Shown here: positions 1 to 64,000 of the stretch, one piece after another | How positions within the stretch are numbered: the stretch's first letter is position 1 | How the letters are laid out: the number at the start of each line of letters is the position of its first letter | From: Bacteroidota bacterium | GTDB taxonomy: Bacteria > Bacteroidota > Bacteroidia > Bacteroidales > Lentimicrobiaceae | Direction of reading: 5' to 3' | Assembly (NCBI GenBank): GCA_009773515.1 | Contig: WSXX01000001.1 | Coordinates: 124,001-188,000, forward strand | Length of the DNA stretch: 64,000 nucleotides | Notes under the pieces: generated by a model | What the model saw: the letters and a program-made list of their open reading frames with translations, nothing else | What the model was told of the DNA's origin: nothing | Database searches by the model: none | Program-made: the position numbers and the translations under genes

Positions 1-320
1 TCACTTTTCCCGATCCTCAACCCACAAAAGCAAGAAAAAGGCTTACCTCTCCCATGTTTCTCAATCGATATGACAAGCTGTTGAAACCCGGAAGCATCAT
101 TCACCTGAAAACCGACAACCTCGATTTTTTTGAATTTACACTTTCAACCATTGCGGCAGAAGGACATACACTGCTGATGCATACTTTTGATCTTTACAAC
201 AGCAACCTCAACGAAGATGTGATGCTTACCCAAACCCATTACGAAAAAATTTTTCTGGCTCAGGGTGTGCCGATCAAATATCTGAGGTTCAGGCTAAAAA
301 CCAATGACGACAAAATCTGA
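1..320 (+). CDS. trmB: tRNA (guanine-N7-)-methyltransferase, C-terminal part
   Basis: Cut by the left window edge; the frame is open from base 3. TrmB makes m7G46 in the variable loop of tRNAs using S-adenosylmethionine, in the cytoplasm. The visible part starts in the family's conserved FPDP motif followed by a basic Lys/Arg stretch, then FLNRYDKLLKPGSIIHLKTDN, the usual segment leading to the TDN motif. The first in-frame ATG (base 54) lies inside this conserved block, so it is not the start. The 3' end overlaps the next gene by 17 bp, so the two are probably co-transcribed and translationally coupled. Function from family knowledge; truncation seen directly. Confidence 0.9.
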   Translation, partial: TFPDPQPTKARKRLTSPMFLNRYDKLLKPGSIIHLKTDNLDFFEFTLSTIAAEGHTLLMHTFDLYNSNLNEDVMLTQTHYEKIFLAQGVPIKYLRFRLKTNDDKI

Positions 321-660
321 GCATTCCAAAACGCCATCATTTTTCGAACTGGTTTATGAAGTGGTGAAACTGATTCCCAAAGGGCGGGTTACCTCTTATG
401 GAGCCATAGCTGCTTACCTTGGAAGCAAAGGTTCATCGCGCATGGTTGGCTGGGCAATGAATGCTTCACACTCAAATGTCACACAAATTCCGGCCCACCG
501 CGTGGTAAACCGCAATGGAATGCTCACCGGCAAATTTCATTTTGGCGACCCTGATCTGATGGCGCAACTGCTTATGAATGAAGGTGCAGAGATTGAAGAT
601 AACAGAATTGTAAATTTCAGTCAGATGTTCTGGGATCCGGCAAAGGAGATCAGGCTTTAA
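304..660 (+). CDS. Alkyltransferase-like protein (MGMT fold, no catalytic Cys)
   Basis: 118 aa, only the DNA-binding domain of O6-methylguanine-DNA methyltransferases. The motifs GRVTSYGAIA and RMVGWAMNAS (about residues 28-55) are the winged-helix and Arg-finger region. The active-site motif is PAHR at residues 63-66, where true transferases have PCHR, so the acceptor cysteine is alanine at position 64. Known alkyltransferase-like proteins bind alkylated guanine without repairing it and pass it to nucleotide excision repair; that role is inferred here. The ATG at 304 overlaps the trmB end. No catalytic Ada/Ogt homologue is in the window. Confidence 0.9.
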   Translation: MTTKSEHSKTPSFFELVYEVVKLIPKGRVTSYGAIAAYLGSKGSSRMVGWAMNASHSNVTQIPAHRVVNRNGMLTGKFHFGDPDLMAQLLMNEGAEIEDNRIVNFSQMFWDPAKEIRL

Positions 661-687
661 AAATACGCTTATTTATATTTAACGGCA

Positions 688-1701
688 CTATTTCACGGCC
701 GCAACCTTCATCCACTTATTGTCTTTCAGCACAAAGCCAGCTTTCTGCATAAGTGAGGCCACTTTTTCGGAAGAAACAACCAGCGACACCCCAGCCACAC
801 TCCGGTAATCCGTAGCTGCATAAACAGGTCCTGTGTAAGGAATAGCCGGATTATACTGCATTTCATGAATTTCAAACTCAGGCTTAAGCACATACAATGC
901 TTTTGCCGGCACTGAACGTGCTACACCGGCCAGCCCGAAACGCTTCGCTTCAATATCGTAAACCATAACAGGCGATCCGCTGTAACCTTCACTTAATGGA
1001 GCATCTGTGGCAAAAACCCCATCACTGCCTGATTTTCCAGCCACACCAGTAGTCAGCATAAAACGACCGGTAGGAAAACCTGCTATCCAGAGTTTATCAC
1101 CCCACTGCAGATCAGCGCATAATTTATGAGCGGCAGAAAGCGGATTTACATTACCAGCAATATTTTCAGCCTGCAACAATGCAAGATCAGAACTTTCATC
1201 GATGATCACTACTTTCATCTTAACTGCCCTTTCGGGAAAAGCAGCCTGCACCAGTGATGAGGTTTTTCGGGCTATAGACAGCACAAAACGATCACCATCA
1301 GCATCAGCCTTATTGTCCCATGATATTATTGTATCAGGGAAAGACACCGTGTGTGCACATGTCATCAGAAACATCGAACTATCATCCTGCGCAATAATAA
1401 ATGCTGTACCACTAAAAGATTCGTTGCGATTCACCCTTGCACGTATCTTTGCTAGAACAGAGGTATCTTCTGCCATATCAAGTGTTACCTGACTTCCGAT
1501 TTCAAATATACTGAGCTGATAATTTACAAAAGAGGTAAGCCTGATTACCGAACGGCTCATTGCAATGAACTGCTGCCGGGCCTGATCATCAGGAAATACT
1601 GATTCTAACTGTCCTGAAGAAAATTCCGGCTGCCGATGTTTAACCGTTTTGCATGAAGCCAGAAAAGTCATCAGAAAGAAAACAATCAGAACAAATTTCA
1701 T
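688..1701 (-). CDS. Trypsin-like serine protease lipoprotein
   Basis: 337 aa with a lipoprotein signal peptide ending LASC (Cys17). A chymotrypsin-fold (S1/HtrA-like) protease domain is suggested by MTCAHTV (His117), ESSDLALLQ (Asp172) and SEGYSGSPV (Ser241), a plausible complete triad. There is no PDZ domain, unlike HtrA/DegP; about 85 residues precede the protease core and about 90 follow it. Likely attached to a membrane facing the periplasm or the outside. Substrate unknown. It is convergent with the trmB/ATL pair and stands alone. I see no TAnnTTTG box upstream. Confidence 0.72.
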   Translation of the reverse strand: MKFVLIVFFLMTFLASCKTVKHRQPEFSSGQLESVFPDDQARQQFIAMSRSVIRLTSFVNYQLSIFEIGSQVTLDMAEDTSVLAKIRARVNRNESFSGTAFIIAQDDSSMFLMTCAHTVSFPDTIISWDNKADADGDRFVLSIARKTSSLVQAAFPERAVKMKVVIIDESSDLALLQAENIAGNVNPLSAAHKLCADLQWGDKLWIAGFPTGRFMLTTGVAGKSGSDGVFATDAPLSEGYSGSPVMVYDIEAKRFGLAGVARSVPAKALYVLKPEFEIHEMQYNPAIPYTGPVYAATDYRSVAGVSLVVSSEKVASLMQKAGFVLKDNKWMKVAAVK

Positions 1702-1759
1702 AAGGTCTGTTTTAAATCATTCAGATATCAAAGTCGATTAGTTATTAAAAATTGTCATC

Positions 1760-1818
1760 GTTCCGATAGCTATCGGAACCGCTCAGACTGACAGTCATCC
1801 TGAGCGGAGTCGAAGGAT
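1760..1818. repeat. Palindrome plus REP-like CTGAGCGGAGTCGAAG half-element
   Basis: GTTCCGATAGCTATCGGAAC at 1760-1779 is a perfect 20-bp palindrome. It is followed by CCGCTCAG (1779-1786) and CTGAGCGG (1800-1807), which can pair. The right arm continues as CTGAGCGGAGTCGAAGG, the arm sequence of the complete elements at 45085-45187 and 48595-48697. It sits in the 231-bp gap between two minus-strand genes, which otherwise holds nothing recognisable. Confidence 0.75.
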
Positions 1819-1932
1819 ACTTTTTTATTTTATATTCCATCCGAGGTCTTAACTAAACGACATTGATTCAGATATCTTAAATAACCTGCCATTTGCGGAA
1901 AATTACCGGTTTTCGTATCCGGGCAAACTGTC

Positions 1933-3222
1933 TCAGTACTTTACAAATCTGTGATATTCTGAACCCTGACTGCCGTGACAGCCAATCAGATATATGCCCG
2001 GATTGAAATTTTTAAGGTCAACAATCAGCTCTTTTTCCGGAGAAAGAAATTCCAGAAACTGTTTTCCGGTTATATCAGTTATGGTAACACGTAACATGGA
2101 AACATTTGCCGGCACAGGAATTCTGATAAAATCTCCTGCCGGATTCGGATAAGCAATGCCGGGCTGAAGCGGCAAAAGTGATTCTCCAAGTGTTTGTCCA
2201 TCCCAGCCTGCCATTCGTGCAAGCATCCACCACATTGCTTTGGCCAATCGAAGTGCGCCCCTTTGCCCGATGTGGTCACCATCCTCTGAATAGGTTCCAT
2301 CCAAATCGAGCATATTGTCGTCATGAATAAACGGGAAGGTCCGCTGGGTTCCGCCGAAATCTGTCCATGGAAGGGTTTTCTGATCTCCTGCATCGCTATA
2401 GCACAAAATATCGGCGTAATCAAACAATATCCTGTCGGAAGATGCAAGCACAAAGTCTTTCATGTATTGATGTTTGATGTTGCGCTGAAAACCGTTTTCG
2501 CTACGGTTGCTGTTTCCGTCAACCGGGCCGGTTGTAAAAAACATTTTTGTGGGATAAGCATTTTGCTGACAATAGTCCATGTAGTCCTGAGTCGCATTCA
2601 GGTAAGTATCCATACAAACGGAATTGTTGGTCGATGACTGATCTTCGGAATTAAGTCCCCAGCGCAGACTTCCTTCAGGCCCGCTGTAAGAACGGCCCGC
2701 CCAACGCACCTGATAAACAGGATCTGGAGTCCCGCCAGGCCAGTTGTCGGAAGTCATATCCCAGCACCAGCCGAAACCCATGGCGGCAATCTGAAGATTG
2801 TTGGTATTGCAGTAAGTAAGATGCGCTTTTGTTCGTGCAATTGCTGTAGCATTGGTAAACCAGTCTTCTTCGCCGTAGTTATAAATCCAACCACTTGCTG
2901 AATTAAAATCGCCCCAGGTGGCACGACTCATTCGCATATACTGATCGGTATAACCCTCGGGAGTCCCTGATTCACGGATATTCACCTGAAAACGGGAATC
3001 TGCACTTTCGAGCAGCTGACATCCGATCCGGAAACCCTTTGAATGGGATTCTCCGGCAACAATTACCCACATTTTTTTTACCTCATCAATCCAGACCTGA
3101 GGTATTTTGTCATACTCATCAACAACTGTGTGATCAGCAATAATCTGTGAGAAGACAGGGGGTGATTTTGCAATCAGCAAAAACACAAAAAGGATTGACG
3201 GAAGTAAAAAACGATTTTTCAT
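1933..3222 (-). CDS. Secreted SGNH-hydrolase-like protein with T9SS sorting domain
   Basis: 429 aa. An N-terminal signal peptide ends near PPVFSQ (residue 26). VIVAGESHSKG (residues 53-63) resembles the nucleophile block of SGNH/GDSL hydrolases, and EDGDHIGQRGALRLA (about 317-331) resembles the C-terminal Asp-x-x-His block, so an esterase-like fold is plausible but unproven. The last 75 residues start IAYPNPAGD and end with a Gly/Tyr/Lys-rich strand, the pattern of type A type IX sorting domains, predicting export across the outer membrane. Cys-rich and Trp-rich middle. Substrate unknown. A minus-strand promoter box lies at 3298-3305. Confidence 0.72.
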   Translation of the reverse strand: MKNRFLLPSILFVFLLIAKSPPVFSQIIADHTVVDEYDKIPQVWIDEVKKMWVIVAGESHSKGFRIGCQLLESADSRFQVNIRESGTPEGYTDQYMRMSRATWGDFNSASGWIYNYGEEDWFTNATAIARTKAHLTYCNTNNLQIAAMGFGWCWDMTSDNWPGGTPDPVYQVRWAGRSYSGPEGSLRWGLNSEDQSSTNNSVCMDTYLNATQDYMDYCQQNAYPTKMFFTTGPVDGNSNRSENGFQRNIKHQYMKDFVLASSDRILFDYADILCYSDAGDQKTLPWTDFGGTQRTFPFIHDDNMLDLDGTYSEDGDHIGQRGALRLAKAMWWMLARMAGWDGQTLGESLLPLQPGIAYPNPAGDFIRIPVPANVSMLRVTITDITGKQFLEFLSPEKELIVDLKNFNPGIYLIGCHGSQGSEYHRFVKY

Positions 3223-3297
3223 AATTTTCTATTTACTGTTGGCTAAACTCAAAAATAAAGCACTCAATTGATGAATTTCCAGATAAAAACATCTGTA

Positions 3298-3305
3298 CAA
3301 AGTTA
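3298..3305 (-). promoter_or_regulatory. Bacteroidetes -7 box TAACTTTG
   Basis: Read on the minus strand this is TAACTTTG, an exact TAnnTTTG match, about 76 bp upstream of the start of the sorting-domain protein at 3222. Confidence 0.5.
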
Positions 3306-3379
3306 ATTCAACTCAGATTAAAAGGCAAGGCATTGCGAAACCCTTCAATTTACCCTAAAGTCATCAAAACCGCTTGCTT

Positions 3380-4396
3380 TTACCTTATCTCTTCAGTACC
3401 ATCTGCATATTTTGCAAACCTTCCTTGTTTGTGGGGATGCACATTGTCATAACGGGTCCATGGCCAACCGCCAAATTGTGTCAGCCGGTAATCAGCGATT
3501 GCCTGATGAATTTCGGCGGCGGTGTTCATTACAAAAGGGCCATGCTGCATAACCGGCTCATTGATGGGCATTGCCTGCAACAACAACAACCAGGCATCTG
3601 AGTTGCCATTCTCAATAATCACTGAGCCATCAGCCAAAAGTTCAAGTGAATGATATGGGCTGACAGGAATTCCGGCAACAATTATTTGAGAACCTTTATA
3701 AAAATAAAGAGATCTATTAACTCCGGCAGAAGCCTGAGGTACAATCCATTGAGCCCCAGCCTCCATTTTTATCAGCCAGATTCCCACTTCATTTGAAGGA
3801 TTGGCCGCCCAGGAATCCGGGGCTGGTGATGGTGCAGAAATATTGCCGATATTGCCCGCAATCAATTTAACTTCCGTTGATTTTCCCTTTTCATCTTTTT
3901 CGGAATAAACAGGAATTTCTTCTGCCCAAAGCATCTTGAAATGAGGCTTTACAAACTTGCTGACTTTGGGAAGATTCAACCAAATCTGAAATAACTCCAG
4001 GGTATTGGATTTATCCTGATTTAAAAGCGGAAACATTTCAGCATGTTGTAAACCCGATCCGGCTGTCATCCATTGCACATCGCCGCCACCATATCTTCCG
4101 GCAGCACCATGTGAATCAGAGTGATCAACAAATCCATTTAGAACAACTGTTACAGTTTCAAATCCCCTGTGCGGATGGGCAGGAAACCCCGGAATTTTTT
4201 CACCATGATACATGCGCCAGCCATCTTTTGTGGTAAAATCCTGCCCGAGATTGCGTCCGGACAGAGATGCCGCCGGCCCCATTTCATCGTTTCCTGCAGG
4301 GTAATTATCAAGATGATGAACACAAAATAAAAAAGGATCACGGGTTTCCCAGGTGAATCCAAGAGGTTTGATGTTAGTGATGAATCTATTGTACAT
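3380..4396 (-). CDS. Pirin-family cupin protein
   Basis: 338 aa. The N-terminal pirin domain shows HPHRGFETVTVVL, then DHSDSHG, GGGDVQWMTAGSG and LQHAEM, the metal-binding His/Glu cupin motifs. A Pirin_C domain occupies the second half (SLYFYKGSQIIVAG onward). Pirins are non-haem iron proteins; some homologues have quercetin dioxygenase activity, others act as regulators, and the role here cannot be read from sequence. No signal peptide, so cytoplasmic. The start at 4396 is the only ATG that keeps the full N-terminal domain. Monocistronic as far as visible. Confidence 0.88.
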   Translation of the reverse strand: MYNRFITNIKPLGFTWETRDPFLFCVHHLDNYPAGNDEMGPAASLSGRNLGQDFTTKDGWRMYHGEKIPGFPAHPHRGFETVTVVLNGFVDHSDSHGAAGRYGGGDVQWMTAGSGLQHAEMFPLLNQDKSNTLELFQIWLNLPKVSKFVKPHFKMLWAEEIPVYSEKDEKGKSTEVKLIAGNIGNISAPSPAPDSWAANPSNEVGIWLIKMEAGAQWIVPQASAGVNRSLYFYKGSQIIVAGIPVSPYHSLELLADGSVIIENGNSDAWLLLLQAMPINEPVMQHGPFVMNTAAEIHQAIADYRLTQFGGWPWTRYDNVHPHKQGRFAKYADGTEEIR

Positions 4397-4621
4397 TTTT
4401 CAATTTTTTTCATCAGAAAGGTACAAATTTTTGTGCAGCCTGATTATTAAAAAACCGTAAAAATTCAAGATAAAAAATATACCCGTACTCATGAATCCAG
4501 AACAAGAAAGCGAAAAACAAAGCCCTCTCCAAAGATCCTTCTCCTTCAAACAACATTGCAGATTCGCTCGATTGATGGGTCTGGCTTTCGGGACTTCACT
4601 CCGGTGCTCACTATAAATAAG

Positions 4622-4629
4622 TATCTTTG
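4622..4629 (+). promoter_or_regulatory. Bacteroidetes -7 box TATCTTTG
   Basis: Exact TAnnTTTG match 22 bp upstream of the ABC-F start at 4652, leaving a leader of roughly 15-20 nt. Confidence 0.6.
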
Positions 4630-4651
4630 CCGCCTTATTTAAAAAATCATA

Positions 4652-6301
4652 ATGATCTCAGTTGACGGACTAACGGTTGAATTTGGCGGCACTACGCTGT
4701 TTAAAGATGTTTCTTTTGCAATAAACGATAAAGACAGAATTGCACTCATGGGCAAAAATGGAGCGGGCAAATCGACCCTGCTCAAAATTATTGCCGGCGC
4801 AAAAACACCTTCGCGTGGTAAGATTTCAGCTCCACAGGACGCGGTGATTGCTTACCTGCCTCAGCATTTACTTACCGAAGACAACCGCACTGTTTTTGAA
4901 GAAGCAGCGCAGGCTTTTGCCCATGTGCATAGCATGGAGCGGGAAATTGAAGATCTTAACCTGCAGCTCAATTCACGTTCCGACTACGAATCACCGGAGT
5001 ATTACGAACTGATCGAAAAAGTTTCAACGCTCAGCGAGAAATTCTACTCAATTGAAGATATAAATTACGATGCTGAAGTCGAAAAAATATTGATCGGACT
5101 GGGCTTTCTCAGAAGCGATTTTACGCGCCCGACCGGCGAATTCAGCGGAGGCTGGCGTATGCGCATTGAGCTGGCTAAAATCCTGCTTCAGAAACCGGAC
5201 CTTATCCTGCTTGATGAGCCCACCAATCACATGGACATCGAATCCATACAATGGTTCGAAGATTTCCTGATCAACAGTGCAAAAGCTGTAATTGTGATTT
5301 CGCACGACAAGGCATTTGTTGACAACATCACCACCCGAACCATTGAAGTGACCATGGGCCGGATTTACGATTATAAAGTCAATTACTCATCCTACCTGCA
5401 ATTGCGCCTCGAAAGACGTGAGCAACAGCAAAAACAGTTCGACGAACAGCAGAAATTCATTTCTGACAATCAGGACTTTATCGACCGTTTCAGGGGAACA
5501 TTTTCAAAGACCAATCAGGTGCAATCACGGGTAAAGATGCTCGAGAAGCTTGATATTATTGAAGTGGACGAGGAAGACAATTCTTCGCTGCGTTTAAAGT
5601 TCCCTCCTTCTCCCCGCTCGGGAAGCTATCCGGTAATTCTTGAAGATCTGGCGAAACACTATGGCGATCACACTGTGTTTTCAGGCGCTTCATTCAACAT
5701 AACCCGTGGTGAAAGGGTTGCTTTTGTCGGAAAAAACGGAGAAGGAAAATCAACTTTGGTAAAGTGCATCATGGGCGAAACCGATTACAACGGCAAGCTC
5801 AGCATCGGACACAACACCCTGATCGGCTATTTTGCGCAGAATGAAGCATCATTGCTCGACGAAGAAATTACAGTATTCCAAACCATTGACGATGTTGCCA
5901 AAGGCGATATCCGGACAAAAATTCGAGACATTCTCGGTGCATTTATGTTTGGTGGCGATAGTTGGGATAAAAAAGTAAAAGTGCTTTCGGGCGGCGAACG
6001 AACCAGACTTGCGATGATCAAATTGTTGCTCGAACCCGTGAATCTGCTGATCCTTGATGAGCCAACCAATCATCTCGACATCAAAACCAAAGATATCCTG
6101 AAAAGTGCTTTACAGGATTACGACGGCACACTGATACTGGTATCCCACGACCGCGATTTTCTTAACGGACTGGTAAACAAGGTTTTTGAATTCGGCAACA
6201 AGCAGATAAAAGAGCATTTGGGTGACATCAACAGTTTCCTGGCAAAGAAAAAACTGGAAAATCTAAAAGAACTGGAGAGAAAAGCGAAAAACGAAAAGTG
6301 A
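4652..6301 (+). CDS. ABC-F family ATPase (duplicated nucleotide-binding domains)
   Basis: 549 aa, two ABC domains in one chain without membrane segments, as in ABC-F translation factors (Uup/EttA/YdiF type). First domain: Walker A GKNGAGKST (34-42), signature FSGGWRMRIELA, Walker B LILLDEPTNHMD. A charged linker rich in Gln/Lys/Arg follows (about 245-300). Second domain: GKNGEGKST, LSGGERTRLA and LLILDEPTNHLD. The tail is Lys/Glu-rich (KKKLENLKELERKAK). Members bind the ribosomal E site or protect ribosomes; which role applies here is unknown. The promoter box at 4622 fixes the 5' end. The 400 bp downstream hold only short repeats. Confidence 0.9.
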   Translation: MISVDGLTVEFGGTTLFKDVSFAINDKDRIALMGKNGAGKSTLLKIIAGAKTPSRGKISAPQDAVIAYLPQHLLTEDNRTVFEEAAQAFAHVHSMEREIEDLNLQLNSRSDYESPEYYELIEKVSTLSEKFYSIEDINYDAEVEKILIGLGFLRSDFTRPTGEFSGGWRMRIELAKILLQKPDLILLDEPTNHMDIESIQWFEDFLINSAKAVIVISHDKAFVDNITTRTIEVTMGRIYDYKVNYSSYLQLRLERREQQQKQFDEQQKFISDNQDFIDRFRGTFSKTNQVQSRVKMLEKLDIIEVDEEDNSSLRLKFPPSPRSGSYPVILEDLAKHYGDHTVFSGASFNITRGERVAFVGKNGEGKSTLVKCIMGETDYNGKLSIGHNTLIGYFAQNEASLLDEEITVFQTIDDVAKGDIRTKIRDILGAFMFGGDSWDKKVKVLSGGERTRLAMIKLLLEPVNLLILDEPTNHLDIKTKDILKSALQDYDGTLILVSHDRDFLNGLVNKVFEFGNKQIKEHLGDINSFLAKKKLENLKELERKAKNEK

Positions 6302-6445
6302 AAAACGAAAATTTTTTGAGTGAAAAATAAAAAATACGAAATCAACATAATCCGAAATCAGTTTTTAAAGAAGATATAACAAGACTTAAGGAGACCTGTT
6401 AGATCTACGCGAAATCCGAAATCCAAATTCTGATTGAAAAAAGAA

Positions 6446-6586
6446 GACCTCACAAGTTTGAAGCCTGTCCACCTCGGGCGGAAAAATTTGTCAGGTCATT
6501 ACAATATCCGAAATATAAAATCTTAAATCCGAATTCCGCACAAAAGAAAAGAAGACCTCACAAGTCGGAAGAAGACTTGTTAGGTC
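6446..6586. repeat. Two inverted GACCTCACAAGT hairpins in a 400-bp gap
   Basis: GACCTCACAAGTC (6554-6566) pairs with GACTTGTTAGGTC (6574-6586) with one mismatch. A looser copy has GACCTCACAAGTTT (6446-6459) opposite AAATTTGTCAGGTC (6484-6497), with a CCTGTCCACCTCGGGCGG segment between the arms. A partial arm, GGAGACCTGTTAGATC, sits near 6391. These look like dispersed palindromic repeats. The rest of 6302-6701 holds only the AT-rich heptamer array and no gene. Confidence 0.65.
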
Positions 6587-6606
6587 AATCCGAATTCCAA
6601 AATCAA

Positions 6607-6655
6607 AAATTGGAAATTAGAAATTAGAAATTGGAAATTGGAAATTAGAAATTAT
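6607..6655 (+). repeat. Heptanucleotide tandem repeat AAATTRG x7
   Basis: Seven uninterrupted 7-bp units (AAATTGG, AAATTAG; last AAATTAT) immediately before the Mrp gene. A near -7 box, TATCTTTA, follows at 6663-6670. Confidence 0.85.
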
Positions 6656-6701
6656 AAACCCTTATCTTTACCAATTCTAAATTAACCCAAAAAACACTAC
6701 C

Positions 6702-7802
6702 ATGTCTATCACCAATGAACATGTAATCAATGCCTTACGCACTGTCAACGATCCCGATCTTCATCGGGACCTCGTAACATTGAATATGATTGAAGATGTT
6801 AAAGTTGACGGAAAAAAGATATCCTTCAAAGTTGTGCTTACCACACCGGCTTGTCCGCTGAAAGATAAAATAAAGCAGGATTGCATCAACGCCATTCAGC
6901 AACTGGTTGATCCCTGGGCTGAAATCAATATAGAAATGACTTCTCGCGTGACTACCCGCAGGGCCGACAAACAACCTCTGCTTCAGGGTGTTAAAAACAT
7001 CATCGCGGTTGCTTCGGGCAAGGGCGGTGTTGGAAAATCAACGGTAGCGGCCAACCTTGCTGTTGCGCTCGGGCGTACAGGTGCTAAAGTCGGTCTGATT
7101 GATGCAGACATTTATGGACCTTCGGTTCCGCTGATGTTCAATGAAGTCAACACCAAACCCCACGCCATTGAAAAAAACGGGAAAACCCTGGTTGTGCCCA
7201 TTGAAAAACATGGAATCAAGATTCTGTCGGTTGGCTTTTTTGTTGATCCTGCAAAAGCACTGGTATGGCGCGGTCCTATGGCCAGCAACGCACTTACCCA
7301 GCTATTCAGCGAAGCCGACTGGGGCGAACTTGATTATATGGTGATTGATATGCCTCCCGGAACCGGAGACATTCATCTTACCATAGTTCAGCAACTCCCG
7401 GTTACAGGCGTATGTATAGTCACAACCCCGCAGGAGGTAGCACTTGCCGATGCGCGCAAAGCCATTGGCATGTTTACGCAAGATAGCATAAATGTTCCCA
7501 TACTCGGATTAATAGAAAATATGGCCTGGTTTACCCCGGCTGAACTTCCTGAAAATAAATATTTTATCTTCGGAAAAGACGGGGGAAAAAAACTTGCCGA
7601 AACACACAATATTCCGCTACTTGGTCAGATTCCGCTGGTGCAGGGTATTTGTGAATCAGGCGATAGCGGCAATCCGATTGCCCTTGATTTCAGTTCACCG
7701 GTTTCAGCAGCTTTCAGCGAATTGGCAGAAAAAACAGCCCAACAGGTTGCCATCCGCAATGCAACTCTGGAAGCCACTAAGATTGTTGAGATTACAAAAT
7801 AA
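6702..7802 (+). CDS. apbC: Mrp/ApbC-type Fe-S cluster carrier ATPase
   Basis: 366 aa. An N-terminal MIP18/DUF59 domain (about 1-85) has the TPACP motif with Cys51. A ParA/MinD-type ATPase domain has the deviant Walker A SGKGGVGKS (105-113), LIDADIYGPS and VIDMPPGTGD. Mrp proteins bind and deliver Fe-S clusters in an ATP-dependent way. The region after LIENM, where many Mrp proteins carry the bridging CxxC, reads AWFTPAELPENK and has no cysteine pair. It is followed 32 bp downstream by a NifU-domain gene, consistent with a shared Fe-S operon. Confidence 0.9.
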   Translation: MSITNEHVINALRTVNDPDLHRDLVTLNMIEDVKVDGKKISFKVVLTTPACPLKDKIKQDCINAIQQLVDPWAEINIEMTSRVTTRRADKQPLLQGVKNIIAVASGKGGVGKSTVAANLAVALGRTGAKVGLIDADIYGPSVPLMFNEVNTKPHAIEKNGKTLVVPIEKHGIKILSVGFFVDPAKALVWRGPMASNALTQLFSEADWGELDYMVIDMPPGTGDIHLTIVQQLPVTGVCIVTTPQEVALADARKAIGMFTQDSINVPILGLIENMAWFTPAELPENKYFIFGKDGGKKLAETHNIPLLGQIPLVQGICESGDSGNPIALDFSSPVSAAFSELAEKTAQQVAIRNATLEATKIVEITK

Positions 7803-7834
7803 CAATTAGTCAATTAACTCAAAACAAACATAAC

Positions 7835-8080
7835 ATGTCAAATCACGAAGAACTCACTGTAAAAGTTAAAAACATTTTAGAGCAAATCCGCCCCTATCTG
7901 CAGGCCGATGGCGGTGACATCAGCTTTGTGGAACTTACCGAAGATAAAGTGGTAAATGTTGAATTGCAGGGAGCCTGCGGTTCATGCCCTTATAGCCGGA
8001 TGACCCTGAAAAACGGAGTAGAAGAAGCCGTAAGAAAAGCACTTCCGGAGATTAAATCGGTGGAAGCGGTGAATATTTAA
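7835..8080 (+). CDS. NifU-domain Fe-S scaffold protein
   Basis: 81 aa, a single C-terminal-type NifU domain: IRPYLQADGGDISFVEL, then GACGSCPYSRMTLKNGVE with the cluster-binding Cys48 and Cys51, ending LPEIKSVEAVN. NifU/Nfu domains assemble or carry 4Fe-4S clusters for target proteins in the cytoplasm. Full length for a stand-alone domain. It lies just downstream of the Mrp-type carrier in the same orientation, so both are probably transcribed together, ending at the hairpin at 8107. Confidence 0.92.
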   Translation: MSNHEELTVKVKNILEQIRPYLQADGGDISFVELTEDKVVNVELQGACGSCPYSRMTLKNGVEEAVRKALPEIKSVEAVNI

Positions 8081-8106
8081 CCTGGAATCAAAGATTTATG
8101 AGAATT

Positions 8107-8133
8107 TCAAGCTCTTTTGAAAGCTTGATTTTC
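8107..8133 (+). terminator. Possible intrinsic terminator after nifU
   Basis: TCAAGCT (8107-8113) and AGCTTGA (8122-8128) form a perfect 7-bp stem with an 8-nt loop, followed by TTTTCT. It begins 27 bp after the NifU stop codon. Confidence 0.5.
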
Positions 8134-8143
8134 TGAAATTGCA

Positions 8144-8183
8144 ACAGCCCCAAAGTCTTTCTTTGAGAAGTCTTTGGGGCTGT
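8144..8183. other. Strong hairpin, 12-bp perfect stem
   Basis: ACAGCCCCAAAG (8144-8155) is the exact reverse complement of CTTTGGGGCTGT (8172-8183), with a 16-nt loop. No T-run follows, so it is more likely a back-up or bidirectional terminator, or an RNA structure, than a canonical terminator. The rest of the 8081-8432 gap is AT-rich with no gene. Confidence 0.7.
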
Positions 8184-8369
8184 GAAATTATGTTATTGAC
8201 TCAAAACAAGTTGTTGCCACCACCAATGGAAGTTATCTTTCATTGTAAATGGAATAATGGCTTTGCATTTCGAAAATTTATACCAAACAAGAAAAATATC
8301 AAATACTTGTCGGCATTCTACTATGTATTTTAATCATAAACAGAAGTTTGAATGCACATTTTTCGATCC

Positions 8370-8425
8370 AAAACGAAAATAGTTATTACTTTTTTCGTTT
8401 TCAAACGAGAAAAGTCATATTTTTG
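8370..8425 (+). promoter_or_regulatory. Promoter with candidate operator for DUF4143 ATPase
   Basis: AAAACGAAAA (8370-8379) is repeated as its exact inverse TTTTCGTTTT (8392-8401), which is followed at once by a third, imperfect arm AAACGAG (8403-8409). The -7 box TATTTTTG (8418-8425) lies 8 bp further on. The arms thus cover the -33 region, where a repressor could block transcription. The protein that binds is unknown. Confidence 0.55.
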
Positions 8426-8432
8426 CATAATC

Positions 8433-9566
8433 ATGATAAATAGAATCCTTCAAAAACAACTTGAATCCGATCTTTCGCGCAAGAAAGTTCAGGTAATCTT
8501 TGGCCCACGGCAAATCGGCAAATCAACTTTGTCGGAGATGGTTTATAACAATTTTGAAGAAAAAAAATTATGGCTCAATGCAGACGATGCAGATGTACGG
8601 GCTCAATTTGAAAATCCCAGCGGGCTAAAGTTCGAAAATCTTTTCAAAACCTATAAATTGCTTGTTATTGATGAAGCTCAAAGGCTTAATAATGCAGGGT
8701 TAACTTTAAAAATCATTGCCGATCAGGTTAAACATCTCAATGTAATAGCCACTGGATCCAGTGCATTTGAACTTAACGATAAGATCAAAGAAAGTATGGT
8801 AGGGCGGGCTCTGGAATATAAACTATTCCCATTTTCGGTACAGGAATTGTCTGACCATACTTCTATATTCGACGAAAACAAACTTCTGGATCACCGGCTC
8901 ATTTATGGATATTATCCTGAAGTGGTTAATAATCCCGGAGATGAAAAACGAGTGCTGCAACAATTATGCGACAGTATGTTGTACAAAGACCTTTATACTG
9001 TTGAAAAGTTAAAAAAACCATACTTGCTTGAAAAAATTCTCCAGGCATTGGCACTACAATTGGGTAGCGAGGTAAGTTATAATGAACTTGCGAACATTGT
9101 AGGCGCCGACAAAGAGACGGTTGAGCGCTATATCTTTATGCTGGAACAAGCTTTTATAATATATCGCTTACCAGCCTTAAGCCGAAATGTGCGGACTGAA
9201 TTACGAAAAGCAAGAAAAATATATTTTTACGACAATGGCATACGCAACAGTCTGATCAGCAACTTCTCACCTATTGCTTTGCGCAATGACAAAGGTGCTT
9301 TATGGGAAAATTTCCTCATTACCGAAAGACTAAAGAAGATTTCTTATCAAAACCTCTATAGTAATCGCTATTTCTGGAGAACCAAAACCCAACAGGAAAT
9401 CGACTACATCGAGGAGTATGATGGTATCTTAAATGCTTTTGAAATCAAATTTAAAAAGAATTCCAGAGCAGCTCTTCCTCTAACTTTTTCTCAGGCATAT
9501 CCAAACCACCGTTTCAGCCTGGTTGATCTGACAAATTATCTTGAATTCGTTTTAAATGGATCATAA
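8433..9566 (+). CDS. AAA_14 / DUF4143 family ATPase
   Basis: 377 aa from the ATG at 8433 (MINRILQKQL). An upstream in-frame ATG at 8352 exists, but the promoter box at 8418-8425 lies between the two, so 8433 is chosen. Walker A GPRQIGKS (24-31), Walker B LLVIDEAQR and sensor-like IATGSSAFEL define the ATPase. The C-terminal DUF4143 part ends with QEIDYIE then AFEIKFKK, resembling a PD-(D/E)xK nuclease core. Proteins of this type are abundant in Bacteroidetes and Archaea, often as isolated genes; their cellular role is not established. Context suggests autoregulation only. Confidence 0.88.
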   Translation: MINRILQKQLESDLSRKKVQVIFGPRQIGKSTLSEMVYNNFEEKKLWLNADDADVRAQFENPSGLKFENLFKTYKLLVIDEAQRLNNAGLTLKIIADQVKHLNVIATGSSAFELNDKIKESMVGRALEYKLFPFSVQELSDHTSIFDENKLLDHRLIYGYYPEVVNNPGDEKRVLQQLCDSMLYKDLYTVEKLKKPYLLEKILQALALQLGSEVSYNELANIVGADKETVERYIFMLEQAFIIYRLPALSRNVRTELRKARKIYFYDNGIRNSLISNFSPIALRNDKGALWENFLITERLKKISYQNLYSNRYFWRTKTQQEIDYIEEYDGILNAFEIKFKKNSRAALPLTFSQAYPNHRFSLVDLTNYLEFVLNGS

Positions 9567-9609
9567 CCGGTTTAAGGAAAATTCGATTTTAATCCAAACG
9601 CCATTTCCG

Positions 9610-11259
9610 TTACCCAATATACTTCCCCACAATGGGCATTCGTCTCCCCATACCGAATGCTTTTGGCGACACACGTAAAATCGGCGGAGTTTGATATCGT
9701 TTCCACTCGTTTGAATTCACCATACTGAGGACTCTTTTTACCAACACCACATCATAACCCAAAGCTTCAATTTCGCGGGGGCTTTTCCGTTTCTCAATAT
9801 ATTGGAACAGAATTTTGTCAAGAATGTCATATTCCGGCAGAGAATCGCTGTCTTTCTGATCGGGCCGCAGTTCGGCAGAAGGAGGTTTGGTTATTGAATT
9901 TATTGGAATTATTTCCCGCTCACGGTTTATGTATCGCGCCAAGCGAAAAACATCGGTTTTATAAACATCGCCCAGCACCGAAATTCCGCCGCACATATCA
10001 CCGTAAAGGGTGCCATAACCAACAGCAGCCTCACTTTTATTGCTGGTATTGAGCAGGATATAACCGAATTTGTTTGACATCGCCATCAGAATCACGGCAC
10101 GGGTTCTTGCCTGAAGATTTTCCTCAGTGAGTCCGAAAGGCAAACCGGCAAATAATGGATCAAGAGTGCTTTCAAATGCTTTGAATGCATCTGCGATAGG
10201 GATAAGATCATGCGGACAGTTCAGATTTTCGGCCAGTGCACGGGCATCGTCAATGGAGTGTTGTGATGAAAATCCGGATGGCAACATCACACCCCTGACA
10301 TTATTGTGGCCAAGCGCTTTGGCAGCAAGCGCAAGCGTTACAGCCGAATCAATACCGCCCGAAAGTCCGAGTATGGCTTTTTTGAACCCCATTTTGCCAA
10401 AATAATCGCGGATGCCCATCACCAATGCATCGTGAATCAAAGCTATGTCGCGCAATTCATCGTCAATATCAATCGCTTCAACAGGATTATTGTTGTACCA
10501 GGATTGATCAATTTCAATAATTTTTAAGGCTTCAGCAAAAAGAGGAAGATTTTCACGAATGTTGCCGCCGCTGTCGCAGGCCATTGAATCTCCGTCGAAA
10601 ATCAATTCCGTTTGTGCACCCACATGATTTACATAAATCACCGGAAGCCCGTACTTTAATGCAGTCTCGCGCAATACATTCCTGCGCAGTTTTCCCTGGT
10701 TGTAATGAAAAGGTGAAGCTGAAATATTAATGATGATTTCAGGGTTCAGGTCTTTTACTTCGTCAAGCGGAAAGCGCTTGTACATTGGGATTTCGTCAAC
10801 ATTCCAGATATCCTCACAAACGGTAACTGCCAGTTTCTTTCCGTTCAGGTCGACCACATCAAAATCAATGGCTGGCTCAAAATAACGGTATTCGTCAAAA
10901 ACGTCATAATTTGGCAAAAGACTTTTGTGAAAAAGTTTAGTTACCTTGCCGTTGCTCAAAAACCAGGCAGAGTTAAACAGCGGTTTTCCGCCACCGGTAA
11001 GATTTCGCGAAGGAGCTCCGACAATGGCTGCAATGCCTTCACAATCAGCAGCTATATTCTGCATAGCCGCATCTGATTTCTGAATAAAATCATCAAATTC
11101 GAGAAAATCGCGGGGGGGATAACCGGTCAGGGCAAGTTCGGCAAACACCACGAGTTCAGCACCTGCTGATTTTGCATTTTTTATGGCAAGCCTGATTACA
11201 TTCGAGTTATGCTCAAAATCACCGATTACATAGTTGTATTGCGCAAGCGCTATTTTCAT
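9610..11259 (-). CDS. nadE: Glutamine-dependent NAD+ synthetase
   Basis: 549 aa. An N-terminal nitrilase-type glutaminase domain (1 to about 265) has the Glu-Lys-Cys triad visible as Glu41 (FAELALTGYP), Lys112 (FHKSLLPNYD) and Cys148 (VTVCEDIW). A C-terminal ATP-pyrophosphatase synthetase domain carries LSGGIDSAV (299-307) and later NTSNKSEAAVGYGT. It converts nicotinic acid adenine dinucleotide to NAD+ with ATP, using ammonia channelled from glutamine. Length and both active sites look intact. It follows the outer-membrane barrel gene at 11307-12014 on the same strand, 47 bp apart. Confidence 0.95.
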   Translation of the reverse strand: MKIALAQYNYVIGDFEHNSNVIRLAIKNAKSAGAELVVFAELALTGYPPRDFLEFDDFIQKSDAAMQNIAADCEGIAAIVGAPSRNLTGGGKPLFNSAWFLSNGKVTKLFHKSLLPNYDVFDEYRYFEPAIDFDVVDLNGKKLAVTVCEDIWNVDEIPMYKRFPLDEVKDLNPEIIINISASPFHYNQGKLRRNVLRETALKYGLPVIYVNHVGAQTELIFDGDSMACDSGGNIRENLPLFAEALKIIEIDQSWYNNNPVEAIDIDDELRDIALIHDALVMGIRDYFGKMGFKKAILGLSGGIDSAVTLALAAKALGHNNVRGVMLPSGFSSQHSIDDARALAENLNCPHDLIPIADAFKAFESTLDPLFAGLPFGLTEENLQARTRAVILMAMSNKFGYILLNTSNKSEAAVGYGTLYGDMCGGISVLGDVYKTDVFRLARYINREREIIPINSITKPPSAELRPDQKDSDSLPEYDILDKILFQYIEKRKSPREIEALGYDVVLVKRVLSMVNSNEWKRYQTPPILRVSPKAFGMGRRMPIVGKYIG

Positions 11260-11306
11260 AGGATTCCGGATTTCAGAAAGGAGAAAGGTATTTCCAACAG
11301 CAAAAA

Positions 11307-12014
11307 CTAGAAAATAATTCCCAGCGAAAGTTCAAAAGCATTCGGAATTCCTTTATGATCAATAGTGCCATCAATAGTATTCTTGCCTTTCAGCACATCG
11401 CTGAGGCCGTTGACAAAATTTATCCCTGCAACAATGGCCGTTGAGTTATCAATCGGATATTCAATACCAAGCCCTACAAGCATTGTAGCCCTGAAAAGAT
11501 TGGTTTGCGAATCGATGTTGTGCCAGTCCGTATTTATATTAAAAACAGGAGCTGTTGAATTAAATGAATCCTTTGCTTTTGAGGCAATACGAACGCCGGG
11601 TTGCAAACCAATTTGTCCGAAAAAACGGAACTTGCCTATATCATTGGTCTTCATTTTAACCAGCAACGGTATATCAATGTATTTCAGTCTGTATCGACGA
11701 TCAAGCCTGCCAATTGCATAGCTCTGCTGGCTCTCAATGTGGGGATACGAAATTTTGCCATTATGAAACGAAACGCTGAATCCTGTTGAAAAAGCATAAT
11801 TTTCGGCAAAATAGAAATCAGCGATCAATCCCCAGCTTAAGCCCGGCACAATTCCTTCGCTGTTGTAACCATCTCCATCCGCTTTAATCCAGCCTATATT
11901 CGGAGCAAGTTTTACGCCCATTGCCACTGACTTGTATTGTGCAAAAAGAACATCGGGTTTCAGGAGTGCAAGTACTGTAATTATCATCAGGATTGTTACC
12001 GGTATCTTTCTCAT
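11307..12014 (-). CDS. Outer-membrane beta-barrel protein (PorT-like family)
   Basis: 235 aa with a signal peptide ending PDVLFAQ. The mature part is alternating aromatic/polar strands (GLSWGLIADFYF, AFSTGFSVSFHNGK, YIDIPLLVKMK, FFGQIGLQPGVR) ending in a hydrophobic strand (AFELSLGIIF), the layout of the OMP_b-brl_2 family that includes PorT of the type IX secretion system. Most members are uncharacterised, so PorT function itself should not be assumed. A promoter box lies at 12039-12046 and nadE lies downstream on the same strand. Confidence 0.75.
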   Translation of the reverse strand: MRKIPVTILMIITVLALLKPDVLFAQYKSVAMGVKLAPNIGWIKADGDGYNSEGIVPGLSWGLIADFYFAENYAFSTGFSVSFHNGKISYPHIESQQSYAIGRLDRRYRLKYIDIPLLVKMKTNDIGKFRFFGQIGLQPGVRIASKAKDSFNSTAPVFNINTDWHNIDSQTNLFRATMLVGLGIEYPIDNSTAIVAGINFVNGLSDVLKGKNTIDGTIDHKGIPNAFELSLGIIF

Positions 12015-12038
12015 AGTTGCAAATATTAAATTTCAAAG

Positions 12039-12046
12039 CAAAAATA
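12039..12046 (-). promoter_or_regulatory. Minus-strand -7 box TATTTTTG
   Basis: CAAAAATA on the plus strand reads TATTTTTG on the minus strand, 25 bp upstream of the barrel gene start at 12014. Confidence 0.5.
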
Positions 12047-12117
12047 CTAAGCTTTTGCGACAATAAGTTAACATAATGGCAAGTTTATTGTTTGACGTTG
12101 TGAATTGATCATTTTAT

Positions 12118-12125
12118 TATCTTTG
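12118..12125 (+). promoter_or_regulatory. -7 box TATCTTTG
   Basis: Exact TAnnTTTG match 22 bp before the ATG at 12147. It lies inside the longest open frame (from 12105), which shows that the upstream start is not used. Confidence 0.6.
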
Positions 12126-12146
12126 TTTATCATCAAAAACCACTTT

Positions 12147-12740
12147 ATGAAAAAGTTTCTTGTTTTAATTATGATTGTCATTGCCGGAGCAGCAGTCAAA
12201 GCTCAGATTCCAGGCTTCTCTATTGGCCCTAAGGCAGGTGCAACATTCTCAAAAATAACATCTGACCAGGATCAGATTACGGAAGAGATGAAAAGCTCAC
12301 TGCATTTTGGTGCTTTTGTGCGATTAGGCAATAAGATTTATGTACAACCTGAGGTTCTTTTTATGAACCGCAAAGGAGAGTTCTCTGCAGGAAATATTGC
12401 AGGAAGCAGCAGATCTATTCACCTTAAAACGATTGATATCCCTGTATTGGTGGGCGGTAAAATTATCGGATCAGAAATTTTTAACCTCAGGGTGATGGCT
12501 GGTCCTGTTGCATCACTTGCTTTAAATAAAGATGTTTCCAGTGAAAACTGGGATGATGCAATAACCGAAGACGACATTCGCGGAGCGAATTGGGGACTTC
12601 AACTTGGAGCTGGTGTTGATGTGCTTATGCTTACTTTCGACCTGAGATACGAATATGGTATCAGCAACTTCTCGAAAGACGATGGGCTAACCCTTAAAAA
12701 TAATATGTTTGTGGTTAGTCTGGGTTGGAAAATACTTTAG
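12147..12740 (+). CDS. Outer-membrane beta-barrel protein (porin-like)
   Basis: 197 aa from the ATG at 12147, chosen because it begins the signal peptide MKKFLVLIMIVIAGAAVKAQ and follows the promoter box. The mature protein opens with FSIGPKAGATFSKI and has repeated amphipathic strands (FGAFVRLGNKIYVQPEVLF, LKTIDIPVLVGGKI, LRVMAGPVASLAL, LTFDLRYEYGISNF) and a terminal strand MFVVSLGWKIL, again OMP_b-brl_2-like. It is divergent from the related barrel gene at 11307-12014, suggesting an old duplication. A clear terminator follows. Confidence 0.78.
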   Translation: MKKFLVLIMIVIAGAAVKAQIPGFSIGPKAGATFSKITSDQDQITEEMKSSLHFGAFVRLGNKIYVQPEVLFMNRKGEFSAGNIAGSSRSIHLKTIDIPVLVGGKIIGSEIFNLRVMAGPVASLALNKDVSSENWDDAITEDDIRGANWGLQLGAGVDVLMLTFDLRYEYGISNFSKDDGLTLKNNMFVVSLGWKIL

Positions 12741-12761
12741 ACTGCCAATTTTACGTTATTA

Positions 12762-12796
12762 AACCCCTGACATCTGTATGTCGGGGGTTTTTTGTT
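12762..12796 (+). terminator. Intrinsic terminator
   Basis: AACCCCTGACAT (12762-12773) pairs with ATGTCGGGGGTT (12778-12789; one G-T pair) across a 4-nt loop and runs into a T-rich tract. Confidence 0.9.
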
Positions 12797-12830
12797 TTTT
12801 TGCATCAGATTTCCAAATGAATTAAAATCC

Positions 12831-13871
12831 ATGATTAAACGAAACTTTACCCTGCCCGCATTTATCGTAATTGTTATGCTGTTGGCCGGATGCACCGGAA
12901 GAAATCAGTCAGAATCAACCGACAACAGCGATACATCCGGCATTTCTGAACGCCCTGAAAAAGAAAAACCTGAAACAGGCTTCCATATAAAAAGATACGA
13001 AAAGGCTCTTTTTGAGCTTGATAAATCCAATCTGAAAGCAGAGCTGGAAGCCATAAGACCTGGTTTCAGTGTTTTTTTGGGGAAAGGAAACTTTACACAG
13101 GAAGATATCACTCAGATCAGAGACTTTATTGCTGACGAGAACAATAAAGCCGCATTTGCCGAAGTGCTTAAGAAATTTCCCGATCTTAAAGATCTGAACA
13201 ACCGGATTAAAAAAGCTTACGAAAACTATTCTCGTGAAACCGGTGTGCAATTCTCGCCGAATACTTACACATATATTTCAGGCTACGATTTTCAATACCC
13301 CATAAAATATGCCGACACGGTTATGATCATTGCCCTTGATATGTATCTGGGGAGTGATTTTGACATGTACAAAAAAATGGGAATTCCAATTTATATTTCC
13401 AGCCGCTACACACCTGCTCATATCATTCCCGACTGCCTGAAAGAAATTGCTTATCCGCACATCCCTGAAAAGAAAGGCCCCTACACCCTGCTCGATGCCA
13501 TGATTGAACAAGGGAAATTGTACCATTTTGTAAAGAAACTCTCCCCAGATGTTCCTGACCACATTATTGCCGGTTTCAGCAAGGAACAATTAAAATGGTG
13601 TACCGAAAACGAAAGCAATTTGTGGCAGTTTATTATAGAAAACGAACTGCTTTACAGCACCGATTCCAAATCAATGAGTATGTTTATGGTTGATGGTCCT
13701 TTTACTTCTTCGTTTTCGCAGGACTCACCCGCACGCACAGGTGCCTGGCTGGGATGGCAGATTGTAAATGCCTATATGAAGAAAAACAATACGCCATTGC
13801 TGCAAATGACAGGCATTGAAGATTCCAGGGAGATTCTTGAGAAATCGGGGTATAAACCCAAAAAGAGGTAA
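12831..13871 (+). CDS. gldB: Gliding motility lipoprotein GldB
   Basis: 346 aa from the ATG at 12831; an earlier TTG frame start would run into the terminator. The lipoprotein signal MIKRNFTLPAFIVIVMLLAGC puts the lipid at Cys21, followed by an acidic spacer. The conserved body FHIKRYEKALFELD, GYDFQYPIKYADTVMIIALDMYLG and the C-terminal RTGAWLGWQIVNAYMKKN then EILEKSGYKPKKR match GldB. In Flavobacterium GldB is required for gliding, but homologues are kept in non-gliding Bacteroidetes. It abuts the convergent DUF1289 gene with no spacer. Confidence 0.88.
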   Translation: MIKRNFTLPAFIVIVMLLAGCTGRNQSESTDNSDTSGISERPEKEKPETGFHIKRYEKALFELDKSNLKAELEAIRPGFSVFLGKGNFTQEDITQIRDFIADENNKAAFAEVLKKFPDLKDLNNRIKKAYENYSRETGVQFSPNTYTYISGYDFQYPIKYADTVMIIALDMYLGSDFDMYKKMGIPIYISSRYTPAHIIPDCLKEIAYPHIPEKKGPYTLLDAMIEQGKLYHFVKKLSPDVPDHIIAGFSKEQLKWCTENESNLWQFIIENELLYSTDSKSMSMFMVDGPFTSSFSQDSPARTGAWLGWQIVNAYMKKNNTPLLQMTGIEDSREILEKSGYKPKKR

Positions 13872-14072
13872 TCAGAATTTTATATCGCGGAGCTGCATGC
13901 GCAGGTGCGATTTTCGAAGCACCTCCAGCTTTTCCTCTCTCGATAAAATTGACCAGTTCGCAATTTCATCAAGATTGCGGAAACAACCAACGCACATACC
14001 ATCCTCATCGAGGCGGCACACCCTTTTGCAGGGTGAAGTAGGTTCTTTACTATGGGGATCGGATTCCATCAA
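13872..14072 (-). CDS. DUF1289 family small cysteine protein
   Basis: 66 aa. SPCKRVCRLDEDGMCVGCFRNLDEIANW is the DUF1289 signature, with four cysteines at 15, 19, 27 and 30 that could bind a metal or Fe-S cluster. Function is not known. The stop codon directly adjoins the gldB stop on the opposite strand. Confidence 0.88.
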   Translation of the reverse strand: MMESDPHSKEPTSPCKRVCRLDEDGMCVGCFRNLDEIANWSILSREEKLEVLRKSHLRMQLRDIKF

Positions 14073-14241
14073 TGGATTGTTTATTCTGTCAATAAACCTC
14101 AGTCAGGTTGAATTGTTCATTAAATTGAATTGATAAAATTTGCGCCACGATGGTTAAACAATATTTCAATTTGCAAGGTGCGCTGACTGGAAGGGGAAGG
14201 TTTAATGTATTTATAATTGTGATTTAATAGAGATGCTTTTT

Positions 14242-14249
14242 TATCTTTG
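14242..14249 (+). promoter_or_regulatory. -7 box TATCTTTG with upstream TTG
   Basis: TATCTTTG at 14242-14249 has a TTG at 14217-14219, 22 bp upstream, approximating the -33/-7 arrangement of Bacteroidetes promoters. It precedes the lipoprotein gene at 14274. Confidence 0.6.
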
Positions 14250-14273
14250 CCATGAACAACAAATTTTAGGCAT

Positions 14274-14723
14274 ATGAAAAGACATTTACTTTTATTGTGT
14301 ACCGTATTTATTTTAGGGTGTAATGGCAATAAAATACCTGATGCACCAAAAACTACAATTCGACCAAGTGAGCCAACTTATATGGATGTTTCATTTGAAT
14401 TTGCTTCACAGTATGCAGGTGACAAATCTGCTGTATTAAGCAGTGTTGCAGTATTTTACACAAATGATAATGATAGCCTATTCTTAAATAAAGAGTGGGC
14501 AAAAGCCATTAAAGCAAAAATGAAAAATATGTCTGCTGATTATGCAAATGTTCTACTTTTTGACAGTAAAGAACATACACCCAATGTTGAAACAAAAGGA
14601 ATGCAATTTCCTGAAAAGTACAATAAGTATATGGTTTGTGGGTATTGGAATCACCCAAATGTAAGTGATAGATTCTGCTATGGTGGTGTTAAACCAGATG
14701 GTAATTTCAAGGTTTGTGAATAA
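14274..14723 (+). CDS. Hypothetical lipoprotein
   Basis: 149 aa. The lipoprotein signal MKRHLLLLCTVFILGC places the lipid at Cys16, with a Pro/Thr-rich linker after it. The mature part has two regions rich in Tyr/Asp and a C-terminal Cys pair (VCGYWNHPN, RFCYGGVKPDGNFKVCE). I do not recognise the family. Codon use is clearly more AT-rich than in gldB or comM on either side, as in the next gene, so both may have arrived together by transfer. Confidence 0.75.
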   Translation: MKRHLLLLCTVFILGCNGNKIPDAPKTTIRPSEPTYMDVSFEFASQYAGDKSAVLSSVAVFYTNDNDSLFLNKEWAKAIKAKMKNMSADYANVLLFDSKEHTPNVETKGMQFPEKYNKYMVCGYWNHPNVSDRFCYGGVKPDGNFKVCE

Positions 14724-14827
14724 CAAATAATCAAAATGCCTATTATTCCACTCCTGCCATCCGTGAGCCCGTATCAGACAATTTCTGATGTAGATATTAT
14801 TAATTTGGTGGCGTAAAAAATTGAACA

Positions 14828-16315
14828 ATGAAACTAGCTACTAAGGCTGTATATTATGTAGATTTTGGAGATAATGAAGGTGAACTTCTAACTTCATCGA
14901 CAGCGGATATAATTGCAATTATAAAATCATCTTCTAAAATAGTAAAATTCATAGTTGTTCAGGGAGATATTATACAAGATGATTTGGTTAGATTAAGCAA
15001 TGAATGTAATAAGATTCCAATTTTGATTAAAGGTGTTGAAAAAAATCTTGTATCAATAAATAGAACCTTTAATACTAATCTAGTTTTCAACAATTGTAAA
15101 TTTAAGTCACTTAGTTTTATAGGTTCTGGACAACATATTAATCTTGTAGGCATCACAAATAAATGTAAAATTGATTATTTAATAATTGAAGATATCACAA
15201 TTGCTAAACTATTGATTAATGACTGGAATGAAATAGCTAATGTGAGCATTTTAAAGTCACAAACAGATCTACATCTTTCAGAAACAAATCTAGAAATGAA
15301 CATAGATATTAATCAGTCAAAAGTCCATATAAATGCAAAGAATTTAAATGCTACCTGTAAAATAAGTAATTCTACTGTTTATGCATTGAACTTGGTACAC
15401 TTCAAAGGAACTACTGTTTTTAATAATTCTCATATACATAATAAAACAACCATTAAGAATAGTGATAATGCTATTATAGAGTTCCTTAGAACTGATTTCT
15501 CAAATGGTGCAATGCTAATTCTTGATGAACTACTAAACACAAAGATTAGGTTTGTTCAATGCAAAAGTAATGACTCCTGTGAGTTTAATTTAATAAAAGG
15601 TGAAAATACTACGCTGATAATTAATCAATGTAATTTCTCTGATGTCATTAAATTTATAGGTGAAAGGTTAAACTATGAAACTATCCATCTTATCCTAAAA
15701 GATACAGTCTTTAGAGAATTAGTTATTTTTGACAAAACACAACCAGAGAATCTAGAATTGATAAACACTCTATTTCAAAAAGGTGTTTCAATCCCAATCA
15801 ATGATAATTATTCCCAAAATATTCATAGCAGCGTTTGGTGTGTACTTAAAAATCAAGCGTTACAGAGTAATGATAAAATAAAAGCGTTAACTTACAGAAG
15901 GTTAGAAATGGATTCCTACACAAAGGAATTGAAAAATCAACCAGATAAATTACCTGAGAAAATTGTTCTATACCTGAATAAATATTCCAATAACCACGGC
16001 TTAAGCTGGACACAAGGAGTTTTATTCACTTTGGCGGCTCTAATTACATTCTATACTCTTTTTGTTTGGTCTGGAAATGAATTCTTTTTCAGTTATTTAC
16101 CAAAGGATATTCTTTGGTTTAAACAAAGCTTTTGGGAAGGAGCTTTATCTTTTCTTTGGCTGCCTTCAATAGAAGATGAAATGAAAGTTTTAAAATCCGG
16201 ATTAAGTAGGGATTCATTTATTGTTAATATTCTTTCGTTTCTTCTAGGAAAAATCTTTATAGCTTTTGGAATTTACCAAACTGTTGCCGCTTTCAGGAAA
16301 CACGGGAAGATTTAA
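14828..16315 (+). CDS. Beta-helix membrane protein with two C-terminal TM segments
   Basis: 495 aa, AT-rich. Residues about 65-340 are irregular short strands rich in Asn/Ile/Leu (FNNCKFKSLSFIG, CKISNSTVYALNLVHFKGT, TVFNNSHIHNKTTIKNSD), like a degenerate pentapeptide or right-handed beta-helix. A helical linker (LKNQALQSNDKIKALTYRRL) leads to a TM segment WTQGVLFTLAALITFYTLFVW and a second one ending LLGKIFIAFGIYQTVAAFRK. I recall this C-terminal arrangement from uncharacterised Bacteroidetes pentapeptide-type proteins, but no function is known to me. Probably inner-membrane with a cytoplasmic solenoid. Paired with the lipoprotein upstream. Confidence 0.75.
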   Translation: MKLATKAVYYVDFGDNEGELLTSSTADIIAIIKSSSKIVKFIVVQGDIIQDDLVRLSNECNKIPILIKGVEKNLVSINRTFNTNLVFNNCKFKSLSFIGSGQHINLVGITNKCKIDYLIIEDITIAKLLINDWNEIANVSILKSQTDLHLSETNLEMNIDINQSKVHINAKNLNATCKISNSTVYALNLVHFKGTTVFNNSHIHNKTTIKNSDNAIIEFLRTDFSNGAMLILDELLNTKIRFVQCKSNDSCEFNLIKGENTTLIINQCNFSDVIKFIGERLNYETIHLILKDTVFRELVIFDKTQPENLELINTLFQKGVSIPINDNYSQNIHSSVWCVLKNQALQSNDKIKALTYRRLEMDSYTKELKNQPDKLPEKIVLYLNKYSNNHGLSWTQGVLFTLAALITFYTLFVWSGNEFFFSYLPKDILWFKQSFWEGALSFLWLPSIEDEMKVLKSGLSRDSFIVNILSFLLGKIFIAFGIYQTVAAFRKHGKI

Positions 16316-16380
16316 AAGTTATCTCAAGCCAAAGTAATACCAGCCCGTTTATTCCAAAACCAATTATATGACTTTTACCT

Positions 16381-16388
16381 TATCTTTG
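16381..16388 (+). promoter_or_regulatory. -7 box TATCTTTG
   Basis: Exact TAnnTTTG match 44 bp upstream of the comM start at 16433. Confidence 0.6.
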
Positions 16389-16432
16389 CTAATTCAGAAA
16401 ATGAATTATTTAGTTGATTATTACTACCGTCT

Positions 16433-17971
16433 ATGCTTGTAAAAACATTTGGAAGTACTATTATTGGTATCAATGCAATCACCATTACCGTTGAGGTAAA
16501 TGTAGATACCGGAATTCAGTTTTTTATGGTTGGTCTGCCCGATAGCGCAGTAAAAGAGAGCCATCAGCGGATTGAAGCTGCATTGCGCAACAACGGTTAC
16601 CGTATCCCGGGAAAAAAAATTGTGATCAATATGGCGCCGGCTGACATCCGGAAAGAAGGTTCGGCTTACGACCTGACCCTTGCCATTGGCATACTTGCTG
16701 CATCGGAGCAGATAAAACAAGATCAGATCGGCGATTACGTTATAATGGGGGAGTTGTCGCTCGATGGCGGACTACAACCCATAAAAGGTGCGCTGCCCAT
16801 CGCCATTGAAGCACGGAAACAGGGCTTCAAAGGATTTATCCTGCCGAGGCAGAATGCCCGCGAAGCCGCCATAGTCAGCGATCTGGAAGTTTATGGCGCC
16901 GACAATATTCTGGATGTTATCCGCTTTTTTAACGGCGATGCTACCCTTGAACGCGAAATTGTAAATACCCGCGAAGAATTTTACGCTCAGTTGAGTGAAT
17001 ATGAATTTGATTTCTCTGATGTTAAAGGTCAGGAAAATATAAAACGGGCACTTGAGATTTCAGCAGCCGGCGGTCACAATGTAATTCTTATCGGGCCTCC
17101 GGGCTCAGGAAAAACCATGCTGGCCAAGCGCCTGCCATCTGTGCTTCCTCCGCTCAATCTTCATGAAGCACTGGAAACCACCAAAATACATTCGGTGGCA
17201 GGAAAAATGGCGCGCCATGCCTCGCTGATTTCGGTAAGGCCTTTCCGCAGCCCGCACCACACAATTTCAGATGTGGCTCTCGTTGGAGGAGGCTCAAATC
17301 CGCAGCCGGGCGAGATTTCTCTGGCTCACAACGGTGTTTTGTTTCTTGATGAACTTCCTGAATTTAAACGCACAGTGCTGGAAGTGTTGCGGCAACCGCT
17401 CGAAGACCGGCAGATCACCGTTTCACGCGCCAGACTTACCGTTGAATACCCTGCCAGTTTTATGCTTGTTGCGGCAATGAATCCATGCCCTTGCGGATAT
17501 TACAACCATCCCGACAAGGAATGTGTTTGTGCCCCGGGCGTTGTGCAAAAATATCTGAATAAAATCTCAGGGCCACTGCTCGACCGCATCGACATACATG
17601 TTGAAGTTGTGCCGGTTCCTTTCAGGGAACTGTCAGATATCCGCATTTCGGAAAAAAGCGCTGAAATCCGCGAAAGAGTAGTCAAAGCACGTTTGATTCA
17701 GGAAGAGCGCTACAAAGAAAACAAAGGCATACATGCCAATGCCCAGATGACGAGCAAAATGCTGCGCACCATTTGTAAAATTGATGAAACCGGTCATGTT
17801 CTGCTGAAAAATGCCATGGAAAAACTCAATCTTTCGGCACGTGCTTACGACCGCATCCTCAAGGTTGCCCGCACCATCGCCGATATGGACGCAAGTGAAG
17901 ACATCAGAACCGAACATCTGGCCGAAGCCATTCATTACCGCAGCCTCGACCGCGAAAACTGGGGTACATAA
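16433..17971 (+). CDS. comM: YifB/ComM family Mg-chelatase-like AAA+ ATPase
   Basis: 512 aa. An N-terminal S5/Lon-like fold ([15 protein letters not shown] through [19 protein letters not shown]) is followed by the AAA+ core with [16 protein letters not shown] (about 222-237), FLDELPEF, and the Cys-containing [18 protein letters not shown] insertion. The C-terminal Mg_chelatase_C helices end SLDRENWG. In naturally competent bacteria ComM is a helicase that extends branch migration during transformation; the family is also kept in non-competent lineages. The start has an upstream promoter box. Full length. Confidence 0.93.
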
Positions 17972-18046
17972 AAAAGTTGACACCAGGCACGAAATAATCA
18001 CCAAAACCACTGAAATGCCGGACTTTGCCTCAAAACTCCAAGCTGT

Positions 18047-18841
18047 ATGAATAAATTGCACATGATTCTTCAATATCTGAAATACCGATTGCACGCCAAA
18101 ACCCGCCATGGCATTCATTCGCCCTTTGTATATTCATTTATTGAAGATGTTATTTACGATAGAAAAAAATACCCTGACTATGCGATTATAGAAAATGAAA
18201 TTACCAAACTGAAGCAAAACCGCAATGTGCTGGAGATTGTAGATTTCGGAGCCAAAAGTAAGAAGCAGGGATACAATACTCATTTCAGAAGAATAAGTAC
18301 AATTGCAGCCATTTCGGGAATTTCAAAACGTCATGGAAGGTTACTTTACCGCATTATAAACCATTTTAAGCCGGCAATCATGCTTGAAATGGGTACATCA
18401 CTGGGGATCAGCACCATGTATCAGGCCAAGGGCAATACTGATGCACATTTTACCGGTATTGAAGGCTGCGCTTCAGTGGCTTCGATAACCCGCAACTCCG
18501 TCGATGCTGTGGGTTGCAGCCATGTTAACCTGATGATGGCACAGTTTAAAACCGCTTTGCCTTCTTATCTTTCCGGACTAACAACTAACCTTGATTATGT
18601 ATTTGTTGACGGCGATCACACTTATGAAGGCACCATGAGTTATTTTAATCAGCTGAAAAATCACATCAGCAGCCAAAGCATTCTGATTTTTCATGACATC
18701 TATTGGTCAAAAGGCATGAAAAATGCCTGGGAAGAAATAAAGCAGGATGCTGAAGTAAAAGTTACCGTTGATCTGTTCTATATGGGAATAGTTTTTTTCA
18801 GAGGCGAACTGAGCAAGCAGAATTTTGTGGTGAGGTTTTAG
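18047..18841 (+). CDS. Class I SAM-dependent methyltransferase
   Basis: 264 aa. N-terminal YLKYRLHAKTRHGIHSPFVYSFIEDVIYD is typical of a Bacteroidetes-specific subgroup. The Rossmann core shows MLEMGTSLGISTMY (SAM loop), FTGIEGCASVA, and DYVFVDGDHTYEGTMSYFNQL with LIFHDIYWSKGM, as in Methyltransferase_24-type enzymes. Substrate unknown; no signal peptide. The gap to comM is 75 bp, so read-through is possible. A hexanucleotide repeat starts 4 bp after the stop codon. Confidence 0.82.
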   Translation: MNKLHMILQYLKYRLHAKTRHGIHSPFVYSFIEDVIYDRKKYPDYAIIENEITKLKQNRNVLEIVDFGAKSKKQGYNTHFRRISTIAAISGISKRHGRLLYRIINHFKPAIMLEMGTSLGISTMYQAKGNTDAHFTGIEGCASVASITRNSVDAVGCSHVNLMMAQFKTALPSYLSGLTTNLDYVFVDGDHTYEGTMSYFNQLKNHISSQSILIFHDIYWSKGMKNAWEEIKQDAEVKVTVDLFYMGIVFFRGELSKQNFVVRF

Positions 18842-18844
18842 TTT

Positions 18845-18928
18845 GAGGTTGAGGTTGAGGTTGAGGTTGAGGTTAAGGTTGAGGTTGAGGTTGAGGTTGA
18901 GGTTGAGGTTAAGGTTAAGGTTGAGGTT
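18845..18928 (+). repeat. Hexanucleotide tandem repeat GAGGTT x14
   Basis: Fourteen exact 6-bp periods; eleven units are GAGGTT and three are AAGGTT, the variants falling at units 6, 12 and 13. It begins just after the methyltransferase stop codon, so changes in copy number would not alter that protein. Confidence 0.95.
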
Positions 18929-18967
18929 TACAATTATAATTTTGGGAGAAGGCCTTACAATTATTTA

Positions 18968-18975
18968 TAAATTTG
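18968..18975 (+). promoter_or_regulatory. -7 box TAAATTTG
   Basis: Exact TAnnTTTG match 25 bp before the ABC ATPase start at 19001. Confidence 0.55.
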
Positions 18976-19000
18976 TCCGTTCAGAATAAAAATCACAGGC

Positions 19001-19738
19001 ATGAGTAATGAAGAAGTAATTCGGCTGGAAGAGATAACGCGGTTTTTCAGGGTTGGCTCTGAAATTGTTCGTGCCCTCAGGGGAGTTTCTCTATCGATAA
19101 AAAGAAATGAATTTGTAGCGCTGATGGGTCCTTCGGGATCAGGAAAATCAACGCTTATGAACCTTTTGGGATGTCTTGATACCCCAACCAGCGGAAGTTA
19201 CTGGCTCAACGGCATGGATGTGAGCAAGCTTGAAGACAACGAGCTGGCCGAAATCCGGAACAAGGAGATAGGCTTTGTATTTCAGACTTTTAATCTGCTT
19301 CCGCGACTGACTGCCCTCGAAAATGTGGCGCTGCCGATGATTTACGCAGGTTCACCCAAAGTGGAACGCACAGCCAGAGCTTTGCAGGTGCTCGACGATG
19401 TAAAACTGACCGACAGGGTGAAACACAAACCCAACGAACTCTCAGGCGGTCAGCGACAACGCGTTGCCATTGCCCGGGCGCTGGTGAACAAACCTTCAAT
19501 AATTCTCGCCGACGAGCCAACAGGAAACCTTGACTCAAAAACCTCGGTTGAAATTATGGGATTAATCGAAGAAATTCACAAAGCGGGAAATACAATCATA
19601 CTTGTAACACACGAAGAAGATATCGCCCGGCATGCACATCGGATCATCAGACTTTCTGACGGCTTGGTTTCATCAGATGAAGTAAACACCAATATCAGAA
19701 TGGTTGGTTATTATCAGGATCATGCGCCTGTAAAATAA
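19001..19738 (+). CDS. ABC transporter ATP-binding protein (LolD/MacB type)
   Basis: 245 aa, one ABC domain: Walker [21 protein letters not shown]-loop [18 protein letters not shown], signature [16 protein letters not shown], Walker [17 protein letters not shown] and H-loop LVTHE. The spacing and the [13 protein letters not shown] segment place it with the LolD/MacB/FtsE-like group that powers mechanotransmission permeases rather than substrate channels. No permease gene is adjacent, so its partner must lie elsewhere and the cargo cannot be told. It has its own promoter box and is followed after 57 bp by the adenosyltransferase. Confidence 0.88.
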
Positions 19739-19795
19739 TTGAACATTCCACTGATCATCTTGTTTAACATCTGAAAACTAACATTAAACAGAATT

Positions 19796-20365
19796 ATGAA
19801 TCCCGAGTGGAAAATATACACCAAAACCGGCGACAAAGGTGAAACATCCTTAATCGGAGGCACCAGAGTGCCAAAATATCATCAGAGAATTGAAGCTTAC
19901 GGCACGCTTGATGAACTTAATTCTTTTCTGGGGCTGATCCGCGATCAGGAAATAGACCAGCCAACCCGCGAACTGATTATAGAAATACAGGACAGAATTT
20001 TTACTGCTGAATCTTTGCTGGCAGCTGATCCAGGAAAAGAAATTCAGGCATTGCCAGCCTTGTTTGAAACCGATATTTTATTGCTTGAACAAACCATAGA
20101 TGAGATGAACACGCATCTTCCTGTACTTTCATCCTTTATACTTCCGGGCGGGCATCAGGCAGTTTCGCTGTGCCATGTAGCCAGATGCGTATGCCGCAGG
20201 GCTGAGCGCATAACCATCAGTCTTGTTGAGAATCAACCCGAAACTTTGATGGGAGATACGGTAATAAAGTACCTGAACCGGTTGTCTGATTATCTGTTTG
20301 TACTTTCAAGAAAATTTTCAAAAGATTTCAACGTGATTGAAACTCCCTGGAAAGCAAGACTTTAG
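19796..20365 (+). CDS. Cob(I)alamin adenosyltransferase, PduO type
   Basis: 189 aa. The ATP-binding N-terminus IYTKTGDKGETSLIGGTRVPK and AYGTLDELNSFLGLIRD, plus RCVCRRAERITI and YLNRLSDYLFVLSRK, are the PduO-type signatures. It transfers the adenosyl group of ATP to cob(I)alamin, making coenzyme B12 for enzymes such as methylmalonyl-CoA mutase. Normal length. No cobalamin synthesis genes are nearby, suggesting a role in salvage or cofactor activation. Confidence 0.93.
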   Translation: MNPEWKIYTKTGDKGETSLIGGTRVPKYHQRIEAYGTLDELNSFLGLIRDQEIDQPTRELIIEIQDRIFTAESLLAADPGKEIQALPALFETDILLLEQTIDEMNTHLPVLSSFILPGGHQAVSLCHVARCVCRRAERITISLVENQPETLMGDTVIKYLNRLSDYLFVLSRKFSKDFNVIETPWKARL

Positions 20366-20438
20366 AAAATATTACACAACAATATGAACTATGCGACGCA
20401 AAGCGTTGTTTTACCCTTGCATTTGAAAGAAATTAGAT

Positions 20439-20446
20439 TATTTTTG
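20439..20446 (+). promoter_or_regulatory. -33/-7 promoter TTG-N19-TATTTTTG
   Basis: TATTTTTG at 20439-20446 has a TTG at 20417-20419, 19 bp upstream, the spacing expected of a Bacteroidetes primary-sigma promoter. It lies 31 bp before the DUF2795 gene. Confidence 0.7.
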
Positions 20447-20477
20447 CAAAAAATTAAACCCGTTAATTTATCAACTG

Positions 20478-20699
20478 ATGTATTGGACTTTAGAATTGGC
20501 ATCAAAGCTTGAAGACGCTCCCTGGCCGGCTACCAAAGAAGAATTGATTGACTTCAGCATCAGATCTGGCGCTCCGATGGAAGTTATTGAAAACCTGCAG
20601 GAGATAGAGGACGAAGGTGAAGTATATGACAGCATTGAGGACCTTTGGCCCGACTACCCCTCGAAGGAAGATTTCTTCTTTCATGAAGACGAGTATTAA
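20478..20699 (+). CDS. DUF2795 family small acidic protein
   Basis: 73 aa, very acidic. MYWTLELASKLEDAPWPATKEELIDFSIRSG and IEDLWPDYPSKEDFFFHEDEY match the DUF2795 proteins common in Bacteroidetes. Function unknown. No signal peptide or TM segment. It has its own promoter and terminator, so it is a stand-alone, probably well-expressed gene. Confidence 0.85.
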   Translation: MYWTLELASKLEDAPWPATKEELIDFSIRSGAPMEVIENLQEIEDEGEVYDSIEDLWPDYPSKEDFFFHEDEY

Positions 20700-20709
20700 A
20701 AAGTAAACC

Positions 20710-20739
20710 GGCCGCTGACAAAATGTCGCGGCTTTTTTT
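20710..20739 (+). terminator. Intrinsic terminator
   Basis: GCCGCTGACA and TGTCGCGGC form a stem with one bulge, followed by TTTTTTT. Confidence 0.85.
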
Positions 20740-20817
20740 ATTCCTTCCATTTTTTGAAAAGCATCTGACTCTTAGTATTTACCCCTGTTACGGCGGTAAA
20801 TTATCTAAAAAATAAGC

Positions 20818-20825
20818 TAACTTTG
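20818..20825 (+). promoter_or_regulatory. -7 box TAACTTTG
   Basis: Exact TAnnTTTG match 98 bp before secA, leaving an untranslated leader of about 90 nt that could carry regulation; no SecM-like ORF is visible in it. Confidence 0.55.
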
Positions 20826-20923
20826 CACCTTTGGGCATGAGCGGCACATTTTGTGCTAAAATGTTCTTCTTTGAAAAAGAATAATCCAAAAACTACTGCA
20901 TTTACTGCGAAATCATTTCCAAC

Positions 20924-23900
20924 ATGCTATCAATACTTAAGAAATTTCTCGGCACAAAATCCGACAAAGATATCAGGGAGATAACCCCGGTTCTGAACAA
21001 AATCAAGGAAATTTACCCTTCAATTGAAAAACTCAGTAACGACGGACTAAGAGCCAAAACCCTGGAATTTAAGGCAAAAATTGCTGAAGCCACCGCCGCT
21101 AAAGAGTTGCTCATTGTTGAATTCCGCGAAACAATTGAATCCGATCCCAATATGGATATGGATGAAAAAGAAAAGCTTTACGAGCAGATTGATACGCTGG
21201 GAAATGAAATCTATCAGCTTACGCAGGATGTGCTCAATCAGATTCTGCCAGAAGCTTTTGCGGTTGTTAAAGAAACTGCCAGACGTTTTAAGGAAAATGA
21301 AACGATAGAGGTTACTGCCACCCAGATGGACAGAGACCTGGCCATCAACAAAGCGCACATCGAAATTTCCGGAGACACAGCTTCATACAAAAACCAATGG
21401 ACTGCCGGCGGAAATCTGATTACCTGGGACATGGTGCACTACGATGTGCAGCTGATCGGAGGTATTGTTCTGCACAGAGGTAAAATTGCTGAAATGGCAA
21501 CCGGTGAAGGAAAAACCCTTGTGGCTACGCTTCCGGTTTACCTCAATGCCCTTTCGGGGAAAGGCGTTCATCTTGTTACAGTAAACGATTATCTGGCCAA
21601 ACGCGACTCGGAGTGGATGGGTGTTCTCTACGAATTCCACGGTTTGAAAGTGGATACCATCGACAAACATGAGCCCAACTCAGAAGCCCGTCGTAATGCG
21701 TATCTTGCCGATATTACCTTTGGAACCAACAACGAATTCGGCTTTGATTACCTGCGCGACAACATGACCCGAAATCCCGAGGAAATGGTGCAGAAACCTC
21801 ACAATTACGCCATTGTGGATGAGGTTGACTCAGTGTTGATTGACGATGCACGAACCCCACTCATCATTTCAGGACCAACGCCAAGAGGCGACAATCAGGA
21901 GTTTGAGCAACTCAAACCCGAAATCAGGAAGCTTTACGAAGCGCAGAGAAACCTGGTCACTAAATTGCTGGCCGAAGCAAAATCGTTGCTCAGCGATGGC
22001 AATAATGCTGAAAACGAGAAAAAGGGAGGCGAACAACTTTTCAGGGCTTTCCGCGGACTTCCCAAAAACAAAGCGCTCATTAAATTTCTCAGCGAGCCGG
22101 GAATGCGCGCCATGATGCAAAAAACCGAAAATTTCTACATGCAGGAGCAATCCAAAAATATGTTTATCATCGATGATGAACTCTTTTTTGTGATTGACGA
22201 AAAAAACAACACCGTAGAGCTTACCGAAAAAGGAATTGACCTGATTACAACATCATACGATGATCCTAAATTCTACATCCTGCCCGACATAGGAGCAGAG
22301 ATTGCCGATATGGAAAAAACAGGCATTTCAGATGCTGAGAAAGTTGAAAAGAAAACTGAACTTATGCGCGATTATTCCATTAAATCGGAACGTGTGCATA
22401 CTGTAAATCAGCTGCTTAAAGCTTATACCCTTTTCGAAAAAGATGTTGAATATGTGGTGATGGACAACAAGATTAAAATTGTTGACGAGCAAACCGGCCG
22501 TATCCTCGAAGGCAGGCGATACAGCGACGGACTCCATCAGGCCATTGAAGCCAAAGAAAACGTAAAAATTGAAGCCGCTACGCAAACCTATGCCACCATT
22601 ACCCTTCAGAACTATTTCAGGATGTACCGCAAACTTGCCGGTATGACCGGAACTGCTGAAACTGAAGCCGGTGAGCTCTGGGACATCTACAAACTTGATG
22701 TGGTGGTAATTCCAACCAACCGACCCATTGTGCGCAGCGACAGAGAAGATCTGGTTTACAAAACGAAACGCGAGAAATTCAATGCCGTTGCCGATGAAAT
22801 TAATGATCTGATCGGCAAAGGACGTCCGGTTCTTGTGGGAACAACCTCGGTTGAAACCTCAGAATTGCTCAGCCGCATGCTCAAGCTGAGGAACATCAAG
22901 CACAACGTACTTAACGCCAAGTTGCATCAGAAAGAAGCTGACATTGTGGCCGAAGCCGGACAGGCAGGCACAGTCACCATTGCAACCAACATGGCAGGTC
23001 GTGGAACCGACATTAAGCTGGGAAAAAGTGTCAAGGAATCGGGAGGTTTGGCCATTATCGGTACCGAGCGCCACGAATCACGACGCGTTGACCGTCAGCT
23101 CCGCGGACGTTCAGGACGTCAGGGAGATCCGGGTAGTTCGCAGTTCTTCGTTTCGCTTGAAGATGACCTGATGCGTATGTTCGGATCAGAAAGAATCGCA
23201 AAAATCATGGACCGCCTCGGACTCAAGGAAGGTGAAGTAATTCAGCACTCCATGATCACCAAGTCGATTGAACGCGCTCAGCGCAAAGTTGAGGAAAACA
23301 ACTTCGGCATACGTAAGAGACTTCTTGAGTATGATGATGTTATGAACTCTCAGCGCGAGGTGATTTACCGTAAACGCCGTCATGCCCTATATGGTGAGCG
23401 GCTTGCAGTTGATGTTTCAAATATGATTTATGATGTTTGCGAAAATATTGTTTCCACTCACCACGAAGACCGCGATTTTGAGGGTTACCAGATTTCGCTG
23501 CTGAAAACATTTGCTGCTGAGCCTGGAATCACTTCCGATGAATTCCTTTCGGCAAACAAATCGCAGCTTGTGGATGATCTGTTCGACAGGGTTTATGCAA
23601 ATTACCGCCAGAAATCAGAACAACTTGCATTAAGGGCACATCCGGTAATCAAAGATGTATTTGAAAATCATCCGCGTTACGAAAACATCGCAATTCCCAT
23701 TACCGATGGCATCAGAACAATGCAGGTGGTTGCAAACCTTAAAAAAGCTTACAGCGATAATGGCCGCGAGATTAATCTTGCCATCGAAAAAGGTGTTACC
23801 CTCGGTGTGATTGACGATGCATGGAAAGATCATCTCCGCGAAATGGATGAACTCCGCAGTTCAGTTCAGAATGCGACTTACGAACAGAAAGATCCGCTGC

Positions 23901-24214
23901 TTATTTACAAATTTGAGTCTTTTGAACTTTTCAAATCTTTGTTGCAGAAGGTAAACCGCGATATTACTTCGTTTATCGTAAAAGCAAATCTGCCGGTGCA
24001 GGAATCGTCACAGGTAAAAGAAGCACAATTGCCGCGCCGCACCGACACCAGCAAACTGAAAGAAGAACGCACAGACCTGCTGAGTCAGGCCAGCCGCACT
24101 TCTGAACCTCAGGCATCAACACCAATAAGGGTAGAAAAACGAGTAGGACGAAACGATCCATGCCCATGCGGCAGTGGAAAAAAATACAAGAGCTGCCATG
24201 GCTTGACTGAGTAG
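20924..24214 (+). CDS. secA: Preprotein translocase ATPase SecA
   Basis: 1096 aa. Walker A ATGEGKT (192-198), [24 protein letters not shown], and [24 protein letters not shown] are the two helicase lobes. It is longer than E. coli SecA mainly through an extended N-terminal helical region and an insertion (about 320-410) typical of Bacteroidetes. A Pro/Ser/Thr-rich linker leads to the C-terminal SEC-C zinc finger with Cys1080, Cys1082, Cys1091 and His1092. It drives post-translational export through SecYEG, the first step for the signal-peptide proteins in this window. Monocistronic with its own promoter box. Confidence 0.97.
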
Positions 24215-24233
24215 TTTCTTAAATTAGTTTTAT

Positions 24234-24241
24234 TACTTTTG
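24234..24241 (+). promoter_or_regulatory. -7 box TACTTTTG
   Basis: Exact TAnnTTTG match 24 bp before the ATG at 24266. It overlaps the longest open frame start (24239), ruling that start out. Confidence 0.6.
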
Positions 24242-24265
24242 GACTTCACAAACAATGCTCAACCG

Positions 24266-26251
24266 ATGAAAAAGATCGTACTGTTTCTGCTCACAATCAC
24301 GCTGATGGGTCAGTCCCCAAGTGCCCAGATTGCTTACAGCCCTTATCTGGATTCAATTATTCAGCTTGCTGACCACAATTCGGTTCTTTTGCTTACGCGA
24401 CAGCTGGCAGGCGATACCACCGTTACTGTAAACGGACAGGTGGTAACAATCAGTTCAAGGCATTACAACAATCAGGGCAATTCAAGAGCTGCAGATTTTA
24501 TTTTCGAAAAGTTTCAGGAGTATGGTTACACCCCTGAAATACAGACGTTCAGCAATGGAAGAGGTGAAAATGTTTATGCCACCAAAATCGGTACAAAATT
24601 TCCTGAAAAAGAATTTATCATCTGCGGGCATTACGACAATATGCCTTCGGGCAGCAATTCGCCGGGTGCTGACGATAATGCTTCAGGAACAGCCGCGGTA
24701 ATGGAAGCCGCCCGCCTGTTCGCAAACCTTGATTTTGATTATACCATCAGGTTCGCTGCTTGGGATGAAGAGGAAATCGGGTTGGTTGGAAGTTATGCCT
24801 ATGCACAATGGGCTGCCAATCAAGGCCATGACATTCTGGGTGTGCTCAATCTTGATATGATTGCCTGGGATTCAGACAATGACAATGTTTATACCATTGC
24901 CACCAATACTGCTTCACAGTCGTTTACGAATGATTTTCTGAGCACAACCAAACTTTATCAGCCGCAGCTGACCCATAACTATTATTACACAACAGCCAGC
25001 GACCATGCTTCATTCTGGCAATTTGATTACCCGGCAATGCTTGCGATTGAAGACTGGTACGATTTTAATGCCTACTACCATACCCCTCAGGACGATGTTG
25101 ACATCCTTAATATGGATTATTACGTTGCCCTGCTGCGTGCGTCAATTGCAAACATAGGTGCCCAGGCTTGGGATCACCGGATATTGATGGAACATGATCC
25201 GGTACTTTCAGGAAACTCAACCGAGGCGCGCGAGGCGGTGATCTCGGTAAGCAGTTCACACCCCATTGATGCTTTAAATTTCCCGCCAAGGTTATATTAT
25301 TCAGCAAATGGCGCCCCCTTTGAATTTGTGCTTCCGGCAGAGAATACCGACAACACATTTACCTTTATGATTCCCGGTTTTGAGTTTGGCACTGAGGTAA
25401 GATACTACTTTGCAGTCCAGGATTCGCTGGCACGCCTGATGGCTACACTTCCCGCAGGAGGTAAAGGAATCAGCCCGGCCGGCACACAAGCTCCTGAAAC
25501 CTATTTCAATTATCTGATCGACAATATTGTTGCAGTATCGGAATGTTCACAGCTTACCCCGCTGCCAATTACTGATTTCCAGAACACTTACGACAACATT
25601 GAAATTACTGCATCGGGCTCAATCCTTGACCTGAATGTAAACATGAACATCACACACACCCGCACCGGAGAACTCAGACTGATACTTACAGGACCTGATG
25701 AAACTGTTTCGATGCTGAGCGACAGAAATGGCGGAAACGGTGACAATTACACCAACACCACTTTCGACGATGATGCCACGCTTTCCATTATCGAGGGAAC
25801 CCCTCCTTTCTCAGGAAGGTTCAGACCTCAGATGGCTTTAAGTGCATTTAACGACAAGCCCATGGCCGGAACATGGCAAATACGTATAAACGACGGAGGA
25901 GCAGGCAATACCGGCACCCTTGATTCATGGTGTCTGCAATTTCTTTATACCGATGAAACCACCGCAGTGTCAGGGGTTGACATAGAAACTTCCGATAAGT
26001 TACATCAGAATTATCCAAACCCAACAACCGGCATTACAAATATTGAATTTGGCCTGAACAGTCCATCCGATATCCGGCTGGAAGTTTACAATCAGTTTGG
26101 ACAAAAAGTCGCGGTGCTTGCAAACGGTAAATTCGGATCAGGAAACCACCTGCTTGTTGCCAGCCTCCGACACCTATCGCCGGGACGGTACTTTTACACA
26201 CTCGTAACCGAAAGATCAACACAAACCAAACCTTTGGTTATAATCCGATAA
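24266..26251 (+). CDS. Secreted M28 aminopeptidase with P-domain and T9SS sorting domain
   Basis: 661 aa from the ATG that begins the signal peptide MKKIVLFLLTITLMGQ. The M28 zinc peptidase domain shows CGHYDNMPSG (His122), SPGADDNASGTAAVMEAARL (Asp136), WDEEEIGLVGS (Glu168/Glu169), LNLDMIAWDSD (Asp197) and TASDHASFW (final His). A proprotein-convertase P-domain follows (about residues 430-560: NITHTRTGELRLILTGP, FNDKPMAGTWQIRINDGG). The last 85 residues (LHQNYPNPTTGITNIEFGL onward) are a type A sorting domain. Predicted to be exported by Sec, then type IX secretion, and to digest peptides outside the cell. Confidence 0.92.
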   Translation: MKKIVLFLLTITLMGQSPSAQIAYSPYLDSIIQLADHNSVLLLTRQLAGDTTVTVNGQVVTISSRHYNNQGNSRAADFIFEKFQEYGYTPEIQTFSNGRGENVYATKIGTKFPEKEFIICGHYDNMPSGSNSPGADDNASGTAAVMEAARLFANLDFDYTIRFAAWDEEEIGLVGSYAYAQWAANQGHDILGVLNLDMIAWDSDNDNVYTIATNTASQSFTNDFLSTTKLYQPQLTHNYYYTTASDHASFWQFDYPAMLAIEDWYDFNAYYHTPQDDVDILNMDYYVALLRASIANIGAQAWDHRILMEHDPVLSGNSTEAREAVISVSSSHPIDALNFPPRLYYSANGAPFEFVLPAENTDNTFTFMIPGFEFGTEVRYYFAVQDSLARLMATLPAGGKGISPAGTQAPETYFNYLIDNIVAVSECSQLTPLPITDFQNTYDNIEITASGSILDLNVNMNITHTRTGELRLILTGPDETVSMLSDRNGGNGDNYTNTTFDDDATLSIIEGTPPFSGRFRPQMALSAFNDKPMAGTWQIRINDGGAGNTGTLDSWCLQFLYTDETTAVSGVDIETSDKLHQNYPNPTTGITNIEFGLNSPSDIRLEVYNQFGQKVAVLANGKFGSGNHLLVASLRHLSPGRYFYTLVTERSTQTKPLVIIR

Positions 26252-26260
26252 TTGATAAAA

Positions 26261-26965
26261 ATGAAATACAACAGAATACTGCTGAAACTCAGTGGTGAAG
26301 CGCTGATGGGCGATCAGCAATATGGCATTGATCCGAAAAGGCTTGCCATGTATGCAGCCGAAATAAAATCTGCCGTTGATAAAGGTGTTGAAGTTGCCAT
26401 TGTAATTGGTGGCGGCAATATTTTCAGAGGAATGCAGGGCGCTGCCAAAGGCATGGACAGGGTTCAGGGCGATTACATGGGCATGCTGGCCACAGTAATT
26501 AACAGCATGGCCATTCAGGCTGAGATTGAAAAAACGGGCATTCCGGCAAAACTGCTTTCAGGAATTGCCATTGATCCGATTGCCGAATCAATGAGCCGCC
26601 GCAAAGCCATCGACTACCTAAAACAAGGCTATGTTGTGGTTATTGCTGCCGGAACCGGCAATCCGTTTTTTACCACCGACAGTGCTGCAGCTTTACGTGC
26701 CGTTGAAATTCAGGCCGATGTAATTATGAAAGGCACACGCGTGGATGGAATTTATACTGCCGATCCTGAAAAAGACAAAACAGCAACCCGTTTTGAAACC
26801 ATAACCTTTGCTGAAGTTTACGAAAAGCAACTGAATGTGATGGATCTTACCGCCATTACCCTTTGTCAGGAAAACAAGCTGCCCATTCTGGTGTTCAATA
26901 TGAACATTGAAGGAAATCTACAAAGAATATTAGAAGGAGAAAATATTGGCACTGTGGTTGCGTAA
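26261..26965 (+). CDS. pyrH: UMP kinase
   Basis: 234 aa from the ATG at 26261; a TTG three codons upstream is less likely. LLKLSGEALMG, VAIVIGGGNIFRG, GTGNPFFTTDSAAALRA and KGTRVDGIYTADPEKD are the amino-acid-kinase-family motifs of bacterial UMP kinase, which phosphorylates UMP to UDP in pyrimidine synthesis. It lies only 9 bp after the peptidase stop codon, which may allow read-through, and 96 bp before frr, the usual pyrH-frr pairing. Confidence 0.96.
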   Translation: MKYNRILLKLSGEALMGDQQYGIDPKRLAMYAAEIKSAVDKGVEVAIVIGGGNIFRGMQGAAKGMDRVQGDYMGMLATVINSMAIQAEIEKTGIPAKLLSGIAIDPIAESMSRRKAIDYLKQGYVVVIAAGTGNPFFTTDSAAALRAVEIQADVIMKGTRVDGIYTADPEKDKTATRFETITFAEVYEKQLNVMDLTAITLCQENKLPILVFNMNIEGNLQRILEGENIGTVVA

Positions 26966-27000
26966 TTTCCCGCGCTATTGCGAAAGCCTTGCTCCTTTTG

Positions 27001-27008
27001 TATATTTG
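27001..27008 (+). promoter_or_regulatory. -33/-7 promoter TTG-N20-TATATTTG
   Basis: TATATTTG at 27001-27008 with TTG at 26978-26980, 20 bp upstream; frr thus has its own promoter within the pyrH-frr gap. Confidence 0.65.
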
Positions 27009-27061
27009 CAGCCACTTAGCCACAAGGCAAAAATGGATTGAACCTTTCAACACTTCTAAAC

Positions 27062-27625
27062 ATGAACGAAGAAGCAGGATTTGTGCTCGACGAAGCCGAA
27101 GAAGGAATGCAGAATGCGATAGGGCATCTTGAAAAAGAATTTCATAAGATCAGGGCAGGAAAAGCCAGTCCGGCGATGCTTGATGGCGTTAGGGTTGATT
27201 ATTACGGAACAATGTCACCTATCGACCAGATATCAAACATCAACACCCCTGACCCCCGACAGATCATAGTTCAGCCCTGGGAAAAAGCAATGCTTGTTCC
27301 CATTGAAAAAGCAATAATGGCAGCCAATCTGGGATTTAACCCCCAGAACAATGGCGAAGTTCTGCGCATTGCCGTACCTCCGCTTACGGAAGAAAGACGT
27401 AAAGACCTGGTAAAAAGAGCCAAAGCGGAACTCGAAAGTGCAAAGGTTACCATCCGCAGCATCAGAAGAACTGCCATTGATTCCGGCAAAAAACTTGAAA
27501 AAGACGGCGTACCCGAAGATGAAATCAAACAACTGGAAAAAGAAGTCCAGTTGCTTACCGATAAATATTCCGACAAAGTAGATAAACTTTTCGATCTCAA
27601 AGAAAAGGACATCATGACGGTTTAG
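27062..27625 (+). CDS. frr: Ribosome recycling factor
   Basis: 187 aa from the ATG at 27062. The open frame begins at a TTG 24 bp earlier, but family length and the N-terminus favour 27062. IRAGKASPAMLDGVRVDYYG, NTPDPRQIIVQPW, and VPPLTEERRKDLVKRAKAE then RRTAIDSGKKLEKDGVPEDE are the RRF motifs. With EF-G it splits post-termination ribosomes. Has its own promoter and a terminator at 27658. Confidence 0.96.
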   Translation: MNEEAGFVLDEAEEGMQNAIGHLEKEFHKIRAGKASPAMLDGVRVDYYGTMSPIDQISNINTPDPRQIIVQPWEKAMLVPIEKAIMAANLGFNPQNNGEVLRIAVPPLTEERRKDLVKRAKAELESAKVTIRSIRRTAIDSGKKLEKDGVPEDEIKQLEKEVQLLTDKYSDKVDKLFDLKEKDIMTV

Positions 27626-27657
27626 AATAAATTTTCAATTGCCATATTGAACAGAAG

Positions 27658-27687
27658 AGCCGGAACAGAATTTGTCCGGCTTTTCGC
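27658..27687 (+). terminator. Intrinsic terminator after frr
   Basis: AGCCGGAACA (27658-27667) and TGTCCGGCT form a stem with one bulge, followed by TTTTCG. The remaining 830 bp before the AI-2E permease gene are repeats only. Confidence 0.8.
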
Positions 27688-27697
27688 TTACAAGGGA

Positions 27698-28059
27698 TAT
27701 CTGGAATACCACGGCACACAGATCTCGTCTAAGGCCGAGACACGGTGACGCGGATTTAGCGGATTATTTTCCTGCAGTTTTTTTTACCACATAGGCACAT
27801 AGAACACATAGTTTTAAATATCTGGAATACTATGGCACACTGGTCTCGTCTAAGGCCGAGACACGGTGACAGGAATTGAGCGGATTATTTTCCTGCAGTT
27901 TTTTTTTACCACATAGGCACATAGAACACATAGTTTTAATTATCTGGAATACTATGGCACACTGGTCTCGTCTAAGGCCGAGACACGGTGACAGGGATTT
28001 AGCGGATTATTTTCCTGCAGTTTTTTTTACCACATAGGCACATAGAACACATAGTTTTA
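27698..28059. repeat. Three tandem copies of a ~121-bp unit
   Basis: Units begin TATCTGGAATA at 27698, 27819 and 27941 (periods 121 and 122 bp). Each holds a hairpin GTCTCG...CGAGAC (the first copy has ATCTCG), then a GCGGATTATTTTCCTGCAG segment, a T-run and ACCACATAGGCACATAGAACACATAG. The copies are nearly identical, so the expansion is recent. No reading frame runs through the array. Confidence 0.95.
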
Positions 28060-28103
28060 GAAAATCCCAGCCTATTTGTCTTAAAACCATTCAGGTCAAA
28101 GAA

Positions 28104-28136
28104 AACCTTCCAGGTTGAAAGAAAACCTGGAAGGTT
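28104..28136. repeat. AACCTTCCAGGTT hairpin element, copy 1
   Basis: AACCTTCCAGGTT (28104-28116) is the exact reverse complement of AACCTGGAAGGTT (28124-28136), loop GAAAGAA. Related copies are at 28449, 35669 and 36207. Confidence 0.9.
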
Positions 28137-28161
28137 ATTTCCGAAAGGGGCAGAACGTTCC

Positions 28162-28420
28162 AATCACCGCCGGTAGGCGGTAGTTACTGAAATATTCACC
28201 TAATCCGTGGAAATCCGTGTAATCCGTGGATAAGTTTTTTCGGGGGAACAACAAGCGATCAGAATCACCGCCGATAGGCGGTAGTTACAGAAATATTCAC
28301 CTAATCCGTGGGAATCCGTGTAATCCGTGGATAAGTTTTTTTTCGGTGGAACGACAAGCGATCAGAATCACCTCCGGTAGGCGGTAGTTACTGAAAAATT
28401 CACCAAATCCGTGGATAGGT
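28162..28420. repeat. ~102-bp tandem repeat, 2.5 copies
   Basis: Units begin AATCACC at 28162, 28263 and 28366, each with CGCCGGTAGGCGGTAGTTAC (variants) and AATCCGTGG repeats that are themselves in short tandem (AATCCGTGGAAATCCGTGT). The third copy is truncated. Confidence 0.93.
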
Positions 28421-28448
28421 ATTTTTTAATCGGAGGAAATGAAAAGAA

Positions 28449-28481
28449 AACCTTCCAGGTTGAAAGAAAACCTGAAAGGTT
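28449..28481. repeat. AACCTTCCAGGTT hairpin element, copy 2
   Basis: AACCTTCCAGGTT (28449-28461) opposite AACCTGAAAGGTT (28469-28481), one mismatch. It has the same orientation and spacing as copy 1, so the two copies bracket the 102-bp array. Confidence 0.88.
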
Positions 28482-28516
28482 ATTTGAAAATCAGCGTAAT
28501 CCGCGATTAGAAAAAC

Positions 28517-29611
28517 TTACATATTTTCGGTTAGTTTCCTGACTATTCTCATTTCGCTGAAAAATTCGCGGAGAATAACCCTCAGCACAGTGTATGCCGG
28601 CACGGCCAGAATCATACCAACAATCCCGAAAAGGCTGCCGGAAATAATAATCACCAAAAAGATTTCAATAGGATGAGCCCGTACGCTGGTGGAATAAATA
28701 ATGGGCTGAAGCAGCAGATTGTCAACAAGATTGCTGCCGGCAAAAACAGCAGCTATGGTAAGGCTTAATGGCAGCACAGAAGCATATGCTCCAAGCGAAA
28801 GACTGCTGATAATTCCGATAATAATTCCGATAGAGGCTCCGATTAACGGACCGAGATAAGGAATTATATTTAACAGTCCGCCAATAAATCCGATCAGCAA
28901 CGCATTCTGCACACCAAAAATGGTTAAGCCAAGGGTAATCAGGGTAATCATGGAAACAACCTCAAGACATAGCCCGAGAAAATATCTGGTAAGTAAGCGT
29001 TTAACCTCTGAAAGAATTCTTGCGGCAGAATCGTTGTACTTCAAGGGCACAAGCAACATAAAAGAGTTGTATAAAAGTGTATCGTCCTTAAGGAAAAAGA
29101 AACTTATAAAAAGGATAGAAAACACAGCCATAAAGAAAGCGCCGGTAAACGAAACCACAAAGTTCAAGGCATTTGTAAATGTTGCTACACTCAGTACAGA
29201 TTGCAGCTTGAGTATAATCGCTTCCTGAACGCCTGATCCTTCCTTCAGAATCCTGAGTTCGTGCAGGGTGGTATCGATAAATGTCAGAGGTTCTCTGAAT
29301 GCATTTGTAAGTGACTGGGAATCAATGCTGCCAATAACCATTGCCTGCTGAACAATCAAAGGAACGATCAATGCCACAAATGAAACTGCAATAACAAATA
29401 TCAGCATCAGCGTCAACAGCGCACTTAAGGTATGAGGAATCTTAAACCGTCCGAAATTCAATTCATCCAGAAAATGAACCATAGGCCGGCCAATCATTGA
29501 AATTACAGCTGCTGCAAGTATATAAAATACAATATTCGAGAAATACCATACAAATAAAATAGCAACAACAGCCAGCGCAGTTCCAAGAATCAGTTTAACC
29601 GTACGGTTCAT
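28517..29611 (-). CDS. AI-2E family transporter (PerM-like membrane protein)
   Basis: 364 aa with about eight TM segments: two N-terminal ones (LILGTALAVVAILFVWYFSNIVFYILAAA split around residue 25), a soluble loop (about 85-150), and a C-terminal bundle containing GFIGGLLNIIPYLGPLIGAS and IIISGSLFGIVGMILAVPAYTVLRV, both conserved in the family. Homologues have been linked to autoinducer-2 export or Na+/H+ antiport, so the substrate is uncertain. Monocistronic; the 3' end faces the repeat region. Confidence 0.88.
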   Translation of the reverse strand: MNRTVKLILGTALAVVAILFVWYFSNIVFYILAAAVISMIGRPMVHFLDELNFGRFKIPHTLSALLTLMLIFVIAVSFVALIVPLIVQQAMVIGSIDSQSLTNAFREPLTFIDTTLHELRILKEGSGVQEAIILKLQSVLSVATFTNALNFVVSFTGAFFMAVFSILFISFFFLKDDTLLYNSFMLLVPLKYNDSAARILSEVKRLLTRYFLGLCLEVVSMITLITLGLTIFGVQNALLIGFIGGLLNIIPYLGPLIGASIGIIIGIISSLSLGAYASVLPLSLTIAAVFAGSNLVDNLLLQPIIYSTSVRAHPIEIFLVIIISGSLFGIVGMILAVPAYTVLRVILREFFSEMRIVRKLTENM

Positions 29612-29755
29612 AATGCGTAATTTTAATGCTAATATACGATTGATTCATAAATCACGGAAATGTAATTCCAAAAACGAAGGAAATCAACATAAAAACCCGA
29701 TGAAAATTCCTTTTCAACTCAAATAGCCCGGGCACGAGCCCATTTTTCATGAAGC

Positions 29756-32194
29756 TTACAAAGCATAATTTATGGAGAGTCTGAAAAACAGATTCCTGCC
29801 AACCTCTTTATCGCTGTAAGCCCCGGCGCGGTAAAAAACCCCAAGCCCGATTGCCGAAATGGATGAACTGATCAGATTGTCTATCAAAAGCCCGGTTTCA
29901 AAATAACCTTTCTCCATCGTTTTGAGTTTTGAATACTGATGGTTTAACCGATTTTGCAGACTTCCGATACCTGCATTAAAAACCAGGGAGGGAATCGGTT
30001 CAAAATGTTTGCTCCTGAATAAAAGTTTACCAAAACTATGGGTGATAAAAGCCGCTGCAAACCGATCGTTCAGAAATTCATCGGGCATCATGGTGGTAAA
30101 ACTGAAAGGTGCGAACAGCGAAAAACCTGAACCACCTCCTCCCCTGCCGTTGATTAATTCTGACATAGGCACTTCACCATCAACCATGCTACCGGTTAGC
30201 CAAACAGTGGTTTTTCCGACAAAACGGAAATCGGCAGCAGCTTTCAATTTGAAATCTACCCTGTTAAAATCAAACTGCCCGTCGAAAAGTCCCTCCTGAC
30301 CACGTGTGTATTGCAACCATATTTCAGGATTGCCGGTTCCGGTTGAAACCTGATTAAACTGATCTCTGATAAAGCGCTCGCCCCATGCATATTTCACACC
30401 GGCAGTTACTTTGCCGAAGCGGTGGTTCCGGCTGAGCACGGTCAGACTTTCGCTTTGCCTGCGGAATGCATAATCATCGCCAGACTGTTTGTACTCACTG
30501 GCAATGCCAATGCCCGCTGAAATATAGCGCAGCATTCTGAAAGTAAGCATTGCATCTGTTCTCAGGGTTTTGTCCATTTCCCTGACGTAAAAATTCCGGT
30601 AATTCAAGGCATTGAATCCGGTGTTCTGATCATCAAAAAAAGTGGTGCCTGCCGATTCGGTAAGATCATAAGCGTGACTAAAGGCCAGTTTCAAATTCCC
30701 ATACCTTTGAAGTTTAAACGAGAGCCGGCTGCCATATTTTGCCTCCTTATCGCCAAAGCCATAACCCCAATAACCGCCAATTTTTACAATGCCTGAAAGT
30801 TTATCGCTGCTTGATAGTCCAAGCCCGAAATATGAACCTTCATACTTACTGTACCTGAAAATCCGGTTCAGATCAATCTCCACATAACCTATAGGCAAAC
30901 GTCCTGAAATCAAGGCATTCAGACCTTTCATTCTTCTGTCGAAATGGTTCGCTTTGCCAATGCTGTCGAGCACTCGGTAGGTATTTATTTCGCGCATCAC
31001 CAGCGAATCAACCCTGTAAGCCGACCAATATGCTTCATCACGATTGTTGGCTTCAGGCATAATTTCAGCCGAAATATTTGCCGGGGCCTGCTTTACCGGT
31101 TTGCCGCTGAAGTCAATATTGCGTCGGTAACTTTTGCCGATTCCCACAGGTCGGGTGCTGCTGAGATTGATGGTGTTGAAGGTAATTTCGGTGTTCAACT
31201 GAACCGGAAACCAATGTTTTCCCTCAACAAATTCATACATCTGCTGAATGCGCACACCAATTTTTTCATCAGCCCTTGCAGGTTCGGCAATTACATTGCT
31301 TACCGCCCAAAGGTTGCTGCTGATGTAAAGCAGCCCTTTTAAACCGTCGAAATTTTTCCCGGACCTGGGTTTATAAGAAATAACAAAAGTTGTATCTTTC
31401 TGATTTTCATGGAAAACCGTATCGCGGATCGCAAAAAAGTAATGGTTTACGGAATTCGGGCTAACCGGATTGATGTATTTTTTATCAAGAATATTGATGG
31501 TTTCATCGTAAAACGAAGTGGACTGAAGTTGTGATATGAGGAAAAGAAAAAGCGGATCTTTTAATCCGGAAACGCGGGTGGCAATCACCTTGTCAAAACT
31601 TCTTCCCGGAGAAATATAGCTGTGCTCTGCTACCGATTCCATCAGGAAAAGATGCTGTTTTTCAATAACTTCCAGCAGCCTGATATCAGATGAATCAGAC
31701 CTGGCAATAATTTTCTCCTTGAGCGAATCGGCATTTACGGTAAAAATCATTTTATCGTAAGAGGTAAAAGTGTAGTTGGGAATATTCTCAGGGTTGTTGA
31801 CCTTACGGTTGTTCACCGCGTTGATGATAATCCGGTGCGCAGGATTTTCTCCGGCTGCAATAACGACTTCCGAAAGCTCAAACTGAATCTTAGACATTCT
31901 TATGTTCAGCTGTTTCCCGGACACCTGCACATTTACAGGCTTATAACCAACATAACTCAACCGAAGTGTTTTGAAAGGTTCGTTTCCCGAAAGGGCAAAC
32001 CGGCCATCAATATCAGTTACGCCGCCATGCCGGCCATCGTTGATAAGCATATTGACAAATGCAAGGGGTTCGCCGGTGAGGGAATCTGTTACCCGGCCAT
32101 GCAAGGTGAAACCCTGCCCCGATACTGATAAAAAAGGACTGATGGCAAACCACGTTAAAAATGCAAGAATCAGTTTTATATTTCTGATTTTCAT
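29756..32194 (-). CDS. DUF5686 outer-membrane protein with CarboxypepD_reg-like domain
   Basis: 812 aa from the ATG at 32194, which starts the signal peptide MKIRNIKLILAFLTWF ending VSGQ; longer frames add no signal. An N-terminal carboxypeptidase regulatory-like domain (FTLHGRVTDSLTGEPLAFVN, TDIDGRFALSG, LRLSYVGYKPV) precedes a long DUF5686 region that ends as an outer-membrane barrel (FRLSINYAL terminal strand). It resembles TonB-dependent receptors at the N-terminus but has no plug. Such proteins are common in Bacteroidetes; function unknown. The neighbouring AI-2E gene is on the same strand, 144 bp downstream. Confidence 0.85.
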   Translation of the reverse strand: MKIRNIKLILAFLTWFAISPFLSVSGQGFTLHGRVTDSLTGEPLAFVNMLINDGRHGGVTDIDGRFALSGNEPFKTLRLSYVGYKPVNVQVSGKQLNIRMSKIQFELSEVVIAAGENPAHRIIINAVNNRKVNNPENIPNYTFTSYDKMIFTVNADSLKEKIIARSDSSDIRLLEVIEKQHLFLMESVAEHSYISPGRSFDKVIATRVSGLKDPLFLFLISQLQSTSFYDETINILDKKYINPVSPNSVNHYFFAIRDTVFHENQKDTTFVISYKPRSGKNFDGLKGLLYISSNLWAVSNVIAEPARADEKIGVRIQQMYEFVEGKHWFPVQLNTEITFNTINLSSTRPVGIGKSYRRNIDFSGKPVKQAPANISAEIMPEANNRDEAYWSAYRVDSLVMREINTYRVLDSIGKANHFDRRMKGLNALISGRLPIGYVEIDLNRIFRYSKYEGSYFGLGLSSSDKLSGIVKIGGYWGYGFGDKEAKYGSRLSFKLQRYGNLKLAFSHAYDLTESAGTTFFDDQNTGFNALNYRNFYVREMDKTLRTDAMLTFRMLRYISAGIGIASEYKQSGDDYAFRRQSESLTVLSRNHRFGKVTAGVKYAWGERFIRDQFNQVSTGTGNPEIWLQYTRGQEGLFDGQFDFNRVDFKLKAAADFRFVGKTTVWLTGSMVDGEVPMSELINGRGGGGSGFSLFAPFSFTTMMPDEFLNDRFAAAFITHSFGKLLFRSKHFEPIPSLVFNAGIGSLQNRLNHQYSKLKTMEKGYFETGLLIDNLISSSISAIGLGVFYRAGAYSDKEVGRNLFFRLSINYAL

Positions 32195-32307
32195 GTGTTT
32201 TTGAAATGAATTCATTGATGCCGGAGTCCTGTTGATCAAGTTTTATGGATTGTCGGGTAATGAAAAATGAAAATATCTGTCACTCTAGTCCGGTTAAATT
32301 AAAAATG

Positions 32308-32416
32308 TTTGCCACGAAGACACTAAGGCACTAATTTTCACTAAAATATCAAAATATATTCGTGCATCCCTGACTGCCGTCAGCCTGCCTTTGTGACTTT
32401 GTGCCTTTGTGGCAAA
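32308..32416. repeat. Inverted-repeat element with TTTGCCACGAAG arms
   Basis: TTTGCCACGAAG (32308-32319) is opposed by CTTTGTGGCAAA (32405-32416), with further arm matches inward (ACACTAAGGCAC opposite GTGACTTTGTGCC). About 85 bp lie between. It has the form of a short non-autonomous palindromic repeat. Confidence 0.75.
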
Positions 32417-32478
32417 AACAATTGCCAAAAATCTGTTCCCAAAATTAAGGTTTTGGCGGCTATAAAAACATGGTTGAT

Positions 32479-32486
32479 TATCTTTG
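32479..32486 (+). promoter_or_regulatory. -7 box TATCTTTG
   Basis: Exact TAnnTTTG match. It lies downstream of the first in-frame ATG (32470) and 19 bp before the ATG at 32506, so the latter is chosen as the start. Confidence 0.6.
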
Positions 32487-32505
32487 TGCTGAAATCTTTC
32501 AAAAA

Positions 32506-33327
32506 ATGCTTCAACGTTTACTAAGTTACCTCGATAAGCAGCTTGTTGCATTTGACATTAACTTCGTCATAGTCTGCGACAGCTTTAACTTTGATGCCAT
32601 CCACGACATGAGGGTTGCTGTAAAGCGGATGCGGGCATTGATGATACTTGCTGAAAAATTGCAACCTTCGTTCAACAGTGCTGAAACCGAAGGCGAATTG
32701 AAGCAGCTTTTCAGGCTTTCGGGCAAAATGCGCGATGCACAGGTGCAACAATCGCTGCTTGCAGATTACGCGGAGAAACTGAATATCAGTTTCGGGGAAT
32801 ATGACCTTTATCTCAGAAACTTTGAGAAAAAGTCCATCAAAAAATTCACATCTTATCTGAAAGTCAATACCTCAACAGATTTTACCGGAAATCTCAGCCA
32901 GACACTTACTGATCTTTTTAACAAAACGGAGAGCGCTCAGATTGTTACGGCAATCAATTTGCTGGTGGATGAATTGCTTGCGAAAGTGCGCGAAATGAAT
33001 GATGATCAGCAACACGACGAACATTTGCATGAGATACGCCGCAAACTTAAACAGTGCAATTATCTGCTTTCGGTGTTCGATAAAAATGATCCCGGTCTGC
33101 CGAGGTTAAATGAAACCCTGCAACTTCTCGAAAAAGCAAACAATCTGCTGGGCGAATGGCACGATCATGATGTGGCGCGGGAGTTTCTGTTTAATTTTCT
33201 GAGCAACAAAAACCATGACGATTATCCGGGTTATAGCCGGTATAAGTTGTTACTTGAAAAAACCGGTGAGCGGAAGCATTTTCTGCATATGGAGATTATA
33301 GGGATGATGGAGGTGGAACTGGGGTAA
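32506..33327 (+). CDS. CHAD domain protein
   Basis: 273 aa from the ATG at 32506. FDAIHDMRVAVKRMRALMIL (about 25-45) and EHLHEIRRKLKQCNYLLSVF carry the paired conserved His and Arg/Lys residues of the CHAD (conserved histidine alpha-helical) domain; LGEWHDHDVAREFL is the third conserved helix. CHAD proteins bind inorganic polyphosphate. There is no CYTH domain fused and no polyphosphate kinase nearby. All-alpha, no signal peptide. Confidence 0.9.
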   Translation: MLQRLLSYLDKQLVAFDINFVIVCDSFNFDAIHDMRVAVKRMRALMILAEKLQPSFNSAETEGELKQLFRLSGKMRDAQVQQSLLADYAEKLNISFGEYDLYLRNFEKKSIKKFTSYLKVNTSTDFTGNLSQTLTDLFNKTESAQIVTAINLLVDELLAKVREMNDDQQHDEHLHEIRRKLKQCNYLLSVFDKNDPGLPRLNETLQLLEKANNLLGEWHDHDVAREFLFNFLSNKNHDDYPGYSRYKLLLEKTGERKHFLHMEIIGMMEVELG

Positions 33328-33330
33328 GAA

Positions 33331-33411
33331 GGAGGACAAGGGGACGAGGGGACGGGGAGACTTGATCTTCAGACAAGGAGACGGGGAGACGGGGAGACAA
33401 GGGGAGTGGAG
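33331..33411 (+). repeat. G/A-rich GGGGAGAC repeat tract
   Basis: A strongly strand-asymmetric purine run just after the CHAD gene with repeats of GGGGAGAC/GGGGACGAGG. It is broken once by CTTGATCTTCAGAC. Not coding. Confidence 0.8.
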
Positions 33412-33450
33412 AGTGAAAAGTGAAGAATGAAGAATGATAGCATTAGAATT

Positions 33451-33492
33451 ATTTTGCGAAAAGTACCGAAAAGTGGTATTTTTCGCAAAAAT
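33451..33492. repeat. Long AT-rich inverted repeat
   Basis: ATTTTGCGAAAAGTACC (33451-33467) opposite GGTATTTTTCGCAAAAAT (33475-33492), 7-nt loop, about 16 paired bases. There is no gene between 33328 and 33979. Confidence 0.85.
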
Positions 33493-33612
33493 TATCTCAC
33501 GTGGTTTCTCGGCTAAGCGGAATTTAGCTACGCTGAGTTCGTCCGTTTAAGCGGCCTCGGTTGTAATGCCGCCCTAAACACCATTGAATAGTGGCAATTC
33601 CATAAAGCTGCG

Positions 33613-33809
33613 CCAAAGAAAAGACACATAAATTTTAATGTTTGCCAGACACTGATATTCTATCCTTTAAAGACTCCTAATGCAGCATTACTGCTTGTTT
33701 TGAATCGTTCTAAATTTCATTTTGCGTTTGTTTGCTCTTTTCTGTTTTTTATATCTTTACAATTCATTTTTCTTTATAAAATCAATTTTTGTAATTGAAT
33801 TTATTCAGT
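33613..33809 (+). repeat. Dispersed ~200-bp repeat, copy A
   Basis: Starts CCAAAGAAAAGACACAT and ends TTTATTCAG. It aligns over its whole length with 36849-37050, sharing for example TTTGAATCGTTCTAAATTTC and TTTATATCTTTACAATTC. No conserved frame. It ends 170 bp before the subtilase start and may supply the upstream sequence for that gene. Confidence 0.85.
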
Positions 33810-33979
33810 ATATGAAACGATGACTTCCCTGGTGACTATATTTTAATTCAGTCACAATGCATTGAGATATCCGTACCATAAGCGTTTATTTTTCCTATTA
33901 CCGGAAAATCACAGAGAAAAAAAAACATATCCAATCATCTGATAATCAGCAAATCCAACAAAATCTAAAATCATCACTC

Positions 33980-35620
33980 ATGAAAAGAAATGCTTACAGG
34001 CTTTTTGTAACTCTTACATTGTTACTCTGTTATTCAGCGCTTTATGCTCAGCCAGCCGGAGTTTCTACCATCGATTCCCTCAATCTTAAATACCTCAACT
34101 GGTATAACCTGAATCCACAAAGCGACAGGATTGAAGGGACATCTGTGAACAAGGCTTACGCTGAACTTCTGGCAGGTAAAACTCCTCGGAAAAAGATTGT
34201 GGTGGCTGTTATTGACGGCGGTGTGGATATAACGCATCCCGATCTTAAAGGAAAAATATGGACCAATCCGCGCGAAATTGCAGGCAATGGCCTGGATGAT
34301 GACAACAATGGTTATGCTGACGATATTCATGGCTGGAATTTTATCGGCAACAAACAGGGTGAAAACCTGCTGTACGAGCATATGGAGTTCGTGCGGATTT
34401 ATAAATCTATGAAAGCTGAATTCGGAAACATAACTCAGATTGAAAAGGTAGCGCCAGCCGACAGAGATCGTTATAAATTGTTCGACAAGTGCAGGGCAAA
34501 GTATGATGATGAGCTTAAGAAACATACCGAAATGAATAAAAGCCTTGAGAACTTTGAAGCCTATTACAAATCAAAAGAAGACTACCTGAAAAGATACCTG
34601 AGAAAGGATAAAATTACCGAGGAAGACATAAAAGCCATCAAATCTAAATCAAAAAATGTGAATGAAGCGAAAAAAGTAATGCTTGATTTGTATAAAAAAG
34701 GCTTTACTTACAGCGATCTGGCAGGCATGAGGAAGCGGACAAGTGAACAACTGAACTATTACCTGAATCTTGATTTTGATCCGCGAAAACTGGTGGGTGA
34801 CAATCCCGACGATATCACCGATGTTGATTATGGAAATGCCGATGTTAAAGGTCCGAGGTCGTTTCACGGAACATTTGTTTCGGGCATTATTACGGCAAAC
34901 AGAAATAACGGCATCGGAACCGACGGCATTGCAGAAAATGTTGAAATTATGGTTTTGAGGGCTGTGCCTGACGGCGATGAACGCGATAAGGATATTGCCC
35001 TGGCGATCCGATACGCGGTTGACAACGGAGCAAACATTATCAACATGAGTTTTGGCAAATATTTTTCTGTAAACCACCGTTTTATGGAAGAGGCCATACA
35101 GTATGCCGATAATCACAATGTGCTGATGATTCACTCTGCCGGCAATGCATCCGACAACCTTGACCTGATTGATCATTATCCATCATCGGTAATTGGAAAT
35201 AATACGTTTGCAAAAAACTGGATTACTGTTGGTGCAACTACCGACAAAGCCGATAAGAATTTCTGCGGGGTGTTTTCAAATTATGGTACAAAAACGGTAG
35301 ATCTTTTTGCGCCGGGGGTGAATATTATTTCGCTTTTCCCCGAAAATGCCTATAAAATGGGAGATGGTACCAGTTATTCGGGGCCGGTTGTTGCCGGAAT
35401 CGCTGCTCTGGTCTGGTCATATTACCCTGAACTCTCCGCGCAGCAGCTAAAAGACATACTGCTTAACTCAGCTACAAATTACCCCAAACTGAAAGTTTAT
35501 ATACCCGATACTTCTTCAAAAAAGAAGACCAAAACAGCTTTTTCTGAGCTTTCAACAACCGGAGGAGTTGTGAATGCATACAATGCACTAAAACTTGCCG
35601 GGGAAACTGCAGGCAAATAG
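33980..35620 (+). CDS. Secreted S8 family (subtilisin-like) serine protease
   Basis: 546 aa with a signal peptide MKRNAYRLFVTLTLLLCYSALYA. Catalytic residues are Asp79 (VAVIDGGVDITHPD), His296 (FHGTFVSGII) and Ser465 (GDGTSYSGPVVAG), with AAGNASDNLDL supplying the oxyanion Asn region. The 217 residues between Asp and His are far more than in subtilisin and form a Lys/Glu-rich helical insertion (about 130-260). No pro-domain of usual size and no type IX sorting domain are evident, so it may stay in the periplasm or on the cell. Substrate unknown. It lies between the two copies of a 200-bp repeat. Confidence 0.9.
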   Translation: MKRNAYRLFVTLTLLLCYSALYAQPAGVSTIDSLNLKYLNWYNLNPQSDRIEGTSVNKAYAELLAGKTPRKKIVVAVIDGGVDITHPDLKGKIWTNPREIAGNGLDDDNNGYADDIHGWNFIGNKQGENLLYEHMEFVRIYKSMKAEFGNITQIEKVAPADRDRYKLFDKCRAKYDDELKKHTEMNKSLENFEAYYKSKEDYLKRYLRKDKITEEDIKAIKSKSKNVNEAKKVMLDLYKKGFTYSDLAGMRKRTSEQLNYYLNLDFDPRKLVGDNPDDITDVDYGNADVKGPRSFHGTFVSGIITANRNNGIGTDGIAENVEIMVLRAVPDGDERDKDIALAIRYAVDNGANIINMSFGKYFSVNHRFMEEAIQYADNHNVLMIHSAGNASDNLDLIDHYPSSVIGNNTFAKNWITVGATTDKADKNFCGVFSNYGTKTVDLFAPGVNIISLFPENAYKMGDGTSYSGPVVAGIAALVWSYYPELSAQQLKDILLNSATNYPKLKVYIPDTSSKKKTKTAFSELSTTGGVVNAYNALKLAGETAGK

Positions 35621-35668
35621 CTGAATCTGAGCCCGGCGGAGATTGGGACGATAATATCTTTTAGGAAT

Positions 35669-35700
35669 AACCTACCGGGTTTCTTTCAACCTGGAAGGTT
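35669..35700. repeat. AACCTTCCAGGTT hairpin element, diverged copy
   Basis: AACCTACCGGGTT (35669-35681) opposite AACCTGGAAGGTT (35688-35700), loop TCTTTC, two mismatches in the stem. Confidence 0.75.
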
Positions 35701-35914
35701 TCTTTTTCCAACGACGAAACGATCACAGAGTTTTAACCGCGAATTATGCGAATTACGTGAATCATATGGATGCTGGCTAAGCGAAGCTTAATCCACAATG
35801 CAAACTTTTCACTCTTCTCTTTTTGGTCCCTGAGCTGGTTGGTGAGCTTTGGTTGGTGAGCTTTTCGTCGAACCATCGTCAAACCATGTCGAAGGGCACT
35901 TTTCACTTTTCTTT

Positions 35915-36159
35915 CTCCTTCGGTCATTGCTTGAGTCGCGATTATTTATTTTCTGTCACTCAGGCCGTTAGGCCTCGTATCCGTCCCGTTCATATTAATG
36001 ATATGTATAGCTATCAGGATCAGGAACGGGACGACTGCCTAAAATTTGACTATAATGCTTTTGATGTAGTCGCTTTCAAAATCTTAAACAATCGCTGGTG
36101 GAAGTCAATTTTAGAAGGTCGCTCCCGCGGATACTGAAAATTTGAGCTCTTCTTTGCGG
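35915..36159. repeat. Structured non-coding element, copy 1
   Basis: Nested complementary arms: GTATCCG (35977-35983) with CGGATAC (36128-36134); inside it CTAAAATTTGACT (36039-36051) with AGTCAATTTTAG (36103-36114; one bulged T), extended by GAC (36033-36035) with GTC (36118-36120). A hairpin AGGCC-GTTA-GGCCT lies at 35962-35975. A copy-specific hairpin CGTCCCGTTC (35982-35991) with GAACGGGACG (36024-36033) is inserted. The element starts CTCCTTCGG and ends GAGCTCTTCTTTGCGG. Strand of any transcript unknown. Confidence 0.7.
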
Positions 36160-36206
36160 TTGCAATGCCACCAGTCGATTAGCTTACGCTTTCGGCGTTT
36201 CGGAGT

Positions 36207-36239
36207 AACCTTCCAGGTTTTCTTTCAACCTGGAAGGTT
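36207..36239. repeat. AACCTTCCAGGTT hairpin element, perfect copy
   Basis: AACCTTCCAGGTT (36207-36219) and AACCTGGAAGGTT (36227-36239), perfect 13-bp stem, loop TTCTTTC. It sits between the two structured elements. Confidence 0.9.
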
Positions 36240-36280
36240 TTCTTTCACAATGACGAAACGTCAATAAGTGGTTTTTCTAC

Positions 36281-36483
36281 CTCCTTCGGCCATTGCTTGA
36301 GTCACAAAATCCCGCTTTTCTGTCACTCAGGCCGTTAGGCCTCGTATCCGCTCAACGACTGCCTAAAATTTGACCGTAAAGGATTTAATGTTTAAGTTTT
36401 CAAAATCTTAAACAATCGCTCGCGCAGGTCAATTTTAGAAGGTCGTTTCCGCGGATACTGAAAATCTGAGCTCTTCTTTACGG
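36281..36483. repeat. Structured non-coding element, copy 2
   Basis: GTATCCGC (36344-36351) with GCGGATAC (36451-36458); CTAAAATTTGACC with GGTCAATTTTAG (arms 36357-36375 and 36427-36444). The innermost pair is C-G where copy 1 has T-A, so both bases changed together. An inner hairpin GTTTAAG (36390-36396) with CTTAAAC (36407-36413) is seen only here. It lacks the 43-nt hairpin insertion of copy 1, a length difference that is not a multiple of three. Confidence 0.7.
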
Positions 36484-36699
36484 ATGTTCTTCCACATCTC
36501 GAGATAACCTAACAAATTTTCCTGCCCGGGGCCATCAGTCTTTCTTCCTGGAAGGTATCGCCTCTCTCCAATAACTGATCACCCTCACCAGCAGAATTTA
36601 CCTCCGCCGAATTCCCACTCCCAGAGCCATAGAAAATGTCTCATTTCTCTATTCCATTTCTTCCAAAACCACAGTATAATAAGGCATACGATGTATTTA

Positions 36700-36750
36700 A
36701 ACCGTAGTTTAACCGTATTTATACGGTTGAAATACGGTTAAACTACGGTT
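36700..36750. repeat. 21-bp perfect inverted repeat built of ACCGTA units
   Basis: 36700-36720 is the exact reverse complement of 36730-36750, with a 9-nt centre ATACGGTTG. Five heptamers AACCGTA/TACGGTT occur within 51 bp, one of them in the centre. The surrounding 36484-36848 holds no gene. It could be a hairpin or a multi-site operator. Confidence 0.92.
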
Positions 36751-36848
36751 AAAAACCGAATGAATCCAAATTCTATTATCTTGTAATCACATCATAAAAT
36801 AAATTATGGCAATATTATCACCATTGAATTTGTAATTCAAAAAAAGTT

Positions 36849-37050
36849 CCAAAGAAAAGACACATCCGCTGAATAAAATATGTTGTTTTGCCAGGCACTG
36901 AAGTTCTGCCCTTTAAAGATTCCTGATACAGCAATACCGCTTATTTTGAATCGTTCTAAATTTCATTTTGTTTTTGTTCGCTCCATTTTATCTTTTATAT
37001 CTTTACAATTCATTTTTACGAATAAAATAGATTTTTCCGGATTCATTCAG
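36849..37050 (+). repeat. Dispersed ~200-bp repeat, copy B
   Basis: Starts CCAAAGAAAAGACACAT and ends TTCATTCAG. It is the diverged direct repeat of 33613-33809, in the same orientation, about 3.2 kb downstream. No gene lies between it and 37445. Confidence 0.85.
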
Positions 37051-37328
37051 AATGGGACTGAAGGAGGCGAAGCCTTATCTGCAAGGGGAAGAAAGGGTAA
37101 AATATTTTTACAAATTACCTGATTCCCCGGAACTTTACAGGAGCGCTCAGCCTACACTCTGATGAATTCTACACTACAGATATTCATTTTGCAAAGCATT
37201 GCATTGGCGCTGAAAACAAAAACCGACAACCAACAAAGCTTTACGCAAGCAGGCACCTTGTGGTAACCGGAAAATTTGTATTTTTAACCAGGATTCTGCA
37301 AGCCGCGGAGATAGGTAATTTTTAAATG

Positions 37329-37361
37329 CCTGCCAGCGCAAAGCTTCGGGCGTTGTATGCA
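37329..37361 (+). other. Module boundary motif GCCTGCCAGCGC...TTGTATGCA
   Basis: GCCTGCCAGCGCAAAGC is followed by TTGTATGCA (37353-37361). The inverse TGCATACAA occurs at 38608-38616, just after the two-gene module, and a near copy of the first part, GCCCGCCAGCGCTTAGCC, lies upstream of the next module (about 38897). Confidence 0.5.
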
Positions 37362-37414
37362 ATTTTAGGACAACCAGTACGGCATGAATATTTATGAGGA
37401 AAAAATCTTAGATT

Positions 37415-37422
37415 TACTTTTG
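37415..37422 (+). promoter_or_regulatory. -7 box TACTTTTG
   Basis: Exact TAnnTTTG match 22 bp before the start codon at 37445. Confidence 0.55.
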
Positions 37423-37444
37423 TTCAGAATGTTAAAAATAAAAT

Positions 37445-38113
37445 ATGAAACGGATAGAAATTATATATAACGACAATTCTTTCACAGAAAAGCCTCATGT
37501 TAAATCTATTTACTTAGATAGTAAATTTGACTATAAATCTAATTATAAGGTTAGTAGTGAAGGAAAAGAAATTGTGTTTGATAGCAAAAATGATATCGAT
37601 AACTTTTTTGAAAAAACTAAGGGCCTTAACCCAAATGAAATGAGTCTTTATCTGTTAAGATTTGGCTATTCGAATTGGGAAAAAGCTTCGTTTTATGAAA
37701 TGCAGTCTCTTAAATCAATTTTACTGTGTTATCATTGGCTAGAATTAAGTATTTCAAACAGTGAAGATTTAGATGTTAACAAGATGTTTTATGATGAATT
37801 TATTGTTGATTGGAATTATAAAATAAATCCACAAAACACTATTTACTTGTTAAAAAAAGAATACATAGAAAAGGAAGGCCAACTTATATATCTACAACGA
37901 CTTTTAGAATTAAATTTACTATGTAAGATTAACTTATTTATTGGTGGCGAACCTTTGATAAATTATTTTATTCCATTGCTTACTCCAGGTGTTAAATTAG
38001 AATATTTCAAAAGCAATTTTGATTTACATGGAAATGATTCAAATAAATTATGGAAAAAATTATTAGAAGATAAATCAACAAGAATTGGTAATTGGTTAAA
38101 AAATAGATTCTAA
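37445..38113 (+). CDS. Hypothetical AT-rich protein, first gene of coupled pair
   Basis: 222 aa, no signal peptide or TM segment, so probably cytoplasmic. Rich in Lys, Asn, Leu and Tyr. A recognisable family motif is absent. N-terminus MKRIEIIYNDNSFTEKPHVK; the middle has helical stretches (FYEMQSLKSILLCYHWLELSI; LIYLQRLLELNLLCKINLFI). Codon use is much more AT-rich than in the housekeeping genes. Its stop overlaps the start of the next gene by 1 bp (TAATG), so the two proteins are probably made together and may interact. Confidence 0.75.
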   Translation: MKRIEIIYNDNSFTEKPHVKSIYLDSKFDYKSNYKVSSEGKEIVFDSKNDIDNFFEKTKGLNPNEMSLYLLRFGYSNWEKASFYEMQSLKSILLCYHWLELSISNSEDLDVNKMFYDEFIVDWNYKINPQNTIYLLKKEYIEKEGQLIYLQRLLELNLLCKINLFIGGEPLINYFIPLLTPGVKLEYFKSNFDLHGNDSNKLWKKLLEDKSTRIGNWLKNRF

Positions 38114-38574
38114 TGGAAATAGCATATAATTTTTTAAAATCAATACTTAACCTGAATGTACTTTATCAATTCATAGGTGCACTAATATCTATTGCTCTAA
38201 CAGTAATGGTGGTTTTTTTGAAACAATATAATTTGAGAAAACAAAGGAGAAGTTATTACGAGGGGATGAGTTCGTATCAAGAACTTGGCGATATAGATGT
38301 AAAAGTTGATGAAGACTTGCCGTATGAAAATGTTTTAAAAATTGTCTTCAAGTGGTCATTACAACCCTTATTGCTTGTCTTTTTATTAGGATTTATTGGC
38401 AATACGACAGAGTATATAAAATTGATTGTTTTTATTATCGTATTAATATCAACTATGGTTCATGAATTTATGGCTTCAGATGAATATATTGATATGAAGA
38501 CCTATCGTGTTTTTATTTTAATTCTTTGGTTGATTAGTTATTTCATACTTAGTTATGAGGCAAATTTGATTTAA
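38113..38574 (+). CDS. Small membrane protein, second gene of coupled pair
   Basis: 153 aa with about four TM segments: one N-terminal (LYQFIGALISIALTVMVVFL), a basic/acidic cytoplasmic loop (KQYNLRKQRRSYYEGM ... DIDVKVDEDLPYENV), then LQPLLLVFLLGFIGN, LIVFIIVLISTMVHEFM and VFILILWLISYFILSY. Family not recognised. Translational coupling to the upstream soluble protein suggests a membrane anchor plus soluble partner. Both genes sit between inverted TTGTATGCA motifs. Confidence 0.75.
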   Translation: MEIAYNFLKSILNLNVLYQFIGALISIALTVMVVFLKQYNLRKQRRSYYEGMSSYQELGDIDVKVDEDLPYENVLKIVFKWSLQPLLLVFLLGFIGNTTEYIKLIVFIIVLISTMVHEFMASDEYIDMKTYRVFILILWLISYFILSYEANLI

Positions 38575-38607
38575 GAAATAAATATATCCGAGCACAAATA
38601 GAAAAAC

Positions 38608-38833
38608 TGCATACAATCGAGTAGACGGCTCCGCCAGTAATTAGCTGACGGAGTGCGCCTCTCACACTCCCGCATTTGAGGGACTTGCACCTCTTGGAAA
38701 TTTATTCCCACTTGTTAGGTTACTCCGAAAAAAAAAATGTATTTTTGATCTTTTTGCAGAGCGTACAACAAGTGTGCGCTGCAGCCATGCAGGGCACACA
38801 CAAAGGCTAAACGCTATCGCACGCATGGTTGTA
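38608..38833. other. Hairpin-rich junction between accessory modules
   Basis: TGCATACAA (38608-38616) is followed by CTCCGCCAG and CTGACGGAG arms. Further on, TACAACAAGTGTGCG (38764-38778) opposes CGCACGCATGGTTGTA (38818-38833), with an inner CTGCA-GCCA-TGCAG hairpin. This suggests recombination-site-like DNA between two transferred modules; no gene lies in 38575-38960. Confidence 0.5.
38740..38747 (+). promoter_or_regulatory. -7 box TATTTTTG
   Basis: Exact TAnnTTTG match 214 bp before the RavA-like start; a transcript from here would carry the palindrome at 38764-38833 in its leader. Confidence 0.4.
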
Positions 38834-38960
38834 AGGAGAAAGACTGAACATTTATTGAAAATTGTGCTGACCTGAAAGAGATATTTTCAAAAGTGCCCGC
38901 CAGCGCTTAGCCTCAACCTTTACCAACAAGCATGGAAAACAAACTTATAAAAACTAACAT

Positions 38961-40514
38961 ATGACAGTCAAAGAAAAAATTAACGAGATTCTAAAAAAAA
39001 TCAATGAAGGAGTAATTGAGAAAGAAGAAGTATTAGCATTAACACTTTTAAGTTCAATAGCAGGGGAAAGCATTTTCTTTTTAGGCCCTCCGGGTGTTGC
39101 AAAGTCCTTAATTGCCAGGAAACTAAAGTATGTTTATAAAGACGGGTCTTCATTTGAATATTTGATGAATCGTTTTAGCACTCCAGATGAAATATTTGGA
39201 CCTGTTTCTATATCAAAATTGAAAGATCAAGACAAATATGAAAGAATTGTAAAAAATTATCTGCCTAGTGCAACAGTAGTTTTTCTAGATGAGATATGGA
39301 AAGCGGGACCTTCAATTCAAAACACGCTTTTGACAGTTTTAAATGAAAAAAAGTATCGTAACGGGGATCAAGAGATTGATATTCCTCTTAAGTCTTTAGT
39401 TTCTGCTTCAAATGAATTACCTAATAGAGACCAAGGACTCGAAGCACTTTGGGACAGGTTTCTTATACGCTTGATTGTCGATGGAATTAAGGACAATGAA
39501 AATTTCAATAGAATGATTTCTGAGACTTTAAATTCTTATAGTGATACTATAGAAGAAAAGCTCAAAATCACAGATGAAGAATATGAAAAATGGAGCAAGG
39601 CAATTGATGAAATTAAAATACCTGAAAACGTCTTCAACGTAATTCATGTCATTAGAAATTACATTGATCAATTCAACCAAAAAGTAGAAAATAAAGAAAA
39701 TCAAATATACATTTCTGACCGTAGATGGCGTAAAATCGTGAGATTATTGAGAACTTCTGCATTCCTCAATGATCGGATATCAGTTGATTTAATGGACTGT
39801 TTCATAATTAATCATTGTCTTTGGAATGAATCTGGGCAAATAAATGCTGTTTCACAGTTCGTTAGAGGTGCTATACAGAAATTTGGGTACTCACTTAAGT
39901 TTAATTTCAAAAGTTTGAAAGATGAGTTGGATGAGTTTAAAACTGAAATTAAAGAAGAAACAAAGTTTGAAAAAGATACAAGAGTTGAAACTTTTATTGA
40001 AACCCAAGGGTACTTTGAGTTAGAAAATCCACCTTCACAGCATGATAGATTTATTGAAAATAATATTTTCAAGCAACTTACAAATGAAAAGCAACCTATT
40101 TATTTATTTTACAAGCAATATTCTTCGTTTAATCGTCATAATCAATACCATTCAAGAAGTGGTAAAGATAAGTTTCATATCACTTTAAATGATAAAGATT
40201 ACAAACTTAAGACGGAAATTACAGGAGAAAAGCGGCAAATTACTAAAAAACCACACATAAAAGTTGAAGAAGATTGGGACTCAAGAGTAAATAAATATCT
40301 TGAAACCACTAATAACTTTAAAGATCAACTCGAAGCATACAAGAATAAAGATTTAAAACATTTAAGGACAAATCTATTTGCCAATCCTGAGCTTGCAAAC
40401 ATTGTTGAAAGTCATTTAGCGGACACATTGAAAGATATTGAAAAAATCGAAGTTGAAATAAGAAAAATTCAAAATGATTACAAAAAACTAAAAGACGAAG
40501 TAATAATACTATAA
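38961..40514 (+). CDS. ravA: RavA-family MoxR AAA+ ATPase
   Basis: 517 aa. The AAA+ module has Walker A GPPGVAKS (42-49), RFSTPDEIFGPVSISKL, Walker B VVFLDEIWKAGPSIQNTLL (107-125), SASNELPNRDQGLEALWDRFLIRL and sensor/arginine motifs, all characteristic of RavA. A long Lys/Glu-rich C-terminal region with coiled-coil character follows. RavA works with the VWA protein ViaA; in E. coli the pair affects respiratory complexes, phospholipids and aminoglycoside uptake. The ViaA-like gene lies downstream, so this is the classical pair. AT-rich, like the neighbouring accessory genes. Confidence 0.87.
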   Translation: MTVKEKINEILKKINEGVIEKEEVLALTLLSSIAGESIFFLGPPGVAKSLIARKLKYVYKDGSSFEYLMNRFSTPDEIFGPVSISKLKDQDKYERIVKNYLPSATVVFLDEIWKAGPSIQNTLLTVLNEKKYRNGDQEIDIPLKSLVSASNELPNRDQGLEALWDRFLIRLIVDGIKDNENFNRMISETLNSYSDTIEEKLKITDEEYEKWSKAIDEIKIPENVFNVIHVIRNYIDQFNQKVENKENQIYISDRRWRKIVRLLRTSAFLNDRISVDLMDCFIINHCLWNESGQINAVSQFVRGAIQKFGYSLKFNFKSLKDELDEFKTEIKEETKFEKDTRVETFIETQGYFELENPPSQHDRFIENNIFKQLTNEKQPIYLFYKQYSSFNRHNQYHSRSGKDKFHITLNDKDYKLKTEITGEKRQITKKPHIKVEEDWDSRVNKYLETTNNFKDQLEAYKNKDLKHLRTNLFANPELANIVESHLADTLKDIEKIEVEIRKIQNDYKKLKDEVIIL

Positions 40515-40536
40515 AAAGAAAACATAATTTAATTGA

Positions 40537-40674
40537 ACGAATTGGTCAGAGTCATATGCCTTTATAAACACAGATGTTCGATGGTTCAAGGATAATACTG
40601 AAATAGATGATGATACTCATAGTAAAATAAAAGAAGTTTTTGAAAACAGACATAATAATGAACAATATGTTTGA
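40537..40674 (+). pseudogene. Possible short coding remnant between ravA and viaA
   Basis: A start-less 45-codon frame reads plausibly as protein (NWSESYAFINTDVRWFKDN then EIDDDTHSKIKEVFENR) and stops at 40672-40674, overlapping the viaA start. It follows an in-frame TGA at 40534. It could be the tail of a lost gene, or chance. Confidence 0.3.
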
Positions 40675-42247
40675 CAGGTTTGAGAATTACGGCTCAATTG
40701 CAGACGAATTAACCAGAAAGAGGTTAGCTGAAACGATTTATTCGCAGCTTCAAACCAAAACAGAAACTAAGATTGGTTTCGCTAATGCTGATATTGAAAA
40801 CTTTGCAACTGCCATAGACGAAATTCTTTCTAATCCTACAATGAGAGAATTGTGTTCAAAAGACCATGAACTTGCTGAAAAGATAACCCAAGAAATTCTT
40901 GTGTTTATCAATAAAACAAGCAGGTCAATTGGAAAATCTGAAAATCCTATTGGCAAGGAATATATAGTTTTCAAAGAATTTGAGCAAAGTAAAAAGTCTG
41001 AATTTAAAAGTAAGTGGGAGAACGTAAATCCAATTCTTAAAGACAACTACGACCAAAAAGAACTTGATACTACTTTTTATGAAAAGGAGTTCAACAGAAG
41101 CTTAGATAAAAAAAACATAAGCGATAAGGACAAGCCAAGTTTTGAAAGTGTTAAAGAACATTTTACAGAGAAGTGGGTAGAGTTACTCTTAAAAAGACAA
41201 ACGAAATGGGGACTTGAACTGATAGATGAAGCAAGAAAAAAGTTCTGTGAAGAATTATACAAGCGAATTGAAGAACTAAAAAAACTTCAAGAAGGACTTG
41301 AGCCATTTACAAAAGAATTGGGAAGGCTTTGGGATATGAGCAAGGGTAACTGGCAGCGTGTTAACTTTGATATATTAAAGAAATACGCTGAACTTTTAAA
41401 GAGAGATAGGTCATTGCTAGAGCTTGCTGAAATGCTTGGCAAAATGCGACAAGCGGAAAAAGAATACGAAGAAGAAATGTTTAAAAACATACGACTCAAG
41501 CAAGAATGGAAAGCTGAACATGCTAGCAAAGAAAACCTTATAGGGATTCTGGAAAGCGACGATTTATGCAGTTTGCTTCCCTCTGAAACCGTCTTTCTTG
41601 CTGATGAAACTTTCCAAACAGTTTTTTTTAAAAAGTTTGCTGAAAAAAAACTTCAAACATTCGAGTATCAGTCAAAAATGCTTTCTTTCAGTGAAGAAGA
41701 ATTTCAAGACAAAAGACAAAAAGAAAAAGAAGAAAAAAACGGCCCTTTTATTATTTGTGTTGATACAAGCGGTTCAATGCACGGAACACCTGAAACTGTT
41801 GCAAAGACGCTTTGTTTCGCTATCTTAAAAATTGCAATTCGTGACAATAGAAAATGTTATCTAATTTCATTTTCAACAGGCATAGAAACGTTAAACCTTA
41901 CAGACCTTAAAAATTCGATTGACAAAATCATTCAATTTTTATCAATGAGTTTCAACGGTGGCACAGACGCAACTCCAGCTATGAGAGAAGCACTACTTAT
42001 GCTAACAACGGCTGACTACAAAAAAGCAGACGTAATAATGCTTTCTGACTTTGTAATGTCAGCGTTCGACAAGACAACGCAAGACCAAATTTTAAGAGCA
42101 AAAGAAAACAAAACAAAATTTCACAGTTTGGTAGTTGGCAACAGCCAAAATCCAGCGATAATTGCGGACTTCGACAACAACTGGTTTTACGATACGAATA
42201 ATCCAAACAGTATTTTGACACTTGTAAAAAACATAAACGACCTTTAA
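40658..42247 (+). CDS. viaA: ViaA-like VWA domain protein
   Basis: 529 aa from the ATG at 40658 (MNNMFDRFENYG; 40667 is an alternative). The N-terminal two thirds are helical and charged, as in ViaA. The C-terminal von Willebrand A domain has the MIDAS motif DTSGSM from residue 369, then GGTDATP (Thr ligand) and VIMLSDFVMS. It is the partner of RavA-type ATPases, which are thought to act on it as a chaperone-like pair. It lies 143 bp after ravA, with a possible coding remnant in the gap. AT-rich composition as in ravA. Confidence 0.85.
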   Translation: MNNMFDRFENYGSIADELTRKRLAETIYSQLQTKTETKIGFANADIENFATAIDEILSNPTMRELCSKDHELAEKITQEILVFINKTSRSIGKSENPIGKEYIVFKEFEQSKKSEFKSKWENVNPILKDNYDQKELDTTFYEKEFNRSLDKKNISDKDKPSFESVKEHFTEKWVELLLKRQTKWGLELIDEARKKFCEELYKRIEELKKLQEGLEPFTKELGRLWDMSKGNWQRVNFDILKKYAELLKRDRSLLELAEMLGKMRQAEKEYEEEMFKNIRLKQEWKAEHASKENLIGILESDDLCSLLPSETVFLADETFQTVFFKKFAEKKLQTFEYQSKMLSFSEEEFQDKRQKEKEEKNGPFIICVDTSGSMHGTPETVAKTLCFAILKIAIRDNRKCYLISFSTGIETLNLTDLKNSIDKIIQFLSMSFNGGTDATPAMREALLMLTTADYKKADVIMLSDFVMSAFDKTTQDQILRAKENKTKFHSLVVGNSQNPAIIADFDNNWFYDTNNPNSILTLVKNINDL

Positions 42248-42379
42248 TGACCGAATAAATGCCAGCACCTAATAAATAGAAATATAAGTAATCTGCAATC
42301 CCAATAGCTACCAGAACCATCGATTATCCCACATCCCCCCCACTCCACCAAAATCCCCCTTTTATTCCCACCCAATCCC

Positions 42380-42709
42380 TTACTTCCCCAATTTAGGATT
42401 ATTCAAATGCCGTGTTCCATCGCGCTTGGTTTTCTTCACCAGATTTTTTTCGAGTGCCTTGGTAAGATCTACCCCTGTTTGGTTGGCCAGACAAATCAGC
42501 ACAAAAAGAACATCGGCCATTTCATCAGCAAGATCAGCGGATTTATCGGATTCCTTTTCTGATTGCTCGCCATACCGGCGGGCCATAATCCGGGCAACCT
42601 CACCTACTTCTTCCATTAGTATGGCGGTGTTGGTGAGCTCGTTAAAATATCTGACACCGGTGGTGTTTATCCATTGATCAACAAGGGTTTGTGCTTCGGA
42701 AAGTTGCAT
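42380..42709 (-). CDS. MazG-like nucleotide pyrophosphohydrolase
   Basis: 109 aa from the ATG at 42709 (MQLSEAQTLVDQWI). A longer frame from 42790 is rejected because the promoter box at 42788-42795 lies at its start. ILMEEVGEVARIMARRYGEQ and DLADEMADVLFVLICLANQTGVDL carry the ExxE and ExxD metal-binding motifs of the all-alpha NTP pyrophosphatase superfamily. It hydrolyses a nucleoside triphosphate to monophosphate and pyrophosphate, probably for pool cleaning; the exact substrate is unknown. Confidence 0.9.
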   Translation of the reverse strand: MQLSEAQTLVDQWINTTGVRYFNELTNTAILMEEVGEVARIMARRYGEQSEKESDKSADLADEMADVLFVLICLANQTGVDLTKALEKNLVKKTKRDGTRHLNNPKLGK

Positions 42710-42787
42710 GGGAACGGGTATGTAAATGTTTTCAATTCGGCTGTGTCTGCCTGAAAGTTGAGAAAAGCAATTCGGATCTTTGTATGG

Positions 42788-42795
42788 CAAACATA
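42788..42795 (-). promoter_or_regulatory. Minus-strand -7 box TATGTTTG
   Basis: CAAACATA on the plus strand is TATGTTTG on the minus strand, 79 bp upstream of the MazG-like start. Confidence 0.5.
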
Positions 42796-42806
42796 TAAAA
42801 AAAAGA

Positions 42807-42862
42807 CACTTCGACTCCCCTTCGACAGGCTCAGGGCAGGCTGCTCAGTGTGACATTCGTGT
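42807..42862. repeat. REP-like CACTTCGACTCC element, compact variant
   Basis: CACTTCGACTCC near 42807 and CTGCTCAGTGTGACATTCG near 42841 match the arms of the 103-bp elements at 45085 and 48595, but the spacer is different (CCTTCGACAGGCTCAGGGCAG). Confidence 0.7.
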
Positions 42863-42915
42863 AAGGATCGCATTGAATTTATTTTATCGAACCAGAGTGT
42901 AGTTGGATGATTAAT

Positions 42916-43611
42916 TCACTCCCTCACTTCCAGCTTAAAGCCGGTTCCATGAACGTTCTGAATATTTACGGTTGGTTCGTCTTTGAGGTATTTGCGCAGA
43001 CGGGTGATAAAAACATCCATGCTTCTGCCATAAAAATAATCGGTTTCACCCCAGATTTCGGTGAGTGCCCTGTCGCGTGAGAGAAGGTTGTTCTTATTCA
43101 TACAGAGCAGTTTGAGCAGCGCGTTTTCTTTTGGCGTGAGTTTCTGCTCTTTGCCGTTGGTAACCAGCAACATATTCCCTGAATCGAAACGGGTGGTCCC
43201 CAGGTCGAAAAAATCAGAGCGGGGGCGCATATTCTGGTTCATGCAGCGCTTCAGAATGGCTTCGATGCGAAGTGCAAGTTCTTCGCTGCTGAAAGGTTTT
43301 GTAATATAATCGTCGCAACCAACTTTAAATCCATTGATCCGGCTTTCGCTCTGGCCCAGCGCTGTAAGAAAAATCACAGGCGATTGCTGGTTAATTGCGC
43401 GTATATCAGTGGCAAGTGCAAAACCATCCTTTTTGGGAAGCATTACATCCAGAATACAAAGATCAAAATCACCTTTTTTAAAAAACTCAAGACCCTGCTC
43501 GCCATCTGTTGCCAGAACAATATTGTAGCCCAACAGTTCCAGGTAATCCTGCAAAACCGCGCTCAGGTTGTGATCATCCTCAACCAGTAATATTCTTGCT
43601 TTCTGATCCAT
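42916..43611 (-). CDS. OmpR-family response regulator
   Basis: 231 aa. Receiver domain with acidic pocket EDD (11-13), phospho-acceptor Asp55 (CILDVMLPKKDG), Thr/Ser switch (FLTALGQ) and Lys (ITKPFSSEELALRI). A winged-helix DNA-binding domain follows (LTPKENALLKLLCMNKNNLLSRD to GRSMDVFITRLRKYLKDEP, VHGTGFKLE). It resembles RprY of Bacteroides. The start overlaps the kinase 3' end by 32 bp, so kinase and regulator are co-transcribed, kinase first. The divergent gene at 45434 is a candidate target. Confidence 0.94.
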   Translation of the reverse strand: MDQKARILLVEDDHNLSAVLQDYLELLGYNIVLATDGEQGLEFFKKGDFDLCILDVMLPKKDGFALATDIRAINQQSPVIFLTALGQSESRINGFKVGCDDYITKPFSSEELALRIEAILKRCMNQNMRPRSDFFDLGTTRFDSGNMLLVTNGKEQKLTPKENALLKLLCMNKNNLLSRDRALTEIWGETDYFYGRSMDVFITRLRKYLKDEPTVNIQNVHGTGFKLEVRE

Positions 43612-44908
43612 GATAATCTGTTATTAGTTTCGTTTGATTATGAACCGGTAAATGAATTTCAAAAATACTTCCCTTCTTTAACTCACTTTTTGCTTTGACC
43701 AATCCACCCATGGCCTCCACCATCGTTTTTACATAATACAAGCCCAAACCAAATCCTTTGACATCGTGCACATTTCCTGTATGAACCCTGAATAGCTTTT
43801 TGAAAACATATTTAAGATTGTCGCTGCTGATGCCAATGCCTTTGTCGTGAACTTCAACAACCAACACCGCCCCAATGTTTTTGGTTATGACCTGAATTTC
43901 GGGGTAACCCTGTGCGTATTTGGTGGCATTGTCAAGCAAATTATTTATTATGTTGACAAAATGATTGTAATCTGCATTCACAATACTCTGATTTGCAGAT
44001 AATTTACTTTTAAGAAACCCTCCTTTATCGCGAATGATAAGTTCAAAATTCTTCAGGCAAAATTTAATGGCTTCATGGGCATCAAACTCACGGATATTCA
44101 ATCGGTAATCACCTTTATCGAGAATGGCAATCTGAAGAACCTGTTCAACCTGTTGTTTGAGCCGGAGATTTTCATCGTGAATGATGCCGGCGTAGCGTTT
44201 GGTTCTGGTTGGAAAATCATACACTTCAGGTTTGAGCAACATTTCACTGGCCAGCGAAATGGTTGAAATCGGAGTTTTAAACTCGTGGGTCATATTGTTC
44301 ACAAAATCACTCTTCATTTCTGAGAGTTTCTTTTGCCTGAGGAAAGAGAAAATAACGAATGAAAATGCAAATATTATAACAGCCAGCAACAGCAAAGCAA
44401 GCAGCAGGTAAGGAAAAATTCTGAGCCACAGCACATCGCGTTCAGCCGGGAAAAATACACCGAGATATAATTTTTCGCTGCGGTAAAGGCACGAAAGTGA
44501 AACCCTGTGTTTGGTGGCGACAAGCTGTCCGGGGTAATCTCCTGCATTTCCGGCAAAAATGGTTTCGCAACCGGGGTTAAAAACTCCCCAGGCATATTCG
44601 CGGGTAATTTCCATACCGCCAAACTCCTGGTGCAGCAGCGAATCAAGGCGCACCGTATTGATGGCTGAAAGTATCTCAAAAGTGCGGTGATCACATTTCG
44701 TTCTGCAGATGGTGGAATCGGCCGATTGGCTGTCGCGCTCATCAAACATCAGATTGACCACTCCTTTTAAGGCAAGCTGAACTTTATTGTCGAACTGCTC
44801 TTCCTGCATTGCCAAAGCTTTCCTGACCCAGTAAATCTGAATAAGCACAATCCCCACAAGAGAAAGGGAAGTGATTAAAATGAGGATGACAATGGTACGT
44901 TTTTTCAT
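43580..44908 (-). CDS. Sensor histidine kinase
   Basis: 442 aa. N-terminal TM (TIVILILITSLSLVGIVLIQ), an extracytoplasmic region of about 110 residues with four Cys residues (STICRTKCDH, NPGCETIF, LSCLYRS), a second TM (LLLALLLLAVIIFAFSFVIF), then the HisKA box FVNNMTHEFKTPIS with His208 and a HATPase domain with NLLDNATKYA, DKGIGIS and GFGLGLYYV. RprX-like. The periplasmic cysteines could sense redox or metals, but the signal is unknown. Promoter box on the minus strand at 44928-44935. Confidence 0.93.
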   Translation of the reverse strand: MKKRTIVILILITSLSLVGIVLIQIYWVRKALAMQEEQFDNKVQLALKGVVNLMFDERDSQSADSTICRTKCDHRTFEILSAINTVRLDSLLHQEFGGMEITREYAWGVFNPGCETIFAGNAGDYPGQLVATKHRVSLSCLYRSEKLYLGVFFPAERDVLWLRIFPYLLLALLLLAVIIFAFSFVIFSFLRQKKLSEMKSDFVNNMTHEFKTPISTISLASEMLLKPEVYDFPTRTKRYAGIIHDENLRLKQQVEQVLQIAILDKGDYRLNIREFDAHEAIKFCLKNFELIIRDKGGFLKSKLSANQSIVNADYNHFVNIINNLLDNATKYAQGYPEIQVITKNIGAVLVVEVHDKGIGISSDNLKYVFKKLFRVHTGNVHDVKGFGLGLYYVKTMVEAMGGLVKAKSELKKGSIFEIHLPVHNQTKLITDYHGSESKNITG

Positions 44909-44927
44909 TATTAATTTTATGATTTTG

Positions 44928-44935
44928 CAAAGGTA
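44928..44935 (-). promoter_or_regulatory. Minus-strand -7 box TACCTTTG
   Basis: CAAAGGTA on the plus strand is TACCTTTG on the minus strand, 20 bp upstream of the kinase start. Confidence 0.6.
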
Positions 44936-45084
44936 AGTGATTCATAGTAAAACTTTTAAAATAACTTCCGATATACAGGAGTACCACCTCTGTCTCCCAT
45001 TATGCTGTGACATTGCTGCTAATGACAGATTATTCCTTTTATCGCTGAATAAAGTATTAATTGGTTGAAAATTGATCGTTTAGT

Positions 45085-45187
45085 CCTTCGACTCCGCTCA
45101 GGAGGACATCGTATATAATTGATATTAAGTACATTAAGATGATGCCGTGTACACTTTAAACGAATGTCACACTGAGCGGAGTCGAAG
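45085..45187. repeat. 103-bp REP/BIME-like inverted-repeat element
   Basis: CCTTCGACTCCGCTCAG (45085-45101) opposes CTGAGCGGAGTCGAAG (45172-45187). The interior (GGAGGACATCGTATA ... TGTACACT-like ... ATGTCACA) matches the copy at 48595-48697, which has exactly the same length. It lies in the 525-bp gap between the kinase and the small secreted protein; the rest of that gap has no gene. Confidence 0.9.
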
Positions 45188-45401
45188 TGTTTAAACGCAT
45201 AATTTAACTGTCATCTCCGAATCACACCCATTTTTTTTGAGCATCAACTCAGCACAAAAGGAGGAGTAGAGAGGGATATAAAAAATTCAAAACTTCAGAG
45301 TTCTTTTGATATTTTCCCCCAAAAATAGAAATGCATTTATTTTTAACAGCACCTTAACAGTTATTAACGGTTTATTAACAAGCCATCCTTTTGATAAGCC
45401 T

Positions 45402-45409
45402 TAAGTTTG
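45402..45409 (+). promoter_or_regulatory. -7 box TAAGTTTG
   Basis: Exact TAnnTTTG match 24 bp before the ATG at 45434; it overlaps the longest frame's start at 45407, excluding that start. Confidence 0.6.
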
Positions 45410-45433
45410 CAATCTAACCAAAACAAAAATCTC

Positions 45434-45754
45434 ATGAAAAAAGTAATAGTAACATTATCCGTATTTGCGTTCTTGTTTGCATTCTCAGGAATCTCCATTG
45501 ATGCCAAAGCAGGTGAAGTAAGTTTCTACTCAGTAAACTACACCGGCGATGAAAATCCAAATCTTGACGGAACAAAGAAAGCAGCTAAAGCCGATGGCAC
45601 CAAAGCTGGTTGTGGCGATAAATCAGCCAAGGCATCTTCGGGCGATTGCAGCAAATCATGTGGTGATAAATCAGCCAAAGCTTCTTCAACCGAAGCTGAA
45701 GGCAAAAAGGCTACAACTGCAACTGCTGCAGTAGCTGCACCTGATGTAAAGTAA
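45434..45754 (+). CDS. Small secreted Ala/Lys/Cys-rich repeat protein
   Basis: 106 aa from the ATG at 45434, which begins the signal peptide MKKVIVTLSVFAFLFAFSG. The mature part is low complexity with two exact repeats of CGDKSAKASS separated by GDCSKS, giving three cysteines, and an Ala/Thr-rich tail. Family not recognised. It has its own promoter and terminator and is divergent from the kinase-regulator operon, so it may be controlled by it. Possibly periplasmic or surface; metal binding is only a guess from the Cys/Lys/Asp content. Confidence 0.78.
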   Translation: MKKVIVTLSVFAFLFAFSGISIDAKAGEVSFYSVNYTGDENPNLDGTKKAAKADGTKAGCGDKSAKASSGDCSKSCGDKSAKASSTEAEGKKATTATAAVAAPDVK

Positions 45755-45776
45755 TCAGAATTTAACTTCTGAAAGA

Positions 45777-45804
45777 AAAAGCCCTGCAAGTTGCGGGGCT
45801 TTTC
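45777..45804 (+). terminator. Intrinsic terminator
   Basis: AAAAGCCCTGCAA and TTGCGGGGCTTTT form a long stem with a minimal loop, a typical strong terminator that also works on the other strand. Confidence 0.9.
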
Positions 45805-45923
45805 TCGTTTTATGCAAAAATATTAACAAAAAATACTGGACTGTATCCTCCTCTTATATGTTTGCAAATTCAAATGAAGTTGTTTTTTTTCTCAACTTTG
45901 AGGTAAGGAGGTAAATCCCCCTT

Positions 45924-46050
45924 AGTACAATGATACTGTGGATAAGTATCTCCCCCTTTCAAGTTGAGTTCGTGGTATAACTTGGTACTTGATACCGTAT
46001 TTTATAAGACTGAACGATGCTTGTTTTTTTAACCATTTAACTCTACAAGA
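45924..46050 (+). ncRNA. Candidate IS110 bridge RNA region
   Basis: Non-coding left end of the element. Hairpins: GATACT (45932-37) with AGTATC (45945-50), and GGTAT (45974-78) with ATACC (45992-96). Short matches: TCCCCCTT (45951-58) equals the flank sequence at the left junction; GGATAAG (45940-46) is the reverse complement of CTTATCC at the right junction; GGTATAACTT (45974-83) equals the right end of the element (47512-21); GTACT (45986-90) is the reverse complement of AGTAC at the left end. This is what guide loops would look like, but loop boundaries were not folded. Confidence 0.45.
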
Positions 46051-46052
46051 TT

Positions 46053-47477
46053 ATGGAAAAGAAAGAACTTTTTCTTGGGATTGATGCAAGCAAAGGGTAT
46101 GCTGATTTTGCCCTAATGGATGCTTCTCTTGAATTAACAGAGCCATGTTTTCAGCTAGATGACACGAATTCAGGGCACGAAAAGTTGAGAGAGATCATTG
46201 AAACTTATTTCCTATCCAACCCAGAGATGACGTTTTATTGTGGGATTGAAAGTACTGGTGGATATGAAAGGAACTGGCTAAACTACCTGTTATTATTAGG
46301 CGTCAGGTATAAAATGAAGTCGGCTTTAATAAACCCTGCGCTTGTTAAAGGAATAAGCAAAGCAGCACTTAACCGGAGTATTACGGATGAAACTAGTGCC
46401 ATAAACGTTGCACTATATCTTGCTAATTTTAAAAAAAAAATCATCTACCAACAAGATGATGGACAACAACAAAATCCTTTTGAAAGTGGCCGGTCACTTT
46501 ACACTTATCAAAAAATGATAGTCAAGCAAAGCGTCCAGCTTCAAAATCAACTTGAGAAGATAATCTATCAGCATTTTTCAGAAGCCCTTGTTTATTGTCG
46601 GCAGGGGATGCCCATGTGGTTGCTGAAAGTTTTAAACAAGTATCCATCAGCAAATGATATTTGCAGAGCAGGCACATCAAAACTTATAAAGATTAAAGGA
46701 GTGAGCGAACAACGGGCACAGGAGCTGATAATAAAGGCAGAAAAAAATAACCAGTATTGCGACCGGAATATCATCTTTTTAATCAATCGCACAACCGATC
46801 AGATTATTCATAAAGAGGAAGAGATAGCTGCCATAAATAAATTTATGGCCAAGCAGTATTCACAGCATATATTGGTTAAACTTCTCAGTACAATTACTGG
46901 CGTTGGCCCAATAACGGCAATTTTAATTCTGTTTGAAGTAGAGAATATAAACCGATTTGCAACCGTCAAAAAACTTGTTGCATACTTTGGGTTAAACCCT
47001 GAGTATAGAATAAGTGGCGATGGAAAATGGGGGAATCACTTATCTAAAAAAGGCAGGAGAACGATGCGGGCACGATTATACATGTGCTGCCTAACTGCTA
47101 TTCACCGGGACCCTATGATGAAGCAGCTCTATGCCAGGTATAAAGGAATGGGCAAAGATCATTACTTTACAATGGGAGTATTAATGCATAAAATGTTGAG
47201 AGTTATCTTCGGAGTACTCAAGTCGGGGAAACCCTATGATATTGCCATCGATCAGCAAAATAGGGAAAAGGCCTCGGAAAAACAGGAAGATATTGAACAA
47301 CAAAAATTGCAGCAAATAAGGGAAAATCGGAAGAAAAGCAGAAGGTATCTTTCCGCGAACAATGAGGATGTAGCACCGATCTCGAAGTGGAAATTCAAAA
47401 AAATAAAAGAACTGGAAACGTCCCAAGCACCTGAAAGTGCAGTAATACGGGATCGCTCCCAGCCCAGTCAAAAATAA
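46053..47477 (+). CDS. IS110-family transposase
   Basis: 474 aa. N-terminal DEDD (RuvC-like) domain: LGIDASKG (Asp11), CGIESTGGYERNWL (Glu66), SITDETSAINVALYL (Asp112 region). A central coiled helix (SVQLQNQLEKIIYQHF) leads to the C-terminal Transposase_20 domain ITGVGPITAILILFEVENINRFATVKKLVAYFGLNP with RISGDGKWGNHLSKKGRR carrying the catalytic Ser region. The tail is Lys/Glu/Gln-rich and longer than usual. Recombinases of this family use a bridge RNA to choose donor and target. The gene looks intact. Confidence 0.93.
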   Translation: MEKKELFLGIDASKGYADFALMDASLELTEPCFQLDDTNSGHEKLREIIETYFLSNPEMTFYCGIESTGGYERNWLNYLLLLGVRYKMKSALINPALVKGISKAALNRSITDETSAINVALYLANFKKKIIYQQDDGQQQNPFESGRSLYTYQKMIVKQSVQLQNQLEKIIYQHFSEALVYCRQGMPMWLLKVLNKYPSANDICRAGTSKLIKIKGVSEQRAQELIIKAEKNNQYCDRNIIFLINRTTDQIIHKEEEIAAINKFMAKQYSQHILVKLLSTITGVGPITAILILFEVENINRFATVKKLVAYFGLNPEYRISGDGKWGNHLSKKGRRTMRARLYMCCLTAIHRDPMMKQLYARYKGMGKDHYFTMGVLMHKMLRVIFGVLKSGKPYDIAIDQQNREKASEKQEDIEQQKLQQIRENRKKSRRYLSANNEDVAPISKWKFKKIKELETSQAPESAVIRDRSQPSQK

Positions 47478-47522
47478 TAAATTATTTTGACAAAATTGTT
47501 TGGTTTTTTACGGTATAACTTA

Positions 47523-47623
47523 TCCCCCTTTCGGGAAAGGGGGACGATACATTGTTGGTTTTTAGATAGTTGGGGGATGCTATTGGGTGTGGCTAGCGGG
47601 TTCTCCCCCTTTCCAAAGGGGGA
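47523..47623. repeat. Pair of CCCCCTTT...AAAGGGGG palindromes
   Basis: TCCCCCTTTCGGGAAAGGGGGA (22 bp with a GG centre; 47523-47544) and CTCCCCCTTTCCAAAGGGGGAG (47602-47623), each a 9-10-bp perfect stem. A third copy is at 50969-50990. The first adjoins the IS110 right end. No gene is present between 47478 and 47719. Confidence 0.88.
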
Positions 47624-47699
47624 GTTAGAGGGGGTATCTGGCATGACAGATGGAGATTTCATTCAGGGAAGATATTTCAAAAGTTTCATTTTATGCAGT

Positions 47700-47707
47700 T
47701 ATCTTTG
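47700..47707 (+). promoter_or_regulatory. -7 box TATCTTTG
   Basis: Exact TAnnTTTG match 13 bp before the OsmC start at 47720; the longer frame from 47693 would start upstream of it. Confidence 0.6.
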
Positions 47708-47719
47708 CAGCAAAAACAA

Positions 47720-48130
47720 ATGGATACGACTGCTACTCTGGAATATCTGGGCGACTTGCAGCTAAAAGCAACGCATACCCGCTCGGGAGAATTTATCATT
47801 ACCGATGCTCCGGTTGACAACAACGGCAAAGGTTCGGCTTTTTCACCAACCGATCTTATGGCTACATCGCTTGGACTCTGCATGATCACCATTATGGGAA
47901 TTGCTGCCAATAATTCAGGTTTCAGCATTGAAGGCACCAAAGCAAGAGTAAAAAAAATTATGGCTTCCGATCCACGAAGGGTTGGCGAAGTGGTGATTGA
48001 ACTTGATTTTCCGGATCACAACTACTCCGAAAAACAAAAACAGATCATAAAGCAGTGCGCCAAAATATGTCCTGTTTCGCAAAGCCTTCACCCCGATCTG
48101 AAACAAACAGTGACCTTTAATTTTTCATGA
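47720..48130 (+). CDS. OsmC/Ohr family protein
   Basis: 136 aa from the ATG at 47720 (MDTTATLEYLGDLQLKATH). FSPTDLMATSLGLCMITIMG contains the first peroxidatic cysteine and KQCAKICPVSQSLHPD the second, as in OsmC-type thiol peroxidases acting on organic hydroperoxides. Cytoplasmic. The gap to the following thioesterase gene is only 9 bp, so they form a two-gene operon driven by the box at 47700. Confidence 0.9.
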   Translation: MDTTATLEYLGDLQLKATHTRSGEFIITDAPVDNNGKGSAFSPTDLMATSLGLCMITIMGIAANNSGFSIEGTKARVKKIMASDPRRVGEVVIELDFPDHNYSEKQKQIIKQCAKICPVSQSLHPDLKQTVTFNFS

Positions 48131-48139
48131 AATAACGCC

Positions 48140-48532
48140 ATGGATTTTAATCTTAAAACCGGCATTCCCGGATCAGAAAGTTTAATAGTCAGTATTGCTG
48201 ACACTGCAACCCATTATGGATCAGGACTTATTGAAGTATTTGCAACGCCGGCAATGATCGGCCTGATGGAAAAAACGGCACAACTCAGCATTCAGCATCT
48301 TTTGCCAGACGGATTTATTACCCTGGGAACAGAAGTTAATGTTACCCATGTGAAAGCTACCCCGCTGGGGATGAAGGTCAGTAGCACTTCTGAGCTGATC
48401 GGAGTGGATGGGAAGAAACTTTTATTCAAGGTTTCAGCCCACGACGAATCCGGGTTAATCGGCGAAGGCACACACAAAAGGTACATTGTAAATGCCGCTG
48501 AGTTTATGCAGAAGCTGAAGTCAGGGAAATAA
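48140..48532 (+). CDS. Hot-dog thioesterase, FlK-like
   Basis: 130 aa. GLIEVFATPAMIGLMEKTAQL, TLGTEVNVTHVKATPLGMKV and GLIGEGTHKRYIVN match the fluoroacetyl-CoA thioesterase (FlK) branch of the hot-dog superfamily: a Thr/Ser-Glu-His arrangement is suggested by FATPAM, MEKTA and VTHVKATP. Members outside Streptomyces cleave unknown acyl-CoAs, so a general acyl-CoA hydrolase is the safest call. Co-transcribed with the OsmC gene. Confidence 0.87.
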   Translation: MDFNLKTGIPGSESLIVSIADTATHYGSGLIEVFATPAMIGLMEKTAQLSIQHLLPDGFITLGTEVNVTHVKATPLGMKVSSTSELIGVDGKKLLFKVSAHDESGLIGEGTHKRYIVNAAEFMQKLKSGK

Positions 48533-48594
48533 CGCATCACAAAACAATGTCGGTCTGTTAAGTCCTCGGATTGGAGTACAAAATGAAAAAAGAT

Positions 48595-48697
48595 CCTTCG
48601 ACTCCGCTCAGGAGGACATCGTATAAAATTGATAATTAGTGCATTAAGATGAAACATTGTACACTCTAAACGGATGTCACACTGAGCGGAGTCGAAG
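48595..48697. repeat. 103-bp REP/BIME-like element, second complete copy
   Basis: Arms CCTTCGACTCCGCTCAG (48595-48611) and CTGAGCGGAGTCGAAG (48682-48697). The interior closely matches 45085-45187 position by position, in the same orientation and at equal length. Confidence 0.9.
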
Positions 48698-48786
48698 TGC
48701 ATACAGATGCGGAAAGACAAATCTTCTTAAACTAAACACACAATTGCATCATAAATCAACACTCAAAATCAACCAAAATACATCAT

Positions 48787-49980
48787 ATGTCAGACTATTT
48801 TCCAGCAAGCCAGATAAAAATGCTTGCCAAATGCCCTTCAGGTCTTGAAGGTGTTCTCTCTCAGGAACTTGAAGATCTGGGTGCCACCAACATTGAAATC
48901 CTTACCCGGGCAGTTTCTTTTGAAGGTGATAAACAACTGATGTATGCCGCCAATTATCAGTGCCGCACTGCCCTGAGAATTTTGCTGCCGATCAAACAAT
49001 TTACCATTCTTACCGAGGAAGATTTTTACACTTCCGTGAAATCGATAAAATGGGAAGATTATTTCTCCTCTGCCGAAACGTTTGCATTCGACTCAACGCT
49101 AAGCAATTCGGTTTTCACACATTCTCAGTATGTTTCGCAGCGGGCAAAAGATGCCATTGCCGATCGTTTCCGCGAAAAAACCGGACAGCGTCCTTCGGTT
49201 GATACAATTAATCCCGATTTTAAAATAAACATTCATCTGGCAAAAAACGAACTGACCGTTTCCTTCGACAGCTCCGGCGATTCACTGCACAAAAGAGGTT
49301 ACCATGTTTCAAATGCCGAAGCACCCATCAGCGAAGTATTGGCTGCCGGCATGATTCTGCTCAGCGGTTGGGACGGGCATTCCACATTTATCGATCCGAT
49401 GTGCGGTTCAGGAACCCTGCTTACCGAAGCGGCAATGATTGCGATGAATCTTCCTGCCGGACAATTCCGGGAAGAATTTGGCTTTATGAAATGGAAAGAT
49501 TTCAGAAAAGACATATGGGAAAACGTGGTGAATGATGCCCTTCAGCAGCAGCATGATCTGGATGCTGAAATTTTTGGATCTGACATTTCAGGCATCAACC
49601 TGCGATCGGCAGAAGCCAACCTTAAACAGGCTAAACTTCATAAAGACATCAGGTTATCAGTTGCTCCTTTTCAGGAAATTACCCCACCCGAAGCGCCGGG
49701 CGTTATGATTACAAATCCGCCTTATGGCGACAGGGTTGTGGTTGATGATATTATTGAACTTTACCAGGATCTGGGAAATGTGCTGAAACGCAAATTTGCC
49801 GGCTATAAAGCCTGGGTAATCAGCTCTGATTTAAGGGCGCTGAAAATGATTGGGCTGAAGCCGATGAAAAAGCATATACTTTTCAACGGACAACTGGAAT
49901 GCAGATACGTTGGGTTCGATCTTTATGATGGAAGTAAAAAAGCGGCGAAACAGGATATCAATCCGCAAGTCAAGCCCTGA
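48787..49980 (+). CDS. THUMP-domain RNA (guanine-N2) methyltransferase, RlmL type
   Basis: 397 aa. N-terminal ferredoxin-like/THUMP region (MLAKCPSGLEGVLSQELEDLGA onward), then a Rossmann methyltransferase with FIDPMCGSGTLLTEAAMIAMN (SAM binding), IFGSDISG, and the catalytic NPPYGDR motif. This is the layout of RlmL, which makes m2G2445 in 23S rRNA; the RlmK half of the fused E. coli enzyme is absent, as usual in Bacteroidetes. Start MSDYFPASQIKM at 48787; the gap before it contains a palindromic repeat. Confidence 0.9.
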   Translation: MSDYFPASQIKMLAKCPSGLEGVLSQELEDLGATNIEILTRAVSFEGDKQLMYAANYQCRTALRILLPIKQFTILTEEDFYTSVKSIKWEDYFSSAETFAFDSTLSNSVFTHSQYVSQRAKDAIADRFREKTGQRPSVDTINPDFKINIHLAKNELTVSFDSSGDSLHKRGYHVSNAEAPISEVLAAGMILLSGWDGHSTFIDPMCGSGTLLTEAAMIAMNLPAGQFREEFGFMKWKDFRKDIWENVVNDALQQQHDLDAEIFGSDISGINLRSAEANLKQAKLHKDIRLSVAPFQEITPPEAPGVMITNPPYGDRVVVDDIIELYQDLGNVLKRKFAGYKAWVISSDLRALKMIGLKPMKKHILFNGQLECRYVGFDLYDGSKKAAKQDINPQVKP

Positions 49981-49983
49981 CTA

Positions 49984-50823
49984 TCAAACCGCACCCCGCT
50001 TAAAAGTATCTCCCTCCGACAAATCGCCGGAATCCCATCCTTTGCGGAACCAATCCATACGTTGTTTGGAAGTGCCATGGGTAAAATCATCGGGAACCAC
50101 ACGTCCCTGTGATTTCATTTGGATGTTGTCATCCCCTACTGCGGCAGCGGCGCGAAGTGCTTCTTCGATGTCGCCGTCTTCAAGAATATCCATCATGCGA
50201 TCAGCATGATGCGCCCATAATCCGGCCAGAAAATCTGCCTGAAGTTCAAGCTTTACTGTCAGTGCATTGGCTTCGCGTTCGTTGAGGCGTTGGCGTTGCG
50301 ACTGCACATTATCCAGAATGCCAAGCTGCTTCTGCACATGATGTCCGACTTCATGCGCAATCACGTAGGCCACAGCAAAATCGCCATGGGCACCAAACCT
50401 GTCCTTCAGCACATCACAAAAACTGAGGTCGATGTAAATTTTTTCATCGCCCGGACAATAAAACGGTCCGCTGGCAGCAGTAGCAAATCCACAGGCCGAC
50501 TCAACTTCACCTCTGAAAAGCACAAGCTTTGGTTCACGGTAGGTTTGTCCTGATTGCTCAAAAATCAATTTCCAGACATCCTCCGTATCGGCTAATACCA
50601 CCGATACAAACTGCGCCATCTGATCTTCTTCGGCTGTGGCTTCAACTGTTTGGTTCTGTCCGGCATCCATAGTGCCCAGCATTTGCCCGGGATCACCACC
50701 CATCAGCCAGACAATCAATACAATTACAATTGTGCCGATGCCGCCACCGACTGCCATTTTGCCACCCGACATGCCACGGCGGTCTTCAACATTTGAACTT
50801 CCACGTCTTCCGGTAATGCGCAT
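49984..50823 (-). CDS. YpfJ/KPN_02809 family neutral zinc metallopeptidase
   Basis: 279 aa from the ATG at 50823 (MRITGRRGSSNVEDRRG, the family N-terminus). One TM helix (GGIGTIVIVLIVWLMGG, about 27-43) anchors the protein. The zinc site is HEVGHH (157-162) with a downstream Glu (LQADFLAG). The conserved CGFATAASGPFYCPGDEKIYIDLSF and GKSKQR-like HGTSKQRMDWFRKGWDSGD motifs are present. Membrane-anchored, soluble part probably periplasmic; substrate unknown. Convergent with the methyltransferase, 3 bp between stop codons. Confidence 0.92.
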   Translation of the reverse strand: MRITGRRGSSNVEDRRGMSGGKMAVGGGIGTIVIVLIVWLMGGDPGQMLGTMDAGQNQTVEATAEEDQMAQFVSVVLADTEDVWKLIFEQSGQTYREPKLVLFRGEVESACGFATAASGPFYCPGDEKIYIDLSFCDVLKDRFGAHGDFAVAYVIAHEVGHHVQKQLGILDNVQSQRQRLNEREANALTVKLELQADFLAGLWAHHADRMMDILEDGDIEEALRAAAAVGDDNIQMKSQGRVVPDDFTHGTSKQRMDWFRKGWDSGDLSEGDTFKRGAV

Positions 50824-50968
50824 AATATGATGTTTTAAAGTTTGAAACCACACTTTGAAATAAACAGAAAAATATCGGAATCGCTACCAGAAATAACTTC
50901 CACACTTGAGTACCCGATCTAACTGGACTTTCTGCAAACTAATGTATCTAAAAAAACGAAAGTAATCG

Positions 50969-50990
50969 TCCCCCTTTTCCAAAAGGGGGA
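50969..50990. repeat. CCCCCTTTT palindrome
   Basis: TCCCCCTTTTC and GAAAAGGGGGA-type arms form a near-perfect 22-bp palindrome with a CC centre, related to those at 47523 and 47602. The rest of 50824-51246 has only the priA promoter. Confidence 0.85.
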
Positions 50991-51214
50991 AAAGAGGGGG
51001 ATATAATATGTGTCAAACTTTGAGGAAGCTAATTTGCCATATTACCCTCCACTAAATTACTATACAACAACATACAAACACAAATTCTTTTAAGGATATG
51101 ATAAATTTAATTGAACATTTATGAAATTCGGGGATTGACTTGTCCTTTGCTCAATTGTTGAAAGCCTCCAACTTTTAAATTTATTCACAACACCATCATA
51201 ACCGCTAGGCTTTG

Positions 51215-51222
51215 TATCTTTG
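51215..51222 (+). promoter_or_regulatory. -7 box TATCTTTG
   Basis: Exact TAnnTTTG match 25 bp before the TTG start of priA. Confidence 0.6.
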
Positions 51223-51246
51223 GAAACCCATTTATATACTTAACCA

Positions 51247-53751
51247 TTGTCAGAAAAAGAATACATCACCCTTTTTGCAGAAGTCTTGCTGCCTTTGCCA
51301 GTGAAGGGTTACTTTACCTATCGCATACCCCAGGATTTAAACCAGGTTGTTTTGCCCGGCATGCGTGTGGTGGTGCAGTTCGGTCAGAAGAAATTCTACA
51401 CCGGGCTGGTGAGGCGAATCCACAACGAGGCGCCACGGGTAATGGCACTCAAGTATGTGCTCTCGGTGATTGATGACTTTCCGGTGGTGAATGAAAAACA
51501 ATTTGCACTTTGGGAATGGATAGCCGGTTATTACCTGTGCACCCCCGGCGAAGTGATGAATGTGGCGTTGCCAACTGCTTACAAACTGGCCAGCGAAACC
51601 CGGGTGGTGATTGATCCTGAATACGTAAACGATTCAGAAACCCTTACCGACCGGGAATTCCAGATTGTGGAAGCCCTGCAGTTGCAGCAGATTCTTTCGC
51701 TTACTGATATCAGCCGGATTGTGGGTCTGGCCAAAGTTATCCCCCTTATCAAAACCATGATTGAAAAGGGAATTGTACGGGTGGAGGAAGAAATCACAGA
51801 ACGCTACAAACCCCGGACTGAAACTTATGTAAGACTGAGCGAGCCTTTCAGCACCGAAGAAACTCTGAATGCCGAAATGGACAAGCTTACCAAAAAAGCT
51901 TATAAACAACTTATGGCTTTGATGGCTTATCTGAACCTTTCGCGTTATTTTTCTGATTCTCCGAAAGAAGTTAGCCGCGCAGCATTGATGAAAACACCCG
52001 GTATATCTGCATCACATATCGATGGTCTGGTAAAAAAAGGGGTGCTAGAAACATACCTCAAAACGGTGAGCCGGCTGATTCATACCGATGCCTCTGAAGT
52101 GGCTGAGGATCTCATTTTTACGCCGGCTCAGCAGCAAGTGCTTGAAACCATAAAACCAGAGCTGGCCGGCAACAACATCATTCTGCTGAAGGGCGTTACA
52201 TCGAGCGGCAAAACCGAGATTTACATCAACCTGATTGATGAGACCATTGCCAAAGGCCGGCAGGTGCTGTATCTGCTTCCCGAAATTGCCCTCACCACAC
52301 AGATTATTCAGCGCCTGCAAAAATATTTCGGCGAAAAAGTGGGGGTTTATCACTCAAAGTACAATGAATCTGAGCGGGTTGAAATATGGAATAAAGCAAA
52401 TATCCCCTTATCGGGAAACCAGGAGCAACAGCCTTTTCAGATCTTGCTGGGCGCCCGGTCGGCACTGTTTCTTCCTTACACCGATCTGGGTTTGATCATT
52501 GTGGATGAAGAGCATGACTCATCCTACAAACAAAACGATCCTGCACCGCGCTACAACGCACGTGATGCAGCAGTTGTGCTGGGCGGAATTCATAAATGTC
52601 CGGTGCTGTTAGGCTCTGCAACTCCTTCGCTCGAAAGTTATTACAACGCCCAAAGTGGCAAGTATAAACTGGTTGAACTCGCAGAACGTTACGGCGGTGT
52701 TCAGATGCCCGAAATAAAAATAATCGACATAAAGGAAGAAGCCCGCATGAAGCGTATGAAGTCGCATTTTTCGCCACAGCTGCTTCGTGCCATCCATGAT
52801 GCATTGGATCTTGGCGAACAGGTAATTCTTTTTCAGAACCGCCGCGGATTTTCGCTACGGCTGGAATGTGACACCTGTCAGCACACCCCGGAATGTATAA
52901 ACTGCGATGTAACGCTGACTTACCACAAGCACATCGATCAGCTCAAATGCCATTACTGCGGTTACTCCACTCCGGTACCTTCCGTTTGTCCGCATTGCCA
53001 GAGTCCGGCCATTAAAATGCGTGGCTTTGGCACCGAAAAAGTGGAAGAAGAACTTGCCATTTTGTTTCCCGATGCAAAAATCGGCCGCATGGATTTTGAT
53101 ACAACCCGCACCAAATATGCGTATCAACGTATTATCGGCGACTTTGAAAGCCGGAAAGTTGACATTCTGGTTGGCACTCAAATGGTTACCAAAGGGCTTG
53201 ACTTCAATAATGTAAGTCTGGTTGGTGTGCTTTACGCCGATGGACTGATCAGCTATCCCGACTTCAGATCCGTTGAAAGGAGCTATCAGTTGCTGGCGCA
53301 GGTAAGCGGTCGTGCCGGACGAAAAAGCAAGCGCGGCCTGGTCATGATTCAAAGCAACAATACCAGACACCCGCTGCTTCAATGGGTTATTGACGATAAT
53401 TACCGGGCAATGTACGATCAGCAGAACATTGACCGCTACAAATACAAATACCCGCCGTATTACAGGTTGTTGCTGATCTCACTGCGCCACAAAGACCACA
53501 ATGTGCTGAATCAGGCGGCTACAGTGCTGGCTAAAATGCTTAAACCCTATTTCGGAAACCTGATGCTGGGCCCGGAATACCCGATGGTGGCGCGAGTCAG
53601 AAATATGTACATCAAAAATATTATCCTCAAAATCGATAAAGGAATCCACGGCAAACAAATGAAATTTGAAGCCACCAGAAATATAGCATTGCTTCAGGAA
53701 ATGGCAGATTTTAAAAGTGTGAGGGTAGTGGTGGATGTTGATCCGATGTAG
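51247..53751 (+). CDS. priA: Primosomal replication protein N', helicase PriA
   Basis: 834 aa. The start is TTG at 51247: an in-frame TAA lies two codons upstream, and the N-terminus ITLFAEVLLPLPVKGYFTYR is already complete. The 3' DNA-binding domain is followed by the helicase core with GVTSSGKTEIY (about 315-325), DEEH (420-423), LLGSATPSLES, and TKGLDFNNVSLVGVLYADG. The zinc-binding insert CDTCQHTPECINC and CHYCGYSTPVPSVCPHC holds eight cysteines. PriA restarts stalled replication forks by loading the replisome. TTG initiation may keep its level low. Confidence 0.95.
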   Translation: MSEKEYITLFAEVLLPLPVKGYFTYRIPQDLNQVVLPGMRVVVQFGQKKFYTGLVRRIHNEAPRVMALKYVLSVIDDFPVVNEKQFALWEWIAGYYLCTPGEVMNVALPTAYKLASETRVVIDPEYVNDSETLTDREFQIVEALQLQQILSLTDISRIVGLAKVIPLIKTMIEKGIVRVEEEITERYKPRTETYVRLSEPFSTEETLNAEMDKLTKKAYKQLMALMAYLNLSRYFSDSPKEVSRAALMKTPGISASHIDGLVKKGVLETYLKTVSRLIHTDASEVAEDLIFTPAQQQVLETIKPELAGNNIILLKGVTSSGKTEIYINLIDETIAKGRQVLYLLPEIALTTQIIQRLQKYFGEKVGVYHSKYNESERVEIWNKANIPLSGNQEQQPFQILLGARSALFLPYTDLGLIIVDEEHDSSYKQNDPAPRYNARDAAVVLGGIHKCPVLLGSATPSLESYYNAQSGKYKLVELAERYGGVQMPEIKIIDIKEEARMKRMKSHFSPQLLRAIHDALDLGEQVILFQNRRGFSLRLECDTCQHTPECINCDVTLTYHKHIDQLKCHYCGYSTPVPSVCPHCQSPAIKMRGFGTEKVEEELAILFPDAKIGRMDFDTTRTKYAYQRIIGDFESRKVDILVGTQMVTKGLDFNNVSLVGVLYADGLISYPDFRSVERSYQLLAQVSGRAGRKSKRGLVMIQSNNTRHPLLQWVIDDNYRAMYDQQNIDRYKYKYPPYYRLLLISLRHKDHNVLNQAATVLAKMLKPYFGNLMLGPEYPMVARVRNMYIKNIILKIDKGIHGKQMKFEATRNIALLQEMADFKSVRVVVDVDPM

Positions 53752-53779
53752 GCATTGATGCATGACTAAAGGCAAGTCA

Positions 53780-53802
53780 GTTGTCCGCAAAATTGGGACA
53801 AC
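53780..53802 (+). other. Weak hairpin after priA
   Basis: GTTGTCC (53780-53786) opposite GGACAAC (53796-53802), then TAAAAATG. There is no T-run, so terminator function is doubtful. The 255-bp gap 53752-54006 holds no gene. Confidence 0.35.
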
Positions 53803-53902
53803 TAAAAATGCAGATCACAAAGTTGAGATGAAAGTAGAAAACTACAATCTAAACCCCAAAAGAAAGGTTGCACTCAGTTCATAATTCTAAACGCTTTTAT
53901 TG

Positions 53903-53910
53903 TAAATTTG
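53903..53910 (+). promoter_or_regulatory. -7 box TAAATTTG
   Basis: Exact TAnnTTTG match 96 bp before the PSP1 gene, implying a leader of about 90 nt. Confidence 0.5.
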
Positions 53911-54006
53911 CCACATTCACTTCTACCCTAACTATTGTTGGGGATCAACATATTACATCATCCGGAGATTTGATTTTCAGGATGTGCAGTTTAACTTTTC
54001 AGAACA

Positions 54007-55119
54007 ATGGAAGAACAAGATAAAATATCGCCCGAAAAAAATCACTTTATTTCGCGGGGTTGTTGTCATCAACCCAGTTTGATTCATAAAAACGATACCA
54101 TTTTCAAGCACGGATGCAGTAAACTTGATGCCTCAGACTGGCTTGGCGTTTTGCCCTTGCCCGAAGGCCATCAACCATTCGATTGCATTGAAGTAAGATT
54201 CAAAAACAACCGCAAGGAGTTTTTCCGCTCCACCTGCGAACCCGATCTGCATACCGGCGACATAATTGCTGTGGAAGCAAGCCCAGGCCATGACATTGGC
54301 ATTGTTTCGCTTACCGGCGAGATTGTGCGGCTGCAGATGAAAAAGAGAAATGTTGATCCGAAGCGCGAAGACATAAAAAAAGTTTACCGCAAAGCCCGTC
54401 TGAGCGACATTGAAAAGTGGATTACTGCCGTTGAAAAAGAAGATTCAACCATGTTCCGTTCGCGGGAGATTGCTTCAGGGCTGAACCTTAAAATGAAAAT
54501 CAACGATGTTGAATATCAGGGTGACGATACAAAAGGAATCTTTTATTACACAGCTGATGAAAGGGTTGATTTCAGGGAATTGATCAAATTGCTGGCCGAA
54601 GATTTTAAAGTCAGGATAGAAATGCGGCAGATCGGCGCTCGCCAGGAAGCTGCCCGCCTTGGCGGAATCGGAAGCTGCGGCCGTGAACTTTGCTGCTCAA
54701 CATGGCTGAGCAATTTTAATACAGTAAGTACCAACGCTGCACGTATTCAGCAGCTTTCGCTCAACCCTCAGAAACTTGCCGGCCAATGCGGTAAACTGAA
54801 ATGCTGCCTCAACTATGAATACTCAGCCTATGCTGAAGCGCTGAAGAATTTTCCGCCGGATGATACCTTGCTTAAGACCTCAAAAGGAGATGCCTTCGCG
54901 CAAAAAACCGATGTTTTTGCCGGTATCATCTGGTATGCATACAAATCGGAGCCAAACAATATCATGGCCATCCCGGTTGAAAAGGTCAAAGAAATCATTC
55001 AGATCAACAAAAAAGGCAAATCTATCGACAAACTCGAAGATTACGTTACGAAAATCGAGAAAAAGATCGAGTTTGAAAATGTTGTCGGACAGGATGACCT
55101 CAGACGGTTTGATAAGTAG
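54007..55119 (+). CDS. PSP1/RicT-like cysteine protein
   Basis: 370 aa. N-terminal Cys-containing stretch (RGCCHQPSL, HGCSKLD), then the PSP1 domain (IEVRFKNNRKEFFRS to MRQIGARQEAARLGGIGSCGRELCCSTWL) with CCxxC-type clusters SCGRELCC and AGQCGKLKCCLNYE. In Bacillus the homologue YaaT/RicT forms an Fe-S complex that affects RNA processing and sporulation signalling. Bacteroidetes do not sporulate, so the RNA-related role is more likely, though unproven here. It is followed by gldH, 72 bp away, a pairing that suggests common transcription. Confidence 0.9.
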   Translation: MEEQDKISPEKNHFISRGCCHQPSLIHKNDTIFKHGCSKLDASDWLGVLPLPEGHQPFDCIEVRFKNNRKEFFRSTCEPDLHTGDIIAVEASPGHDIGIVSLTGEIVRLQMKKRNVDPKREDIKKVYRKARLSDIEKWITAVEKEDSTMFRSREIASGLNLKMKINDVEYQGDDTKGIFYYTADERVDFRELIKLLAEDFKVRIEMRQIGARQEAARLGGIGSCGRELCCSTWLSNFNTVSTNAARIQQLSLNPQKLAGQCGKLKCCLNYEYSAYAEALKNFPPDDTLLKTSKGDAFAQKTDVFAGIIWYAYKSEPNNIMAIPVEKVKEIIQINKKGKSIDKLEDYVTKIEKKIEFENVVGQDDLRRFDK

Positions 55120-55191
55120 TTTTCATTGAAATCATCTGAAGTTAAACCTGATGTTGCATAATAGCTTGCTCAAATTTACGTTGAACAATAC

Positions 55192-55677
55192 ATGAAAAGA
55201 CTTTTTGCTGACTTACTTAAAATCCGGCTGCTGCTGATATTACCGCTTGTAATTGCATTTACGGCCTGCGATCAGGATAAATTTTTTGATGAAAGCCTTA
55301 GCCTTGCCGGCGATCAATGGCCAAAAGACGAAGCCCTGAGCTTTGCCATTAACATCGATGACACAGTAAGTCCTTACCGTTTTTTCATCAATGTGCGCAA
55401 CAGCACTTCTTACAGGTATAACAACATTTACTTTTTCCTTACCACTGAATATCCCGGAGGCGGTTTCTCGCAGGATACCATTGAGTGTCAGCTTGCCGCG
55501 AAAGATGGCAGCTGGCTTGGCAAAGGAACAGGCAGTTACCGTGATAACCGGATATTTATCCGCGAAAACATTGTCTTTCCCCGCATGGGAACATACACCC
55601 TGCGCCTGAGACAGGCCATGCGCGAAGATGTACTCGCGGGTATCTCAGAAGCCGGAATAAGACTCGAAGAACAATAA
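55192..55677 (+). CDS. gldH: Gliding motility lipoprotein GldH
   Basis: 161 aa. Lipoprotein signal MKRLFADLLKIRLLLILPLV ending FTAC, lipid on Cys27. WPKDEALSFAINIDDTVSPYRFFINVRNSTSYRYNNIYFFL and LAAKDGSWLGKGTGSYRDN, ending MGTYTLRLRQAMREDVLAGI, are the GldH hallmarks. GldH is needed for gliding and surface display in Flavobacterium and is found across Bacteroidetes. It lies between the PSP1 gene and the PBP1A gene, all in one direction, as is often seen. Confidence 0.9.
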   Translation: MKRLFADLLKIRLLLILPLVIAFTACDQDKFFDESLSLAGDQWPKDEALSFAINIDDTVSPYRFFINVRNSTSYRYNNIYFFLTTEYPGGGFSQDTIECQLAAKDGSWLGKGTGSYRDNRIFIRENIVFPRMGTYTLRLRQAMREDVLAGISEAGIRLEEQ

Positions 55678-55744
55678 AACCTAAAAGTGTGCCTAAGTTC
55701 GACAGAATCTGCCGGCGTCAGCACCACACGATAAATGAAAATCA

Positions 55745-58099
55745 ATGGCTAAAAAGTCGAAAAGTCAGCCGATAAGCATAAAGCAGTGGCAGAAAAAGTT
55801 TTGGATTGCCTATTTTTCGGTGTTCGGATTTGTTATACTGCTGTTCACCGCCATATCATTGGGTCTGCTGGGATTTATGCCCTCGTTCGAAGAACTCGAA
55901 AACCCCAACAGCAACCTTGCCTCCGAAATTATTTCGGCTGATCAGGAACTTCTGGGCAAATACTACATTGAAAACAGATCCAATATTCATTATACCGAAT
56001 TGTCGCCCAATCTGGTAAATGCCATTATTGCAACCGAAGATGCACGATATGAAAAACACTCAGGTGTTGATGTGCGTGCACTTTTCAGGGTAACCTTCGG
56101 AATTTTAACCGGAAACAACAAAGGCGGTGGAAGCACCATCAGCCAGCAACTCGCAAAAAACCTTTTTCCGCGAAAGCTGAACCGCAATTTTTTCGAAATT
56201 GTATTTATTAAACTCAAAGAGTGGGTTACAGCTATTAAACTGGAACGCAACTATACCAAGGAAGAAATTATTGCCATGTATTTCAACACAGTTGAGTTTG
56301 GCAGTAATTCTTTCGGGATAAAATCTGCCGCCAAAACATTCTTCAACAAAACGCCTGCTGAACTGAACATTGAAGAATCAGCCATGCTTGTGGGCATGTT
56401 GAAAGCGCCTACCTGGTTTTCGCCGGTACGAAATCCCGAAAGGGCAATAAAACGCCGCGAAGTGGTGTTGCATCAGATGCAGAAGTACGATTACATCACC
56501 GAACAGCAATACGATTCCATCAGAATAATTCCGCTTGATATGTCGGATTTCAGGCAGCAGGATCATACTTCCGGTTCCGGCACATATTTCAGAGAGTATC
56601 TGAGGGGAGCCATGAATGCCAAAAAACCTAACCGAAAGAATTATCTCGACAAGAAAGTATTTACTGAAGATTCGCTGCAATGGGTCATGAACCCGATATA
56701 CGGATGGATTGAAAAAAATCCCAAACCCGATGGATCGCACTATAACCTTTACAAGGATGGTCTCAGGGTATATACAACCATCAACTCGCGCATGCAACGA
56801 CATGCCGAAGATGCTGTTGCTGAGCACCTTGGCGGCGATCTGCAACCTGCTTTCTTCAAGCATTGGAAAGATCGCGATGAAGCTCCGTTCGATTTTCCGC
56901 GTGCTCAGGTAAAAGAGGAAGCCCGGAAACTTATGACTGCTTCCATGAAACGCTCTGATCGTTACCGGAAAATGAAAGCAGCCGGAATGCCTGAAGACTC
57001 CATCATGATGTCGTTCGACACCAAAGTCCCGATGAAGGTTTTTACCTGGAGAGGAGAGCGTGATACAATTATGACTCCCTGGGATTCAATTCGTTACTGC
57101 AAATTCTTTTTACAGGCCGGATTAATGTCGGTTGAACCTCAAACCGGTTTTGTAAGGGCTTACGTGGGTGGAATCAATTACAGCCACTTTCAGTACGATC
57201 ACGTAAAAATGGCCAAACGACAGGTGGGCTCAACTTTTAAACCTTTTGTTTACACGCTTGCCATGCAGGAAGGTGATTTATCGCCATGCTCAAAAGTAGC
57301 AAACATTCAATACAGCATCGATCTGCCCGAAGGCGGCAAATGGGAGCCGCGAAATTCAAATGACTTCAAACAGGGAGAAATGGTTACCCTGAAAGAAGCC
57401 CTCGCCAACTCAATCAACTGGATTTCGGCATTTCTTATCAAACGTTATTCTCCTGCAGCTGTCGTAAAAATTGCACGAAAAATGGGCGTTACAAGCCCAA
57501 TAATCGCGGTCCCTTCTATTTCGCTGGGTTCAACCGATCTCACCCTTTACGAAATGACCGGTGCCATGAATACATTCGCTGCAAAAGGAGTTTATATCGA
57601 ACCTCTTTTTGTAACCCGTATTGAAGATAAAAACGGAAATGTTCTTGCACGTTTTATGCCTCGTCAGGAAGAAGCCATGAGCGAAGAAACGGCTTTTCTT
57701 ATGCTTGAACTTATGAAAGGTGTGGTTGAAAGCGGAACCGGGGTAAGGTTAAGGTATAAATACGGAATAAATTACCCCGTAGCAGGTAAAACCGGCACCA
57801 CACAGAACAACTCTGACGGTTGGTTTATGGGCCTGACTCCCGATCTGGTAACAGGTGTGTGGGTTGGCGGCGAAGACCGGAGCATACGGTTCCGAAGCAT
57901 TACACTGGGACAGGGTGCAAATATGGCACTTCCCATTTGGGCACTTTATATGAGGCGTGTGTATGCCGATGAAAAACTCAAACTTTCAACGGGCGACTTC
58001 GAACGACCAAACTCGCCGTTATCAGTTGAAACCAATTGCGCAAAGTTTGAGGAAGCACAGAAAAAGAGTGACAACCGTTACGAAACCAACGATTTCTGA
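55745..58099 (+). CDS. Class A penicillin-binding protein (PBP1A type)
   Basis: 784 aa. An N-terminal TM (FWIAYFSVFGFVILLFTAIS) is followed by the GT51 glycosyltransferase domain: IIATEDARYEKHSGVD with catalytic Glu98, GGSTISQQLAKNL and EIIAMYFNTVEFGSNSFGI. Transpeptidase domain: SxxK as STFK (Ser496 to Lys499), SxN in NSINW, and KTG as AGKTGTTQ (Lys682). It polymerises and cross-links peptidoglycan in the periplasm. The gene is 67 bp after gldH and 8 bp before the first GT-C-like gene, suggesting a cell-envelope operon. Confidence 0.95.
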   Translation: MAKKSKSQPISIKQWQKKFWIAYFSVFGFVILLFTAISLGLLGFMPSFEELENPNSNLASEIISADQELLGKYYIENRSNIHYTELSPNLVNAIIATEDARYEKHSGVDVRALFRVTFGILTGNNKGGGSTISQQLAKNLFPRKLNRNFFEIVFIKLKEWVTAIKLERNYTKEEIIAMYFNTVEFGSNSFGIKSAAKTFFNKTPAELNIEESAMLVGMLKAPTWFSPVRNPERAIKRREVVLHQMQKYDYITEQQYDSIRIIPLDMSDFRQQDHTSGSGTYFREYLRGAMNAKKPNRKNYLDKKVFTEDSLQWVMNPIYGWIEKNPKPDGSHYNLYKDGLRVYTTINSRMQRHAEDAVAEHLGGDLQPAFFKHWKDRDEAPFDFPRAQVKEEARKLMTASMKRSDRYRKMKAAGMPEDSIMMSFDTKVPMKVFTWRGERDTIMTPWDSIRYCKFFLQAGLMSVEPQTGFVRAYVGGINYSHFQYDHVKMAKRQVGSTFKPFVYTLAMQEGDLSPCSKVANIQYSIDLPEGGKWEPRNSNDFKQGEMVTLKEALANSINWISAFLIKRYSPAAVVKIARKMGVTSPIIAVPSISLGSTDLTLYEMTGAMNTFAAKGVYIEPLFVTRIEDKNGNVLARFMPRQEEAMSEETAFLMLELMKGVVESGTGVRLRYKYGINYPVAGKTGTTQNNSDGWFMGLTPDLVTGVWVGGEDRSIRFRSITLGQGANMALPIWALYMRRVYADEKLKLSTGDFERPNSPLSVETNCAKFEEAQKKSDNRYETNDF

Positions 58100-58107
58100 A
58101 GAAACAG

Positions 58108-59751
58108 ATGCAAAAAAAACAGAGCAGATTCAAAGGCGGAATAAACAGTTTCATTTCCCGGATGAAAGGTTTTATATCTATTACAAACCGTAATTTATCT
58201 TTGATCACCCTGTGGCTGCTTTTTGCCGGAGCCGCTATTTACAACATTCAGAATCAGGATTGGCACAAACCCCACCGTTTGGTGAAAGATGATGTCCAAA
58301 ACTATTACATCTATTCAGCTGCGGCTGTAGTTTACCATAATTACAAGCTTGAAGAGGTATATTCCAAACTTCCTTCTGACATAAAAAGCAACCTTTGGCT
58401 TTCCAGACACAAAGAGTCCGGCAGGTATTATTCTAAGATGTCGATGGGAATGGCGATGGCATATGCGCCTTTTACAGCATTTGCGCACTATGTGCTTGTT
58501 CCTCTGATGAATTATCCCGCTGACGGATACTCACCACCTTATAAAATAGGCCTGCTGATGAGCGCTTTGTGTTTTTTCCTTTTCGGGTTATGGCACCTGA
58601 GGAAGATACTGCTCAAATACTTCAGCGAGCATGTGGTTGCACTTACGCTTATAGTTATTGCTTTTGGCACCAACATCACCTGGTATATCAGCTCCGAAGC
58701 TACCATGTCGCATGTTTATAGCTTTGCATTGGTGGTTTACCTGTACCGCCTCATCGAACGATGGATTGCAAAACCAACCATAGGATTAACCGTTCTCACC
58801 GGTTTGATTTTCGGACTTGTTGTGCTTATCAGGCCTACCAATATTATGTTTCTCGTACTGTTTTTTACAGGCAGCAATTTTATTGAAAGACTCAGATTCC
58901 TGCTAAAGAATTATGCCAGACTCATCCTGATGATGTCGGCTTTTTTGCTGGTATGGGCTCCGCAGCTTATCTTCTGGAAGTGGGTGAGCGGCGACTGGTT
59001 CTTATACACATACAACGATGAAGGATTCTTCTGGAACAACCCGCAGATTATAAGTAGTCTGCTCAGCTACCGTAAAGGATGGCTGGTTTACACGCCGCTT
59101 ATGGCAATGATTTTTGTCGGTCTGCCCTTTTTGTGGATCAAATACAGGGGCTTGTTCTGGCAGGTAATTACAGTATTGATACTGGCCACTTACATCAACT
59201 CATCGTGGTGGTGCTGGTGGTTTGGCGGAAGTTTTGGCAACCGTTCATACATCGATATCTATGGCATTATGGCTCTGGCCATTGCTGCATTTTTCCAGGC
59301 TGTTGCCAGCTTAAAGAAAAACTGGCTAAATATTGCCGGAACTCTGGTACTTGCGGCATTTGTATCGTTAAACCTCTTCCAGACATGGCAATACAGAATG
59401 GGGTTGATACATTACATTTCTGAAACTAAGGTGACTTATTGGAAGAATTTCCTGAAGACTGATTTTCAACCCGGCTATTTTGAGAGCCTGGTAAATCCTG
59501 ATCATAATTACGGGGTGAAAGGTATTTATTATCCTGTAACTGAAGCTACCGTTGAAGAAAAGCGATTGCTGAAAGAGCGGGTGGAGACCAATCAGGAGTA
59601 TATTAAAAATTATTATTTACAAAAAGCCGCACTTGACAAAAACGTGCAAAACCTTATAAATTCAGGCAATTACGAGAGCAAGACTGATTCAATATACAGT
59701 GTCTGGGCAATTAATGAATACAGGTATTTCGTAAAAAGGAACTTATTCTGA
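58108..59751 (+). CDS. GT-C-like polytopic membrane protein, paralogue 1
   Basis: 547 aa with about 10-11 TM segments. The first periplasmic loop has an Asp motif DDVQNYYIYSAAAVVY like the catalytic loop of lipid-linked-sugar glycosyltransferases of the GT-C fold. Signature blocks shared with the next two genes: NYPADGYSPPYKIG, SSEATMSHVYSFALVVYLY, LIRPTNIMFL, SYRKGWLVYTPL and WWCWWFGGSFGNRSYIDIYG. A soluble C-terminal tail of about 90 residues follows. Probably transfers a sugar from a polyprenyl phosphate outside the inner membrane; acceptor unknown. It starts 8 bp after the PBP gene. Confidence 0.78.
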   Translation: MQKKQSRFKGGINSFISRMKGFISITNRNLSLITLWLLFAGAAIYNIQNQDWHKPHRLVKDDVQNYYIYSAAAVVYHNYKLEEVYSKLPSDIKSNLWLSRHKESGRYYSKMSMGMAMAYAPFTAFAHYVLVPLMNYPADGYSPPYKIGLLMSALCFFLFGLWHLRKILLKYFSEHVVALTLIVIAFGTNITWYISSEATMSHVYSFALVVYLYRLIERWIAKPTIGLTVLTGLIFGLVVLIRPTNIMFLVLFFTGSNFIERLRFLLKNYARLILMMSAFLLVWAPQLIFWKWVSGDWFLYTYNDEGFFWNNPQIISSLLSYRKGWLVYTPLMAMIFVGLPFLWIKYRGLFWQVITVLILATYINSSWWCWWFGGSFGNRSYIDIYGIMALAIAAFFQAVASLKKNWLNIAGTLVLAAFVSLNLFQTWQYRMGLIHYISETKVTYWKNFLKTDFQPGYFESLVNPDHNYGVKGIYYPVTEATVEEKRLLKERVETNQEYIKNYYLQKAALDKNVQNLINSGNYESKTDSIYSVWAINEYRYFVKRNLF

Positions 59752-59888
59752 GAATATGAACTTTTCAATAGAAAATCACTAAAGCATGCTTGCTGGCAGC
59801 CATGTTTTTATGGATTAGTTCTATTAACATTTTTTCAGAAAACAGTGATTTTATTTGCCATTTTCTTCGTTACTTCGTAAAAAAAAAC

Positions 59889-61736
59889 ATGAAAGTCTCA
59901 CTTCTTCCTTTGATAAAAAGCAGATCATTTTTTGTAATGCTTGTACTGATAATCATCCTTATAGTTTTCAGGATCATTACATTACATGATAATGAATTGA
60001 GCTGGGATGTACTTGGGTATTATATTCATCTTCCGGCTTTTTTTATTTATAAGGATCATGGGCTTTCTGACCTTGGTTGGATTAATCAGTTATTGGAGTT
60101 ATACCCTTTAACAGGCACGCTTTATCAGATAAGCACAGGACCTGATGGTAATCCGATCTTCTTTTTCCTGATGGGCATGTCATTTTTTTATCTTCCATGG
60201 TTTTTAATAGGACACTTACTGGCTTCGTTCTCTGGCTATCCTGCCGATGGATTCAGTCTTCCATATCAATACACACTGGCAATAGGCGCGATCACATACA
60301 CTATTATCGGGCTGGTGTATCTGCGGAAGATTCTACTTGACTTCTTTAGTGAACGCGTTGCATCTGTTGTATTGGTTATTATTGTACTGGGAACCAATTA
60401 CTTTCATTTTTTGACGGTCAAAAATCTGGAAACAGCAAACATTTTATTCCTGATGGTTACCCTGATTATCTGGAACTCAATGCAATGGCATAAAAACTTT
60501 TCATTAAAGAATCTGATCTCATTATCTGTTTTCATTGTTTTAACAGCTTTAGCCAAACCCAGTGAAGTGCTGGTTATATTAATACCCTTGTTTTGGGGTG
60601 TTTACAACAGAGAAACTCTTATTGCTAAAATCAACATCATAATACAACATTACAGGCAATTTGTGATTGCAATTATAGCCGGATTATTGGTTGCACTTCC
60701 GCAGATGATCTATTGGTATCTGGAAACCGGCTATATTTTGTATGATAGCTACAAGAACCCGGGTGTTGGGCTTGACCTTTTCTCACCTCACATTATCAAT
60801 GTATTATTCAGCTTTAAAAAAGGATGGTTTATCTACACCCCGGTGATGATATTTTCTGTTATAGGATTTTTCTATCTGTATAAAAAAAACAAAGAAATTT
60901 TCGCTCCGCTCCTGGTTTATGTGCTAATTGCATTTTATATACTTTCGAGCTGGACTGAATGGTGGTACGGAGCTTCTTACAGCATAAGACCAATGATTAC
61001 GCTTTACCCGATACTGGCAATTTCAACCGGATATTTTCTGGAACATCTTTTTACAAGAAAAGTATTTTATAAAATATTGATTTCGACTTTAATAACCTTT
61101 TTTATTGTGTTGAACCTATTTCAAACCTGGCAGCTTAACAATTACATCATTGAACCTTACAGGATGACCCGCGACTATTATTTTGCAGTATTCGGAAAAA
61201 CTAAAATTACCGATGAAGACAGAAAGTTGCTTGCACCTGACCTTGCATTCAATGAATCGTCAGTTATTCCGGATAAATCAGCATTCAGGATGAGAAATTT
61301 TGGCTTTTATGATTTCGAAGAAGAAGATGTAAATCTGAAAAACCATTTAAGCTATGACTCAGTCAATGGCGTAGTTTTGAGAATGGACAGCACGCTAAAT
61401 TTCTCTCCGGAGATAAGAACAACCTACAGAGGGCTAACGGACAAAGATTATGTATGGATAAATGCGAAAGTCGATGTTTTTATCCCTGAAGGGTTTAAGG
61501 AAGAACTTCCATTACTTGTGTTAACTTTAAATCGCAAAGAGGGAAACTACCATTATCGTTCTTATGCAATTGACACCAACGTATATAAACCAGGTAGCTG
61601 GGGAAAGATTGAAGTTGAAATGATGACTCCAAACATCAGAAGTTCAAGTGATTACTTTCTGGTATATGTATGGAATCGGAGCAAATCTCCGGTTTATATT
61701 GACAACATGAAAGCAGATGTTTATGAACCACTTTAA
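59889..61736 (+). CDS. GT-C-like polytopic membrane protein, paralogue 2 with extra C-terminal domain
   Basis: 615 aa from the ATG at 59889 (MKVSLLPLIKSRS); the longer frame from 59790 adds no clear sequence of the family. It shares NELSWDVLGYYIHLPAFFIY, GYPADGFSLPYQYTLA, AKPSEVLVILIPLFWGVY, SFKKGWFIYTPVMIF and SSWTEWWYGASYSIRPMITLYP with its neighbours, but lost part of the WWxWWFGG motif and has LTVKNLETANILF in place of EATMSHVYSF. It carries an additional C-terminal soluble region (about 440-615) with beta-rich sequence that may bind carbohydrate. Possibly altered acceptor. Confidence 0.75.
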   Translation: MKVSLLPLIKSRSFFVMLVLIIILIVFRIITLHDNELSWDVLGYYIHLPAFFIYKDHGLSDLGWINQLLELYPLTGTLYQISTGPDGNPIFFFLMGMSFFYLPWFLIGHLLASFSGYPADGFSLPYQYTLAIGAITYTIIGLVYLRKILLDFFSERVASVVLVIIVLGTNYFHFLTVKNLETANILFLMVTLIIWNSMQWHKNFSLKNLISLSVFIVLTALAKPSEVLVILIPLFWGVYNRETLIAKINIIIQHYRQFVIAIIAGLLVALPQMIYWYLETGYILYDSYKNPGVGLDLFSPHIINVLFSFKKGWFIYTPVMIFSVIGFFYLYKKNKEIFAPLLVYVLIAFYILSSWTEWWYGASYSIRPMITLYPILAISTGYFLEHLFTRKVFYKILISTLITFFIVLNLFQTWQLNNYIIEPYRMTRDYYFAVFGKTKITDEDRKLLAPDLAFNESSVIPDKSAFRMRNFGFYDFEEEDVNLKNHLSYDSVNGVVLRMDSTLNFSPEIRTTYRGLTDKDYVWINAKVDVFIPEGFKEELPLLVLTLNRKEGNYHYRSYAIDTNVYKPGSWGKIEVEMMTPNIRSSSDYFLVYVWNRSKSPVYIDNMKADVYEPL

Positions 61737-61806
61737 TTCTATTCGATTTTCGGCTATTTCTGCTTTTTGAAACATTATCAGGCATCTTAAAACAAAACAA
61801 CTTTAA

Positions 61807-63351
61807 ATGAGAAGAACAAATATTAGTTGGTCAATAGCGTCAATTGTTGTTATAATACTTCTGATATTATTCCGGAATATTCAGCTTTCCGTTGATAATC
61901 CTAACAGAAGTGTAATAGAGGCTGATGTTTTGCACTATTATGCATATTTGCCTGCTTTGTTGGTGTATAATGATCTGAATCTTGATTTTGTTGCCAAAGC
62001 ACCCGGGAAATTCTCAGACAGATTCTGGCCGGTTACTGCACCAAACGGCAAATATGTTATTATGACAACCATGGGTATGTCAATAATGTATTCGCCATTT
62101 GTGGTGCCAACGCACTATTTCCTCCTTTTCACAGGGAATAAAGCTGAGGGATATTCACTTCCATATACATGGGCATTGATATTAAGTTCGGTTTTTTATA
62201 TTCTTATCTCGTTGATCCTTATTCGCAGAATGCTGAAGCCTTTGTACTCTGAGAAAATAATATCTGCCACCTTGCTGATTGTAATTCTTGGAACCAATAT
62301 CATTCATTACATAACAAGAGAAGCCGCATTCTCACACGCTTACAGCTTTTTTCTTATCGTCTGGTTAATTTACATTGTTGATAAGTATTATAAAAAGCCA
62401 TCAGCCGGGTATGCATTGCTCATCGGATTGATTTCTGGCCTGATTACTCTGGTAAGGCCTACCAATGCAGTTGCACTTATTCTTATTCCGCTTTGGAGTA
62501 TCGGTTCACTGAGCGATCTCAGAGAAAGGTTGACGTTGATTTTTAAAAACTGGCATCATTTGTTTTTATTAATATTCACTTTAATCCTGACCTGGGTTCC
62601 GCAAATCATTTATTGGAAAATGACTTCCGGACAATACTTCTTCAATGGTTATGGAGATGGAGGCAGATTCTTTTTCGGTAATCCACAGATTATCAACATA
62701 CTTTTCAGCTATCGAAAAGGCTGGTTGCTTTACACTCCATCAATGATTCTGGCCATTGCAGGTTTTGTATGGCTTTACAAATCAAACAAGTCCTACTTTT
62801 ACCCTATACTGATTTTCTTTGTTATCAACACATGGGTTCTGGCAAGCTGGTGGTTATGGTGGTTCGGCGGAAGTTATGGGAACCGTGCCTTTATTGATAT
62901 GTACGGTTTGCTTGCTTTCCCGCTTGCAGCATTTATTCAGAGAATAACTACCCGTGTACATTGGAGTATTAAAAGCCTTGCCTGGGGACTGATGCTAATA
63001 TTAATTATGCATAATTTATTTCAACTTCAGCAATACCATAATGGAGCTATTCACTATGCCTCAATGACCAAGGAAGCTTACTGGGATTCATTCGGGAATC
63101 TTAAGCCCTCACCGGAATTTAACAATCTGTTATCTTTCCCTGATTATGAAGCTGCAAAAAAAGGCATTTATCCAAAACCAGTTATCAAAGTGCCAGAGAA
63201 GGCAGAGAAAACTATTGAGTTTTTTGAAAAACAATTAAGAAGCAATCCGGAAATGGTTAAAATTTTAGAGGAAAAGGCAATTCTTGAGAATATTACACTT
63301 GATAGTATGATTAAACGTGATGCTAACTGGTTGTATGAGAATAACAAATAA
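61807..63351 (+). CDS. GT-C-like polytopic membrane protein, paralogue 3
   Basis: 514 aa. The motifs are closer to paralogue 1: VIEADVLHYYAYLPALLVY (Asp loop), EGYSLPYTWALIL, TREAAFSHAYSFFLIVWLIY, LVRPTNAVALILIPLW, SYRKGWLLYTPSM and WWLWWFGGSYGNRAFIDMYG. A short C-terminal helical tail ends the protein. Third in a tandem run in the same direction (70 bp after paralogue 2), apparently from local duplication. Confidence 0.78.
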   Translation: MRRTNISWSIASIVVIILLILFRNIQLSVDNPNRSVIEADVLHYYAYLPALLVYNDLNLDFVAKAPGKFSDRFWPVTAPNGKYVIMTTMGMSIMYSPFVVPTHYFLLFTGNKAEGYSLPYTWALILSSVFYILISLILIRRMLKPLYSEKIISATLLIVILGTNIIHYITREAAFSHAYSFFLIVWLIYIVDKYYKKPSAGYALLIGLISGLITLVRPTNAVALILIPLWSIGSLSDLRERLTLIFKNWHHLFLLIFTLILTWVPQIIYWKMTSGQYFFNGYGDGGRFFFGNPQIINILFSYRKGWLLYTPSMILAIAGFVWLYKSNKSYFYPILIFFVINTWVLASWWLWWFGGSYGNRAFIDMYGLLAFPLAAFIQRITTRVHWSIKSLAWGLMLILIMHNLFQLQQYHNGAIHYASMTKEAYWDSFGNLKPSPEFNNLLSFPDYEAAKKGIYPKPVIKVPEKAEKTIEFFEKQLRSNPEMVKILEEKAILENITLDSMIKRDANWLYENNK

Positions 63352-63425
63352 TTCAATGTAGCAGAGTAAATAAATATGTCCAGTTAAATATACTTGCATG
63401 AATGCATCTGCATGAAAAATATTGT

Positions 63426-64000
63426 TCACTGGTTATCAATCTTTATCCCATAATAGTTGTAACTATCTAGAACTCCTACCCTAACATAGACGTAGATACT
63501 GTCATTGGGGAAAAACCTGATATAGTCCGGTGGCCCGGGGCAATCAGTACATTCAAATGTATTGTTCCATTCCTGATATTCAGCCTCAAATGAATATGAT
63601 TCTGATACTCTAATTAACAAGAATCTTTCCTGGACCTTTTCAACTAAAACCTGTTTATTGTCGGCCAAAGTGTCTTTACACCAGTTCATAGTATCACCAC
63701 TTGGACAGAAATATGATCTCGTAACCAGACAATTATAATTGCCTGTAAAACCATCTCTGAAATCAATTATCGTTGAGAAACTCCATACCGGACCTTTGGT
63801 TTCATTTCCATAGCTGTCTTTTGCTACCACCTGCCAGAAATATGTTTTTGACGATTCGAGCCCTGCTATTGAATAGGAAGCAGGTACCAGATTACTTGTA
63901 ACCAATGAATCAGGCGGATTATTGGCCGAAAAGAAAACATTGTAGGTTACCGAATCATTATCAGGGTCAACACACTCCCAAACTAAATTCAGAGAAGTAT
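63426..64000 (-). CDS. Fibronectin-III-like surface protein, C-terminal part
   Basis: Cut by the right window edge; the frame is open to base 64000 and the real start lies outside. The visible 191 codons begin TSLNLVWECVDPDNDSVTYN and contain YSIAGLESSKTYFWQVVAKDSYGNETKGPVWSFST, the typical end of a fibronectin type III-like domain of Bacteroidetes surface lipoproteins. A second region of about 110 residues (FRDGFTGNYNCLVTRSYFCPSG onward, 5 Cys) ends the protein without a type IX sorting domain. Binding target unknown. Convergent with the GT-C cluster. Confidence 0.75.
   Translation of the reverse strand, partial: TSLNLVWECVDPDNDSVTYNVFFSANNPPDSLVTSNLVPASYSIAGLESSKTYFWQVVAKDSYGNETKGPVWSFSTIIDFRDGFTGNYNCLVTRSYFCPSGDTMNWCKDTLADNKQVLVEKVQERFLLIRVSESYSFEAEYQEWNNTFECTDCPGPPDYIRFFPNDSIYVYVRVGVLDSYNYYGIKIDNQ

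Follow-up and report, generated by a model that had tools for sequence, protein, structure and literature searches.

An IS110-type insertion sequence lies intact at positions 45853–47520 of the window, which is the whole stretch of 64,000 nucleotides analysed here, and we consider it highly likely that this element carries a two-loop bridge-type guide RNA in its 200-nt left end and targets a repeat by way of a CT core dinucleotide. In other words, the element very probably uses a small RNA of its own to find a repeated sequence of the genome. The recombinase gene tnp (46053–47477) follows a left end resembling those that encode bridge RNAs; all features described below are on the plus strand. 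What is new here is the recombinase clade to which the element belongs, in which the fourth aspartate of the DEDD tetrad is replaced by serine.

The boundaries, the guides, the stem-loops, the dependence of the flanks on the guides and the differing positions of near-identical relatives were all established by comparing sequences. The comparison draws on 80 relatives kept from 100 found in a genome-contig scan with alignment, by means of the motifs D[VA]SKGYAD and TGGYE[RQN]NW and likeness to the window element; a genome-contig scan with a single protein and a scan of viral contigs yielded no relatives. L092 is the contig of L003, and L085 carries the element of L026.

Extent of the element and its target

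The region upstream of tnp is common to the window, to L003 and L026 from the same order and to the 80 relatives of the scan. Within the sub-branch of the window the relatives begin with CTTATATGTTTG, whose counterpart in the window is 45853–45864, and in other sub-branches the element starts with CTTGTATG or CTCGTATG. The left core was placed by this conserved start and by the complement of the right donor guide (RDG), the right core (47519) by the left donor guide (LDG) and the right target guide (RTG). When cut at their CT cores, the sister pairs L029/L030, L031/L032 and L064/L090 are 92–94% identical over the full length. L029 and L030 diverge immediately outside the cores; the two other pairs have a few target-like letters in common beside the core, extending to at most ~11 nt on the right side, and diverge beyond these. 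Since sister elements are alike between the CT cores and unlike outside them, the window element spans the cores from 45853 to 47519, and with the left core at 45853 its left end (45853–46052) measures 200 nt rather than 129. The extreme left end, CT-TATATGTTTG (45853–45864), comprises the CT core, the right-donor sequence and one half of a −7-like promoter (TAnnTTTG, 45857–45864), and the right end (47499–47518) comprises TTTG (47499–47502) and the donor sequence TACGGTATAA. The tnp stop and the right core are 41 nt apart. Of 53 inverted pairs listed, the longest 25 were inspected, and none of these joins both ends.

The initial annotation had the element start at AGTAC (45924), with the RTG ahead of the left target guide (LTG) in the manner of IS1111 and with a junction promoter TTGGTT-N18-TACAAT. 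The strings that it quoted are indeed where it located them (GGTATAACTT at 45974–45983 and 47512–47521, TCCCCCTT at 45916–45923 and 45951–45958, GGATAAG at 45940–45946, CTTATCC at 47519–47525), and these short matches speak for such a start, as do the 12 nt left of 45923, whose fit to the target repeat equals that of the 12 nt left of 45853 (10/12). A reversed guide order is also real in the seekRNAs of IS1111 elements, according to passages of PMC11187229. By itself, however, the flank-repeat match is ambiguous for the left end, 45853, 45923 and 45958 each reaching 10/12 over the 12 nt to their left, because the guide resembles its own target. What makes a start at 45924 very improbable is that the relatives carry the counterpart of 45853–45923 inside the element, beginning with CTTATATGTTTG or a variant, that L029 and L030 share 92% identity between such cores and no longer match immediately beyond, and that the flanks of the relatives support the order LTG-RTG.

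With the left end at 45853, position 45924 falls inside the RNA and several of the earlier assignments change. The stretch TCCCCCTT at 45916–45923, taken for the left flank, is located in the LTG, and its second occurrence at 45951–45958, taken for a guide, shares positions with the 3′ strand (45947–45953) of the stem of the target loop. AGTAC and GTACT, proposed to pair as donor end and guide, belong to the stem-loops of the target loop and the donor loop, respectively. The suggested promoter depended on the wrong left end, and the guide order that had appeared odd becomes the one described for IS621 in parts of PMC11208158. The stretch proposed for folding, 45924–46052, starts 71 nt into the left end and, as a single sequence, folded no better than shuffles (z 0.04).

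The right flank (47521–47548) lies within an interspersed palindromic repeat of which the host genome has 13 separate occurrences with up to 2 mismatches, including that in the window (a 14th row is an other-strand reading of one of them), in agreement with the palindromic target suspected earlier. The repeat is centred on CCCCCTTTCnnnAAAGGGGGACGAT and is carried by congeneric genomes too. In the congener G018 the uninterrupted repeat reads GTATCCCCCTCTTATCCCCCTTTC, and the flanks of the window element joined at the core, GTATCCTCCT-CT-TATCCCCCTTTC, differ from it at 1 of 24 positions. The CT core, which the initial annotation had correctly guessed, is present at both ends (45853 and 47519), and by comparison with the repeat of the congener the insertion is scarless. 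On this reading the target in the host is the interspersed palindromic repeat ATCCCCCT-CT-TATCCCCC... The host assembly contains a single match to the element and no second copy.

A locus of G018 (same genus), L169, was considered as an empty site. As far as it is readable, the neighbouring genes have neither repeat nor element between them, and the locus is therefore unsuitable as a clean empty site. At L169 a gene similar to 45434–45754 of the window adjoins a gene that we take to be OsmC-like. In the window, 45434–45754 encodes a small protein whose start is signal-like and in which Cys-Gly-Asp-Lys-Ser-Ala-Lys motifs recur. A further inverted-repeat-like stretch, ttcgactccgctcag ... ctgagcggagtcgaag, is found at 45080–45190, upstream of a small gene.

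Guides of the predicted bridge RNA

Read from 45853, the left end would encode, in this order, a 5′ stem-loop, the LTG, a stem-loop, the RTG, the LDG, a further stem-loop and the RDG. The 5′ stem-loop (AAGTTG...CAACTT, 45877–45898) is predicted from the letters of the window. The target-binding loop is bounded by GGAGGTA (45907–45913) and TATCTCC (45947–45953), which can pair with each other, and contains the LTG ATCCCCCT (45915–45922), the stem-loop AGTACAATGATACT (45924–45937) and the RTG GTGGATAAG (45938–45946). The donor-binding loop (45959–46023), with the basal stem TCAAG/GCTTG at its ends, contains the LDG GGTATAACT (45974–45982), the stem-loop GGTACTTGATACC (45984–45996) and the RDG TATAAG (46003–46008). 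Such a two-loop RNA in a long upstream non-coding end is what characterizes the IS110 group; the downstream RNA and the subterminal inverted repeats of 7–17 bp that mark the IS1111 group were not found, the RNA here being upstream and the ends being unconnected by any of the 25 longest inverted pairs.

The guide-bearing part of the left end can be aligned in 77 of 81 elements, the window included; L079, L086, L100 and L101 stand outside the alignment, the LDG-like motif being absent at the expected place. In an alignment of 52 less similar sequences, from which 13 named rows and near-duplicates had been left out, covariation is seen in the stem of the donor loop and in both stem-loops. In the donor stem-loop, the innermost pair is a standard one (G-C, A-U, U-A or C-G) in 51/52 sequences (shuffled mean 26.7); in the target stem-loop, whose gaps were re-placed by one fixed rule prior to counting, two pairs are standard in 50/52 each (shuffled 28.2 and 25.0). 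RNAalifold proposed 13 pairs, 10 of which show changes on both sides and none of which lies in the target loop as aligned by MAFFT. Covariation is weak in the basal stem of the target loop: the inner four pairs are standard in 46, 48, 52 and 49 of the 52 sequences, two of them above every shuffle, and the outer four in 31/52, 37/52, 30/40 and 32/39, none above every shuffle. In the window this stem is 2 nt off the register of the alignment. A search of 45500–48000 against Rfam gave two matches below the gathering scores and none in the RNA of the element.

Across the relatives, the flanks depend on the guides. Of 76 rows, 63 had a left flank (62 unique) and 62 a right flank (51 unique and complete); flankless rows and duplicates in guide and flank were taken out ahead of the permutation tests. 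The LDG had served to pick right ends, and the RDG or a loose left-end motif to pick left ends, the target guides never being used; the two core positions match by construction, and the scores refer to non-core positions. The RTG agrees with the right flank at 4.96 of 7 positions compared with 1.88 in permuted pairs (sd 0.157; maximum of 20,000 permutations 2.63; n = 51), and the LTG agrees with the left flank at 4.81 of 7 compared with 2.59 (sd 0.143; maximum 3.23; n = 62), the LTG score being the best of two registers in true and permuted pairs alike. We give hardly any credence to the idea that the left-end RNA is merely a leader or attenuator whose guide matches arose by chance; nothing was found in its favour, and it is already contradicted by the guide-flank dependence, which exceeds that of permuted pairs by ~15 standard deviations for the LTG and ~20 for the RTG. 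The flank of the element itself was the best or tied-best partner for 40 of 51 RTGs and for only 32 of 62 LTGs, and 11 of the 62 LTGs scored at most 3/7 with two registers (7 with three). Five RTG positions beside the core match in 92–96% of the 51 elements, compared with 24–39% in other pairs, and the last two match in 8 and 16%, which indicates an RTG of 7 nt with the core included.

The donor guides behave similarly. For a non-circular test of the LDG the right end was located by a unique RTG 7-mer, which was possible in 49 of the 76 rows; LDG and right end were identical (6/6) in all 49, with ten different letter strings (permuted 4.91). The match of GGTATAACT to the right end, first seen in the window, is thereby generalized, and that of GGATAAG to the right flank is likewise borne out by the relatives. 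The three non-core letters of the RDG agree with the left end in 61/67 cases (TGT 33, TAT 22, CGT 6), the mean agreement being 2.88 compared with 2.28 in permuted pairs; here the left end was found with the loose motif CT[CT]NTA, which makes no use of the RDG, although it predetermines one of the letters compared. The guide order is LTG, RTG, LDG, RDG, which is that of IS621. The initial annotation had named flanks unrelated to the guides, or an unconserved left-end structure, as evidence against its proposal of a left end with donor and target guides; in the relatives examined the flanks do depend on the guides, the structure is conserved and the stem-loops covary.

Some individual elements deserve mention. 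L029 and L030, from contigs of Gillisia and Salegentibacter, are 92% identical and have changed both target guides and flanks; their RTGs each fit their own flanks at 5/7 and their LTGs at 3/7 and 5/7. L096 and L097 are 98.8% identical copies with different flanks in one MAG, with frame trouble in both recombinase ranges. In L094 and L095 (Cloacimonadota) the core is CA rather than CT, and RTG and RDG end in the matching TG, a natural change of core. In L037 the right flank matches the RTG at 0/7 and CTTATATG, the start of a left end, stands in its place, which looks like the leftover of a junction or a tandem copy.

In the window copy, the RTG (complement CTTATCCAC) matches the right flank CTTATCCCC at both core positions and at 6/7 further positions, the LDG is identical to the right end at 47512–47520, and the RDG is the complement of CTTATA at the left end. 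The LTG matches the left flank ATCCTCCT at 7/8 positions and the same stretch in the repeat copies at 8/8, but it lies 2 nt closer to the stem-loop than a core guide allows. It scores 3/7 in both usual registers and 6/7 in a shifted third one, a register hardly used in the set as a whole (2.15 compared with 1.91 permuted, sd 0.134). Loss of 2 nt after insertion is one possibility. The copy could then be a relic, with an LTG that has slipped by 2 nt and no longer aims at the repeat around the element, for example, as a guess, through loss of CT from an ancestral ...CCCCCTCTTAG. The register shift, the lone match to the element in the host and the presence of the core CT within the LTG of most relatives would all fit, but we find this doubtful, the recombinase ORF being open and the three other guides all matching. 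By inspection, L075, L076 and L085 likewise have letters other than CT at the core-guide position.

By analogy with IS621, the RNA of an element guided in this way would be expressed and would bind, a circle would form and strands would be exchanged. The first RNA loop would pair with the target, the LTG binding the bottom strand on the left side of the core and the RTG the top strand on the right side, and the second loop would pair with the joined ends of the element, the LDG with the right end and the RDG with the left end. The recombinase would then join circle and target at the CT dinucleotide. At the predicted circle junction of the window element there is a promoter-like TTTG-N20-TATGTTTG; TAnnTTTG is the −7 promoter motif of Bacteroides. 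Among the 20 elements with a GTA-type donor, 17 have TATGTTTG in the left end and 1 has TTGAC among the final 30 nt of its right end; the corresponding numbers for the 37 other elements are 3 and 31, and most of these 37 show a spacing of the TTGACT-N17-TATGTT type. As two sets of promoter-like motifs are split by donor type, one junction geometry seems to have been adapted to two kinds of sigma factor.

A recombinase clade with serine at the fourth DEDD position

The gene at 46053–47477 encodes a protein of 474 aa with matches above cut-off to PF01548 (35.5 bits, cut-off 29), PF02371 (74.5, cut-off 21.3) and NF033542 (149.7, cut-off 140), confirming its earlier assignment to IS110, and also with a helix-hairpin-helix match. 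When its AlphaFold model (mean pLDDT 88.4) was compared by Foldseek, 11 chains of IS621 and ISCro4 ranked first, with a target-normalised TM of 0.56–0.60 and 19–20% identity.

The catalytic residues of IS621 are D11, E60, D102, D105 and S241; mutating any of them abolishes recombination, and D105 holds a metal-bound water, as reported in parts of PMC11208158. D11, E66 and D112 are present in all 76 members of the clade counted here and the catalytic S321-G322 in all 73 that reach these columns. At the position equivalent to D105, the fourth Asp of DEDD, 74 of the 76 have Ser115, the window protein among them, and 2 have Ala, compared with Asp in 57/57 other IS110 proteins (21 order relatives, 27 phylum relatives and 9 plasmid records). 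The E66 column reads Y in 10 of these 57, which we take for an alignment shift at the Y-E-A-G motif. Positions 37, 115 and 323 are outside the search motifs. L096, L097, L103 and L106, with at least 15 stops in the translated range, are outside the protein counts, L026 was dropped as the same element as L085, and L041, whose N-terminus is missing, was left out of all counts. Since the DEDD tetrad, which is defining for IS110, was examined and found incomplete in the window protein (D11, E66 and D112 being present), we file this element, which belongs to the IS110 family by sequence models, as a divergent variant that would work like IS110 elements.

A tree was built from 40 of the 76 clade members and 30 of the 57 outsiders, 70 proteins in all. 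The clade forms one side of one branch, with a support of 100/99 and recovery in 100% of 200 bootstrap trees. As the relatives were found through motifs and by likeness to the window element, intermediates without these motifs would have escaped, and it is to be expected that a single clade results. The contigs of the clade are labelled Bacteroidota, Balneolota, Ignavibacteriota, Desulfobacterota, Cloacimonadota, Fibrobacterota, Acidobacteriota and others. Among the titles listed in searches of open-access papers, none concerned an IS110 clade without the fourth Asp; the analysis in PMC11187229, according to part of that paper, kept only proteins with the DEDD motif.

Sister elements that carry these residues and are nearly identical to one another occupy different places, from which we infer that the clade is active. 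The alternative, that it is catalytically dead and is mobilised in trans by other IS110 enzymes, would agree with the abolition of recombination by mutation of D105 in IS621 (parts of PMC11208158) and with the internal stops or frame trouble in 15 of the 80 translated ranges. We think it improbable, given the different places of the sister elements and the occurrence of Ser115 in 74 of 76 proteins alongside invariant D11, E66, D112 (76/76) and S321-G322 (73/73).

As to how an active clade might do without the fourth metal-site Asp, we hypothesize, with somewhat less than even confidence, that its carboxylate is now supplied by Asp37, located where the third strand of the RNase H fold ends, possibly helped by Asp323. 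Asp37 is invariant in the clade (76/76), and the same column of the outsiders has no Asp, Asn in 27/57 and Glu in 1/57. In the AlphaFold model it comes after strand 33–36 and before helix 39–55, and in RNase HI a catalytic Glu occupies roughly the equivalent position. Against such a relocation, the outsiders do have Asp in the neighbouring columns 36 (6/57) and 38 (5/57), where the alignment is loose. Asp323, next to the catalytic Ser-Gly, is found in 73/73 clade members and 3/57 outsiders; the notion that it is exclusive to the clade was dropped, as there are outsiders with S-G-D and an intact DxxD.

Relation to known guide-RNA systems

The closest parallel is with IS621 (PDB 8wt6–8wt9), for which passages of PMC11208160 and PMC11208158 describe RuvC and Tnp domains, a catalytic Ser-Gly, an RNA in the left end, the guide order LTG, RTG, LDG, RDG, a CT core, a repeat (REP) as target and a promoter at the junction, where the window element has a promoter-like sequence in its predicted junction. 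The window protein differs in its length (474 aa compared with ~326), its 19–20% identity and its helix-hairpin-helix match, and its clade in the Ser for the fourth Asp and the invariant Asp37 and Asp323. The RTG, in the set of the window, has 7 nt including the core throughout. The IS1111 group and seekRNA elements (ISEc11 and others) are likewise relatives with a DEDD-type recombinase and a guide RNA, but there the RNA is mostly downstream of tnp and the guide order reversed (passages of PMC11187229), whereas here the RNA is upstream and the order is not reversed. ISEc21, a member of the IS110 family with an upstream non-coding region and a protein of 358 aa, is similar by its description in part of the same paper, with an upstream RNA in which the bottom-strand match is 5′ of the top-strand match. 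As to TIGR-Tas, residues 238–346 match NF052498 at 35.3 bits, well under the cut-off of 100.

The present comparison indicates that a distant branch with a longer recombinase follows the same guide logic as IS621, and it supplies 50–60 natural pairs of guide and target, including near-identical elements with changed guides such as L029 and L030. It is a surprising finding that a residue reported to be essential in IS621 is replaced in nearly all members of an evidently mobile clade. Either the metal site is built differently in these enzymes or, given a suitable context, they can do without the fourth Asp, and both would bear on the engineering of bridge recombinases.
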